Below, one piece after another: positions 1-44,226 of a stretch of 44,226 nucleotides of DNA. Both the position numbers and the translations under genes were made by a program. The stretch spans positions 1 to 44,226 of the forward strand of contig CALKES010000022.1 of NCBI GenBank assembly GCA_938084715.1, given 5' to 3'. The notes below the pieces were generated by a model. That model saw only the letters and a list, made by a program, of their open reading frames with translations, made no database searches and was not told the origin of the DNA. Source of the DNA: Candidatus Bipolaricaulota bacterium. Lineage in GTDB: Bacteria > Bipolaricaulota > Bipolaricaulia > Bipolaricaulales > Bipolaricaulaceae. How positions within the stretch are numbered: position 1 is the first letter of the stretch; each line of letters opens with the position of its first letter.

Positions 1-16
1 GGGTACCCTTCGGGCG

Positions 17-1309
17 ATGAAGGTCTGCGTCCTCACCTGGGGCTGCCAGCAGAACGAACTCCGCAGCGAGGAGATCGCCGGCGTCCTCGCCAGGGCCGGC
101 CACACCCTCGTCCCCTCCCCGGAGGAGGCCGACCTCGTCCTCCTCAACACGTGCATGGTCCGCGCTAGGGCCGAGGAGAAGGTCGTCGGCCGGGTGGGCG
201 AGCTCCAGCGCCTCAAACGGTCCCGCCCCCTCCTCGTCGGGGTCGGGGGGTGCATGGCCCAGGGCCGCGGGGAGCGGGTCCTCGACCTCCTCCCCGGGGC
301 CGACTTCGCCTTCGGCACCAGCGGCCTCTCCCAGCTCCCGGACCTCCTTGCCCGGGCCGCACAGGGCGAACGGTTCGCCTACCTCCCGAAGCCGAACGGC
401 CTCGAGCGCCTGCCTGCCCTCCGCCGGAGCCCTTTCCAGGCCTACGTCGCCATCGCCGAGGGCTGCTCCCACGCCTGCGCCTACTGCGTCGTCCCCCGGG
501 TTCGGGGCCCCCTCCGCTCCCGCCCCCTCCCGGAGGTCCTCGCCCAGCTCCGGGACCTCGCCCAGGCGGGGTACAAGGAGGTCACGCTCCTCGGGCAGAA
601 CGTGGACGCCTACGGCACCGACCTCGGGGACGGGACGACCTTCGCCCGCCTCCTCGGGAAGGCCCGGGAGGTCCCCATCCCCCGGATCCGGTTCACCACC
701 TCCCACCCAGCGTACATGACGGATGAGGTGATCGGGGCCCTTGCCGAGGGCGGGAACCTCTGCCCCCACGTCCACCTCGCCGTCCAGTCGGGAAGCGACC
801 GGGTCCTCCAGGCGATGGGCCGGGGCTACACCCGGGCGGAGTTCCTCGCCCTCGTCCGCCGGCTCCGGGAAAGGGTCCCCGGGGTGAACGTTACAACAGA
901 CGTGATCGTCGGGTTCCCAGGGGAGACGGGGGAGGACTTCGCCCAGACGCTGTCCCTGGTGGAGGAGGCCCGGTTCGGAACGGTGTTCGCCGCCGCCTAC
1001 TCCCCGCGGCCGGGGACCCTCGCCGAGCGCCTCCCCGACGATGTCCCCCCGGCGGAGAAGGCCCGGAGGCTCGGGGCGGTCCTGGCCCTCAGCCGCCGCA
1101 TCGCCCTCCGCCTCCACAAGGAGCGGCTGGGCCGGGTCGAGGAGGTCCTCGTCGAGCGCCTCCTCCCCGAGAAGGGCCTCCTCGCGGGGAAGACCCCCGA
1201 CTTCCGGACCGTGCTCTTCCCCGGGGATCCCGCTATGATCGGGACGCTGGCGATGGTGCGGGTGGAGAAGGCCACGGCCGGGGCGCTCTACGGGCGGGTG
1301 GAGGGATGA
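17..1309 (+). CDS. miaB: MiaB, tRNA-2-methylthio-N6-isopentenyladenosine synthase
   Basis: Radical-SAM methylthiotransferase that adds the 2-methylthio group to N6-isopentenyl-adenosine 37 of tRNAs. The 430-residue protein has the complete family layout. The N-terminal UPF0004 domain carries the three auxiliary-cluster cysteines C10, C46 and C79. The radical-SAM CxxxCxxC is C150, C154 and C157. A GQNVDAYG motif favours MiaB over RimO or MtaB. A C-terminal TRAM-like region covers about residues 365-430. Start is the ATG at 17; the 16 bases before it show no clear Shine-Dalgarno, so this may be an internal cistron of a longer operon or a leaderless start. The stop overlaps the next start as ATGA. 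Family assignment is firm; substrate is inferred from the motif. Confidence 0.95.
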   Translation: MKVCVLTWGCQQNELRSEEIAGVLARAGHTLVPSPEEADLVLLNTCMVRARAEEKVVGRVGELQRLKRSRPLLVGVGGCMAQGRGERVLDLLPGADFAFGTSGLSQLPDLLARAAQGERFAYLPKPNGLERLPALRRSPFQAYVAIAEGCSHACAYCVVPRVRGPLRSRPLPEVLAQLRDLAQAGYKEVTLLGQNVDAYGTDLGDGTTFARLLGKAREVPIPRIRFTTSHPAYMTDEVIGALAEGGNLCPHVHLAVQSGSDRVLQAMGRGYTRAEFLALVRRLRERVPGVNVTTDVIVGFPGETGEDFAQTLSLVEEARFGTVFAAAYSPRPGTLAERLPDDVPPAEKARRLGAVLALSRRIALRLHKERLGRVEEVLVERLLPEKGLLAGKTPDFRTVLFPGDPAMIGTLAMVRVEKATAGALYGRVEG

Positions 1310-2274
1310 TCCTCACCGTCACCCTCAACCCCACCCTCGACAAGTTCTACTGGGTGGACGAGCTCCCCCTCTCCCTCGATCGCCCGGAGGAGGCGATCCT
1401 CATCCGCAGTGAGCGATCCCTCTCCTCGGCCGGGGGAAAGGGGATCAACGTCTCAACGTTCCTCGCCTCCCACGGGGTGGAGACGGTGGCCCTGGGCTTC
1501 CTCGCCGGGCACACGGGACAGATCATCCTCCAGGACCTCCTCGCCCGCGGGGTGACGGCGAACTTCGTCTGGATCCCCGGGGAGAACCGGACGAACGTCA
1601 CGGTGATCGCCCGGGGCCGGGAGTACCATCCCCTCCTCATCCACGAGCAGGGACCCCCGATCCCCGAGGAGGGGATGCGGATCTTCCTCCGGAAGTACGA
1701 GCGGATGCTGCGCCAGGCCGACTGCGTCGTCCTCGGGGGCTCCCTCCCCCCGGGCTGCCCCCCGGACTGCTACCGGGAGCTCGTCCGACGAGCCCACCGG
1801 GCCGGGGTCCGGACGGTCGTCCACGCCGGGGGGGAGCCCATGGTGCGGACGATTCCGGAGGGTCCCTACCTCGTGAAGCCCGACGTCCGGGAGGAGCTAC
1901 GGCTCGGGGACCTCCCCGTGGGGACCGCCGAGGAGATCGTCCAGGCCGGCAGATGGATGGTCTCCCAGGGGGTCCGGGCCTCCCTCATCTCCCACCAGGT
2001 CACGGGGGACATCCTCGTCACCCCCGAGGGGGTGTGGGAGCTCGAGGCGCGGGTGCCCCTGGCGACGTTCAAGAACCTCGTCGGGGCCGACGACGCCCTC
2101 GTGGGGGGGATCCTCGTCGGGCTCACCCGGGGGCTGGATCTTCTCGAGGCCTCCCGGTACGGGATGGCCGCGGCCCTCGCCACGGCTGAGGTGGAGGAGA
2201 AGCTGTGCCTGAGCCCAGCCGCAATCGAGCGGGAACTCCCGCAGGTCGTGATCCGCCCCAGGGGGGAGCGATGA
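1306..2274 (+). CDS. PfkB-family sugar-phosphate kinase (1-phosphofructokinase/tagatose-6-phosphate kinase type)
   Basis: ATP-dependent kinase of the ribokinase/PfkB family, 322 residues, the usual length for FruK or LacC. The N-terminus starts MILTVTLNPTLDK, the hallmark of the FruK/LacC subgroup, followed by GGKGINVS (about residues 46-53), the sugar-phosphate-binding signature. The C-terminal PfkB signature, normally GAGD, reads GADDALVGG here. The catalytic aspartate position is kept, but the anion-hole glycine is replaced by aspartate. No fructose PTS genes lie nearby, so fructose-1-phosphate as substrate is not supported by context. Tagatose-6-phosphate or fructose-6-phosphate are alternatives. 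It overlaps miaB and the CBS gene by ATGA on both sides, inside the miaB-proS operon. Confidence 0.88.
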   Translation: MILTVTLNPTLDKFYWVDELPLSLDRPEEAILIRSERSLSSAGGKGINVSTFLASHGVETVALGFLAGHTGQIILQDLLARGVTANFVWIPGENRTNVTVIARGREYHPLLIHEQGPPIPEEGMRIFLRKYERMLRQADCVVLGGSLPPGCPPDCYRELVRRAHRAGVRTVVHAGGEPMVRTIPEGPYLVKPDVREELRLGDLPVGTAEEIVQAGRWMVSQGVRASLISHQVTGDILVTPEGVWELEARVPLATFKNLVGADDALVGGILVGLTRGLDLLEASRYGMAAALATAEVEEKLCLSPAAIERELPQVVIRPRGER

Positions 2275-2708
2275 AGGCCCAGGACCTCATGCGCCGGGAC
2301 CTCACCTCGGTGGAGCTCGACGCCCCGGTGGCCCACGTGATCTACCTCCTCCACCAGTCGGGGTTCTCCTCCCTGCCGGTCCTCGACGAGGAGGGGCGCG
2401 TGGTGGGGATCATCTCCGAGCGGGACCTCATCCGGGCGGCACTTCCGGGGTACGTGGAGATGCTCCAGTCGGCGGCGTTCCTCCCCAGCCTCGATCGGAT
2501 CACCCGCAAGCTCCGGGAGATCGGGGGGAAGCCCGTTTCGGAGTTCATGGTCCGGGACCTTGTCCTCGCCCGGCCCGACGACAACGACCTCTACCTTGCC
2601 GACCTCATGATCCGGAAGGGCCTCAAGCAGATCCCGGTCGTGGACGACGGCCGGCGGCTCGTGGGCGTGGTCCGGCGGATCGACCTCCTCCACCGCCTCG
2701 GCCAGTGA
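2271..2708 (+). CDS. Twin-CBS-domain protein
   Basis: A 145-residue cytosolic protein made only of a CBS pair (Bateman module). CBS1 is about residues 1-60 (KAQDLMRRD... SLPVLDEEGRVVGIIS) and CBS2 about 88-145 (VSEFMVRD... IPVVDDGRRLVGVV). Such modules bind adenine nucleotides, S-adenosylmethionine or similar ligands and act as sensors, often on a partner protein. No effector domain is fused. The ATG at 2271 is chosen over an in-frame start at 2205 because it overlaps the upstream stop as ATGA and begins exactly at the first CBS motif. It overlaps the helicase gene downstream as GTGA. The kinase gene upstream could be its target, but that is only a guess from position. Confidence 0.9.
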   Translation: MKAQDLMRRDLTSVELDAPVAHVIYLLHQSGFSSLPVLDEEGRVVGIISERDLIRAALPGYVEMLQSAAFLPSLDRITRKLREIGGKPVSEFMVRDLVLARPDDNDLYLADLMIRKGLKQIPVVDDGRRLVGVVRRIDLLHRLGQ

Positions 2709-5080
2709 GGGAGGCGTTCTTCGCCCTCGCCCGGGGCGGGGGGGAGCTCGGGCTCGTCCGGTTTGAGGGCGGCCGGGTCGCGGCCCGAAAGCGCCTGAGC
2801 CCTGAGGAACTCAGGGAGGCGCTTCGAAGCTCCCCTGCTCCGCTCGTGACCCTCGAGCCCGAACTCGTCCCGGCGCGCCTCGGGGTCCGGCCGGTGGACC
2901 TCCGGGCCCTTGCCCGGGCGGTGTGGCCCGACGAGCTCGACCTTTCGCTTCCCTCCCTCGCCCGGCGGATCGGGATCCCCCTCGGGCCGGACGCCCCCGC
3001 CCACGCCGAGGCCGCGGGGCTTCTCTTCTTGCGCCTCCTCGAGGAAGCGGCGGGATTCCCACCCCCGGCCCGGGACCTGTTGGGGGAGCTCCTCCCGGGC
3101 CCGGACTGGATCCCCGTTCTGGCCCCGGTCCCGCCCCGCCCGCCCCTCGCTCCCCCTGGGGACGTCCGCGAGGCGTTCCGCCGCCTTGCCGCCCTGGGGC
3201 TTGACCACCGCCCGGCCCAGGTGGAGTACGCCGGGGAGGTGGCCCGGGCCCTGGAGGAGGGGGAGTTCCTCCTCCTCGAGGCCGGGCCGGGGACGGGGAA
3301 GACGTTTGGGTACCTCGTCCCCCTCCTCCTCGGCCTCGCCCGGGGGGAAGGGCGGGCCGTCGTTGCCACCCGGACGCGGGCCCTCCAGGCCCAGCTCTGG
3401 GGCCGCGACCTCCCGTTTCTCCGCTCGGAACTAGGCCTCGACCTCCCGTGCGCCCTCCTCAAGGGGCGGGAGAACTACCTCTGCCTCCGGGAGTTCGAGC
3501 GGCTGCGGGGAGAGCTCCTCCCCCGGGAGGTCCTCGTCCCCCTCCTCGCCTGGGCCGCCCGGACGGAGACCGGGGACCTCGACGAGGTCGCGGGGCTCCG
3601 GTCCGCGCCGGAGGGGGAGGCCGTCCTCCGCCGGCTCCCCGACCTCCCCTGGCGCTGCGCGGGCCGGTCCTGCCCCCACGGGACCCGCTGCCCATCCCGG
3701 CGGGCCCGGGAGCGGGCCCAGGGGGCCCCGCTCGTCGTCGTCAACCACGCCCTCCTCGGGGCGGACCTCGCCTCGGGCGGGGCGATCCTCGGCCCCTACG
3801 ACGTCCTCGTTGCCGACGAGGCCCACGCCCTCCCCGACGCCCTCCGGGACGCCCTGAGCGCCTCCCTCTCCCCCCCGGTCATCCCCCGGCTCCTTGGGGA
3901 GCTCCGGCGGGGGGGAGGCGGGCTCCTCTCCGCCTGGGGGGACCCCGGTGGGGAGGGTGCGCTCGAGGCCTGGGCCGGGGTCGCTTCTGCCCACCGGGCG
4001 TTCTGGGCCGCGGCGGGGGACCTCTTCCCCGGCGAGGTCGGCCGGTACGGGAAGGAGGAGGCGGACCGGCTCCTCCCGGCGGGGCGCCTCCTCGGGGAGG
4101 CCCTCGACGCCCTCGCCGAAGCCCTGGGGGACCTCGCCCGGGGCCTCGACGACGAGGGGGCGGCCCAGGCCCGGGGCCTCGCGGCCGAGCTCTCCCGCCT
4201 CTCTGGCCTCGTGGGCTTCCTCCTCCGCCCCGAGGGACCGGACACCGTGTACTGGTACGCCCGGGAGGGGCACGGGCTCACCCTTACCGCCTCCCCCGTC
4301 GAGGTCGGGGACCACCTCGCCTCCGCCCTCTGGCCGAACCTCCGCGCCGGGATCCTCACCTCGGCCACCCTGTCCGTGGGGGACGACGGGAGGGCCCTCG
4401 CCCACGAGCTCGGGCTCGTCCCCGACCGCTTCCGGGCCTGGCCGTCCCCGTTTCCCTACGACCGGGTGGGGGCGTTCGTCCTCCGGTTCCTCCCCCACCC
4501 GGACGACGGGGCGTTCCCGGAAGCTCTGGCCTCCACGCTCAAGGAGGTCCTGGGGGTTGTCCCCTGCCGGGCCCTGGCCCTGTTCACCTCCCGCCGGGCC
4601 CTCGAGGCCACCTCCGCCCACCTCGGCCCGTTTCCCCACCTCGTCCAGGGCCGGGACGGGGAGCGGGGGGCCCTCCTCCGCCGGTTCCGGACGACCCCGC
4701 CCCCCGTCCTCCTCCTCGGCCTCGATACCCTTTGGGAGGGGATCGACCTCCCCGGGGAGGAGCTCGAGCTCCTCGTGATCGGGCGGCTTCCTTTTCCCGT
4801 CCCGGCCGACCCCCTGGTGGCGGCCCGGGCAGAGCGGATCCGGGCCCGGGGCGGGTCCCCGTTCCAGGAGCTCTTCCTTCCCCGGGCCGTCCTCCGCCTC
4901 CGGCAGGGGGTGGGCCGGCTCGTCCGCACCCCCACGGACCGGGGGGCGGTCCTCCTCGCGGATTCCCGCCTCGGAACGAGGGCCTACGGGGAGACCTTCC
5001 TCCGGGCCCTCCCCGTCCCGCCCCGGTTTGTGGACGATCCCGAACGCCTGCGCGTTGCTCTCCTGGAGCTCTTCCGCTAA
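2705..5080 (+). CDS. dinG: DinG/XPD-type Fe-S DNA helicase
   Basis: A 791-residue superfamily-2 helicase of the XPD/DinG group, expected to unwind DNA 5' to 3' during repair or R-loop removal. Walker A AGPGTGKT lies near residue 193, the DEAH box near 370, motif III-like TSATLS near 551, and motif VI QGVGRLVR near 733. Between Walker A and DEAH lie the four Fe-S cysteines: one in ENYLC, then CAGRSC and HGTRC with the C-x4-C-x5-C spacing known from E. coli DinG. The first 170 residues show no exonuclease motifs, so this is not the fused exonuclease-DinG of Firmicutes. The GTG start overlaps the CBS stop as GTGA. The in-frame ATG alternatives lie inside conserved sequence. Confidence 0.9.
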   Translation: MREAFFALARGGGELGLVRFEGGRVAARKRLSPEELREALRSSPAPLVTLEPELVPARLGVRPVDLRALARAVWPDELDLSLPSLARRIGIPLGPDAPAHAEAAGLLFLRLLEEAAGFPPPARDLLGELLPGPDWIPVLAPVPPRPPLAPPGDVREAFRRLAALGLDHRPAQVEYAGEVARALEEGEFLLLEAGPGTGKTFGYLVPLLLGLARGEGRAVVATRTRALQAQLWGRDLPFLRSELGLDLPCALLKGRENYLCLREFERLRGELLPREVLVPLLAWAARTETGDLDEVAGLRSAPEGEAVLRRLPDLPWRCAGRSCPHGTRCPSRRARERAQGAPLVVVNHALLGADLASGGAILGPYDVLVADEAHALPDALRDALSASLSPPVIPRLLGELRRGGGGLLSAWGDPGGEGALEAWAGVASAHRAFWAAAGDLFPGEVGRYGKEEADRLLPAGRLLGEALDALAEALGDLARGLDDEGAAQARGLAAELSRLSGLVGFLLRPEGPDTVYWYAREGHGLTLTASPVEVGDHLASALWPNLRAGILTSATLSVGDDGRALAHELGLVPDRFRAWPSPFPYDRVGAFVLRFLPHPDDGAFPEALASTLKEVLGVVPCRALALFTSRRALEATSAHLGPFPHLVQGRDGERGALLRRFRTTPPPVLLLGLDTLWEGIDLPGEELELLVIGRLPFPVPADPLVAARAERIRARGGSPFQELFLPRAVLRLRQGVGRLVRTPTDRGAVLLADSRLGTRAYGETFLRALPVPPRFVDDPERLRVALLELFR

Positions 5081-5090
5081 CCTTCCCGCC

Positions 5091-6815
5091 ATGGCGCTTG
5101 TCCGTTGGAGCCGCTACTTCCTCCCCACGTGGAAGGAGGACCCGGCGGAGGCCGACCTCCCCAGCCACAGGCTCATGCTCCGGGCGGGGCTCATCCGGCC
5201 CCTCGCCGCTGGGATCTACACCTACCTCCCCTTCGGCTGGCGGGCCCTCCGGAAGGTGGAGGCGATCGTCCGGGAGGAGATGGACGGGATCGGGGGGGCC
5301 GAGCTCCACATGCCGGTCGTCCACCCAGCGGAGCTGTGGGCGGAGACCGGGCGCCTTTCGGACTTCGGGCCCCAGCTTGTGCGGTTCCAGGACCGCTCGG
5401 GGCGGGAGATGGTCCTCGGGCCCACCCACGAGGAGGTCGTCACCGACCTCGCCCGGCGGGAGATCCAGTCCTGGCGCCAGCTTCCCCTCATGCTGTACCA
5501 GATCCAGACGAAGTTCCGGGACGAGCCCCGCTCCCGGGGAGGCCTCGTCCGGGTCCGGGAGTTCACGATGAAGGACGCCTACAGCTTTCACGAGGACGCC
5601 GCCGACCTCGACCGCTACTACCCGGAGGTCCACGGGGCCTACCTCCGGATCTTCCGCCGCTGCGGCCTGGCCGTGGTCCCGGTGGAGGCCGACCCCGGCC
5701 TGATGGGGGGCTTGGGCTCCCACGAGTTCATGCTCCCCCACGACGAAGGGGAGGACACGTTCGTCTCTTGCGCGGGGTGCGGCTACACCGCGAACCGGGA
5801 GGGGGCGGCCGCCCGGAAGGAGCCTGGCCCGGCGGAGGAGCCCCTTCCCTTGGAGGAGGTCGCCACCCCGGGGACGGCCTCGATCGCCGAGGTCGCCCGC
5901 TTCCTCGGGATCCCCACGAGCCGGACGGCGAAGGCCGTGTTCTACCGGGCCGGGGAGCGGACCGTGTTCGTCGTGATCCGAGGAGACCTCGAGGTGAACG
6001 AGGCGAAGCTCGCGAGGGCCGTGGGGACGCCGGACCTCGTCCCGGCGACCGAGGAGGAGATCGCGGCCCTGGGCGCGGTCCCCGGCTACGCCTCCCCGAT
6101 CGGGATTCGCCGGGACGGGGTGGTCGTCGTGGCCGACGACTCCGTGGCCGGCGCCCGGAACCTCGTCGCCGGGGCCAACCGGGAGGGGTTCCACCTCCGG
6201 AACGTGAACCTCGGCCGGGACTTCCGGGCCGACCTCGTGGCCGACGTGGCCCTCGCTCGGGACGGGGACCCCTGCGCCCGCTGCGGGGGGACCCTCCGCC
6301 TCCGCCGGGGGATCGAGCTCGGGCACATCTTCAAGCTGGGGACGAAGTACTCCGCGGCCCTCGGGGCGACGTTCCTCGACCGGGAGGGCAGGGCCCGCCC
6401 GATCGTCATGGGCTGCTACGGGATCGGGATCGGGCGGCTCCTTGCGGCGATCCTCGAGGCCCACCACGACGAGGGGGGGATCGTCTGGCCCGTCTCCGTG
6501 GCCCCTTTCCACGTCCTGGTCGCCGTCCTCGGGCCGGGGGAGGAACTTCAAGACTTGGGGGGCAAGCTCGCGGAGGGGCTGGCCCGCTCGGGCCTGGACG
6601 TCCTTCTCGATGACCGGGAGCGGACGGCCGGGGAGAAGTTCCACGACGCCAAACTCGTCGGGATCCCCGTCCTCGTCGTCGTCGGCCCGCGGAGCCTCCG
6701 CCGGGGGGAGGTGGACCTTGAGCGGCGAGGGGATGGGCTCAAGGCCTCGGTGCCTGCCGCTCCGGACGCCGTGGTCGGGGGTGTGCGGGAGCTCCTCCGG
6801 GCCGACGGCGCTTGA
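5091..6815 (+). CDS. proS: Prolyl-tRNA synthetase, bacterial type with editing insert
   Basis: Class II aminoacyl-tRNA synthetase charging tRNA-Pro, 574 residues, typical of the bacterial-type enzyme. Motif 2 is seen as FRDEPRSRGGLVRVREFTMK, motif 3 as GIGIGRLLAAILE. Between them sits a YbaK/INS editing domain (about residues 240-385), which removes misactivated alanine in this family, followed by CARCGGTL and HIFKLGTKYS. The C-terminal anticodon-binding domain is about residues 470-574. The ATG at 5091 begins the conserved N-terminus (RWSRYFLPTWKEDP); an in-frame ATG at 5028 lies inside the helicase gene and is rejected. It follows dinG by 10 bases and is probably the last gene of the miaB operon. 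Confidence 0.96.
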   Translation: MALVRWSRYFLPTWKEDPAEADLPSHRLMLRAGLIRPLAAGIYTYLPFGWRALRKVEAIVREEMDGIGGAELHMPVVHPAELWAETGRLSDFGPQLVRFQDRSGREMVLGPTHEEVVTDLARREIQSWRQLPLMLYQIQTKFRDEPRSRGGLVRVREFTMKDAYSFHEDAADLDRYYPEVHGAYLRIFRRCGLAVVPVEADPGLMGGLGSHEFMLPHDEGEDTFVSCAGCGYTANREGAAARKEPGPAEEPLPLEEVATPGTASIAEVARFLGIPTSRTAKAVFYRAGERTVFVVIRGDLEVNEAKLARAVGTPDLVPATEEEIAALGAVPGYASPIGIRRDGVVVVADDSVAGARNLVAGANREGFHLRNVNLGRDFRADLVADVALARDGDPCARCGGTLRLRRGIELGHIFKLGTKYSAALGATFLDREGRARPIVMGCYGIGIGRLLAAILEAHHDEGGIVWPVSVAPFHVLVAVLGPGEELQDLGGKLAEGLARSGLDVLLDDRERTAGEKFHDAKLVGIPVLVVVGPRSLRRGEVDLERRGDGLKASVPAAPDAVVGGVRELLRADGA

Positions 6816-6840
6816 TCGGGAGAGCCCCCGGGGCTATACT
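6812..6840 (+). promoter_or_regulatory. Sigma70-type promoter for the glycosyltransferase-rho unit
   Basis: TTGATC (6812-6817, overlapping the proS stop) and TATACT (6835-6840) are separated by 17 bases. Predicted transcription start is near 6847, giving a leader of roughly 18 bases before the ATG at 6865. Confidence 0.6.
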
Positions 6841-6864
6841 GGCCGCGGACCCACGCGATAGCGC

Positions 6865-7500
6865 ATGAAGGTCTCGGCCATCATCCCCGCGTTCAACGAA
6901 GCGGAACGCATCGCGGCTGTTCTCGACCCCCTCCTCGCCTCCCCTGGGGTGGACGAGGTCATCGTGGTGGACGACGGTTCCACCGACGGGACGGCGGCGG
7001 CGGCGGCCCGGCCGCGGGTGCGCCTCGTTCGGCTTCCGGAGAACCGGGGAAAGGCGGCGGCCATGGCCGCGGGGGTCGAGGCCTCCACGGGCGACGTCCT
7101 CCTCTTCCTCGACGCCGACCTCACCGGGCTCACCCCCCGCCACGTGGAGGAGATGATCGAGGCCTACCGGGCGGGGGACGCCGACGTGGTCATCGGGGTG
7201 TTCCGGGACGGGAGGATCGGGACGGACCTCTCCCAGCGGATCGCCGCGTTTCTCTCCGGGCAGCGGGTGATGTCCCGGGCCCTGTGGGAGAAGGCCCGGG
7301 GGGTGGTCGAGGACACGGAGTTTGGCATTGAGACGGCCCTCACCCGGCTCGCCCTGAGGGAGGGGTGGCGGAAGAAGAAGGTCGCCCTCCGGGGGGTGAG
7401 CCACGTCCGCAAGGAGGAGAAGCGGGGGTTCTGGCCGGGGCTCAAGGACCGGATGAAGATGTACGGGCATGTGGCCCGCTCGTTTTTCCGCCGACTGTGA
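6865..7500 (+). CDS. Family 2 glycosyltransferase
   Basis: A 211-residue GT-A-fold glycosyltransferase. DDGSTDGT (residues 36-43) and the metal-binding DADL (83-86) are intact. The fold ends with a basic C-terminus and no obvious membrane segment, so this is a minimal soluble GT2. The pattern resembles glucosyl-3-phosphoglycerate synthases and dolichyl-phosphate-mannose-synthase-like enzymes, but neither can be chosen from sequence alone. It has its own promoter (6812-6840) and lies 43 bases before rho. The downstream peptidoglycan genes suggest an envelope role, an inference from position only. Confidence 0.85.
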   Translation: MKVSAIIPAFNEAERIAAVLDPLLASPGVDEVIVVDDGSTDGTAAAAARPRVRLVRLPENRGKAAAMAAGVEASTGDVLLFLDADLTGLTPRHVEEMIEAYRAGDADVVIGVFRDGRIGTDLSQRIAAFLSGQRVMSRALWEKARGVVEDTEFGIETALTRLALREGWRKKKVALRGVSHVRKEEKRGFWPGLKDRMKMYGHVARSFFRRL

Positions 7501-7543
7501 ACGGCCGAAGATAACCAAGCAAACGGCATTGAGGTGATGGGCT

Positions 7544-8791
7544 ATGGAAATCAGTGAAATCCGGGCGCTGGGGCTGGAGAAGCTCACCGGCCTGGCCCAG
7601 AGCCTGGGCGTGAACGGGGGCGGGGACCTGTCCACCCAGGAGCTGGAGCTCGCCGTCATGCGGGCCCTCGCCGAGCGGCAGGAGCTCACCGTGGAGGGGG
7701 TCCTCGAGATCATGCCCGACGGCTACGGGTTCCTCCGGGAGCGGTCCTGCCTCCCGGGCCGGTACGACGTCTACGTCTCCCCGTCCCAGATCAAGCGGTT
7801 TGGCCTCAAGGACGGGGACATCGTCCGGGGCCCGGTCCGCCAGCCCCGGGAGGGGGAGCGGTACTTCGCCCTCCTCCGGGTGGACAAGGTCACGGGGTTG
7901 GATCCGGACCAGGTCCGGAAAAGGGTCGACTTCCAGCAGCTCACCCCCCTCCACCCCAACGAGCAGCTCGTCCTCGAGCACGACCCCGACGAGCCCTCGA
8001 CCCGGATGATCGACCTCTTCTCCCCGATCGGGAAGGGGCAGCGGGGGCTCATCGTCTCCCCCCCCAAGGCCGGGAAGACAACCCTCCTCAAGCACATCGC
8101 CCAGGGGATCGAGGCCAACTACCCCGACGTCAAGCTCATCATCCTCCTCGTGGACGAGCGGCCGGAGGAGGTCACCGACTTCCGGCGGTCCGTGAAGAAG
8201 GCGGAGGTCATCGCCGCCACGTTCGACATGGAGCCCCAGCACCACACCCGGATCGCTGAACTGGCGACCGCCGAGGGCAAACGCCTTGTCGAGTCGGGCT
8301 ACGACGTGGTCATCCTCATGGACTCCCTCACCCGGCTCGGCCGGGCGTACAACCTCTCGATCAGCCCGTCCGGGAAGCTCCTCTCGGGAGGGATCGACCC
8401 CACCGCCCTCTACAAGCCCAAAGAGTTCTTCGGTGCGGCGCGGAACCTCGAAGAGGGGGGGTCCCTCACGATCATCGCCACGGCCCTCGTGGACACCGGG
8501 TCCCGGCTCGATCAGGTGGTGTTCGAGGAGTTCAAGGGGACGGGGAACATGGAGCTCGTCCTCAACCGGGACCTCGCCAACCGCCGGATCTTCCCAGCCA
8601 TCGACCTCGTCCAATCGGGGACGAGAAAAGAGGAACTCCTGCTCCAGCCAGATGTCCTTCGCCGGGTGTGGATCCTCCGTAAGCTCTTGATCGAGATGCC
8701 CGATCCGGGAGCGGCCCTGGAGTTCATCAAGAGCAAGATGGAGCAGACCCGGACGAACAAACAGTTCCTGGAGCTGATGAACAGTGAGTGA
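7544..8791 (+). CDS. rho: Transcription termination factor Rho
   Basis: Hexameric RNA-dependent ATPase helicase that ends transcription, 415 residues, close to the E. coli length. The RNA-binding cold-shock-like domain (about 45-120) contains MPDGYGFLR and the P-loop is [11 protein letters not shown] (near 171-181). Then come [11 protein letters not shown] (Walker B neighbourhood), [12 protein letters not shown], and the Q/R-loop segment [14 protein letters not shown] (near 283-296). The start ATG at 7544 is preceded by GAGGTGAT, a good Shine-Dalgarno. The 43-base gap from the upstream gene could hold an additional promoter, but no convincing -35/-10 pair was found. A working Rho fits this window: two convergent gene pairs have no room for intrinsic terminators. 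Confidence 0.97.
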
Positions 8792-9608
8792 GAACCCCTT
8801 CCTGGCGGTGGCCCTCGCCCTGCTTCTCGTCCCCCTCGTCCTCGTCGCGTTCCTCCCCCCCGCCGCCGGGGGGCCGGTCCTCCCCGCCGTCCCGTCCTGG
8901 CCCACGTACACGGTCCAGTTCGGGGACACCCTAGGGGGGATCGCCCGGGCGACGGGGGTCCCCGTGGAGTACCTCATCGCCAGCAACGACCTCGATCCGT
9001 CCCGTCTCCGGCCGGGGCAGCAGCTCCTGATCCCGACGGGCGGGGTCGTCCACACGGTGAAGGCGGGCCAGACCCTCGCCGACATCGCCCGGAGTTACGG
9101 CGTCTCCGAAAGCGCGCTCCGGCTTGCGAACAACCTCTCCGGCGAGCCCGCCCCCGGGTCACGGATCCTCGTTCCCGCGCCGGTGGTCGTCCCCCAGGCC
9201 ACGGCCGCAGCCCTCGGCCGGGGCCCGGCGTTCGCCTGGCCCGTCCGGGGGGAGATCTCGTCCCCGTTTGGGTCGCGCATCCACCCCATCTACCGGGTCC
9301 CCTCGTTCCACGCCGGGATCGACCTCGCGGTTCCCGAGGGGACGCGGGTGTGCGCCGCCGCCCCAGGCCGGGTCGTGACCGCGGGGTGGGAAGGCGGGTT
9401 TGGGCTCCTGGTGGTCCTCGACCACGGGGACGGGTACACCACCTACTACGGGCACCTGTCCCGGGTCCTCGTCCAGGTAGGGCAGTTCGTGGAGATCGGG
9501 GAGGTCATCGCCCTCTCGGGGAACACCGGGCTCTCCACCGGGCCCCACCTCCACTTCGAGGTCCGCCGGGACGGGGTGGCGGTGGACCCGCTTTCCCTTC
9601 TGCCGTGA
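8784..9608 (+). CDS. LysM-LysM-M23 murein endopeptidase
   Basis: A 274-residue exported peptidoglycan hydrolase. Residues 7-25 form a hydrophobic signal or anchor. Two LysM repeats follow (about 42-84 and 90-131), then an M23 (LytM/NlpD) peptidase domain (about 150-272). The zinc and catalytic set is complete: H176 and D180 in HAGID, H224 in YYGHLS, and H255/H257 in PHLHFEV. It should therefore be an active cross-link-cutting enzyme rather than a degenerate NlpD-like activator. The GTG at 8784 overlaps the rho stop by 8 bases, and its own stop overlaps murA as GTGA. Location next to murA fits cell-wall growth. Confidence 0.93.
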   Translation: MSENPFLAVALALLLVPLVLVAFLPPAAGGPVLPAVPSWPTYTVQFGDTLGGIARATGVPVEYLIASNDLDPSRLRPGQQLLIPTGGVVHTVKAGQTLADIARSYGVSESALRLANNLSGEPAPGSRILVPAPVVVPQATAAALGRGPAFAWPVRGEISSPFGSRIHPIYRVPSFHAGIDLAVPEGTRVCAAAPGRVVTAGWEGGFGLLVVLDHGDGYTTYYGHLSRVLVQVGQFVEIGEVIALSGNTGLSTGPHLHFEVRRDGVAVDPLSLLP

Positions 9609-10846
9609 TCCGGATCGAGGGCGGCCGGCGACTGCGGGGGACGGTGCGGGCCGCGGGGTCGAAGAACGCCGCCCTCCCCGCGGTGATGGCGGGCCTCCTC
9701 ACCTCCGAGCCCGTCGTCCTTGAGAACGTCCCCCACCTCCTGGACATCGAGTGCGCCCTTGAGCTCGCCCGGGCGCTCGGGAAAGAGGTCACGTGGCGGA
9801 ACTCGGCGGTCGTCCTCTCGGGCGGAGAGGCCCTCGCCCCGGAGGCCCCGGAGGAGCTTGTGGGGCGGATGCGGGCCTCGTTTCTCGCCCTCGGGCCGGT
9901 CCTCGCCCGCCAGGGGGAGGCCCGGATGCCCCTCCCCGGGGGCTGCGCCCTCGGCCCCCGGCCGGTGGACCTCCACCTCTCCGGCCTCCGCCGCCTGGGG
10001 GCGGAGTTCGAGGTCCGGGGCGGCATCGTCTGGGCCCGCGCCTCCCGCCTCCGGGGGGCCACGGTCTACCTCGACTTCCCCTCGGTGGGGGCCACGGAGC
10101 AGCTCCTCCTCGCGGGCGCCCTTGCTGACGGGACGACGACGATCGTCAACCCGGCCCGGGAGCCTGAGGTGGTGGACCTAGGGGCCCTCCTCACCCGGAT
10201 GGGGGCGCCCGTCTCCTGGCACGAGGACCGGGTCACGATCGAGGGCCAGCGGGAGCTCGGGGGGGCGGAGCACCGGATCATCCCCGACCGGATCGAGGCC
10301 GGGACGTACCTCCTCGCCGGGGCGATCACCCGGGGGGAGGTCGCGGTGGCGGGCTCCCGGCCCGACCACCTCGATGCGCTCCTCGCCAAGCTCGCCGAGG
10401 CCGGGGTCGAGGTTGAGTCCGCAGACGGGGTGGCGCGGGTTCGGGCCAACCGCCGTCCCCACGGGGTCCACGTCCAGACGCTCCCCTACCCGGGCTTCCC
10501 CACCGACCTCCAGCCCCCGATCGTGGCGTTCTTGACCACGGCCCAGGGCCGGTCCTCGGCCCGGGAGACGGTGTTCCCGGCCCGGTTCAGCTACGTGGGG
10601 GCCCTCGTCCGGATGGGGGCCCAGCTCCAGGTGAGCGGGGACACGGTGCTGGCCGATGGGATCGAGGTCCTTCGGGGGGCCTCGGTGGACGCCCCGGACA
10701 TCCGGGCGGGGGCAGCCCTCGTCCTCGCCGCCCTCGCCGCCGAGGAGACGACGGAGATCCGGGGGGAGGAGCACCTCTCCCGGGGCTACGAGGGCCTCGT
10801 GGAGAAGCTCCGCGCCCTCGGGGCGGAGGTATGCGCGGCCCCCTGA
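9605..10846 (+). CDS. murA: UDP-N-acetylglucosamine 1-carboxyvinyltransferase MurA
   Basis: First committed step of peptidoglycan synthesis: transfers enolpyruvate from PEP to UDP-GlcNAc in the cytosol. The 413-residue protein has K20-N21 of the substrate site and the catalytic cysteine C114 in PGGCALGPRPVDLH, so it should be fosfomycin-sensitive by family knowledge. SVGATEQLLLA, PDRIEAGTYLLA and PTDLQP are the other family landmarks. The GTG start at 9605 overlaps the M23 stop as GTGA and gives the conserved IRIEGG N-terminus. A longer in-frame extension to 9350 lies inside the peptidase gene and is rejected. The end overlaps hflX by 16 bases. Confidence 0.96.
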   Translation: MIRIEGGRRLRGTVRAAGSKNAALPAVMAGLLTSEPVVLENVPHLLDIECALELARALGKEVTWRNSAVVLSGGEALAPEAPEELVGRMRASFLALGPVLARQGEARMPLPGGCALGPRPVDLHLSGLRRLGAEFEVRGGIVWARASRLRGATVYLDFPSVGATEQLLLAGALADGTTTIVNPAREPEVVDLGALLTRMGAPVSWHEDRVTIEGQRELGGAEHRIIPDRIEAGTYLLAGAITRGEVAVAGSRPDHLDALLAKLAEAGVEVESADGVARVRANRRPHGVHVQTLPYPGFPTDLQPPIVAFLTTAQGRSSARETVFPARFSYVGALVRMGAQLQVSGDTVLADGIEVLRGASVDAPDIRAGAALVLAALAAEETTEIRGEEHLSRGYEGLVEKLRALGAEVCAAP

Positions 10847-11994
10847 TCCCCGAGGACTACCTGGGCCGCCGGGCCCGGATCTACGGGGGCGAACGGGCCC
10901 TCCTCGCCGAAGTTCTCCCCCCGGGGGTGGACGCCGGGGAACTCCTGGAGGAGCTCGCGGCCCTGGCCCGCACCGCCGGGGTCCACGTCCTGGGAACGAT
11001 CGTTCAGCACCGTCCGAAGCCTGATCCGGCGACGTTCCTCGGCCAGGGGAAAGCGGGCGAAGTCCGCGACCTGGCCCGGGAGCGGGGGGCGGACACCCTG
11101 ATCCTGGGGTCGGAGATCACCCCGGCCCAGGCCCGAAACCTCGAGGAGCGAACCGGGCTCAAAGCCATCGACCGGACCCAACTCATCCTCGACATCTTCG
11201 CCCAGCATGCGGGGACGCGGGAGGCGGCCCTCGCCGTGGAACTCGCCCAGCTGGAGTACCTCCTCCCCCGGCTCCGGGGGTGGGGGCAGGCCCTCACCAA
11301 CCCCGGCGGTGGGATCGGGACGATGGGCCCCGGGGAGACCCGCCTCGAGCAGGGGCGCCGGGCGATCCGGCGCCGGATCCAGGCCGTGAGGCGGCAGCTC
11401 GCGAAGGCCGCCCAGGACCGGGCTGTCCAGGCGGCCCGCCGGCGACGGGAAGGTCCCCCCCTCGTGGCCCTCGTCGGGTACACGAACTCCGGCAAGTCCA
11501 CCCTGTTCAACCTCCTCACCGGAAGCGACGCCCTGGTGGAGGACAAGCTCTTCGCCACCCTCGATACCCGGGTGCGGCGGATGGCCCTGCCCGAGGGGGT
11601 CGCCCTCCTGGCGGACACCGTGGGGTTCATCCGGGACCTCCCCCACGCCCTGGTCCCGGCGTTCCAGGCCACGCTGGGAGCGGTGCGGGATGCCGCGGCC
11701 CTCCTCCTCGTCGTGGATGCCTCCTCCCCGGCCGCCGAAGACCACCTCCGGGTGGTCCGGGAAGTGGTCGCCGAGGTTTTGGGAGGGCGCTCGTCCCCCC
11801 CGGTTCTCCACGTTCTCAACAAGCTCGACCTCGTTACGACCCCCGAGCGGGAGGCAACCCTCGCCCGCCTTCGAAAGGAGGCCGTTCCCCACGTGGCTGT
11901 CTCGGCCAGGACGGGGGAGAACGTGGACGAGCTCCGGACAAGCCTTTACGCCCTCCTCGTGCGGAGGGGAACCCCCCTTCCCACGCTGGCCTGA
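10831..11994 (+). CDS. hflX: GTPase HflX
   Basis: Ribosome-binding TRAFAC GTPase that splits stalled or stress-damaged 70S ribosomes. The 387-residue protein has the N-terminal HflX domain with the signature TFLGQGKAGEV, the glycine-rich motif GGGIGTMGPGETRLE (about 152-166), a coiled-coil linker, then the G domain: G1 GYTNSGKST, G3 DTVGF and G4 NKLD. The start ATG overlaps the end of murA by 16 bases, suggesting translational coupling. It is the last gene of its unit; a new promoter follows at 12004. Confidence 0.95.
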   Translation: MRGPLIPEDYLGRRARIYGGERALLAEVLPPGVDAGELLEELAALARTAGVHVLGTIVQHRPKPDPATFLGQGKAGEVRDLARERGADTLILGSEITPAQARNLEERTGLKAIDRTQLILDIFAQHAGTREAALAVELAQLEYLLPRLRGWGQALTNPGGGIGTMGPGETRLEQGRRAIRRRIQAVRRQLAKAAQDRAVQAARRRREGPPLVALVGYTNSGKSTLFNLLTGSDALVEDKLFATLDTRVRRMALPEGVALLADTVGFIRDLPHALVPAFQATLGAVRDAAALLLVVDASSPAAEDHLRVVREVVAEVLGGRSSPPVLHVLNKLDLVTTPEREATLARLRKEAVPHVAVSARTGENVDELRTSLYALLVRRGTPLPTLA

Positions 11995-12003
11995 CGGCGC
12001 CCA

Positions 12004-12031
12004 TTGCGCCCCCCCAGGGGCAGTGTAAGAT
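12004..12031 (+). promoter_or_regulatory. Promoter for the DUF4139-leuS-glycosyltransferase unit
   Basis: TTGCGC (12004-12009) and TAAGAT (12026-12031) are spaced by 16 bases, with TG directly before the -10. The Shine-Dalgarno GAAGGTGAT follows at 12037-12045, before the ATG at 12050. Confidence 0.5.
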
Positions 12032-12049
12032 GGTTAGAAGGTGATCCCT

Positions 12050-13273
12050 ATGTTGAAGACGCTTCTTCTGCTCCTCGTGGCCGGGGTCCTGACCGGCGCT
12101 GCCTCTCCGTCGGTCACGATCTACTCCGGAGGCTGGGCCCACGTGGTCGGGACATGGCTCACGCTCCTGGGAGAGGAGGGGGACCTTCGCTTCAAGGGCC
12201 TGCCCGCAACCCTCCTTGTGGACAGCGTCCAGATCGCCGGCCTGCCGGTGACCCGGATCGTCCCCCTCGGGGAAGGCGGTTCCACCCTGGCCGACCTCGT
12301 CGGTACCCAGGTCACGGTGTACGCCGGGGGAGGGGCGTACACCGGGAAGCTGGTGGCCGCCTCCCCGGTGCTCGCCCTCGCCACCGCGGAGGGCCTGGTC
12401 TTCTTCCCCAGCTACGAGCGCGTCGTCGCCCCGCCCGCTGGGGATCCGGGGGGCCTCACCCTGCAGGTGAGCTACCGGGGGGCCACGCCGGGCCCAGCGA
12501 TCCTCCGGGTGAGCTACCTCGCCCAGGGGTTCTCGTGGGCCGCAAGCTACGCCGCGACCCTTGGGGAGGGCGAGCTTTCCCTGAACGGGCTCGTTGCCCT
12601 CACCAACACCACCGGCGTGGACTACCCGGCGGTCCGGCTCAATTTGGTCGCCGGCGAGGTGTACCTCCCGGCCTCCAAAGGGGTGGGCCGGGGGGCCCGG
12701 GCGGTGCCCCTGGCCGCGGAAGCGTTCGACGTCTCCCCGGCGTTCGAGTACCACCGCTACACCCTCCCCGGACCGGTGGACCTGAGCTCCGGGACGTTCC
12801 TCCACCCCTTCCTCTCCGGGACGCTTCCCTACCGCCGGGCCTACCTCTTCTCCGGAGGCCCGGTGGAGATCCGGATCCGGTTCACCAACACCCTGGTTCC
12901 CCTCCCTGCCGGGGAGGTGCGGTTCTACGAAGGAGATCTTTTCCTCGGCGCGGCTCCGATCGGGCACACCCCGGTTGGAAACGAGGTCGACCTGGGGGTG
13001 GGGGTTGCGTTCGACCTCACCGGGGAGCGGGTCCTCGAATCCCGGGAGCGCCTCGGGGAGGGCTTCTTCCGCGATATGTACCGGATTTCCCTCCGCTCGG
13101 CCAAGGACGCCCCCGTGGAGGTGGAGGTGGTGGAGTCCATTCCCGGGGCGTGGACGATCACCCGCGCGACCCTCCCCTACGAGGTGCTCGACGCCGGGCG
13201 GGTCCTGTTCCGTGTTCCGGTTCCAGCGGGCGGGGCGACAATCCTCCGGTACACGGTTGAGTGGAGGTACTGA
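12050..13273 (+). CDS. Exported DUF4139-like protein
   Basis: A 407-residue predicted secreted protein. A typical signal peptide (MLKTLLLLLVAGVLTGAAS) opens it. The core resembles the DUF4139 family, with the recurring pattern around VSYLAQGFSWAASYAATL and a beta-rich C-terminal half ending in an immunoglobulin-like strand pattern. The molecular function of that family is not established. The ATG at 12050 is preferred to an in-frame GTG at 12041 because GAAGGTGAT forms a Shine-Dalgarno for it and would otherwise sit inside the coding region. It heads a unit that continues with sugar-nucleotide and glycosyltransferase genes, so a surface role is plausible but unproven. Confidence 0.75.
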   Translation: MLKTLLLLLVAGVLTGAASPSVTIYSGGWAHVVGTWLTLLGEEGDLRFKGLPATLLVDSVQIAGLPVTRIVPLGEGGSTLADLVGTQVTVYAGGGAYTGKLVAASPVLALATAEGLVFFPSYERVVAPPAGDPGGLTLQVSYRGATPGPAILRVSYLAQGFSWAASYAATLGEGELSLNGLVALTNTTGVDYPAVRLNLVAGEVYLPASKGVGRGARAVPLAAEAFDVSPAFEYHRYTLPGPVDLSSGTFLHPFLSGTLPYRRAYLFSGGPVEIRIRFTNTLVPLPAGEVRFYEGDLFLGAAPIGHTPVGNEVDLGVGVAFDLTGERVLESRERLGEGFFRDMYRISLRSAKDAPVEVEVVESIPGAWTITRATLPYEVLDAGRVLFRVPVPAGGATILRYTVEWRY

Positions 13274-13281
13274 GCCCCGGG

Positions 13282-13530
13282 ATGGACAACCTCGAGCAGG
13301 AGCTGGCGCGAATCCCGGACGGGTACCGCCGGGCGATTGAGGAGGCCCTGAAGAAGGTTCCGGTGCGGAACGGAGTGGTCTCGGTCCGGGATCTTTGGCT
13401 GGAGACGGCGCTTCCCATGGGCCTGATCGTCGAGCTTCTCCAATCGGACGGGGTTCAGCTCCCCGCCCACGTGGTGAGGGTGGACCTCACCAGGAGATCC
13501 CAGAAAGGGGAACATGGCCGAAAAGGGTGA
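13282..13530 (+). CDS. Small protein of unknown function
   Basis: An 82-residue acidic-then-basic protein of no recognised family. Residues about 22-62 (VPVRNGVVSVRDLWLETALP onward) could form a small winged-helix-like fold, but this is only a visual impression. The ATG at 13282 is chosen; an in-frame GTG at 13261 overlaps the previous gene. Its last 17 bases overlap the phosphohexomutase gene, and the Shine-Dalgarno of that gene (AAAGGGGAAC) lies inside it, which supports translation through the region. No signal peptide or membrane segment is seen. Confidence 0.6.
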   Translation: MDNLEQELARIPDGYRRAIEEALKKVPVRNGVVSVRDLWLETALPMGLIVELLQSDGVQLPAHVVRVDLTRRSQKGEHGRKG

Positions 13531-14968
13531 GATCACGTTCGGGACCGACGGTTGGCGCGGCGTGATCGCCGATGAGTTCACGTTTAGCAACGTGGCCCGG
13601 GTGGGGAAGGCGGTGGCGGGGTACCTCAACGACCCGCGGCGGAGGGAGCTCCCCCCCTACCGGGAGTGGGGAGTTCCCCTTCGACCCTCGTCCGCGGGGG
13701 TCTTTGTGGGCTACGACACGCGGTTTCTATCCGGTCAGTTTGCCCATCGCCTGGCCCAGGCGCTCCTCCAGGCTGGGGTCCCGGCCCGAGTGACCGATGC
13801 CCCGGTCCCCACGCCGGCCCTCTCCGCGGCGGTGGTGGACCAGGGGGGGGCCGCCGGGGTCATGATCACCGCCTCCCACAACCCACCCCAGTGGAGCGGG
13901 GTGAAACTGAAGCCCGAGTACGGCGGCTCGGCCACCGCCGAGCTCACCGCCCTCGTGGAGGCCCACCTCCCCGCCGATTCCCCCCCACCGGCGGACCTTG
14001 CGGTCGAGGCCGTGTCCCTTCGGGAGGGCTACCTCGCCCGGCTGCGGAAGGCGGTCAACCTCCGGGAGCTGGCCCGGGCCCCCCTGTACGTGGTCGTGGA
14101 CGCGATGTACGGCTCCGCCCAGGGGTACCTGCCCCAGCTCCTTCAGGAGGCCCGGATCCCCCACCTCGCGATCCGATCCACCATCGACCCGTTGTTTGGG
14201 GGGCGCAAGCCCGAGCCCCTGCCGGAGAACGTCGTGCCCCTCAAGGCGGTGATCCGCTCGCTTCGGGCCCGAGGGCGGATCGCGGTTGGGCTCATCACCG
14301 ATGGAGATGGGGACCGGGCCGCGGCGATGGACGAGCGCGGGGAGTTCCTGGACACCCACCGCACGGCGGCCCTCCTCCTCTGGCACCTCGACCGGCACCG
14401 GGGCCTGCACGGCCGCGTCCTCAAGTCGTTTGCCCTCACGGACATGTTCGGGAAGCTTGCCGATCACCTGGGGGTCCCGTGGCGGGAGATCCCCATCGGG
14501 TTCAAGTGGGCCGTGGAGGACCTGGTGACCGGGGAGGCGGTGTTTGCCGGCGAGGAGTCGGGCGGTTACGGGTACGCGTGGCACCTCCCCGAGCGGGACG
14601 GGATCCTCTCGAACCTCCTCCTCCTTGAGCTCGTGGCGGCCACGGGGAAGTCCCTGGGAAAGCTCGTCGAGGAGCTCTTCTCCCTTGTCGGCCCCCATCA
14701 TTACGCCCGGCGGGACCTCGAGCTCCCCACCCGTCTTGAGGCCGTGGAGAAGCTGACCCAGGCCCCTCCCGAGCGGCTTGCCGACCAGCGGGTGGTGAAG
14801 GTCGAGACCCTGGACGGGCTCAAGCTGCGTCTGGAGCGGGGCTGGATCCTGTTCCGGGCCTCAGGGACGGAGCCCATCCTCCGCCTGTACTGCGAGATGG
14901 ACGCGCCCGAGGCGGTGCGAACGGCCCTGGACGCCGCCCAACAGCTGGCCACGGGGGGGCTGCTATGA
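13514..14968 (+). CDS. Phosphoglucomutase/phosphomannomutase (alpha-D-phosphohexomutase)
   Basis: A 484-residue alpha-D-phosphohexomutase interconverting hexose-1- and hexose-6-phosphates, the branch point to UDP- and GDP-sugars. All four active-site loops are visible: the phosphoserine loop MITASHNPP with S121, the metal loop DGDGDRAA, the sugar-binding EESGGYGY, and the phosphate-binding FRASGTEP near the C-terminus. Whether glucose, mannose or glucosamine phosphate is preferred cannot be read from sequence, though the EESGGYG loop fits glucose/mannose enzymes better than GlmM. The stop overlaps leuS as ATGA. Two glycosyltransferases downstream would use the sugars it helps to supply. Confidence 0.9.
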
Positions 14969-17526
14969 GCCGAGCGACCTACAACCCCAGAGCCATCGAG
15001 GACAAGTGGCGGGACTTCTGGCGAACGAAGGGCTACTTTAGGGCCAACACCGCGGACCCGGGGCGGAAGTTCTACTACCTCAACATGTTCCCCTATCCCT
15101 CGGGCTACCTCCACGTCGGCCACGGCCGCAACTACATCATCGGCGACGCCATCGTCCGCTTCCTCAAGATGCGGGGGTACAACGTCCTCAACCCGATGGG
15201 CTGGGACGCGTTTGGGCTCCCGGCGGAGAACGCGGCCATCGAGCGGGGGATCCACCCCCGGGACTGGACGATGAACAACATCGCCTACGCCAAGGAGCAG
15301 TTCCGGGCCTGGGGGATCGAGTACGACTGGGACCGGGAGGTCACGACCTGCCTCCCCGACTACTACCGGTGGACCCAGTGGCTGTTCCTGAAGCTCCACG
15401 AGCGGGACCTCGCCTACAAGAAGCGCTCGGACGTGAACTACTGCCCGAGCTGCAAGACCGTCCTGGCCAACGAGCAGGTCGTAGGCGGGGAGTGCGAGCG
15501 GTGCGGGAGCGTTCCTGAGAAGAAGACCCTCGAACAGTGGTTCTTCCGGATCACGGCTTACGCCGAGCGGTTGCTGGCCGACCTCCAGGGCCTCGACTGG
15601 CCCGAGCACGTGAAGAAGATGCAGGAGAACTGGATCGGGCGGTCGGAGGGGGCAACGATCCGCTTCCCGACGCCCGTGGGGAAGCCGATCGAGGTGTTCA
15701 CCACCCGCCCCGACACCCTGTGGGGGGCAACGTTCCTCGTCCTGGCCCCGGAGCACCCCCTGGTGGACGCCCTCACCGCCCCCGACCGGCGGGCCGAGGT
15801 CCAGGCGTACCGGGAGGCGAGCGCCCGGGCGACGGAGGTCGAGCGGCTCTCCACCGAGCGGGAGAAAACGGGGGTGTTCCTGGGGAGCCGGGCCCAGAAC
15901 CCGGTCACGGGGGAGCCAATTCCGATTTGGATCGCCGACTACGTGCTGCCCACCTACGGGACGGGGGCGGTCATGGCCGTTCCCGCCCACGACGAGCGGG
16001 ATTTCGCCTTTGCCCGGAGGTACGGGCTCCCGATCCGGGCCGTCATCGCTCCCCCCGACGGCCCGGTTCCCGAGGGGCGGGAGATGACCGCCGCCTACAC
16101 GGGACCTGGGACGATGGTCCGCTCGGGGCCCCTGAGCGGGACCCCCGCCTCGGAGGCGATCCCCCGGACGATCGCGTACCTGGAGGAGAAGGGCCTTGGC
16201 GAGCGGAAGGTGACCTACCGCCTTCGGGACTGGCTCATCTCCCGCCAGCGGTACTGGGGGGCCCCGATCCCGATCGTCTACTGCGACGGCTGCGGGACGG
16301 TCCCCGTTCCGGAGGAGGACCTCCCCGTTCTCCTCCCCGAGGTCCCGTTCATCGGGAAGATGGGCCTGGCCGACATCCCGGGATACGCCGAGACGACGTG
16401 CCCCCGCTGCGGAGGGGCGGCCCGCCGGGACACGGACACCATGGACACCTTTGTCGACTCCTCCTGGTACTTCCTCCGGTTCGTCTCCCCCCACGAGGAG
16501 AGGGCCCCGTTCGTGACCGAGGACGTCAACCGCTGGCTCCCGGTGGACCTCTACGTGGGCGGGGTCGAGCACGCCATCCTCCACCTCCTCTACTCCCGGT
16601 TCATCACCAAGGCCCTCTACGACCTGGGGTACGTGGGGTTCCAGGAGCCGTTTCGGCGCCTGTTCACCCAGGGGATGGTCTGCCACACCGCCTACAAGTG
16701 CCCGACCCACGGCTGGCTCTACCCGAAGGAGGTGGAGGGTGGGCGGTGCACCAAATGCGGGGCCGAGGTGGCGACGGACTACTTCGCCATGTCGAAGTCC
16801 AAGCGGAACGTGGTGGATCCCTCGGAGATCATCGCCCGGTACGGGGCCGATACGGAGCGGCTGTACACCCTGTTCATGGGCCCCCCGGACCGGGACATCG
16901 AGTGGACCGAGGAGGGGATCCGCGGGGCGTGGCGGTTCCTGGGCCGGGTGTGGAACCTTGTCCTGGGGGAGCTGCCGGAGATCGCGGGGGTGCGGGGGGA
17001 GCCCGATTCGGCCGGCTTTGGCCCCGCCGAGCAGGCCCTCTGGCAGAAGCTCCACGCCACGGTGAAGAAGGTGACCGACGAGCTCGGGGGGGGCCTCGGG
17101 CTGAACACGGCCGTGGCGGCGATCATGGAGCTCGTGAACGCCCTCTCGGAGTACGTCGAGGGCCCATCTCCTAACCCCCAGCTCGTCCGGCGAGTAGTTC
17201 GAGACTTGATCCTCCTCCTCTCCCCGTTCACCCCGTTCCTCGCCGAGGAGCTGTGGAGCCGGCTGGGGGAGGGCAAGCCCGTCCTCGAGACCCCCTGGCC
17301 GTCGTTCGACCCCGCGGCGGTCGTGGGGGATGAGGTCGAGATCCCGGTCCAGATCAACGGGAAGGTCCGGGCGCGGGTCCGGGTGACGGCGGCGGTGGCC
17401 GGGGATCGGGCGGCCCTCGAGAAGGCGGCCCTGGCCTCCCCCGAGGTTCGGGAGAAGCTCGGGGGCAAGTCCCCTCAGCGGGTAATCGCCGTCCCCGGGA
17501 AGCTCGTCTCCATCGTCGTGGGTTGA
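14965..17526 (+). CDS. leuS: Leucyl-tRNA synthetase
   Basis: Class I synthetase charging tRNA-Leu, 853 residues as expected for the bacterial enzyme. The HIGH-type motif is HVGH in [13 protein letters not shown] (about 46-58), and the KMSKS motif is AMSKSKRN. The CP1 editing domain carries [12 protein letters not shown] and a zinc-ribbon CPSCKT...CERCG precedes it. Further zinc-like knuckles (CDGCG, CPRCGG and CTKCG) punctuate the middle. The C-terminal domain ends with [11 protein letters not shown] and a lysine-rich tail motif typical of bacterial LeuRS. It overlaps the mutase gene by ATGA and the next glycosyltransferase by TTGA, so it sits inside an envelope-sugar operon. Confidence 0.97.
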
Positions 17527-18266
17527 GGAAGGTGCCCAGGGTCACGGTGGTGGTTCCCGTCCTCAACGAGGAGGGGTCCCTCGGGGAGACCCTTCGCTCC
17601 CTCCGGGCCCAGACGTTCACCGACTTCGAGCTCGTGGTGGTGGATAACGGGAGCACGGACCGGAGCCGGGAGATCGCGGCGGAGTTCGCCGATCGGCTCC
17701 TGGTGGAGACCGCTCGCGGCCCCGACCTCGCCCGGCACCGGGGATTCGTCGAGGCGCGGACGGAACTCCTGGCAAGCGCCGACGCGGACACCGTGTACCC
17801 CCCGACCTGGCTTGCGCGCCTCGTGGCGCGGCTGGATGTGCCGGGGGTCGTGGGGGTCTACGGGACGATGGGGTTCCGGGAGAGCCCCCCCTGGCGGAGG
17901 GCCCTGGAGGCGCGGGCGTTCGCCGCCCTCCTCCGAGTTTCCCACGCCCTCGGCGTTCCCTTTGCTGGGGCGGCGAACTTCGGCTGCCGCCGATCGGCCT
18001 ACCTCCAGGCCGGGGGATACCCAGCGTTCGCCCACCTCGCCTGCGCTGACGTCCGTCTGGCCCGGGCCCTGCGGCCCCTGGGGCGGGTGGTGTTCGACCC
18101 CCGGCTCGTGGCCTACACCTCGCGCCGGACGCTCGCCCTCCAGGGCCCCGTGGGGACGGCGGTCCAGTTCTTGCGGATCTGGGTGGACATCGCGCTGGAG
18201 CGGAACCGGGTCCCCCCCCGCCACTACCTGGCCCAGCTCGAACGCCGGGGGACGGGGCGACGATGA
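17523..18266 (+). CDS. Family 2 glycosyltransferase
   Basis: A 247-residue GT2 enzyme, with DNGSTD (41-46) and the metal-binding DAD (87-89). The hydrophobic stretch at about 133-150 ([20 protein letters not shown]) may form a membrane-associated helix, as in lipid-linked-sugar synthases. The start is taken as the TTG at 17523, which overlaps the leuS stop as TTGA like the other junctions here; a GTG at 17532 would shorten it by three residues. It overlaps the following GT4 gene as ATGA. Donor and acceptor are unknown. Confidence 0.85.
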
Positions 18267-19426
18267 GGATCGGGATCTTCACCGACACCTACGTTCCGGA
18301 CACCAACGGGGTGGTCACCGTGGTCCGCCTCATGGAGCGGGAGCTCCGGCGGGCCGGGCACGAGGTCCTCGTGTTCGCCCCCGCCCACCCCGGGTTCCGC
18401 GACGGCCGCCCGGAGGTGTTCCGCTTCCGCTCCGTCCGGTTCATCCTCTACAAGGGGATGCGCCTGGCCATCCCCTACAATCGCCGGGCGTTTTCGATCC
18501 TCCGGACCTTGGGCGTCGTCCACAGCCAGGACCCCTTCTCCGTGGGCCTCGTCGGGTTTGGGGCCTCGTTCCGGTACGGGATCCCCCACGTCCACACCTA
18601 CCACGCCCACTACGTGGAGTACCGGAAGTACCTCCCGCCCCCGCTCCGCCCCTCCCGGCGGGCGGTGGAGCGGCTGAGCCGGGTCCTCTGCAACCGCTGC
18701 GACGCGGTGATCTCCCCCTCGACCGCCACCAAGGAGGAGCTCCTTCGGTACGGGGTCCGGGTCCCGATCCACGTCCTTCCGTTCGGGGTCGACGCCGAGC
18801 TCTACCGCCGCCCAGGGGGCTGGGATCTCCGCGGGGCTCTGGGGCTCCCCCCGGACGCCGAGGTCCTCCTCTACGTGGGGCGGCTGGGATGGGAGAAGAA
18901 CGTAGAGTTCCTCCTCCGGAGCTTTCGGCTCCTGGCCGACCAGCGCCCGGGGGTCCACCTCGTCCTCATCGGGGACGGCCCCCACCGGCCGGCCCTCGAG
19001 GGGCTCGCGCGGTCCCTGGCCCTCGGGGATAGGGTCCACTTCCTCGGGCAGATGCCCTGGGAGCGCCTGGTGGACCCCTACCGCCAGGCGACCCTGTTCG
19101 TGTTCGCCTCCAAGACGGAGACCCAGGGGCTCGTGGTGGCGGAGGCGATGGCCGGGGGGACTCCCCCGGTTGCCGTGGACGCGCTCGGGGTGCGGGACCT
19201 CGTGATCCCTGGGGAGACGGGGCTCCTCGTCGAGGAGGACGAGGGGGCGTTTGCCGAGGCGTGCCTGGAGCTCCTGGCCGACCCGGGGCGCCGGAGGGAG
19301 ATGGGGCGGCGCGCCCGGGAGTGGGCCCTCGCCCACAGCGCCCAGGCCTCCGCGGCTCGGCTCCTGGAGATCTACGCCTCGCTCCTTCGCGAGCGGAGCC
19401 CGTCCCGGGTTTCCTTTCAGGCCTAA
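18263..19426 (+). CDS. Family 4 glycosyltransferase, diacylglycerol-glucosyltransferase-like
   Basis: A 387-residue GT-B glycosyltransferase of family GT4. The N-terminus [18 protein letters not shown] and the HTYHAHYVEY segment (about 113-122) resemble enzymes that transfer glucose or mannose to diacylglycerol or phosphatidylinositol. The retaining-enzyme signature E-x7-E is present in KTETQGLVVAEAM near residue 284, after a typical LYVGRLGWEKN nucleotide-sugar site. With the preceding GT2 it probably builds a membrane glycolipid. It is the last gene of the unit, ending 17 bases before the convergent NTPase gene. A short inverted repeat ACGGG...CCCGT (19426-19445) overlaps that gap but lacks a T-tract. 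Confidence 0.88.
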   Translation: MRIGIFTDTYVPDTNGVVTVVRLMERELRRAGHEVLVFAPAHPGFRDGRPEVFRFRSVRFILYKGMRLAIPYNRRAFSILRTLGVVHSQDPFSVGLVGFGASFRYGIPHVHTYHAHYVEYRKYLPPPLRPSRRAVERLSRVLCNRCDAVISPSTATKEELLRYGVRVPIHVLPFGVDAELYRRPGGWDLRGALGLPPDAEVLLYVGRLGWEKNVEFLLRSFRLLADQRPGVHLVLIGDGPHRPALEGLARSLALGDRVHFLGQMPWERLVDPYRQATLFVFASKTETQGLVVAEAMAGGTPPVAVDALGVRDLVIPGETGLLVEEDEGAFAEACLELLADPGRRREMGRRAREWALAHSAQASAARLLEIYASLLRERSPSRVSFQA

Positions 19427-19443
19427 CGGGGGCGCAGGCCCGT

Positions 19444-19953
19444 CTATCCGAGGAGGCGCACGATCTCCTCTGTCACACCCTCTCGGTTGGCGGTGCTGAT
19501 CCGGAACAGGTGATCGACCCCGTGGCGGATCCGGTAGGCCAGGGGGTGGTTGGAGGCCCGGTGGACGGTCACGAGGAGGTTTGGGGCCTCCCGGAGGGCC
19601 CGCTCTACGGCGGAGATGAAGGCCGGGGACTGGAGCTCCATCGGCCCGACCTCGTCGATCACCACGAGCTCCCGCTCCGCCAGGGCCCGCTCGATCGCCC
19701 GGACCCCGATCTCCTCGAGGTCCCGGAGGTTGAGCCGGTACCTGCCGAAGGAGGGGCCGTCCTCGAGGTGGAGGTGGGCGAGGACCCCTTCCTTCCCCGT
19801 CGCTAGATCCCGAACGGAGAACCCCACCCGCCGGCCGCACTTGCGGGTCTCGGCGGTCACCATCCCCCCGGCGGAGAGGGGGACCGCCCCTACCACCCGG
19901 GCGACAAGGGTCGACTTCCCCGACCCCGGGGCCCCGGTCACCGCGATCTTCAT
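19444..19953 (-). CDS. THEP1-family nucleoside-triphosphatase
   Basis: A 169-residue P-loop NTPase of the NTPase_1 (THEP1) family, known from archaea, thermophilic bacteria and, as a distant homologue, animals. Walker A is GAPGSGKST (residues 7-15) and Walker B is VVIDEVGPME (97-106), the family signature. TAETRKCGRRVGF is another landmark. Members hydrolyse ATP and GTP broadly in vitro, with an unclear cellular role; an RNA- or nucleotide-handling role has been proposed. It stands alone on the minus strand. The ATG (complement of 19951-19953) has no Shine-Dalgarno, but a TAGAAT lies 8 bases upstream, predicting a leaderless mRNA. Confidence 0.9.
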   Translation of the reverse strand: MKIAVTGAPGSGKSTLVARVVGAVPLSAGGMVTAETRKCGRRVGFSVRDLATGKEGVLAHLHLEDGPSFGRYRLNLRDLEEIGVRAIERALAERELVVIDEVGPMELQSPAFISAVERALREAPNLLVTVHRASNHPLAYRIRHGVDHLFRISTANREGVTEEIVRLLG

Positions 19954-19961
19954 CGGTGGGG

Positions 19962-19967
19962 ATTCTA
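19962..19967 (-). promoter_or_regulatory. -10 element of the NTPase gene (leaderless type)
   Basis: On the minus strand TAGAAT ends 8 bases before the ATG. No good -35 is visible 16-18 bases upstream. Transcription would start at or next to the start codon. Confidence 0.45.
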
Positions 19968-19974
19968 GCCCAGG

Positions 19975-20003
19975 GTGACGGGAGCGGTCCCCGCGGGTAC
20001 CGT
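19975..20003 (+). promoter_or_regulatory. Promoter of the AEC transporter gene (leaderless type)
   Basis: GTGACG (19975-19980) and TACCGT (19998-20003) with a 17-base spacer; the GTG start follows after 6 bases and no Shine-Dalgarno is present. It diverges from the NTPase promoter within a 56-base intergenic region. Confidence 0.45.
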
Positions 20004-20009
20004 TCGCCC

Positions 20010-20888
20010 GTGCTCGGCATCCTCCTCCCCACGTTCCTCCTCGTGGCGGTCGGGTGGGCCCTGGGCCGGGCTGGCCGGGTCCCCTCCCGACCCCTTGCGG
20101 CGGTGGCGTTCTGGGTTCTTTCCCCCGCCCTCATCTTCGAGGCCCTGCGGACCGCGGACCTCGGGGCGTCGGGGATCGTGATCCTGTTTGCCCTCCTCCA
20201 CGGGGTGGGGATGTTCCTCGTCTCCCTCGGGGCTGGGAGGCTCCTCTTCCCGGGGGCCCCCGACGCCCGGGCGGCGGCGTCCCTCGTCCTCACGTTTGGG
20301 AACTGCGGGAACCTCGGGCTCCCCCTGCTTCTCTTCGCCTACGGCCCGGAGGGGGTGAGGGTGGGGGCCCTGTTCCTGGCGACCCAGACGCTCCTCCTCT
20401 CGACCCTGGGGGTGGGGGCCGCGGCGTGGGGCCGGGGTGGGGTCCTGGGGCAGCTAGGGCGGGCGCCGTGGCTCTACGTCGCTGGCGCGGCGCTCCTCGT
20501 CCGGTGGACCGGGCTCCCCGAGGTCGTGGCCCGGGCAAGCGGACTCCTCGCCCAGGGGGCGATCCCCCTCTTCCTCCTCGTCCTCGGCCTCGAGCTCGCC
20601 CAGGTCCGGCAGGTCCGGGAGCTCCGGCCGGCCCTCGCCCTGGCCGCCCTCCGTCTCGCGGCGGGTTCGGCCCTCGCCTGGGGCCTCGCCGAGCTCCTCC
20701 GGCCCGAGGGCCTCCTCCGGGGGAGCCTTATCCTCGAGGGGAGCGTCCCCTCGGCGGTCAACGCCCTCCTCCTCGCCTCGAGCTACGGCCGGCGGCCCGA
20801 CCTCGCGGCCTCCGTCGTGTTCCTGTCCACCCTCCTCTCCGCGGGGACCCTCTCCCTGACCCTGTTCCTCCTTCAGGCCTTCGGCTAG
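20010..20888 (+). CDS. AEC (auxin efflux carrier) family transporter
   Basis: A 292-residue integral membrane protein with about ten hydrophobic segments in the 5+5 arrangement of the AEC family (PF03547). The family-typical central motif is seen as FGNCGNLGLPLLLFAYG (about 97-113) and the second-half counterpart as EGSVPSAVNALLLASSYG. Bacterial members export or exchange small carboxylates such as malate or malonate, but the substrate cannot be predicted here. The start is the GTG at 20010, which begins LGILLPTFLLVAVGW. An in-frame ATG at 19956 would extend across the promoter and is rejected. The stop TAG lies 12 bases before the dehydrogenase gene, which may be cotranscribed. Confidence 0.85.
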   Translation: MLGILLPTFLLVAVGWALGRAGRVPSRPLAAVAFWVLSPALIFEALRTADLGASGIVILFALLHGVGMFLVSLGAGRLLFPGAPDARAAASLVLTFGNCGNLGLPLLLFAYGPEGVRVGALFLATQTLLLSTLGVGAAAWGRGGVLGQLGRAPWLYVAGAALLVRWTGLPEVVARASGLLAQGAIPLFLLVLGLELAQVRQVRELRPALALAALRLAAGSALAWGLAELLRPEGLLRGSLILEGSVPSAVNALLLASSYGRRPDLAASVVFLSTLLSAGTLSLTLFLLQAFG

Positions 20889-20900
20889 ACTGGAAGGGCT

Positions 20901-21854
20901 ATGGCGACGATCGTGATCGCGACGGCGATGTTCCCCGAAGTGGTGGAGCGCCTGGAGCGGGCGGGGCACGGGGTGGAGGTCCGCGAAGGGGGTCTCCCCC
21001 CGGAGGCGCTGGCCCAGGTCGAGGCCCTGATCGTTCCCCTCTCCCTCAAGGTGGGGGCGGACCTCCTCGGCCAGGCGCCCAAGCTGAGGGTTGTGGCCAA
21101 CCTCGGGGTGGGGGTGGACAACATCGACCTCCGGGCCGCCGCCGAGCGGGGCGTGGCCGTGGCCAACACCCCCGAGGTCCTCACCGAGGCCACCGCCGAC
21201 CTCGGCTGGGCCCTCCTCCTGGCGGTCGCCCGAAGGATCGTCGAGGCCGACCGGGACCTCCGCGCACACGGCTTCCCCGGCTGGACGTTCCTCCCCCCCC
21301 ACCTCGGGGTGGACGTCCACGGGAAGGCCCTTGGGGTCGTGGGCTTCGGCCGGATTGGCCAGGCCGTGGCCCGCCGGGGCCGAGGCTTTGGAATGGACAT
21401 CCTCTACGCCTCCCGATCCCCGAAACCCGAGGCGGAGAGGGCCCTTTCCGCCCGGCGGGTCCCCTTGGACGAGCTCCTCGCTGAAACCGACTTCGTCGTC
21501 CTGTGCGTCCCCCTCACCTCCGAGACCCGGCACCTGATTGGAGAGAGGGAGCTTCGGCTCATGAAGCGGGAGGCGATCCTCGTCAACATCGCCCGGGGCC
21601 CGGTGGTGGACGAGGGGGCCCTCGTCCGGGCCCTCCGGGAGGGGTGGATCCGCGGGGCGGGCCTCGACGTGTTTGAGGAGGAACCCCAGGTTCACCCCGG
21701 GCTTCTCGACCTCCCGAACGTCGTCCTCACCCCCCACATCGGGTCGGCGACCGAGGCGACCCGCCGCCGGATGGCCGACCTCGCCGCGGACGCGGTCCTG
21801 GCCGTCCTGTCTGGGCGAACGCCCCCAAACCTCGTCCCCCTACCGGCCGCGTGA
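20901..21854 (+). CDS. D-2-hydroxyacid dehydrogenase (glyoxylate reductase/phosphoglycerate dehydrogenase type)
   Basis: A 317-residue NAD(P)-dependent D-isomer-specific 2-hydroxyacid dehydrogenase. The Rossmann motif is VGFGRIGQAVARR (about 139-151), and the catalytic Arg is in NIARGPVVDE, the Glu in FEEEPQVHPG, and the His in LTPHIGSAT. There is no C-terminal ACT domain, so it is not a long-form SerA. Glyoxylate/hydroxypyruvate reductase is the best fit, phosphoglycerate dehydrogenase next. GGAAGG lies 3-4 bases before the ATG, close for a Shine-Dalgarno. TAGACT (20886-20891) also ends 9 bases upstream, but it includes the preceding stop codon. Pairing with a carboxylate-type AEC carrier suggests organic-acid metabolism. 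Confidence 0.88.
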   Translation: MATIVIATAMFPEVVERLERAGHGVEVREGGLPPEALAQVEALIVPLSLKVGADLLGQAPKLRVVANLGVGVDNIDLRAAAERGVAVANTPEVLTEATADLGWALLLAVARRIVEADRDLRAHGFPGWTFLPPHLGVDVHGKALGVVGFGRIGQAVARRGRGFGMDILYASRSPKPEAERALSARRVPLDELLAETDFVVLCVPLTSETRHLIGERELRLMKREAILVNIARGPVVDEGALVRALREGWIRGAGLDVFEEEPQVHPGLLDLPNVVLTPHIGSATEATRRRMADLAADAVLAVLSGRTPPNLVPLPAA

Positions 21855-21876
21855 AACCTGGGGACCCTGGGGGGTG

Positions 21877-21882
21877 TACAAT
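21877..21882 (+). promoter_or_regulatory. -10 element before the Cys-rich protein
   Basis: TACAAT (21877-21882) directly preceded by TG, with only a weak -35 (GAAACC at 21853-21858, 18-base spacer). The Shine-Dalgarno GGAGGT (21888-21893) lies 5 bases before the ATG at 21899 and decides that start over in-frame ATGs at 21851 and 21881. Confidence 0.4.
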
Positions 21883-21898
21883 GCGCTGGAGGTGGTGT

Positions 21899-22492
21899 AT
21901 GAAGGCGAGGCTACTGGCGTTGGCCATGGTGGTGTTGGGAGGCGGTGTGGCGTGGGGGCAGTGGTGCCCTCCCCCTGGGTGGTGTCCCCCCCCTCCTCCC
22001 CCGGAACCCCCCTGCTACACGACGTTTTGGGTCGGGGAGCCGATTCAGATTGAGCTCGTCGTCCCGTGGGGGATCTTCTGCTGCAACCCCTGCGCGGGGG
22101 CGACCCTGATCACCGGCTGGACGGTGGAGGCGTTCGGCGGCGGGCTCGTGTACAGCTACGCCTTCCCCTATCCGGTGGGGGCGGACACGAAGCTCGTCTG
22201 GGATCAGAAGGACCAGGCTGGAGCCCAGGTTGGGCCGGGGTTCTACAAGATCACGGTCCTGACCACGGGCAAACCCGCGTCGATCCACGTCAAGATCGAG
22301 GAACGGACGGGGAGCTGGTGCTTCTCCAATCCCCTGTCCAAGCCGTGCGGGTTCTCCTTCTGTGATCCGTACCTCAAGCTCTCCCGGGCCCCGGCCTGCG
22401 ACCCGTGCACCTGGTCCGCCTGCGGGACGAGCTGCAATCCGTGCTGCTGGCCGCTCCTGCCGTTCCTGTTCTTCCTCGGGATCGGGAAGTGA
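21899..22492 (+). CDS. Exported cysteine- and proline-rich protein with a FlgD-Ig-like domain
   Basis: A 197-residue protein of no named family. The signal peptide is MKARLLALAMVVLGGGVAWG. The mature part contains 15 cysteines. There is a Pro-rich start with three Cys, then FCCNPC. The domain around TKLVWDQKDQAGAQVGPGFY matches the sequence habit of FlgD-Ig or Gmad-like beta sandwiches (WD..d..G..v.pG.Y). The C-terminal third has nine Cys (CFS, KPCG, FCDP, ACDPC, ACGTSC, NPCC) and ends with a hydrophobic tail WPLLPFLFFLGIG that could anchor it in a membrane. Disulfide cross-linking or metal binding is possible. It has its own -10 and Shine-Dalgarno; fpg starts 1 base after its stop. Confidence 0.75.
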   Translation: MKARLLALAMVVLGGGVAWGQWCPPPGWCPPPPPPEPPCYTTFWVGEPIQIELVVPWGIFCCNPCAGATLITGWTVEAFGGGLVYSYAFPYPVGADTKLVWDQKDQAGAQVGPGFYKITVLTTGKPASIHVKIEERTGSWCFSNPLSKPCGFSFCDPYLKLSRAPACDPCTWSACGTSCNPCCWPLLPFLFFLGIGK

Positions 22493-22493
22493 G

Positions 22494-23300
22494 GTGCCGG
22501 AGCTTCCCGACCTGGAGGTCGTAGCGGAGATCCTCGCCCCCCGGATCGCCGGCCGGACGGTCCGGGGGGTCGAGCTTCGCCGGCCGGACCTCCTCCAGAC
22601 CGGGGAGGCGAGCCTGCGGGCTCTCGCCGGGGCCGAGCTGGGGCCGGTGAGCCGGCGGGGGAAGTTCCTCCGCGTTTCGTTCGATTCTGGCCTCCACCTT
22701 GTCGTGGACCTGGGGCGTTGGGCGTGGCTCTGGCACGGTCCCGGGGTCTACCCGCCCAGCACGGATACCGACCTCCGGCTCCTCCTCGCGGATGGAACCG
22801 AGGTTCGGCTGATCGAGAGCAAGGTTCCCCGGCTTGCTGCGGTGTGGGTCCCCCGCGACCCGCTTGCCGAGCCCCCCCTGGTCGGGCTGGGGCCCGAGCC
22901 GCTGGACCCGGGGTTCACCCCCGAGGCCCTCAAGCGGGCCCTGGCCGGCCGACGGCGGACCCTCAAGCGCCTCCTCACGGATCAACGGGTGGTCGCCGGG
23001 GTTGGGGACGCCTACGCCGACGAGATCCTGTTCCAGGCGCGGCTGTCCCCGTTCCGGTTCGCCCACACCCTGAGCGGGGAGGAGGTCGAGCGGCTGTGGC
23101 GGGCGATCGGGGAGACCCTGCGCTGGGCGATCGGGGAGATCCGATCCCGGGCCGGGGGGAAGCTCATGGACCGGGAGATCCGGGACTTCTTGCCCGTCCA
23201 CGGGAAGAGGGGCGCCCCCTGCCCGGTCTGCGGGGCCCCGGTCGCCGAGGTCCAGTTCGACGAGGTGCGGACGAACTACTGCCCCGCTTGCCAGCGGTAG
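22494..23300 (+). CDS. mutM: Fpg/Nei-family DNA glycosylase (MutM type)
   Basis: Bifunctional DNA glycosylase/AP-lyase removing oxidised purines such as 8-oxoguanine. The 268-residue protein begins PELPD after the initiator, so the catalytic Pro (residue 2) and Glu (residue 3) are present, and K57 occurs in RRGKFLRV as in E. coli MutM. The helix-two-turn-helix reads VAGVGDAYADEILFQARLSP, where the usual Asn of GNIYADE is Asp. The zinc finger is CPVC...CPAC at the C-terminus. The GTG start at 22494 is required by the N-terminal proline chemistry. The TAG stop abuts the argF stop on the other strand with no base between. Confidence 0.9.
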   Translation: MPELPDLEVVAEILAPRIAGRTVRGVELRRPDLLQTGEASLRALAGAELGPVSRRGKFLRVSFDSGLHLVVDLGRWAWLWHGPGVYPPSTDTDLRLLLADGTEVRLIESKVPRLAAVWVPRDPLAEPPLVGLGPEPLDPGFTPEALKRALAGRRRTLKRLLTDQRVVAGVGDAYADEILFQARLSPFRFAHTLSGEEVERLWRAIGETLRWAIGEIRSRAGGKLMDREIRDFLPVHGKRGAPCPVCGAPVAEVQFDEVRTNYCPACQR

Positions 23301-24212
<912 letters not shown>

Positions 24213-24220
24213 GGGGTCCC

Positions 24221-24481
24221 TCAGGGGTAGTTCTTCGTGACGATGTGGGTGCTCGTCGAGGAAACCCCCTCCACCTTCCGGATCTCCTCGGTCACGATGT
24301 GGTGGAGCTCGGCGATGGAGAAGCTCGAGGGGAGTTCCTCAAACTCCAGGTAGGCGATGATGTCGTAGTCGCCGAACACGGTGTCGACGCGCTTGACGTG
24401 GGGCTTTTGGCGGATGATCTCGGCGATCTTCCCCTCGGTTGCCCCCCGGCATCGGACGAGCACGTACGCTGCTACAGGCAT
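24221..24481 (-). CDS. Stand-alone Lrp/AsnC ligand-binding (RAM) domain protein
   Basis: An 86-residue protein that consists only of the Lrp/AsnC C-terminal ligand-binding domain (PF01037); the N-terminal DNA-binding helix-turn-helix is absent. VFGDYDIIAYLEF (about 35-47) is the signature around the effector pocket. Such stand-alone RAM proteins form oligomers that bind amino acids; partners are mostly unknown. A strong Shine-Dalgarno AAGGAGG lies 8 bases before the ATG (complement of 24479-24481). It precedes argF by 8 bases, which suggests a link to amino-acid metabolism. Confidence 0.88.
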   Translation of the reverse strand: MPVAAYVLVRCRGATEGKIAEIIRQKPHVKRVDTVFGDYDIIAYLEFEELPSSFSIAELHHIVTEEIRKVEGVSSTSTHIVTKNYP

Positions 24482-24508
24482 GGACTGGGCCTCCTTCGCT
24501 TAGGGCTG

Positions 24509-24537
24509 ATGGTAGCCGCCCGTCGCCCCTCGGGCAA
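24509..24537 (-). promoter_or_regulatory. Promoter of the RAM-argF unit
   Basis: On the minus strand TTGCCC (24537-24532) and TACCAT (24514-24509) are spaced by 17 bases, followed by AAGGAGG and the ATG. Confidence 0.55.
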
Positions 24538-24543
24538 AGTTCC

Positions 24544-24573
24544 TTGGGCTCTCCACAGGGCGGGGGGTAGAAT
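24544..24573 (+). promoter_or_regulatory. Promoter of gltX (leaderless type)
   Basis: TTGGGC (24544-24549) and TAGAAT (24568-24573), 18-base spacer. The ATG of gltX begins 7 bases after the -10 and there is no Shine-Dalgarno, predicting initiation at or beside the start codon. It is back-to-back with the RAM-argF promoter. Confidence 0.55.
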
Positions 24574-24580
24574 CCCGACC

Positions 24581-25888
24581 ATGGATTCCGTTCGGGTGAG
24601 GTTCGCCCCCAGTCCCACCGGCTACCTCCACGTGGGGGGAGGGCGGACGGCCCTCTTCAACTGGCTCTACGCCCGCCACCACCGGGGAACGTTCATCCTC
24701 CGGATCGAGGACACCGACCGCACCCGGTCCACGGAGGAGGCGATCGAGCAGATCTTCGCCTCCTTGCGCTGGCTCGGCCTGGATTGGGACGAGGTCTACC
24801 GCCAGACGGACCGCTTCGACCGCCACCGCGAGGTGGGGGAGGATCTCCGGAACCGGGGCGCAGCCTACGAAGAGGGTGGGGCCCTCTGGTTCCGGGTTCC
24901 CCGGGAGGGGGCGACCACCGTCCGCGACCTCCTGGCCGGGGACGTCACTGTGCAGCACTCCGAGCTCAAGGACTTCGTGATCCTCCGCTCGGATGGGACC
25001 CCGGTGTACAACTTCGCCTGCGTGGTCGACGACCACGACATGGGGATCACCCATGTGATCCGCGGGGCAGAGCACCTCAACAACACCCCCAAACAGATCC
25101 TCCTCTACCAGGCCCTGGGGTGGGAGCCGCCCCTGTTTGCCCACGTCCCCCTCATCCTGGGGCCCGACCGCTCGAAGCTCTCCAAGCGCCACGGGGCGGG
25201 CTCGGTCCTCGACTACGACCGGCGGGGGATCCTCCCCGAGGCCCTTGTGAACTTCCTCGCCCGACTGGGGTGGTCCCACGGGGACCAGGAGGTGTTCTCT
25301 AAGGAGGAGCTCGTGGCCCTGTTCGACCTCCCTGGGGTGAACACCTCGGCCGCGGTGTTCGACGACGCGAAGCTCCTCTGGCTCAACCACGAGTGGCTCC
25401 GGCGGACGGACCCCCACCGGCTCGCGGACCTCCTCGCCGAACGGATCGTGACCCTGGGGGTGGCCGACAGACACGCCGTCGAGGCGGTGGGCCGGGAGCG
25501 GCTGGCTCGGGCGGCGGTCCTCCTCCGGGAGCGGGGGAAAACCCTCGTGGAGATGGCCGAGCGGGCGCGGCCCTACCTTCCCGGGCCGATCCCCCTCCCG
25601 CCTGAGGCGGCGGAGGTTCTCACCCCGGCGGTGGGTCCGGCCCTGGCGGCCCTTGCCGAGCGGGTCACGGCCCTCGGGGATCCCTCCCCAGCCGGGTTCG
25701 AGGCCCTCCTCAAGGGGGGGGCGGAGGACCTCGGGGTCCCGATCAAGGCCCTCGCCCCCGCGGTCCGGGTGGCGGTGACGGGGTCCCGGGTCGGGCCCGG
25801 GCTCTACGACCTCCTGTCCGTCGTCGGGCCGGAGGTGGTGGCGGACCGCCTCCGGGCGGCCGCCAGGTGGATCAAGGAGAGGCGATGA
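24581..25888 (+). CDS. gltX: Glutamyl-tRNA synthetase
   Basis: Class I synthetase charging tRNA-Glu, 435 residues, somewhat shorter than the usual 465-490. The HIGH-type motif lies in PSPTGYLHVGGGRTALFNWL and the KMSKS-type motif is KLSKRHGA, the normal GluRS form. IEDTDRTRS and HVIRGAEHLNNTPKQ are further landmarks. The shorter length comes from a compact C-terminal anticodon-binding domain. The ATG at 24581 is preferred over a 112-codon upstream extension that would cross the divergent promoters and the antisense RAM gene. Whether it is discriminating or also charges tRNA-Gln cannot be told. Its stop overlaps the next gene as ATGA. Confidence 0.95.
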   Translation: MDSVRVRFAPSPTGYLHVGGGRTALFNWLYARHHRGTFILRIEDTDRTRSTEEAIEQIFASLRWLGLDWDEVYRQTDRFDRHREVGEDLRNRGAAYEEGGALWFRVPREGATTVRDLLAGDVTVQHSELKDFVILRSDGTPVYNFACVVDDHDMGITHVIRGAEHLNNTPKQILLYQALGWEPPLFAHVPLILGPDRSKLSKRHGAGSVLDYDRRGILPEALVNFLARLGWSHGDQEVFSKEELVALFDLPGVNTSAAVFDDAKLLWLNHEWLRRTDPHRLADLLAERIVTLGVADRHAVEAVGRERLARAAVLLRERGKTLVEMAERARPYLPGPIPLPPEAAEVLTPAVGPALAALAERVTALGDPSPAGFEALLKGGAEDLGVPIKALAPAVRVAVTGSRVGPGLYDLLSVVGPEVVADRLRAAARWIKERR

Positions 25889-27960
25889 GGAGAGCTTTCC
25901 TTATCGTGTTTCTGTGGATGGCCCTCGGGGCAGGCCAGGAGGTGCCCCTGTCCCCTGTCCCGGCTGATGCCCTGGGGGACTGGGCCCAGGCGATGGTCCC
26001 CCTGCGGCTCCGCTCCACCCCAGCCCAAGAGGTGCAGTTCGAGGGGCCGAAGCTCCTCCTCGCCCAGTGGGGGGAGGTCACCCTGGGGATGGCCCGTTTC
26101 GCCCTCCTCCTCGGGGTTCCGGCGGACGGGGAGGCCCACCTCTGGATCGACCTGGACCGGGATCGACGGATCGTCCCAACGGAGCGGCTGACCCCCCTCC
26201 GGGGGCCGGGGTACGTGGAGTGGAACGCCACCCTCACCTTCGCGGCCGGGACGGAGTACCCCCTGGGGGTGGTCTGGCCCGAGGGGCGGGGCTACGTGTA
26301 CTTAGTGGGCGGAGCCCCCCGGGTGGGGGAGCTCAACCTGGATGGCCTGGTCGCCCGGTTTGTCCTCGTCGACGGCGACGTGGACGGGGTCTACGGTACC
26401 AAGGGGGACTTCTTCGCCGTGGATGCCGATGGGGATGGGACAATTCACGGCGACCCTGACAGCCATGAGCGGTTCGCCCTTGCGGAACCGTTCACGGTGG
26501 GGGGGCGGAGTTTCCGGGTGTCGTCCGTCGAACCCCAGGGCCGCTCGGTGAGGCTGGCCTCCACCGGGTACGTCCCCCCAAAGCCCCCCCTCCTCCCCGG
26601 CTTCCCCGCGCCCGACCTCCAGTTCGCCTCCTTTCCCGACGGAAAGCCGATCTCCCTGTCCGGTCTTCGGGGAAAGGTCGTCCTCCTCGACTTCTGGGCC
26701 ACCTGGTGCGGCCCGTGCATGGAGGAGCTCCCCAAGCTCCTCGAGCTTTATGCTGCCCACCGCGACCAGGGGTTCGAGATCGTCGGGGTCAGCCTGGACA
26801 CAAGCGAGGGCGACCTGCGGGCTGTCCTCGCCAGCCGCGGGGTCGGCTGGCCGATTGCGTTCGCGGGGAAGATGTGGGACAACCCCCTGGCCCAGGTCTA
26901 CCGGGTCTACCAGATCCCCACCACGTACCTCCTGGACCGGGACGGGATCATCCGCTACCGGGACCTCGCCGGGGACGAGCTTGCCCGGCGGGTGGCGGAG
27001 CTCCTCCAGGCCCCCGTCTCCGGTCCGGCCCGGGCCCCGGAGCCTCTTCCGCTTTCCCTCGGCCCGCCGCGGCCGATCCTGGAGATCGCCGTCCCCCCCG
27101 AGGTCGGCGTCCCCGACGACGGCAAGGGTTCTGTTCCCGTTCGCCTTGTGAACACCTCCCCCTACGACGCGGAGGAGGTGAGGGTGGCCCTGGCCGGCCT
27201 TCCGGCCGGAGCGAAGGTCTCCGGGGTCGAGCTCGCCCGCATCCCCCCATTTGGGGAAAGGGAGGTAGAGCTCGGGATTGAGCTTCCCGCCGCCCGAGGG
27301 GAAATCGCGCGGGCCACGGTCACCGTCCTCTACCACTACTGCATCGGCGACTCTTGCTTCCAGATCGGGGACGAGGTGCCCGTGGCTCTCGCCGTGGGCG
27401 AGGGCAAGCCACCCTCGGCGGGGATCCCGATGTGGTGGATCCTCGTTGTCCTGGGGGCCGGGCTTCTCCTGGCTGCCCTCCTCCGCGGCCGGGCCCTTCT
27501 TGGGGTCGCGATCCTCCTCGTCGGCCTTGCCGGGGTGAGCCTCGCCGTGGGCCTCCTCCGCGGCCAGGGAGTCCAGGCGTGGCGGATTGCGTCGTCCCTG
27601 TGCACGTCCTGCGTCGGGATCGAGGAGGTCCGGGCCGAGGCCCCGGCGTTCACCCCTGCCCAGCGCGCCGCCCTCGAAGCCCTCCCCAAGCCCGTTCACC
27701 TGGTTCTCTTCTCCACGGACTGGTGCAAGTCCTGCCCCTACGCCAAAGCCCTCGTGGCCGAGGCGGCCCGGCTGAACCCCAAGATCACCTACGAGCTCGT
27801 GGACGCCGAAGCCGACTGGACTCGGGCCGAAGGGGCGGGCGTCGTCCGCTCGGGGAAGGTCGTCGTGCCGGCCCTCCTCGTCGTCCCCACCGGGCGGATC
27901 CTCTTTGGAACAACGGACCTCCCCGCCCGGCTCGTGGCCGCCCTCGGAGAGGTCCGGTGA
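25885..27960 (+). CDS. Exported TlpA-like/transmembrane/thioredoxin-like fusion protein
   Basis: A 691-residue protein with a signal peptide (MRRAFLIVFLWMALGAGQ). A beta-rich N-terminal region (about 20-230) has a D-rich loop DADGDGTIHGDPD near 180. Then follows a TlpA/ResA-type thioredoxin domain with active site W274-CGPC (about 235-380) and an Ig/CARDB-like region (about 410-500) that ends with a C-x4-C pair in HYCIGDSCFQ. Two membrane helices come next (about 516-533 and 538-557), then a CTSC pair (573-576) and a second thioredoxin-like domain with W613-CKSC. Four thiol pairs in one chain suggest electron relay across or along the membrane, analogous to but different from DsbD. It overlaps gltX (ATGA) and the Fe-S gene (GTGA). 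Confidence 0.85.
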   Translation: MRRAFLIVFLWMALGAGQEVPLSPVPADALGDWAQAMVPLRLRSTPAQEVQFEGPKLLLAQWGEVTLGMARFALLLGVPADGEAHLWIDLDRDRRIVPTERLTPLRGPGYVEWNATLTFAAGTEYPLGVVWPEGRGYVYLVGGAPRVGELNLDGLVARFVLVDGDVDGVYGTKGDFFAVDADGDGTIHGDPDSHERFALAEPFTVGGRSFRVSSVEPQGRSVRLASTGYVPPKPPLLPGFPAPDLQFASFPDGKPISLSGLRGKVVLLDFWATWCGPCMEELPKLLELYAAHRDQGFEIVGVSLDTSEGDLRAVLASRGVGWPIAFAGKMWDNPLAQVYRVYQIPTTYLLDRDGIIRYRDLAGDELARRVAELLQAPVSGPARAPEPLPLSLGPPRPILEIAVPPEVGVPDDGKGSVPVRLVNTSPYDAEEVRVALAGLPAGAKVSGVELARIPPFGEREVELGIELPAARGEIARATVTVLYHYCIGDSCFQIGDEVPVALAVGEGKPPSAGIPMWWILVVLGAGLLLAALLRGRALLGVAILLVGLAGVSLAVGLLRGQGVQAWRIASSLCTSCVGIEEVRAEAPAFTPAQRAALEALPKPVHLVLFSTDWCKSCPYAKALVAEAARLNPKITYELVDAEADWTRAEGAGVVRSGKVVVPALLVVPTGRILFGTTDLPARLVAALGEVR

Positions 27961-28784
27961 GGCTCCGAACCCTCCGCCGAGGAACCCAGGGCCTGGGGGT
28001 CCTCCTCGGGGTGTTTGGGATCACCGGGATCGGGATGACCCACCTCCTCTTCCCCGGGCTCCACTGCTACGCCTGTCCCCTGGCGATCACCGTCTGCCCG
28101 ATCGGGCTCATGCAGAACCTCGTGATCTCGGGGACGCTCCCCTTCTACTTTCTCGGGGCGATCGCCGTCTACGGCCTCGCCCTTGGGCGGGGGTGGTGCG
28201 GGTGGTTCTGCCCGTTTGGGACGGTGAACGATCTCCTGGCGTTCCGGAAGGTCCGCTTTCTACGGGCCCTCTCGCCCCTGAAGCTCCTCGTCCTGGGGGG
28301 GACCGTCCTGGCTGCCTGGCGGCTGGCCGACACGTGGTTCTGCAAGCTGTGCCCGGCGGCGTCCCTCACCGCCTCGCTTCCGTACCTCGGGCTCGGGGTG
28401 GCCCAGGTGAACACCCCGTTCCTCCTCCACATGGCGACCTTGGGGGCGGTGCTCCTGGGGATGGCCCTGGTCTCCCGGTTCTGGTGCCGGTACCTGTGTC
28501 CGATGGGGGGGATCCTGTCCCTGTTCAACCGGGCGAGCCTCTTTGGGCTCCGGCTGGGGGCGGGGTGCACGGGGTGCGGGGCCTGCACCCGGGCCTGCCC
28601 AATGGGGATCGTCCCCCACCGGGAGATCAACTCCTCCGACTGCATCAAGTGCGGGGAGTGCGTCCCCTCCTGCCCCACGCGGGCCCTGTCCATCGGCTTT
28701 TCCCTCCCGGGGGTGAGGGGCCGTGATCCGCTACGCCCTGCTCGGGCTCGTCCAGGGGCTCACGGAGTTCCTCCCGGTCAGTAG
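27957..28784 (+). CDS. NapH/CcoG-like membrane 4Fe-4S protein
   Basis: A 275-residue membrane protein with about five hydrophobic segments. It has the cysteine motifs of the NapH/MauN/CcoG group: CYACPLAITVCPIG (C37, C40, C47), GWCGWFCPFG and FWCRYLCPMG. A C-terminal pair of 4Fe-4S ferredoxin motifs follows (CTGCGACTRACPMG and CIKCGECVPSCP). Such proteins pass electrons between quinol or cytosolic donors and periplasmic acceptors. Being translationally coupled (GTGA) to the thiol-redox fusion protein, it is a good candidate for its electron donor; this is inference. The last 62 bases overlap uppP, in a low-complexity tail after the second ferredoxin motif. Confidence 0.85.
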   Translation: MRLRTLRRGTQGLGVLLGVFGITGIGMTHLLFPGLHCYACPLAITVCPIGLMQNLVISGTLPFYFLGAIAVYGLALGRGWCGWFCPFGTVNDLLAFRKVRFLRALSPLKLLVLGGTVLAAWRLADTWFCKLCPAASLTASLPYLGLGVAQVNTPFLLHMATLGAVLLGMALVSRFWCRYLCPMGGILSLFNRASLFGLRLGAGCTGCGACTRACPMGIVPHREINSSDCIKCGECVPSCPTRALSIGFSLPGVRGRDPLRPARARPGAHGVPPGQ

Positions 28785-29499
28785 CTCGGGGCACCTCGCC
28801 CTCGGGCAGGCCCTCCTCGGGGTGGAGTCGCCGGGGCTGGCCCTCGAGGCCGCCGTCCACCTCGGGACCCTGGGGGCGGTCCTCCTCTACTTCGGGCAGG
28901 ACCTCCTCGCCCTCGCCCGGGGCCTCGTCACCGACCGGGCGGCCCGGCGGTACGTCCTCCTCCTCGCCCTGGGAACCGTTCCCGTCGCCCTTGTAGGGCT
29001 CCTCCTCGGGGACGTTCTTGAGGAGGCGTTCGCCTCCCTCCGCGCCGTGGGGGGGGCGTTTCTCGGGACTTCCCTTCTCCTGGTCTTGGGGACCTGGGCC
29101 ACCCGGCGAGCCCGGCGGGAGACAGTGACCGCGGGCGACGCGGGGGCGGTGGGCGTGGCCCAGGCCCTCGCCCTCCTCCCGGGGGTCTCCCGCTCCGGGG
29201 CCACCGTGGCCGCGGGCCTCCTCCGCGGTCTCACCCCCGACGCCGCCGCTCGGTTCTCGTTCCTCCTCGCCATCCCGGCAATTGGGGGAGCAAGCGCGTT
29301 GGCCCTTGCCCGGGCGGTGGGGGAGCCGGGCCTCCCCTCGGCAGGGCTTGCCCTCGCCGGGGGGTGCGCGTTCGGGAGCGGATTTGTCGCGATTCGGGTC
29401 TTCCTTTCGCTCCTCCGCCGGGGGACCCTGTGGCCCTTCGCCGCCTACTGCCTCCTGGCGGGGGTTACGGCTCTCGCGTGGGGAGGGGCGACCCCCTGA
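28723..29499 (+). CDS. uppP: Undecaprenyl-diphosphatase UppP (BacA)
   Basis: Integral membrane phosphatase that recycles undecaprenyl diphosphate to the monophosphate carrier for peptidoglycan and other envelope glycans. The 258-residue protein has the two family signatures: GLVQGLTEFLPVSSSGHL (about 7-24) and LLPGVSRSGATVAAGLLRGL (about 149-168), which hold the catalytic Glu, Ser and Arg. The GTG at 28723 is needed for the conserved N-terminal helix, although it starts 62 bases inside the Fe-S gene. High-level bacitracin resistance is the known effect of raised dosage in other bacteria. Confidence 0.94.
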   Translation: MIRYALLGLVQGLTEFLPVSSSGHLALGQALLGVESPGLALEAAVHLGTLGAVLLYFGQDLLALARGLVTDRAARRYVLLLALGTVPVALVGLLLGDVLEEAFASLRAVGGAFLGTSLLLVLGTWATRRARRETVTAGDAGAVGVAQALALLPGVSRSGATVAAGLLRGLTPDAAARFSFLLAIPAIGGASALALARAVGEPGLPSAGLALAGGCAFGSGFVAIRVFLSLLRRGTLWPFAAYCLLAGVTALAWGGATP

Positions 29500-29503
29500 C
29501 CCA

Positions 29504-29559
29504 GGACAGGTGTCCGGGGGTGAACGGGCCAGCCTTTCCCCGATGAGGGGAACCTCATC
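29504..29559 (+). repeat. Two short inverted repeats after uppP
   Basis: GGACA-GG-TGTCC (29504-29515) and GATGAGG-GGAA-CCTCATC (29542-29559). Neither is followed by a T-tract, so they may be RNA 3'-end stabilisers or chance; this is the only untranslated gap of note (121 bases) between uppP and the next gene. Confidence 0.35.
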
Positions 29560-29582
29560 CGCTGGGAGCGGAGCGCCGGGCG

Positions 29583-29611
29583 TTGGTCGACATCCACCCT
29601 CCCTCTACCCT
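29583..29611 (+). promoter_or_regulatory. Promoter of the PPC-domain protein gene
   Basis: TTGGTC (29583-29588) and TACCCT (29606-29611), 17-base spacer; the ATG follows 9 bases after the -10. GAAGGGG lies 2 bases before the ATG, too close for a standard Shine-Dalgarno. Confidence 0.45.
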
Positions 29612-29620
29612 GAAGGGGCC

Positions 29621-30526
29621 ATGGGTGGGAAATCCTGGCTCCAGAAGGCAACGCTTGCCGCGACCTGGGCCATGGTCGCCGTGGCAGGGAACGCGACCGT
29701 CCTTCTTCCCGATGGGTTCGCGACCACCGGACATGGGTACGCAGAGTGGTACTGGCTTTCCTCCCCAGGCCACGCCCGCTGGGAGTTCCTCTCCATCCCC
29801 TCCGGAGCCGAGCCCTACCTCGCGGTGGAGACGTTTCTATGCCTTCCGGCCTCGGCGGGCGCGTTCCCTTCCCAGATCCAGGCCCGGTTTGCGCTCGCCG
29901 GCTCGGCCGGCGGGCCGCCGCAGGCCTGGTTGGCCCGACTGGACCGCGTCCAGGTGAACGGGACCTACGCCCTCTACTTTGGCCAGCTGTTCATCCCCCG
30001 GCGCACGGTGGGCTCCCGGCTTGTGGTGACCCTCAACGGGGCCGAGCTCGGGTTCCCGGTGGGAGTTCACCCCTACTCGGTTCGGGTCGCTGCGGCCGTG
30101 GGGGGCGGGGCCATCACGCCTCCTGCCGCTCCGGCCTCCGGACCGACCGCCGCGCCATCCTCATCCACCAACTCCGTCCGTCGGCTCCTCCCCCCCTGCG
30201 AGAGCTTGGAGAGCGCCCCGTTCCTGTCCCCAGGCACGTACCAGGGCGCCCTGGGCTGGGCCGGGCCGGGGACGGTTCCAGCCGGGAAGGGGGTCTACCG
30301 GGTCAACCTCCGGGCTGGGCAGATCGTCTCCGTGCGGGTCGAAGCCGGGGGACCGTGTCGGCTCGTCCTCCTCGATCCCTCAGGCCGCCCGGTCGGTGAG
30401 ATCGAGGGGAGCTCGTGGCTCGGCCTGGAGTACCGGGCAGCGGCAACCGGAGCGTGGGGGATTGTCGTCGTGTGCACCAACGGGGGTCCGAGGTTCGACT
30501 ACACGTTGACCCTGGAGGTCCGCTAG
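29621..30526 (+). CDS. Exported protein with C-terminal PPC-like domain
   Basis: A 301-residue predicted secreted protein, no named family. The signal peptide is about residues 1-27 (KATLAATWAMVAVAG). An N-terminal beta-rich domain (about 28-155) is unrecognised. A Pro/Ala/Ser/Thr linker (about 163-185) leads to a C-terminal beta-sandwich (about 200-300) with the habit of bacterial pre-peptidase C-terminal domains: G-x-Y at the start, RVNLRAGQIVSVRVE, and YTLTLEV at the end. PPC domains usually sit on secreted enzymes, but no catalytic domain is evident here. The ATG at 29621 gives a clean signal peptide. Its TAG stop shares two bases with the mutL stop on the other strand. Confidence 0.7.
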   Translation: MGGKSWLQKATLAATWAMVAVAGNATVLLPDGFATTGHGYAEWYWLSSPGHARWEFLSIPSGAEPYLAVETFLCLPASAGAFPSQIQARFALAGSAGGPPQAWLARLDRVQVNGTYALYFGQLFIPRRTVGSRLVVTLNGAELGFPVGVHPYSVRVAAAVGGGAITPPAAPASGPTAAPSSSTNSVRRLLPPCESLESAPFLSPGTYQGALGWAGPGTVPAGKGVYRVNLRAGQIVSVRVEAGGPCRLVLLDPSGRPVGEIEGSSWLGLEYRAAATGAWGIVVVCTNGGPRFDYTLTLEVR

Positions 30527-32169
30527 CGCCCCAGGCGCCGGGCGAGCTCGTCCCAGGGGAGGTGGAAGGCCACGGGTCGGCCATGGGGGCAGCGGGCGGG
30601 CTCCCGGGTCGCCTTCCACTGCTCCACCAAGGCCTCCTGCTCCGCGGGCGGGAGGGCCTCCCCGGCCCGCACCGCGGCTGCGCAGGCCACCTCCCGCCAC
30701 AGTTCCAGGAGGGGAGGCTCCCCATCGAGGAGCCGGTCCGCCACCGCCGCGATCGGCTCCTCGAACCCCAGGCGCGACTGCCGCTCCGCCAGGGCTGCCG
30801 GCCAGCCGCGGAGGAGGAACGCGCGTTCCCCAAAGGGTTCGAGGTGCACCCCGAGGGACCGGAGGCGGGGCAGGGCCCGGCGCAGGGCCTCGGCCCGGTC
30901 GAATGGAACGGTGACTTGAACCGGGATGAGGAGCTCCTGGACCGGGACCTCGTCCCCGGGGGCGTGGCGCTCGAAGAGGACCCGCTCGTGGGCCGCGTGC
31001 TGGTCGAGGACCGTCAGCCCCCCCTCCTCCTCGAGCACGAGGTACGCCCCCTGGACCTGGCCGAGGACCCGCCACGAGCGCGCCGGGGGCTCCCCCGGAG
31101 GGGAGGGGAACAGGGCCGCCGGCCCCCCGGCCGGTGGGGCAGGAGGAGCCCACGCTCCGGACACAGACGGGGTGCCCGCGGGGACCGCGCCTCCCAGGGC
31201 CCGCAGCGCCGCCCTTCTGAACAGGTCCGTCACGGCGCTCTCCGACCGGAACCGGACCTCCTCCTTGCGGGGATGGACGTTCACGTCCACGAGCTCGGGG
31301 TCGACGTCGAGGTAGAGGAAGAACACCGCGTGCCCCCCCCGGGGGAGGTAGCGGGCGTAGGCCTGGGCGATCCCCACCCCGGGGATCCCAGGGCGGACGG
31401 GCCGGCCGGAGAGGAACAGGTGCTGATCCGATCGGGTGGGCCGGGCGAGCTCGGGCGGCCCAAACCACGCCCGGAGGTGGAACCCCGGCTCCCGGAGCTC
31501 GGCCGGGAGGAGCTTCTCCGCGACCTCCGCCCCGTACACCTGACGGATCCGCGTCAGGGGGTCGGGAGCCGGGGGGACATCGAGGACCTCGCGGCCCTCG
31601 GAGCGGACGGTGAACGCCGTCCCGGGACGGGCGAGGACGATCCGCCGGAGGGACCCCAGGGCCCGGCGGGCTTCCACCCCCGGCGCATCGAGGAACTGCC
31701 GTCGGGCGGGGACGTTCCAGAACAGGTCCTCCACCACCACTGTCGTCCCCACGGGGTGAGCGGCCGGCCGGGCCGCAGTGACCCGGCCGCCCGCGACCCG
31801 GAGCTCGTGGCCCTCCGGGCGATCCGTGGCCCGGGAGACGAGGGTTACCCGGGCCACGGCGCAGATGGCGGCCAGGGCCTCCCCCCGGAACCCCAGGGTC
31901 CGGATGTGCCGGAGGTCCTCCTCGGTCTCGATCTTGCTTGTGGTGTGCCGTTCGATCGCGAGGAGCATCTCCTCCGGCGCCATCCCGTGCCCATCGTCCG
32001 TCACGGCGAGGCGGGCGATCCCCCCTCCCTCGAGCTCGACCCCGATCCGCCCTGCCCCAGCGTCGAGGGAGTTCTCCACGAGCTCCTTGAGGGCCGAGGC
32101 GGGCCGGTCCACCACTTCCCCGGCTGCGATCTTCCGGACCACCCCTTCCTCCAGCCGCCGGATCCGCAT
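30523..32169 (-). CDS. mutL: DNA mismatch repair protein MutL with endonuclease motif
   Basis: A 548-residue MutL. The GHKL ATPase motifs are KELVENSLDAGA, DDGHGM, and TLGFRGEAL; the transducer domain has VDVNVHPRKEEVRF. The C-terminal domain carries DQHAAHERVLFE, the DQHA(x)2E(x)4E metal site (about 385-400), so it should nick DNA itself, as MutL does in bacteria without MutH. The usual C-terminal cysteine/CPHGRP metal motif is also visible (CPHGRP near the end). No mutS is in the window. The ATG (complement of 32167-32169) has no Shine-Dalgarno; TAGCCT ends 7 bases upstream, a leaderless-type arrangement. In-frame sequence further upstream crosses the divergent gene and is rejected. Confidence 0.95.
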   Translation of the reverse strand: MRIRRLEEGVVRKIAAGEVVDRPASALKELVENSLDAGAGRIGVELEGGGIARLAVTDDGHGMAPEEMLLAIERHTTSKIETEEDLRHIRTLGFRGEALAAICAVARVTLVSRATDRPEGHELRVAGGRVTAARPAAHPVGTTVVVEDLFWNVPARRQFLDAPGVEARRALGSLRRIVLARPGTAFTVRSEGREVLDVPPAPDPLTRIRQVYGAEVAEKLLPAELREPGFHLRAWFGPPELARPTRSDQHLFLSGRPVRPGIPGVGIAQAYARYLPRGGHAVFFLYLDVDPELVDVNVHPRKEEVRFRSESAVTDLFRRAALRALGGAVPAGTPSVSGAWAPPAPPAGGPAALFPSPPGEPPARSWRVLGQVQGAYLVLEEEGGLTVLDQHAAHERVLFERHAPGDEVPVQELLIPVQVTVPFDRAEALRRALPRLRSLGVHLEPFGERAFLLRGWPAALAERQSRLGFEEPIAAVADRLLDGEPPLLELWREVACAAAVRAGEALPPAEQEALVEQWKATREPARCPHGRPVAFHLPWDELARRLGR

Positions 32170-32176
32170 CGGCCCT

Positions 32177-32205
32177 AGGCTACCCCCTGCCCCCCTCCCT
32201 TGCCA
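32177..32205 (-). promoter_or_regulatory. mutL promoter sharing its -35 with the divergent promoter
   Basis: On the minus strand TGGCAA (32205-32200, three of six consensus bases) and TAGCCT (32182-32177), 17-base spacer, 7 bases from the ATG. The -35 hexamer is the same six base pairs used by the plus-strand promoter. Confidence 0.4.
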
Positions 32206-32228
32206 TTCCCCTCCCCTGGGGTTACCGT
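32200..32228 (+). promoter_or_regulatory. Promoter of the HTH/coiled-coil gene
   Basis: TTGCCA (32200-32205) and TACCGT (32223-32228), 17-base spacer, followed by a strong Shine-Dalgarno AAAGGAGG (32239-32246), 8 bases before the ATG at 32255. Confidence 0.6.
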
Positions 32229-32254
32229 CTTTGGCCCCAAAGGAGGCGAAACCG

Positions 32255-32686
32255 ATGCACACCGTGCCCGAGCTCGTGAAGCTTCTGGGCCTTTCGACCG
32301 AAAACCAAGTTCGCAACCGGATCGAGGCGGTCCGGGACCTCCTCCTGGGCTCGATCCGCCGCGGCCCCAACAACCAGCTCCTCCTCACCGACGACGGCCT
32401 GGCCCTCCTCCGGGACCTCCAGACCTTGTGCGAATCCGGGCATACCCTAACCGAAGCGGCCAACGTCTTACGCTATAGAGCCCAAAGAGAGGAGGAAAAA
32501 TCTACAGGTGTTTTGTCCGATGTTGTCAAGTTTAGCCCGAAAGAGGGCGAAGCCGGAGGTGGGGGCTGGGAAGCACTCGTGCGGCACCTGGAGGCGGAGG
32601 TCCGGGATCTCGCGTCCCGGGTCGCGGCCCTCGAGGCCGCCCTCCGCCGGGAGGCTCCGGCGGCGTGGTGGGAGCGGTGGCGGTAG
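32255..32686 (+). CDS. Small MerR-like helix-turn-helix protein with C-terminal coiled coil
   Basis: A 143-residue protein. Residues 1-75 look like a MerR-type winged helix (VPELVKLLGLSTENQVRNRI at the recognition region, then DDGLALLRDLQTL). A linker (about 80-105) is encoded by unusually A+T-rich DNA. A C-terminal heptad-like segment follows (WEALVRHLEAEVRDLASRVA onward) and is likely a dimerisation coiled coil. No effector-binding domain is visible, so it may be a constitutive or nucleoid-type DNA binder. The ATG at 32255 is fixed by AAAGGAGG. It diverges from mutL and lies 9 bases before the HD gene. Its targets are unknown; the palindrome at 33539-33556 is one nearby candidate. Confidence 0.7.
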   Translation: MHTVPELVKLLGLSTENQVRNRIEAVRDLLLGSIRRGPNNQLLLTDDGLALLRDLQTLCESGHTLTEAANVLRYRAQREEEKSTGVLSDVVKFSPKEGEAGGGGWEALVRHLEAEVRDLASRVAALEAALRREAPAAWWERWR

Positions 32687-32695
32687 GATAGGCCC

Positions 32696-33445
32696 ATGCC
32701 CGAGACGAAGCTCGAGCGGGTGAGGCGGGCCATTGCCCGCTCGGCCCGCCTGCGGGCCCTCTCGATCTGCTCCAACATCACGGCCATCGACCGGCTCAAG
32801 ATCAACGACCACGGTCCGACCCACGTCCGGATCGTGACCCGGATCGCGCTGCGGCTTCTGGAGCTCCTCCACAGGGCCGGGGTTCGCCTGGGGGTGGAGG
32901 ACCACGGGCTCTCCTACGAGGACGCCCAGGTCGTCCTCGTCCTCGGGGCCGCCCTCCACGACGTGGGGCACGCGATCCACCGGGCCGACCACGAGCTCTT
33001 CTCGATGGTCCTCGCCCCCTCCCTCCTCGACGAGCTCCTCCAGGGGATCTACGAGGAGCCGGCCCGGACGGTGATCCTCGCCGAGACCCTCCACGCGATC
33101 TGGGCCCACCGGACGAACGTCCGGCCCCTCACCGTGGAGGGGGGGATCCTCAAGGTGGCCGACGCCCTGGACATGGAGAAGGGCCGGGCCCGGATCCCGT
33201 TCCAGGTGGGGAAGCCCACGATCCACAGCGTCTCCGCCCTCGCGATCGAGAAGGTGAGGATCGAGCCTGGGAAGGAGAAGCCGGTCCACATCCACGTCCG
33301 GATGACGAACTCCGCCGGGATCTTCCAGCTCGATAGCCTCCTCAAGGAGAAGCTCCTCACCTCGGGCCTCGCCGACCACATCGAGGTCTCGGCGGAGATC
33401 GAGGGGGAGGAGAAGAAGATCATCGGCCGGTGGTCCCTCGACTAG
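32696..33445 (+). CDS. HD-domain metal-dependent phosphohydrolase
   Basis: A 249-residue HD-superfamily protein. Metal ligands are recognisable: H39 and H43 in NDHGPTH, H88-D89 in ALHDVGHAIH, and the distal Asp in VADALDM. The C-terminal part (about 185-249) is a beta-rich region. Similar stand-alone HD proteins occur in archaea and thermophilic bacteria; substrate (nucleotide, cyclic nucleotide or RNA end) is not predictable. It follows the HTH gene by 9 bases and is probably cotranscribed. TAGGAT lies 6 bases before its ATG but includes the preceding stop codon, so it is weak promoter evidence. Confidence 0.85.
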   Translation: MPETKLERVRRAIARSARLRALSICSNITAIDRLKINDHGPTHVRIVTRIALRLLELLHRAGVRLGVEDHGLSYEDAQVVLVLGAALHDVGHAIHRADHELFSMVLAPSLLDELLQGIYEEPARTVILAETLHAIWAHRTNVRPLTVEGGILKVADALDMEKGRARIPFQVGKPTIHSVSALAIEKVRIEPGKEKPVHIHVRMTNSAGIFQLDSLLKEKLLTSGLADHIEVSAEIEGEEKKIIGRWSLD

Positions 33446-33494
33446 GAGGGCCGCTAGAGGCTTCCGCGGCCGGGGGGACGGTTTCCACCCCGTG

Positions 33495-33528
33495 GCCCAG
33501 GGCGGGGGCCGTTTCCGGGGCCCTGGGC
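33495..33528 (+). repeat. GC-rich inverted repeat after the HD gene
   Basis: GCCCAGGG (33495-33502) and CCCTGGGC (33521-33528) with an 18-base loop that itself contains GGCC...GGCC. It could end transcription of the HTH-HD unit or fold in RNA; there is no T-tract directly after it. Confidence 0.4.
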
Positions 33529-33535
33529 GAGGGAC

Positions 33536-33561
33536 TTGACAAAAGGCCCCTTTTGTAAAGT
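33536..33561 (+). promoter_or_regulatory. Upstream promoter P1 with embedded operator palindrome
   Basis: TTGACA (33536-33541) and TAAAGT (33556-33561) have a short 14-base spacer. The perfect inverted repeat ACAAAAGG-CC-CCTTTTGT (33539-33556) fills the space between the two elements. This is a classical operator position; the short spacer suggests weak basal activity or a need for an activator that distorts the DNA. Confidence 0.55.
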
Positions 33562-33594
33562 ACCCCCCTGGCCAAAGGGCCTAGAGAAGAGGAT

Positions 33595-33623
33595 TTGACG
33601 CCGCCTTTGCCCTTTTGTAAAAT
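33595..33623 (+). promoter_or_regulatory. Downstream promoter P2 of the recombinase operon
   Basis: TTGACG (33595-33600) and TAAAAT (33618-33623), 17-base spacer, the best promoter in the window. It repeats the P1 segment TTTTGTAAA and keeps one operator half-site, CCTTTTGT (33611-33618). Predicted start near 33630, leader about 30 bases to the GTG at 33661. Confidence 0.65.
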
Positions 33624-33660
33624 GAGGCGTGCCAATGGTAAAGTCATCCCGGGAGGTCCG

Positions 33661-34278
33661 GTGCCCCTCCAACTGACCCAGGAGGACTTCATGACCCCGG
33701 ACCAGGTCCGGCGGCTCAAGGCCCACGCCCGGCGGGCGGCCGAGCTCGCCCGCCGCAATGGCCAGAAGGCCCCGGTCCGGGACTGGGCGATCCTCCACGT
33801 CGCCCTCGACGCGGGCCTCCGGGTCTCCGAGATCGTCGCCCTCCGGGTCGGGGACCTCCTCCTCGAGCCCGGCCACTCGGCGATCATCGTCCGCCGGGGG
33901 AAGGGGGGGAAGGAGCGGGGGGTGGACATCGGCCAGGCCCTCCGGGACCATCTCGGGGAGTTCCTGGAGTGGAAGCAGGCGGTGGGGGAGCCAACGGGGG
34001 ATGGAGACCTCCTCTTCCTCTCCCCCCGGGGCGGGCCCCTCACCCGCCAGGCCGTCTACCTCATGTTCAAGCGCCTGGCCCGGGCGGCCGGGCTCCCGGA
34101 GCGGTTCACGATCCACTCCTGCCGCCACACCTACGCCTCGATGCTGTATCGGGCAAGTCGGTTCAACCTCCGGCTCGTCCAGAAGCAGCTTGGGCACGCC
34201 TCGATCCGCACGACCCAGGTCTACGCCGACGTGCTATCCGCCGACGCCCTCGAGGCCGTGAACGGGCTCCCCCAATGA
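33661..34278 (+). CDS. Catalytic-domain-only tyrosine recombinase
   Basis: A 205-residue phage-integrase/Xer-type recombinase. The full active site is present: R54 in GLRVSE, K81 in RGKGGKER, H152 and R155 in IHSCRHTYA, H179 in LGHASIRTTQ, and the nucleophile Y188, with the same His-to-Tyr distance as XerD. The N-terminal SAM-like core-binding domain of about 90 residues is missing; only about 12 residues precede the catalytic fold. The GTG at 33661 has GGGAGGT 4 bases upstream; an ATG at 33691 with AGGAGG would remove ten residues and is a real alternative. It heads an operon of membrane and AAA+ genes by an ATGA overlap, and no att repeats were seen. Confidence 0.85.
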   Translation: MPLQLTQEDFMTPDQVRRLKAHARRAAELARRNGQKAPVRDWAILHVALDAGLRVSEIVALRVGDLLLEPGHSAIIVRRGKGGKERGVDIGQALRDHLGEFLEWKQAVGEPTGDGDLLFLSPRGGPLTRQAVYLMFKRLARAAGLPERFTIHSCRHTYASMLYRASRFNLRLVQKQLGHASIRTTQVYADVLSADALEAVNGLPQ

Positions 34279-35489
34279 CCTTCCTCGCGGCCCTCCTGCC
34301 CCTCCTCGTCGGGGTCGGGGGGTGGGCCCAGGTCCAGCTCACGGCCGAGCTCGGCTGGCAAGGGATCCCTGTTGCCAGGGCCGTCAACCCCCTGTGGGTC
34401 ACGGTGGAGAACCGGTCCCCCTCGGTCCTTTCGGGCACCCTGCGCGCCGTCGGAGAGGCCGGCTCGGGGTGGCGGGGCCGGGTGACCCAGGGGCTCCGGG
34501 CCCTGCTCCTCCTCCCCCCCGGCGGGAGGGCGCGGCTCCTCTTCCCGTGGCCCGTCGAGGTCGGGGGGGAACCCCTCCGGATCAGCGTGGAGGCGGAAGG
34601 CCGAGAGCTAGTTCGGATCAGCCTCCCCGTCCGGGCGGCCCTGGAGAAGCCCCTCGCCCTGGTGGGGGTCGGAGGCGATCTCCCCGGCGGCCCGGCGGCC
34701 TTCCTCGCCCCCGAGGACTTCCCGGCCGACCCGATCCTCCTCGATCCATTCCGGGCCGTGCGCGTGGCGGTGCCCCTCCCCGCGAGGGCGAGGGAGACCC
34801 TTCGGGCGTGGGCCGCGTTCGGGGGCGGGGCCGTCGAGGGGGTCCTGGCTCCACCTTCCCTCCCTCCCCTGGGGGAGGAGCCCCTGCGGGCCCTCCTGCG
34901 GGACCGCGCCCGCCAGGAGCGGCCGACCCTCCTCCTCCTCGCCCTCTCCGCGGCCTACCTCGCCCTCCTCGGGTACGCCCTGGCCGCCCTGGGCCGGGGC
35001 CGCCCTGCCCCCGCCGCCGGCCTCCTCGCCCCGTTCCTCGCCTTCTCCCTGTTTTATCCGGTTTTATTCGAAAGTCCGCCACTGGTAACCGCAGTTCAAA
35101 TCTCGGTAAACGATGAAAGCGTTGTTGGCTTTGGATTGGACACGCTGGCGATCGTGGCCCGCCGGGGCGGGATCGTGGCCCTTCCCGGCCACTGGGTCGA
35201 GAGGCGCCAGGCTGGTTTAGAAAACGTGTACAGCGAGATCCTCTGGGAGTGGGGGCGGGAGGGGACCCAGACCCTCGTCCGGATGAACCCGGGTAAAACA
35301 TTGATCCTGTACCGCTACGGCGAGCCATGGGCGGGGGAGGGAGGAGTTCCCCTGGGGGTTGGGCCGGTTGCGGAGGCACTTGGGCCCCTTCTGGGTCAGG
35401 GGGGGCGGTGGGTGGTGGCGGAGGCCCACCGGCGGGAGAGGGGGGAGGCGTGGTGGGTGTACCGGGTGAGGGGGGTGGGGGATGGCTAG
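34275..35489 (+). CDS. Exported, membrane-anchored protein of unknown function
   Basis: A 404-residue protein of no recognised family. The signal peptide is about 1-18 (MTFLAALLPLLVGVGGWAQ). A beta-rich extracytoplasmic domain (about 20-205) contains VTVENRSP, typical of Ig-like modules. Two membrane helices follow (about 217-237 and 247-264), then a C-terminal domain (265-404) with no known motif. The DNA for residues about 256-296 is strikingly less G+C-rich (hand count 60 of 120 bases at 35041-35160) than its surroundings. The ATG overlaps the recombinase stop as ATGA. Being upstream of MoxR/VWA genes it may belong to that membrane machinery. Confidence 0.7.
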   Translation: MTFLAALLPLLVGVGGWAQVQLTAELGWQGIPVARAVNPLWVTVENRSPSVLSGTLRAVGEAGSGWRGRVTQGLRALLLLPPGGRARLLFPWPVEVGGEPLRISVEAEGRELVRISLPVRAALEKPLALVGVGGDLPGGPAAFLAPEDFPADPILLDPFRAVRVAVPLPARARETLRAWAAFGGGAVEGVLAPPSLPPLGEEPLRALLRDRARQERPTLLLLALSAAYLALLGYALAALGRGRPAPAAGLLAPFLAFSLFYPVLFESPPLVTAVQISVNDESVVGFGLDTLAIVARRGGIVALPGHWVERRQAGLENVYSEILWEWGREGTQTLVRMNPGKTLILYRYGEPWAGEGGVPLGVGPVAEALGPLLGQGGRWVVAEAHRRERGEAWWVYRVRGVGDG

Positions 35490-36096
35490 GCTTGTGGGGG
35501 AGCTCCTCACCCCGTACCACGGGTTCGCGATCCTCTCCGGGGTCGCGTTCGCGGCGTCCCTGCTGTGGCCGGAGGGGGAGCCCACCGCGGCCCTGGGGGC
35601 GTTCATGCGGGGTCCGTTCTTCCTCCAGGCGGTGGCCTTCCTCCTGGGGATCCTCGCCCTCCAGGCCGGCGAGGCGGAAGGCGGGTACGGGGCCTACCCG
35701 CCCCTCCGCCGGGCCGGGCGGCTCGTCGCCCACGGGGGGCTCGGGCTCCTCCTCGTCCTCCCGTTCCTCCTCCTCCACCGGGTCGAGGTGGGGCTCCCGT
35801 GGGCGGCCCTGGGGGGCGCCGTGGGGTTTCTCCTCCTCTACGCCGCCTTCTGGGCGATGGTTGGTTATGGGGTCGCGGTGGCTGTACACTGGCCCGGGCT
35901 TCGGTTCGCGCTCAAGTACGGGTCCTACGTTGCGGCCACCCTCCTCCCCGGGTCCCCCCTGACCCCGTTTCCGGGCCTCGCCGCGCTGGGCGGGGAGGGG
36001 GTGCCGTGGGGCCTCTTCCTGTACGGGGCGCTGACCCTCGGGGCCCTGGGAGCGTGGAGCGGGATATGGAAGGCGCGGAGATCCTCCAAGGCGTGA
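35482..36096 (+). CDS. Polytopic membrane protein of unknown function
   Basis: A 204-residue integral membrane protein with five or six hydrophobic segments: about 14-29, 46-63, 82-101, 107-135 (long enough for two helices) and 177-196. No family motif was recognised; an ABC-2-permease-like subunit is a possibility because such permeases occur in other MoxR/VWA clusters, but no ABC ATPase is nearby. The ATG overlaps the previous gene by 8 bases, and its end overlaps the next gene by 31 bases, so the three are surely cotranscribed. Confidence 0.7.
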   Translation: MARLVGELLTPYHGFAILSGVAFAASLLWPEGEPTAALGAFMRGPFFLQAVAFLLGILALQAGEAEGGYGAYPPLRRAGRLVAHGGLGLLLVLPFLLLHRVEVGLPWAALGGAVGFLLLYAAFWAMVGYGVAVAVHWPGLRFALKYGSYVAATLLPGSPLTPFPGLAALGGEGVPWGLFLYGALTLGALGAWSGIWKARRSSKA

Positions 36097-37397
36097 GGGC
36101 GTGGGGCCGGGTCCGGAACGGGATCCGGGCCGGCCTCGCCACGGCGATCGGCCTCCTTGGGGCCTCCCTCCTCGTTCGCCTCGGGGGCTGGGCCCTTCCG
36201 GTCTACGTCTGGGTCGCGATCCCGATTGCCGTCGCCCTCGGCGGGGCGTGGCCCTTGGGGCGGGAGTTCCTCCTCCGGGCGGGCCGGCAGCTGGGGGTTG
36301 GGGAGCGGCTCGCTGCCCTCGAGGTCGTCCTCCGGGAGGGGGCCGAGGCGTTCCTCCCGTTTCTCCTTGCCGAGGTTCCCCGAAGCCGGAGGGCGGGCTG
36401 GCGGCTCCTTTCCCTGCGGGAGGGGGGCCTTGCCGTGGGCTGCCTCGCCCTCGGGGCAGCCCTCGCCCTCGTCCCTCCCCCGGCGCCGGGTGGAGCGCCG
36501 GACGGCGAACCCGTTCCACCGGCGGCCGCCGAGTTTCAGCCCGCGGTCCCCGCGCCGGAGCGGCCGGACCCGGAGCCCCTGGCCGAGCGGCAGGTGACCC
36601 CGTTCCCCGCGATTCCGGAGCCCCCCGTCTACTCCCCCTACGAGGACCTCCTCGCCGCCCTCCTCGGGCTCGAGCCGGGGGCGGTTCCCCTGGAGGAGCT
36701 TGTGGGGCGGCTGGCCCGGGAGGAGGGCCTCCTCCGCTCGCTCGCTCAGCGGTTGCGGGAGCTGGCCTCCGGCGGGCTCTCCCCCGCGGAGCGGGCCGAG
36801 CTTGTTCCCCTGGCGCGGGAACTCGCCCGGGCCGACCTCCGGGAGCGGGTCCAGGAGCTCATGGAACGGGAGGACGCAGGGGGGGCCGCGGAGGCGGCCG
36901 AGGCGGTGGAGGCCGCCCTCCGTGCCGTGGAGGACGCCTCCCGGCGGGGGGAGCGGGCCGAGGAGCCCGGCCAAGGCTCCGCCTCCGGCTTCGGCCCCGG
37001 GCTCCCCAGCGGAGAGCTCGTCGACCTCCCCGACGCGGGCCTCCCCAATGGGGCCCGGGCGGAGGCCGAGGGGGGACCCGAATCCGAGGGCCGACCCGGC
37101 CGGGCCGAGGTGGACCAGCCGGGTACCGAGGCTGGGGAAACCCTCGCCCAGGGCCCTGGCGGCGCCTGGCCGACCCTCCCCGTGGGGGAGGAGCGCGCCC
37201 CCGTGGTCGGAGGGGAGGGCCCGGTCCGGGCCCACCTCGTCCCCGCCATCCCCGGCGAGCCCCCCGCGCCCGAGGCCCAAGTCCCCACGGCCTTGAGCCC
37301 CCAGGAGGTCGAGGTCGTCCTGAGAACCCGGGGCGTGCCCCCCGAGCTGCGGGAGGTCGTCCGCCGGTACTTCGAACTCATCGGAGGGAACCCGTGA
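36066..37397 (+). CDS. Membrane protein with long Pro/Gly/Glu-rich extracytoplasmic region (DUF4175-like layout)
   Basis: A 443-residue protein. Two N-terminal membrane helices (about 21-40 and 44-62) are followed by a cytoplasmic segment with GVGERLAALEVVLREG, then a third helix (about 120-137). A Pro-rich linker, a helical Leu/Ala/Arg/Glu-rich domain (about 195-300), a low-complexity Gly/Pro/Glu region, and a short C-terminal helix pair complete it (VPPELREVVRRYFELI). The helix-helix-GERLA-helix layout resembles DUF4175-type proteins found beside MoxR/BatA genes in other bacteria; this is an impression, not a firm match. The start at 36066 lies 31 bases inside the previous gene. The stop overlaps moxR as GTGA. 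Confidence 0.7.
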   Translation: MEGAEILQGVRAWGRVRNGIRAGLATAIGLLGASLLVRLGGWALPVYVWVAIPIAVALGGAWPLGREFLLRAGRQLGVGERLAALEVVLREGAEAFLPFLLAEVPRSRRAGWRLLSLREGGLAVGCLALGAALALVPPPAPGGAPDGEPVPPAAAEFQPAVPAPERPDPEPLAERQVTPFPAIPEPPVYSPYEDLLAALLGLEPGAVPLEELVGRLAREEGLLRSLAQRLRELASGGLSPAERAELVPLARELARADLRERVQELMEREDAGGAAEAAEAVEAALRAVEDASRRGERAEEPGQGSASGFGPGLPSGELVDLPDAGLPNGARAEAEGGPESEGRPGRAEVDQPGTEAGETLAQGPGGAWPTLPVGEERAPVVGGEGPVRAHLVPAIPGEPPAPEAQVPTALSPQEVEVVLRTRGVPPELREVVRRYFELIGGNP

Positions 37398-38365
37398 TCA
37401 CCCGTGAAGATCTCGTCGGAGCCCAGGAGAGGTTTGCCCTCCTCCGGGAAAAGCTCGCCCAGGTCATCGTGGGGCAGGAAGGGGTCGTCGAGGTCGCCCT
37501 GTGGGCGGTCCTCGGGAGGGGGCACGTCCTCCTTGAGGGGGTGCCGGGGCTTGGGAAGACCCTCCTCGTCCGCGCCCTCGCCCGGGCCCTCGGGCTCTCG
37601 TTTTCCCGGATCCAGTTCACCCCCGACCTCATGCCCGCCGACATCGTGGGGACGAACATCCTCTCCGGGGAGGGGTTCCGGTTCCTCCCCGGGCCGCTTT
37701 TCTCCCACGTCGTCCTCGCCGACGAGGTGAACCGGGCGACCCCGAAGACCCAGTCCGCCCTCCTTGAGGCGATGCAGGAGGGGCAGGCCACGGTGGCCGG
37801 GACCACCCACCCCCTCCCCCAGCCGTTCACCGTCCTGGCTACCCAGAACCCGATCGAGATGGAGGGGACCTACCCCCTCCCCGAAGCCCAGGTGGACCGG
37901 TTTCTGTTCAAGGCCGAGGTCCCCTTCCCCGGGGAGGCGGACCTCGTGGAGATCGTCCGCCGGAACACGGAAGGGGAGGGCATTGTCCTCCCCGAGCCCG
38001 TGCTCTCCGCCGAGGGGGTGAGGCGAGCCCAGGCTGCGGTGGCCGCCTACCCCGTCCCGGAGCCGCTCCTGGCCTACGCGGCCCGGCTGGTGCTTGCCAC
38101 CCACCCCGGGCACCCCCTCGCCCCCGAGGCGGTGCGGAAGTACGTCCAGTACGGGGCGAGTCCCCGGGGGAGCCTCGCCCTGATCGTCGGGGCCAAGGCG
38201 CGGGCGTTCCTCGCCGGGCGGTACCACGTGGGGGTCGAGGACGTCCAGGCGGCCCTCCGGCCCGCCCTCGTCCACCGGATCATCCCCAACTTCCGGGCCG
38301 ACGCGGACGGGGTGGCGGCCGCCGACCTCGTGGAGGAGGTGGGGGGGGCGGTCCGGGCCCCATGA
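37394..38365 (+). CDS. MoxR-family AAA+ ATPase
   Basis: A 323-residue AAA+ chaperone-type ATPase. Walker A GVPGLGKT (49-56), Walker B VLADE (107-111), sensor 1 in LATQNPIEMEGTYPLPEAQ, the arginine-finger region DRFLF, and sensor 2 in YGASPRGS are all present. MoxR proteins remodel or insert metal into protein complexes and almost always work with VWA-domain partners, which is what follows here. The GTG start overlaps the preceding stop as GTGA. The large in-frame upstream extension is only an open frame through the preceding gene. It overlaps the DUF58 gene as ATGA. Confidence 0.95.
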   Translation: MITREDLVGAQERFALLREKLAQVIVGQEGVVEVALWAVLGRGHVLLEGVPGLGKTLLVRALARALGLSFSRIQFTPDLMPADIVGTNILSGEGFRFLPGPLFSHVVLADEVNRATPKTQSALLEAMQEGQATVAGTTHPLPQPFTVLATQNPIEMEGTYPLPEAQVDRFLFKAEVPFPGEADLVEIVRRNTEGEGIVLPEPVLSAEGVRRAQAAVAAYPVPEPLLAYAARLVLATHPGHPLAPEAVRKYVQYGASPRGSLALIVGAKARAFLAGRYHVGVEDVQAALRPALVHRIIPNFRADADGVAAADLVEEVGGAVRAP

Positions 38366-39228
38366 GGGACGAGCTCCTCACCCCCGACGAGCTCCGGGCG
38401 CTCGCCCGGGCCCGGCTCTCGTTCGGCCGCCCCGGAGGGGTGCTCCCCGGCGGTCACCTCGCTCCCCGGACCGGGACGTCCCTGGAGTTCGCCGACCACC
38501 GGCCCTACGAGCCGGGGGACGACGTCCGGCTCATCGATTGGGCCGTGTACGCCCGCCACCGGAGGCTCGTGACGAAGGTCTTCGCCCGGGAGGTGGAGGC
38601 CCCCCTCTACCTCCTCCTCGACGCCAGCCGCTCGATGGGGGAGGGCGGGAAGGCGGAGTTCGCCCGCCGGCTTGCGGCCGCCCTCCTCTACGTCGCCCAC
38701 CGGGGCGGGGACCGGTTCGCCCTCCACCCGTTTCGGGCCGGGGTCGAGGCCCGGGGCTCCCCCCGCCGGGGCCGGGGGGCCCTCGCCCGGGCCTTCGCCC
38801 GCCTCGTCGAGCTCCGCCCCGAGGGGGAAACCGACCTCTCGGGGTCCCTCGTCGCCTGGGCTGAAGCGGCCCGGGAGCCCGGGGTGTGCGTCGTCCTCTC
38901 CGACTTCCTCGCCCCGGGCGGGTACCGGGACGGGCTTCTCGCCCTCCGCCACGGCCGCCACGGCACCGTCGCCCTCCAGGTCCTCTCCCGGTCCGAGCTC
39001 GATCCCCCCCGCCTCGGGGAGGTCCGGCTCCTCGACGTCGAGACGGGCCGGGCCCGGTCCCTCGTCCTCGGGCCCGGGGCCCTCCGGGCGTACCGGGAGG
39101 CCCTCCGGCGGTGGAACGAGGGCCTCTCCCAAGCCTGCCGGGAGCTCCGGATCCCCTACTTCCTCTTCCGGAGCGACGCTTCCCCGGTGGAGGCCGCGCT
39201 CACCGTGATCGCGGGGTGGAGCCGATGA
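38362..39228 (+). CDS. DUF58-family protein (VWA-like)
   Basis: A 288-residue protein of the DUF58 family, regular partner of MoxR. The signature YEPGDDVRLIDWAVYARHRR (about 49-68) is followed by a VWA-like metal site D87-x-S89-x-S91 in LLLDASRSMG. Unlike many DUF58 proteins it has no N-terminal membrane helices, so it should be soluble in the cytosol next to MoxR. The ATG overlaps moxR as ATGA and its stop overlaps the next gene as ATGA. Confidence 0.92.
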   Translation: MRDELLTPDELRALARARLSFGRPGGVLPGGHLAPRTGTSLEFADHRPYEPGDDVRLIDWAVYARHRRLVTKVFAREVEAPLYLLLDASRSMGEGGKAEFARRLAAALLYVAHRGGDRFALHPFRAGVEARGSPRRGRGALARAFARLVELRPEGETDLSGSLVAWAEAAREPGVCVVLSDFLAPGGYRDGLLALRHGRHGTVALQVLSRSELDPPRLGEVRLLDVETGRARSLVLGPGALRAYREALRRWNEGLSQACRELRIPYFLFRSDASPVEAALTVIAGWSR

Positions 39229-40880
39229 CGTTCCTCTTTCCCTGGGCGTGGGCGTGGCTTGGGGCCGGGCTCGGGGCGGTCCTCCTCCACCTCCTCCGCC
39301 GCCGGGAGCGGGAGCACCCCGTGTCGGCCCTGTTCCTGTGGGAGCCGATCCCCCCGGACCGGGTGAGCCGGGTCCAGCGGGTCCTGTCCCGCCTCGACCT
39401 CCTGTTCCTCCTCCAGCTCCTCGCCGTCCTCCTCCTCGCGGCGGGGCTTGCCGGTCCCCTCTTCCGGGTCGTTCGCCCCGCCGGGGCGACGGCGATCCTC
39501 CTGGATGGATCGGCGTCCATGGGGATCGGGAACCGGCCCGAGGAGGCGGTGGAGGCCGCCCGGCGGGTCGTCCGGGAGTCCGCCGGGCCGTGGGCCGTCG
39601 TCCTGTGGGCCGATCCCCCCCAGCTCCTCGTCCCCCCGACGGACCGCCGGGAGGAGGCCCTCGCCCTCCTCGGGGCCTACCGACCCACCCTGGGCTCCCG
39701 CCCGCCCATCGGCCCGGCCCTCGCCCTCCTCCCCGGGGGCTTCGGCCGGATCGTGGCCGTGACCGACGACCCCCCGACCGAGGAGGGGGTGGAGGTCGTC
39801 CTCCTCCCGCCCCGGGAGAACCTGGCGATCGTCGCCTTCTCCGTCCGGCCCACCCCCGGGGGGACGGGATACGAGGCCCTGGTCCGGGTCCGGAACGACA
39901 CCCGGCGGTACCGGGACGTCCAGGTGGCCCTCGACATCGGTTCGGGGACGTACCTCGCCTCCCGCCTCCTCGGCCCTAGGGAGGAGGACCTGTTCACGTT
40001 CAGCCTCCCCCTCGTCCGCCCGGGGCTGCGGGCCGAGCTCCTCCCCCGGGACGACTTCCCGTGGGACAACGTCCGCTACTTCGCCCTCGAGGGGGCGGCC
40101 GCCCTCCGGGTCTGGTGGCTGGGGGAGGAGGACCGGTACCTGGGGGCCGCGCTCGGGGCCGCCCTCCCCGTCGAGCGAACGGCGACGGGGCCCTGGGACC
40201 TGACCGTGGCCGTCCGCACCGGCCTTCCCGACCTCCCCCCTGGCCCGGTCCTCCTCGTCGGGGCCTCCTCCCCCGAGGCCCCCCTCGGGGAGGCCGTTCC
40301 CGGGGGGGCGTTCCGGGGGGCGGACTCTCCCCTCCTCCAGCACGTCGTCCCCGAGGCCTTCCGGTCAGGGGCCGTCTTCCCCCCGAGCCTTCCCCCGGGC
40401 GCCGTCGTCGACCTGTGGGCGGGGGACGTTCCCGTCCTCGCCCGGTGGGAGACGGCTGCCGGCCGGCGGACCCTCCTCGCCCTCGACCTCCCCCGCTCGA
40501 ACCTCCCCCTCCTCCCCGACTTCCCGATCCTCCTCCGGGGGCTCCTCACCTGGCTCCTCCCGTTCCGGCCGCGGGCGGCCCTCGTCGTCGGGGAGGCCCT
40601 CGAGCTCCCACCGGGGACCGAGGTCGTGACCCCCCAGGGCCCGGTGGCGGGGGTCTGGGTCCCGGACCGGCCGGGGCTCTACGAGCTCCGGGGTGAGCGG
40701 ACGGAGGTCGTGGCGGTGAACGTCCCGTACGGGGAGTCCCTTCCCCCGCGACCGGGTGGGGGGGGCGGGGCGCGGGGCGGGGCGGCCGTGGCCGAGGTCG
40801 CCGGCTGGCCCCTGTTCGCCCTCGGGGCGTTCCTCCTCCTCGCCCTGGAGTGGGGCCTCGCCCGGAGGAGGGGGCTCTGA
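39225..40880 (+). CDS. BatA-type membrane protein with VWA domain
   Basis: A 551-residue membrane-anchored VWA protein. The N-terminus MTFLFPWAWAWLGAG with LLHLLRRRE is the BatA/aerotolerance signature, with helices at about 7-23 and 59-79. The VWA domain begins at about residue 86 with the metal site D94-G-S96-A-S98. The remainder (about 195-520) is beta-rich and extracytoplasmic or cytoplasmic depending on topology, and a last helix lies at about 526-545. The VWA domain is expected to bind a protein ligand in a MoxR-dependent way. The stop TGA shares its last A with the start ATG of the next gene. Confidence 0.88.
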   Translation: MTFLFPWAWAWLGAGLGAVLLHLLRRREREHPVSALFLWEPIPPDRVSRVQRVLSRLDLLFLLQLLAVLLLAAGLAGPLFRVVRPAGATAILLDGSASMGIGNRPEEAVEAARRVVRESAGPWAVVLWADPPQLLVPPTDRREEALALLGAYRPTLGSRPPIGPALALLPGGFGRIVAVTDDPPTEEGVEVVLLPPRENLAIVAFSVRPTPGGTGYEALVRVRNDTRRYRDVQVALDIGSGTYLASRLLGPREEDLFTFSLPLVRPGLRAELLPRDDFPWDNVRYFALEGAAALRVWWLGEEDRYLGAALGAALPVERTATGPWDLTVAVRTGLPDLPPGPVLLVGASSPEAPLGEAVPGGAFRGADSPLLQHVVPEAFRSGAVFPPSLPPGAVVDLWAGDVPVLARWETAAGRRTLLALDLPRSNLPLLPDFPILLRGLLTWLLPFRPRAALVVGEALELPPGTEVVTPQGPVAGVWVPDRPGLYELRGERTEVVAVNVPYGESLPPRPGGGGGARGGAAVAEVAGWPLFALGAFLLLALEWGLARRRGL

Positions 40881-43297
40881 TGCGGTTCCTCAATCCCCTC
40901 GCCCTCCTCGGGCTCCTCCCCGCCGCCGCGGTCTTCTTCCTCTCCCTTCGCCGGCCGACGCTCCTTGGCCGGGCCCTGACCCTGGGGCTCCTCGCCCTGG
41001 CCCTCTCCGGCCCCGAGGTCGCCCTCCGGCGGAGGGGGGAGACCGTGGTCTTCCTCGTCGACCGCTCGGCCAGCGTGGGGGACGAGGCGGGGGCGGCGCT
41101 TCCCGATCTTCTCGCGGCGGCCCGGGGCCGGGGGGCCGACGTCGGGGTGATCTCCTTTGCCGACGGGGCGGCCGTGGCCCGCTGGCCGGGGATCGGTGAG
41201 GTCCCAGGTCAAGCCCTCTCCCCGTTTGGGACCCACATCGCGGCCGCGATCGACCTCGCCTTAGCCCTCGCTCCCCCCGGGCCAACCCAGCTCGTCCTCC
41301 TCTCCGACGGCCGGGGTACCGCCGGGGATGGGCTCGCCGCCGCGGCCCGGGCCGCGGGGCGGGGGATCCCCGTCCACGTCGTCCCCGTGGGCCGGTCCGA
41401 CCTCGTCCGGCTGGCCGAGCTCACCGGCCCCCGGGAGGCGCCTTCGGGAACGGTGGTCCTGGAGGCAACCCTGGCCGCCGCCCGGCCGACCCCGGCGACC
41501 GTTCGCCTCCTCCGGGACGGGGTCGAGCTCGAGACCCGGGCGGTGGACCTCCCCCCGAGGAGGACGACGCTGGCGTTCACCGACCGGCCGCCGCCCGGGT
41601 TCCGCGTCTACCGGGTCGAGGTCCAGGCCCCCGGGGACCCGGTTCCCGAGAACAACGCCCTCGACTGGGGCCTCCGCGTGGGGGATCCCCCCGAGGTCCT
41701 CGTGGTCGGGCCCCGGCCGAGCGCGGTGGACGACCTCCTCCGGGCGGCGGGGATCCCCTTCCGCCGGGCGAGCTCCCTCCTACCCACCGACCTCGCCGGG
41801 GTCGGGCTCGTAGTCCTCGACGGCCACCCCCTGGGCCTGATCGGGGCCCGGACCCAGGAGGCGCTCCGGGCGTTCGTCGCCGGGGGCGGCGGGCTCCTCG
41901 TCGTCCAGGGCCGGGAGGCGGTGGCGGGGTACCTCGGGCCGGTGGAGGAGCTCCTCCCGGTGACCTACGCCGTCCCCGAGCGGATCCAGGAGGCCACGGC
42001 CGCGGTCGTGTTCGTGCTCGATCGGTCGGCGTCCATGGGGGCGATGAGCGGGGGGGCGGTGAAGATCGACCTCCTCAAGGAGGCGACCGCTGCCGCGGCC
42101 GAGGTCCTGCCGCCCGAGGACGTCCTGGGGGCCGTCGCCTTCGACCGCTACCCCACCTGGCTTGTCCGCCCCGGTCCCGTCGCGGAGGTCCGCGACGCCC
42201 TGTTTGCCGCCCTCCGCGGTCTCACCCCGAGCGGGGGAACCGACGTCTTCCCCGCCCTCGAGGCGGCGGTGGACGCCCTCCGGGGGACGACCGCCCGGCT
42301 CCGCCACGCCATCGTCATCTCCGACGGAAAGACCCACTGGGACGAGGAGATCCTCGCCCGGCTCCGGGTGGCGGTGGCCGAGGGGCGGATCGGGGTCACG
42401 ACGATCGCCGTGGGGGAGGACGCGGATCTCTCGACCCTCGCCGAGCTCGCCGCCCTGGGGGGTGGGAGGACGTACGTCCTGGCGTCCATGGCCGACCTCC
42501 GGACGGTCCTCGTCCAGGAGGTCGAGCGGGTGGCCCGGCCGCGGTTTGTCGAGCGGGAGGCCCCGGTCCTCCCCGGCCCCGGCGCGTTCCCGCTCTCCTC
42601 TCCGCTCCCTCCCCTCCTCGGGTACACGCTTACGTTCCCCAAGCCCGCGGCGGACGTGGTCCTCCTCACCCCGGCGGGGGACCCCCTTCTTGCCCGGTGG
42701 CGGATCGGCCTTGGCGAGGTGGCCGTCCTCAACGCCGACCTGTACGGGATCTGGACGCGGGAGTGGGTCCGCTCCCCGGCCCTGGGCGAGCTGTGGGGGA
42801 GGCTCCTTGGGGCGTTGTGGGGCGAGAGGCAGGGGGTGACCGTGGACTGGGCCGTGGTCGGGGGGACCCTGCGCCTGGGGGTCGAGGCCGCCTCCGGCGG
42901 CCGGTGGGTCAACGGGCTGGCGTTTTCGGGCGAGCTCGTCGGGCCGGGGGGCGTCCGGGCGGTGGAGTTCGCCCAGGTGGGTCCGGGGCGGTACGAGGCC
43001 GAGCTCCCGAGCCCCGGGGCCGGGGCCTACCTCCTCACCGTGAGCGAGCCTGGCGGAGGGTACGGCGGGGCGTTCGCCCTATCGCTTCCGTACCCCAAGG
43101 AGCTCGAGGCGTTCGGGCCGGACCTCGCCGCCCTCCGGGCGATCGCCCGGGTCTCCGGGGGGGAGGTTCTCCGGGACGAGCTCCTTCCCTCGCCCCCGGG
43201 GGCGGGGGCGGACTGGACGCCCCTTGGGCGGGCCCTCCTCTGGGCCGCGGCGGGCTTTCTCCTCCTCGACCTCGCCCTCCGCAAGCTCCTCGCCTGA
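40880..43297 (+). CDS. Twin-VWA membrane protein with GATase-like middle domain
   Basis: An 805-residue protein. Two N-terminal helices (about 5-22 and 31-45) precede VWA domain 1 with D61-R-S63-A-S65, SPFGTH and LLSDGRG. A beta-sandwich (about 185-265) and a glutamine-amidotransferase-like Rossmann segment (about 270-365, LVVLDG and GGGLLVVQG, without a catalytic Cys in the usual place) follow. VWA domain 2 has D381-R-S383-A-S385, TPSGGTDVF, and VISDGKTHWDE; then a C-terminal beta-rich region (about 545-770) and a last helix (about 783-803). Both metal sites look complete. A longer start at 40850 lies inside the previous gene; the ATG at 40880 (TGATG junction) is preferred. Last gene of the operon. 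Confidence 0.88.
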   Translation: MRFLNPLALLGLLPAAAVFFLSLRRPTLLGRALTLGLLALALSGPEVALRRRGETVVFLVDRSASVGDEAGAALPDLLAAARGRGADVGVISFADGAAVARWPGIGEVPGQALSPFGTHIAAAIDLALALAPPGPTQLVLLSDGRGTAGDGLAAAARAAGRGIPVHVVPVGRSDLVRLAELTGPREAPSGTVVLEATLAAARPTPATVRLLRDGVELETRAVDLPPRRTTLAFTDRPPPGFRVYRVEVQAPGDPVPENNALDWGLRVGDPPEVLVVGPRPSAVDDLLRAAGIPFRRASSLLPTDLAGVGLVVLDGHPLGLIGARTQEALRAFVAGGGGLLVVQGREAVAGYLGPVEELLPVTYAVPERIQEATAAVVFVLDRSASMGAMSGGAVKIDLLKEATAAAAEVLPPEDVLGAVAFDRYPTWLVRPGPVAEVRDALFAALRGLTPSGGTDVFPALEAAVDALRGTTARLRHAIVISDGKTHWDEEILARLRVAVAEGRIGVTTIAVGEDADLSTLAELAALGGGRTYVLASMADLRTVLVQEVERVARPRFVEREAPVLPGPGAFPLSSPLPPLLGYTLTFPKPAADVVLLTPAGDPLLARWRIGLGEVAVLNADLYGIWTREWVRSPALGELWGRLLGALWGERQGVTVDWAVVGGTLRLGVEAASGGRWVNGLAFSGELVGPGGVRAVEFAQVGPGRYEAELPSPGAGAYLLTVSEPGGGYGGAFALSLPYPKELEAFGPDLAALRAIARVSGGEVLRDELLPSPPGAGADWTPLGRALLWAAAGFLLLDLALRKLLA

Positions 43298-43301
43298 GGG
43301 G

Positions 43302-43385
43302 CTACGGACGGCCGGCGAAACCGGGGAGCCGTTCCCTGACCTCGTCCCAGACGATCAGGCGGAACCCGTCCACGGCCGCCGGGAG
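43302..43385 (-). pseudogene. Possible C-terminal scrap of a HEPN (HepT-like) gene
   Basis: On the minus strand an open frame ends with VDGFRLIVWDEVRERLPGF before a TAG stop. This resembles the usual C-terminus of HepT/DUF86 proteins (ID..IVWe.v..dLP.L). Nothing upstream in the frame, back to about 43440, looks like the rest of a HEPN domain. The fragment follows the nucleotidyltransferase remnant in the order expected for an MNT-HEPN pair. The similarity is short and could be chance. Confidence 0.3.
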
Positions 43386-43458
43386 GTCAGCCGGCCTCCC
43401 CTTCGGTGGCCCGCCCGGCCTGGCCGTACGTGGGGGCGACGTGGGGTCGTTGGGGTGG

Positions 43459-43707
43459 CTAGCCGACGATCCGCGCCAGGGCATCGTCATCTCCCTCGAG
43501 GAACACCTTGGGCCCGGCCAGGACGGCCCGGGCGAAGGGGTCGCCGTTCCTCACTCGGTCCCGGAGCTCGCCGGGGGTGAACACGGCCGCGTTGATCTCC
43601 CGGCCGAGCTCCCGTTCGAGGTCCATCAGGGCAGCGGTGAGGGCCCGCGGGGCGAGGGCCTCCCGGACCCGGTCCCTGTTCACCGAGGGACCCCCGGCCT
43701 TGCGCAC
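43459..43707 (-). pseudogene. C-terminal remnant of an MNT-type nucleotidyltransferase
   Basis: An open frame of 82 residues from a GTG. REALAPRALTAALMDLEREL, GREINAAVFTPGELRDRV and GDPFARAVLAGPKVFLEGD match the C-terminal half of minimal nucleotidyltransferase-domain proteins, many of which carry an N-terminal HTH and belong to MNT-HEPN toxin-antitoxin-like pairs. The catalytic GSxAxG and DxD part is missing: going upstream the frame runs only eleven more codons to a TGA at 43740-43738, and those residues (ENKQRTSAGE...) do not fit the family. The promoter of the divergent helicase now occupies the place of the missing half. Most likely a truncated, inactive relic. Confidence 0.65.
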
Positions 43708-43729
43708 TTCCCCAGCGCTCGTTCGCTGT

Positions 43730-43758
43730 TTGTTCTCTCAAAGGGGGACGGCTATGAT
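43730..43758 (+). promoter_or_regulatory. Promoter of the helicase gene
   Basis: TTGTTC (43730-43735) and TATGAT (43753-43758), 17-base spacer. Predicted start near 43765 gives a leader of about 130 bases before the GTG at 43896, unusually long for this window. Confidence 0.55.
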
Positions 43759-43831
43759 GGTGGTGCCTTCTGGGCGAAAGGGAGACCCGTGGCCGAGCCC
43801 TGCCAGGTCACCGCGCTGAGAGAGCCCCGCC

Positions 43832-43846
43832 CGGGCCTCGGGCCCG
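43832..43846 (+). repeat. Hairpin in the helicase 5' leader
   Basis: CGGGCC-TCG-GGCCCG, a 6-bp stem with a 3-base loop, in the leader between promoter and start codon. No riboswitch class was recognised in the rest of 43760-43895. Confidence 0.35.
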
Positions 43847-43895
43847 ACCCTCGAGCTCTACAGGACTTTGAGCACCGAAGGGGAGGCGGTGCGCG

Positions 43896-44226
43896 GTGAG
43901 CTCGCATTCAACCCTTCACCAGCGCGTCCTCGAGCTCTACTCCGCGTACGTCGGGAGCTTTCTTTCCTTTGCCGACCCGCGGATCGAGGCGTTTGTCCAG
44001 CGGGAGCTGTTCGAGACGCAGAGCCTGTGGCCTGAGCCGCTCCTGGAGGTTGCGGCCCACTACGCGCCGGGGCCCACGCTCCGCGAGCTTGCCGACGCGG
44101 GGTTGGTCCACCCGTTGTGCGGGGAGATCATCCGGGTCGAGCGCCTGCACAAGCACCAGCACGAGGCGATCAGGCGCGGACTCCGCGGCGAGCCGTTCGT
44201 CGTTACTTCCGGCACTGGCTCCGGGA
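43896..44226 (+). CDS. N-terminus of a large DEAD/DEAH helicase (cut by window end)
   Basis: The first 110 codons of a gene that runs off the window. The start is the GTG at 43896, fixed by GAAGGGGAGG (43877-43886) 9 bases upstream; the same frame has a TGA at 43869. Residues 13-56 (ELYSAYVGSFLSFADPRIEA..., LWPEPLLEV) resemble the leader of large COG1205-like helicases that often end in DUF1998. A Q-motif-like RLHKHQHEAI (83-92) is followed by Walker A TSGTGSG (104-110), truncated before its Lys. Such helicases occur in YprA/MrfA-type repair and in defence systems such as Druantia and DISARM; which one cannot be told from 110 residues. Confidence 0.75.
   Translation, partial: MSSHSTLHQRVLELYSAYVGSFLSFADPRIEAFVQRELFETQSLWPEPLLEVAAHYAPGPTLRELADAGLVHPLCGEIIRVERLHKHQHEAIRRGLRGEPFVVTSGTGSG

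Follow-up and report, generated by a model that had tools for sequence, protein, structure and literature searches.

The 44,226-nucleotide window analysed here is the whole of contig C22 of genome G000 (1.38 Mb in 38 contigs, 96% complete), and window and contig end together at position 44226 of 44226. Its last feature is an open reading frame on the forward strand (43896..44226) that begins with GTG, runs through 110 stop-free codons and is open at its 3′ end. Because the end of the window is the end of the contig, this gene has been cut by the assembly. The encoded protein comprises an N-terminal region, an LxKHQxEAI motif and then VVTSGTGSG, a Walker A motif severed at the contig end just before its lysine; relatives read on past this point as ...GTGSGKSL. 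We assign these codons to the N terminus of a YprA/ArmC-like DEAD/DEAH helicase of the ARMADA Type I kind. The initial annotation had proposed the start of a large DEAD/DEAH helicase at the window edge and had pointed to TSGTGSG; the reading frame is real, the motif lies within the Walker A sequence and the full-length relatives belong to the DUF1998 (MZB, YprA) family. The fragment itself has no Pfam match and only weak PADLOC matches to DruE models, and it shares 46–55% identity with the N termini of same-family helicases that are 1650–1700 amino acids long. Searches of viral contigs returned neither a relative of the fragment nor an exact match to the end of C22. A repeat was considered as the cause of the contig break and rejected, as nothing else in the genome matches the last 927 bp well.

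Two neighbours precede the helicase start. On the reverse strand, 43462..43707 encodes the C-terminal remnant of an HTH-nucleotidyltransferase (abortive-infection/toxin-antitoxin-like) from which the HTH and catalytic parts have been deleted, as judged by comparison with genomes G010 and G011 and by the Pfam matches of relatives. The remnant is 64% identical over 64 amino acids to the G010 copy, which is intact, and the G011 copy is also longer. A toxin-antitoxin-type remnant had been suspected at this position, and it proves to be this decayed gene. Further upstream, a forward-strand gene for a vWA-domain protein (40850..43297) is the last of a MoxR/DUF58/vWA operon, which forms a conserved left flank in related genomes.

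Upstream of the helicase start, a Shine-Dalgarno sequence read directly from the DNA, GGGGAGG (43880..43886, forward strand), lies 9 nt before the GTG, and a AAGGAAGG-type site occupies the equivalent place in G011, the closest sister genome. A forward-strand promoter-like pair, TTGTTC-17 nt-TATGAT (43730..43758), matches 8 of 12 consensus positions and recurs in G011 as TTGTCT-17-TATGAT, with hexamers and spacing kept. This recurrence makes a dedicated promoter plausible; a strict promoter scan found none upstream of the helicase start, so this part of the initial annotation stands at that strength, whereas the strong Shine-Dalgarno and the long conserved leader both hold up. The leader spans ~130 nt, with a conservation similar to that of the coding part. 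It has no Rfam match, and we therefore set aside the idea that it is a known RNA. A terminator-like hairpin followed by TTTGTTCTCT (43713..43728, forward strand) is a weak candidate, with one such structure found against 0.7 expected by chance.

Comparison with G011, whose assembly contains 50 amino acids of the same helicase start, indicates that the fragment's frame is under protein-level selection. The two proteins are 70% identical over this stretch, and the nucleotide differences fall 9, 11 and 23 times (of 50 each) at the first, second and third codon positions. GC content by codon position in the fragment is 0.71, 0.45 and 0.87.

Genome searches recovered relatives of the same family and class that are 1650–1730 amino acids long and contain DEAD, Helicase_C and MZB/DUF1998 domains (Pfam), with large inserts bearing Cys motifs between the RecA domains. 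PADLOC labels these proteins DruE (E 1e-88 to 1e-95), as would be anticipated of a 2023 release that is older than ARMADA. At the C terminus, EDxHD residues (E...D...DG..H...D) are conserved in 12 of 17 full-length homologues, and profile comparisons against the PDB gave sub-threshold matches to 3r3p, 3hrl and Vsr (E 0.04–0.7). Of two models of this C-terminal domain, the first was too poor (pLDDT 63) and the second good (82.5); a Foldseek search of the domain returned no significant PDB match. In the relatives, the helicase is predicted to carry a fused Vsr-type nuclease at its C terminus. The EDxHD residues have been lost in a branch comprising Treponema, Acidithiobacillus, Kozakia and Mesorhizobium, and partly in Chlorohelix, with the operon kept (L005, L123, L129, L130 and L134). 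A more distant 1595-amino-acid helicase in another genome (L120:2483-9818, G070:C122) is preceded by an 846-amino-acid gene with no Pfam match and is possibly Druantia III-like.

These sizes bear on the reading that the initial annotation had named as its own refutation, an ordinary MrfA/YprA repair helicase followed by housekeeping genes. MrfA belongs to the same superfamily and shares the RecA1, RecA2 and MZB core, but the MrfA-type proteins of this phylum are separate genes of 736–750 amino acids, against 1650–1742 for the fragment's relatives. The residues preceding LxKHQ and the Walker A variant VVTSGTGSG also match the 1700-amino-acid class throughout. In an approximately unbiased (AU) test, grouping of the fragment with MrfA was only marginally rejected (p 0.050). 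Taken with the sizes and motifs, we regard a repair helicase of ordinary size as extremely improbable.

The AU tests accompanied a tree built from N-terminal regions, in which the fragment groups with the helicase-first proteins of G027 and G014 (support 89/100). Together these nest in a 20-row ARMADA I clade (100/99) that stands apart from E. coli ArmC (ARMADA II), DruE (Druantia III) and MrfA. Exclusion of the fragment from the ARMADA I clade was rejected (p 0.035), as was its grouping with E. coli ArmC II (p 0.0003); on the latter result we discarded an ARMADA Type II system, in which a GajB-like UvrD gene would come next. Because the fragment fills only a quarter of the alignment columns, its finer placement within the clade is unsure.

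The PADLOC results raise the alternative of a Druantia-type system, in which DruE would be accompanied by DruH or other dru genes. DruE models are the best matches of both the fragment and its relatives, and ARMADA and Druantia helicases are sisters (PMC12458937). Nevertheless, grouping with E. coli DruE III was rejected (p 0.012), a comparison that concerns type III, as DruE types I and II lie outside the tree's sampling, and the close full-length relatives have SNF2 and/or methylase neighbours rather than DruH or other dru genes. A Druantia system is accordingly very improbable. Of the Druantia, DISARM and MrfA comparisons that the initial annotation had proposed, the first thus yields the best profile match, while the tree and the relatives' neighbours assign the fragment to ARMADA Type I.

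Within the phylum, SNF2 and/or methylase genes lie beside a full or C-terminal YprA of this kind in all eight contigs that show a neighbour (G027 C73 and C183, G014 C94 and C70, and one each in G088, G090, G028 and G060). The helicase comes first in G027, G014, G088, G090 and Treponema, and the next conserved gene encodes an SNF2 helicase that PADLOC describes as DpdE/DrmD/BrxHII-like. Where the contig reaches far enough, an Eco57I/DrmMI-like (PglX-like) methylase follows. Named plasmids carry both arrangements, with the helicase first in Deinococcus radiophilus, Rhodococcus, Acidithiobacillus caldus, Kozakia, Mesorhizobium and Chlorohelix, and the order reversed in cyanobacteria, Thermus (where the methylase is not annotated) and Haloquadratum. 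Neither an SNF2 nor a methylase gene lies upstream of the helicase start in the window or in G011, and the fragment therefore appears to occupy the first position of its operon, the usual ARMADA order.

The relatives thus resemble ARMADA Type I, for which the operon order is described by Bell et al., 2025 (bioRxiv, PMC12458937), in having a YprA-like helicase first, followed by a BrxHII-like SNF2 protein and a PglX/DrmMI-like methylase, and in the helicase itself (~1700 amino acids, an MZB domain and a predicted Vsr-like C terminus). They share SNF2 (DrmD) and methylase (DrmMI) homologues with class 1 DISARM. In DISARM, however, the helicase is divided between DrmA and DrmB and a PLD protein, DrmC, is present, whereas the relatives carry a single fused helicase of 1650–1742 amino acids with MZB/DUF1998 and no PLD gene in the operon; we rejected DISARM on these grounds. 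Among the nuclease, methylase, PLD or DUF1998 partners for which the initial annotation had suggested searching, a methylase is present in the relatives, DUF1998 and a predicted nuclease are fused to the helicase itself, and PLD is absent from the relatives' operons.

Some ARMADA loci of the phylum depart from this arrangement. G028 and G060, and G022 in pieces, have the SNF2 gene first, then the methylase, an RmuC-family gene and the helicase. This reversed order with an added RmuC-family gene between methylase and helicase characterizes genus g12, which belongs to the same family as the window genome, and differs from ARMADA Type I as described. The RmuC genes lie at L053:16073-17836 (G028; Pfam E 6e-86), L117:11738-13075 (G060; E 5e-14) and L018:1-171 (G022; judged by eye), and the main text of the ARMADA preprint (PMC12458937) makes no mention of RmuC. 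In G014 C70, the ARMADA helicase and SNF2 genes are separated by a nested defence module made up of a gene for an AAA_21 ATPase (HEC-01/AriA-like) and a 226-amino-acid mad4-like gene (L102:3906-5785). Two ARMADA contigs assigned to different genera (L017 and L019, of G027 and G014) are 99.6% identical over 5563 bp, suggesting either a recent transfer or a mis-binned contig.

The remainder of the system was not found in the G000 assembly. Full-length Treponema and G027 helicases used as queries matched nothing that could continue the gene elsewhere in the genome, and neither an SNF2 nor a methylase gene was found in this 96% complete assembly. The window thus differs from a described ARMADA Type I locus in showing only 110 amino acids of helicase, and the operon in G000 is one that we infer rather than see. 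ARMADA loci also break in the assemblies of G011, G014, G022 and G027, in which at least two similar copies, or variants from different strains, are present. Since the relatives' ARMADA contigs break too, missing partners would be expected from assembly alone, and an assembly gap is the simplest reason why the rest of the helicase, the SNF2 gene and the methylase gene were not found.

The same result would also fit a decaying relic, in which an ARMADA helicase has been reduced to its N-terminal part and unrelated sequence lies beyond the contig end. This possibility arises because the adjacent nucleotidyltransferase has decayed in G000 and because G022 C49 contains a similar orphan fragment, disrupted by a frameshift and a stop and altered in its Walker A motif. 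That orphan (L020:8053-8434) is a decayed N-terminal piece of the same helicase; its DNA is 66.5% identical to the window, and the match takes in part of the leader. In G000, by contrast, all 110 codons form an intact frame that shows a third-position bias relative to G011, the motifs, Shine-Dalgarno sequence and promoter-like pair are preserved, and contig breaks at ARMADA loci recur in the four related assemblies. We consider a relic unlikely. It is quite unlikely, moreover, that the helicase in G000 stands without SNF2 and methylase. It would then be a helicase-nuclease that defends the cell alone, or a reduced form of ARMADA working with different partners, and might be coupled to the HTH-nucleotidyltransferase in the same hotspot.

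A comparison of the site across related genomes places the helicase start in a defence hotspot between the MoxR/vWA operon and a flavodoxin gene. The operon is conserved as the left flank in genus g1, and the contents of this one site differ among genomes. The site is empty in the complete sister genome G009, where the flavodoxin gene lies within 0.35 kb of the vWA operon. G010 has the HTH-nucleotidyltransferase and a type I restriction-modification locus between vWA and flavodoxin, and G005 has a type I restriction-modification system directly after vWA. In G011, the left contig (C92) carries the nucleotidyltransferase and then the same helicase start at the contig end, and C31 carries the end of a methylase followed by the right flank with flavodoxin. 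G000 has the decayed nucleotidyltransferase followed by the helicase start. This variation makes the island a real hotspot and, along with the partner genes seen in relatives, supports the earlier suggestion that the helicase opens a defence island. A small G011 contig (C56) contains the C-terminal half of an SNF2 gene and most of a methylase that is 74% identical in DNA to the C31 methylase where they overlap. The two are different alleles (L094 for C56, L145 for C31), suggesting two operons or a strain mixture in that assembly.

The right flank of the hotspot in G000 was not located, and an ABC permease belonging to the other right flank is absent. One candidate is contig C16, which ends in a GH57-glgC block. 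Because this block follows within ~3 kb of the vWA operon in G003 and G006, C16 may be the right neighbour of C22; against such a join, other members of the genus do not keep the vWA-to-GH57-glgC order. The window contains no tRNA that could serve as an integration site.

Taken together, these observations make it probable that an ARMADA Type I anti-phage operon, situated in the hotspot downstream of the MoxR/vWA operon, begins with this gene. The complete helicase (ArmC in ARMADA nomenclature) is expected to be about 1700 amino acids long, with RecA1, RecA2, MZB/DUF1998 and a terminal Vsr-type nuclease. In E. coli ARMADA Type II, phage defence is non-abortive, infected cells stay alive, and protection needs all four genes together with their ATPase and methylase motifs (PMC12458937). 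If G000 carries the whole operon, it would work in a similar way by analogy with that system, an analogy drawn for Type I as well as for G000. The methylase would mark host DNA. Incoming phage DNA that is unmarked or damaged would be recognised, unwound and cut by the two helicases together with the nuclease fused to one of them, and the cell would be protected without being killed.

The locus is an additional member of a system already known, ARMADA Type I, which was described only in 2025 and whose proteins PADLOC 2023 still labels Druantia, Dpd or DISARM. It places ARMADA in a phylum of small-genome bacteria and reveals a hotspot that in close relatives is variously occupied by ARMADA, occupied by type I restriction-modification or left empty. 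Such alternation offers clean before-and-after comparisons of how the operon moves.
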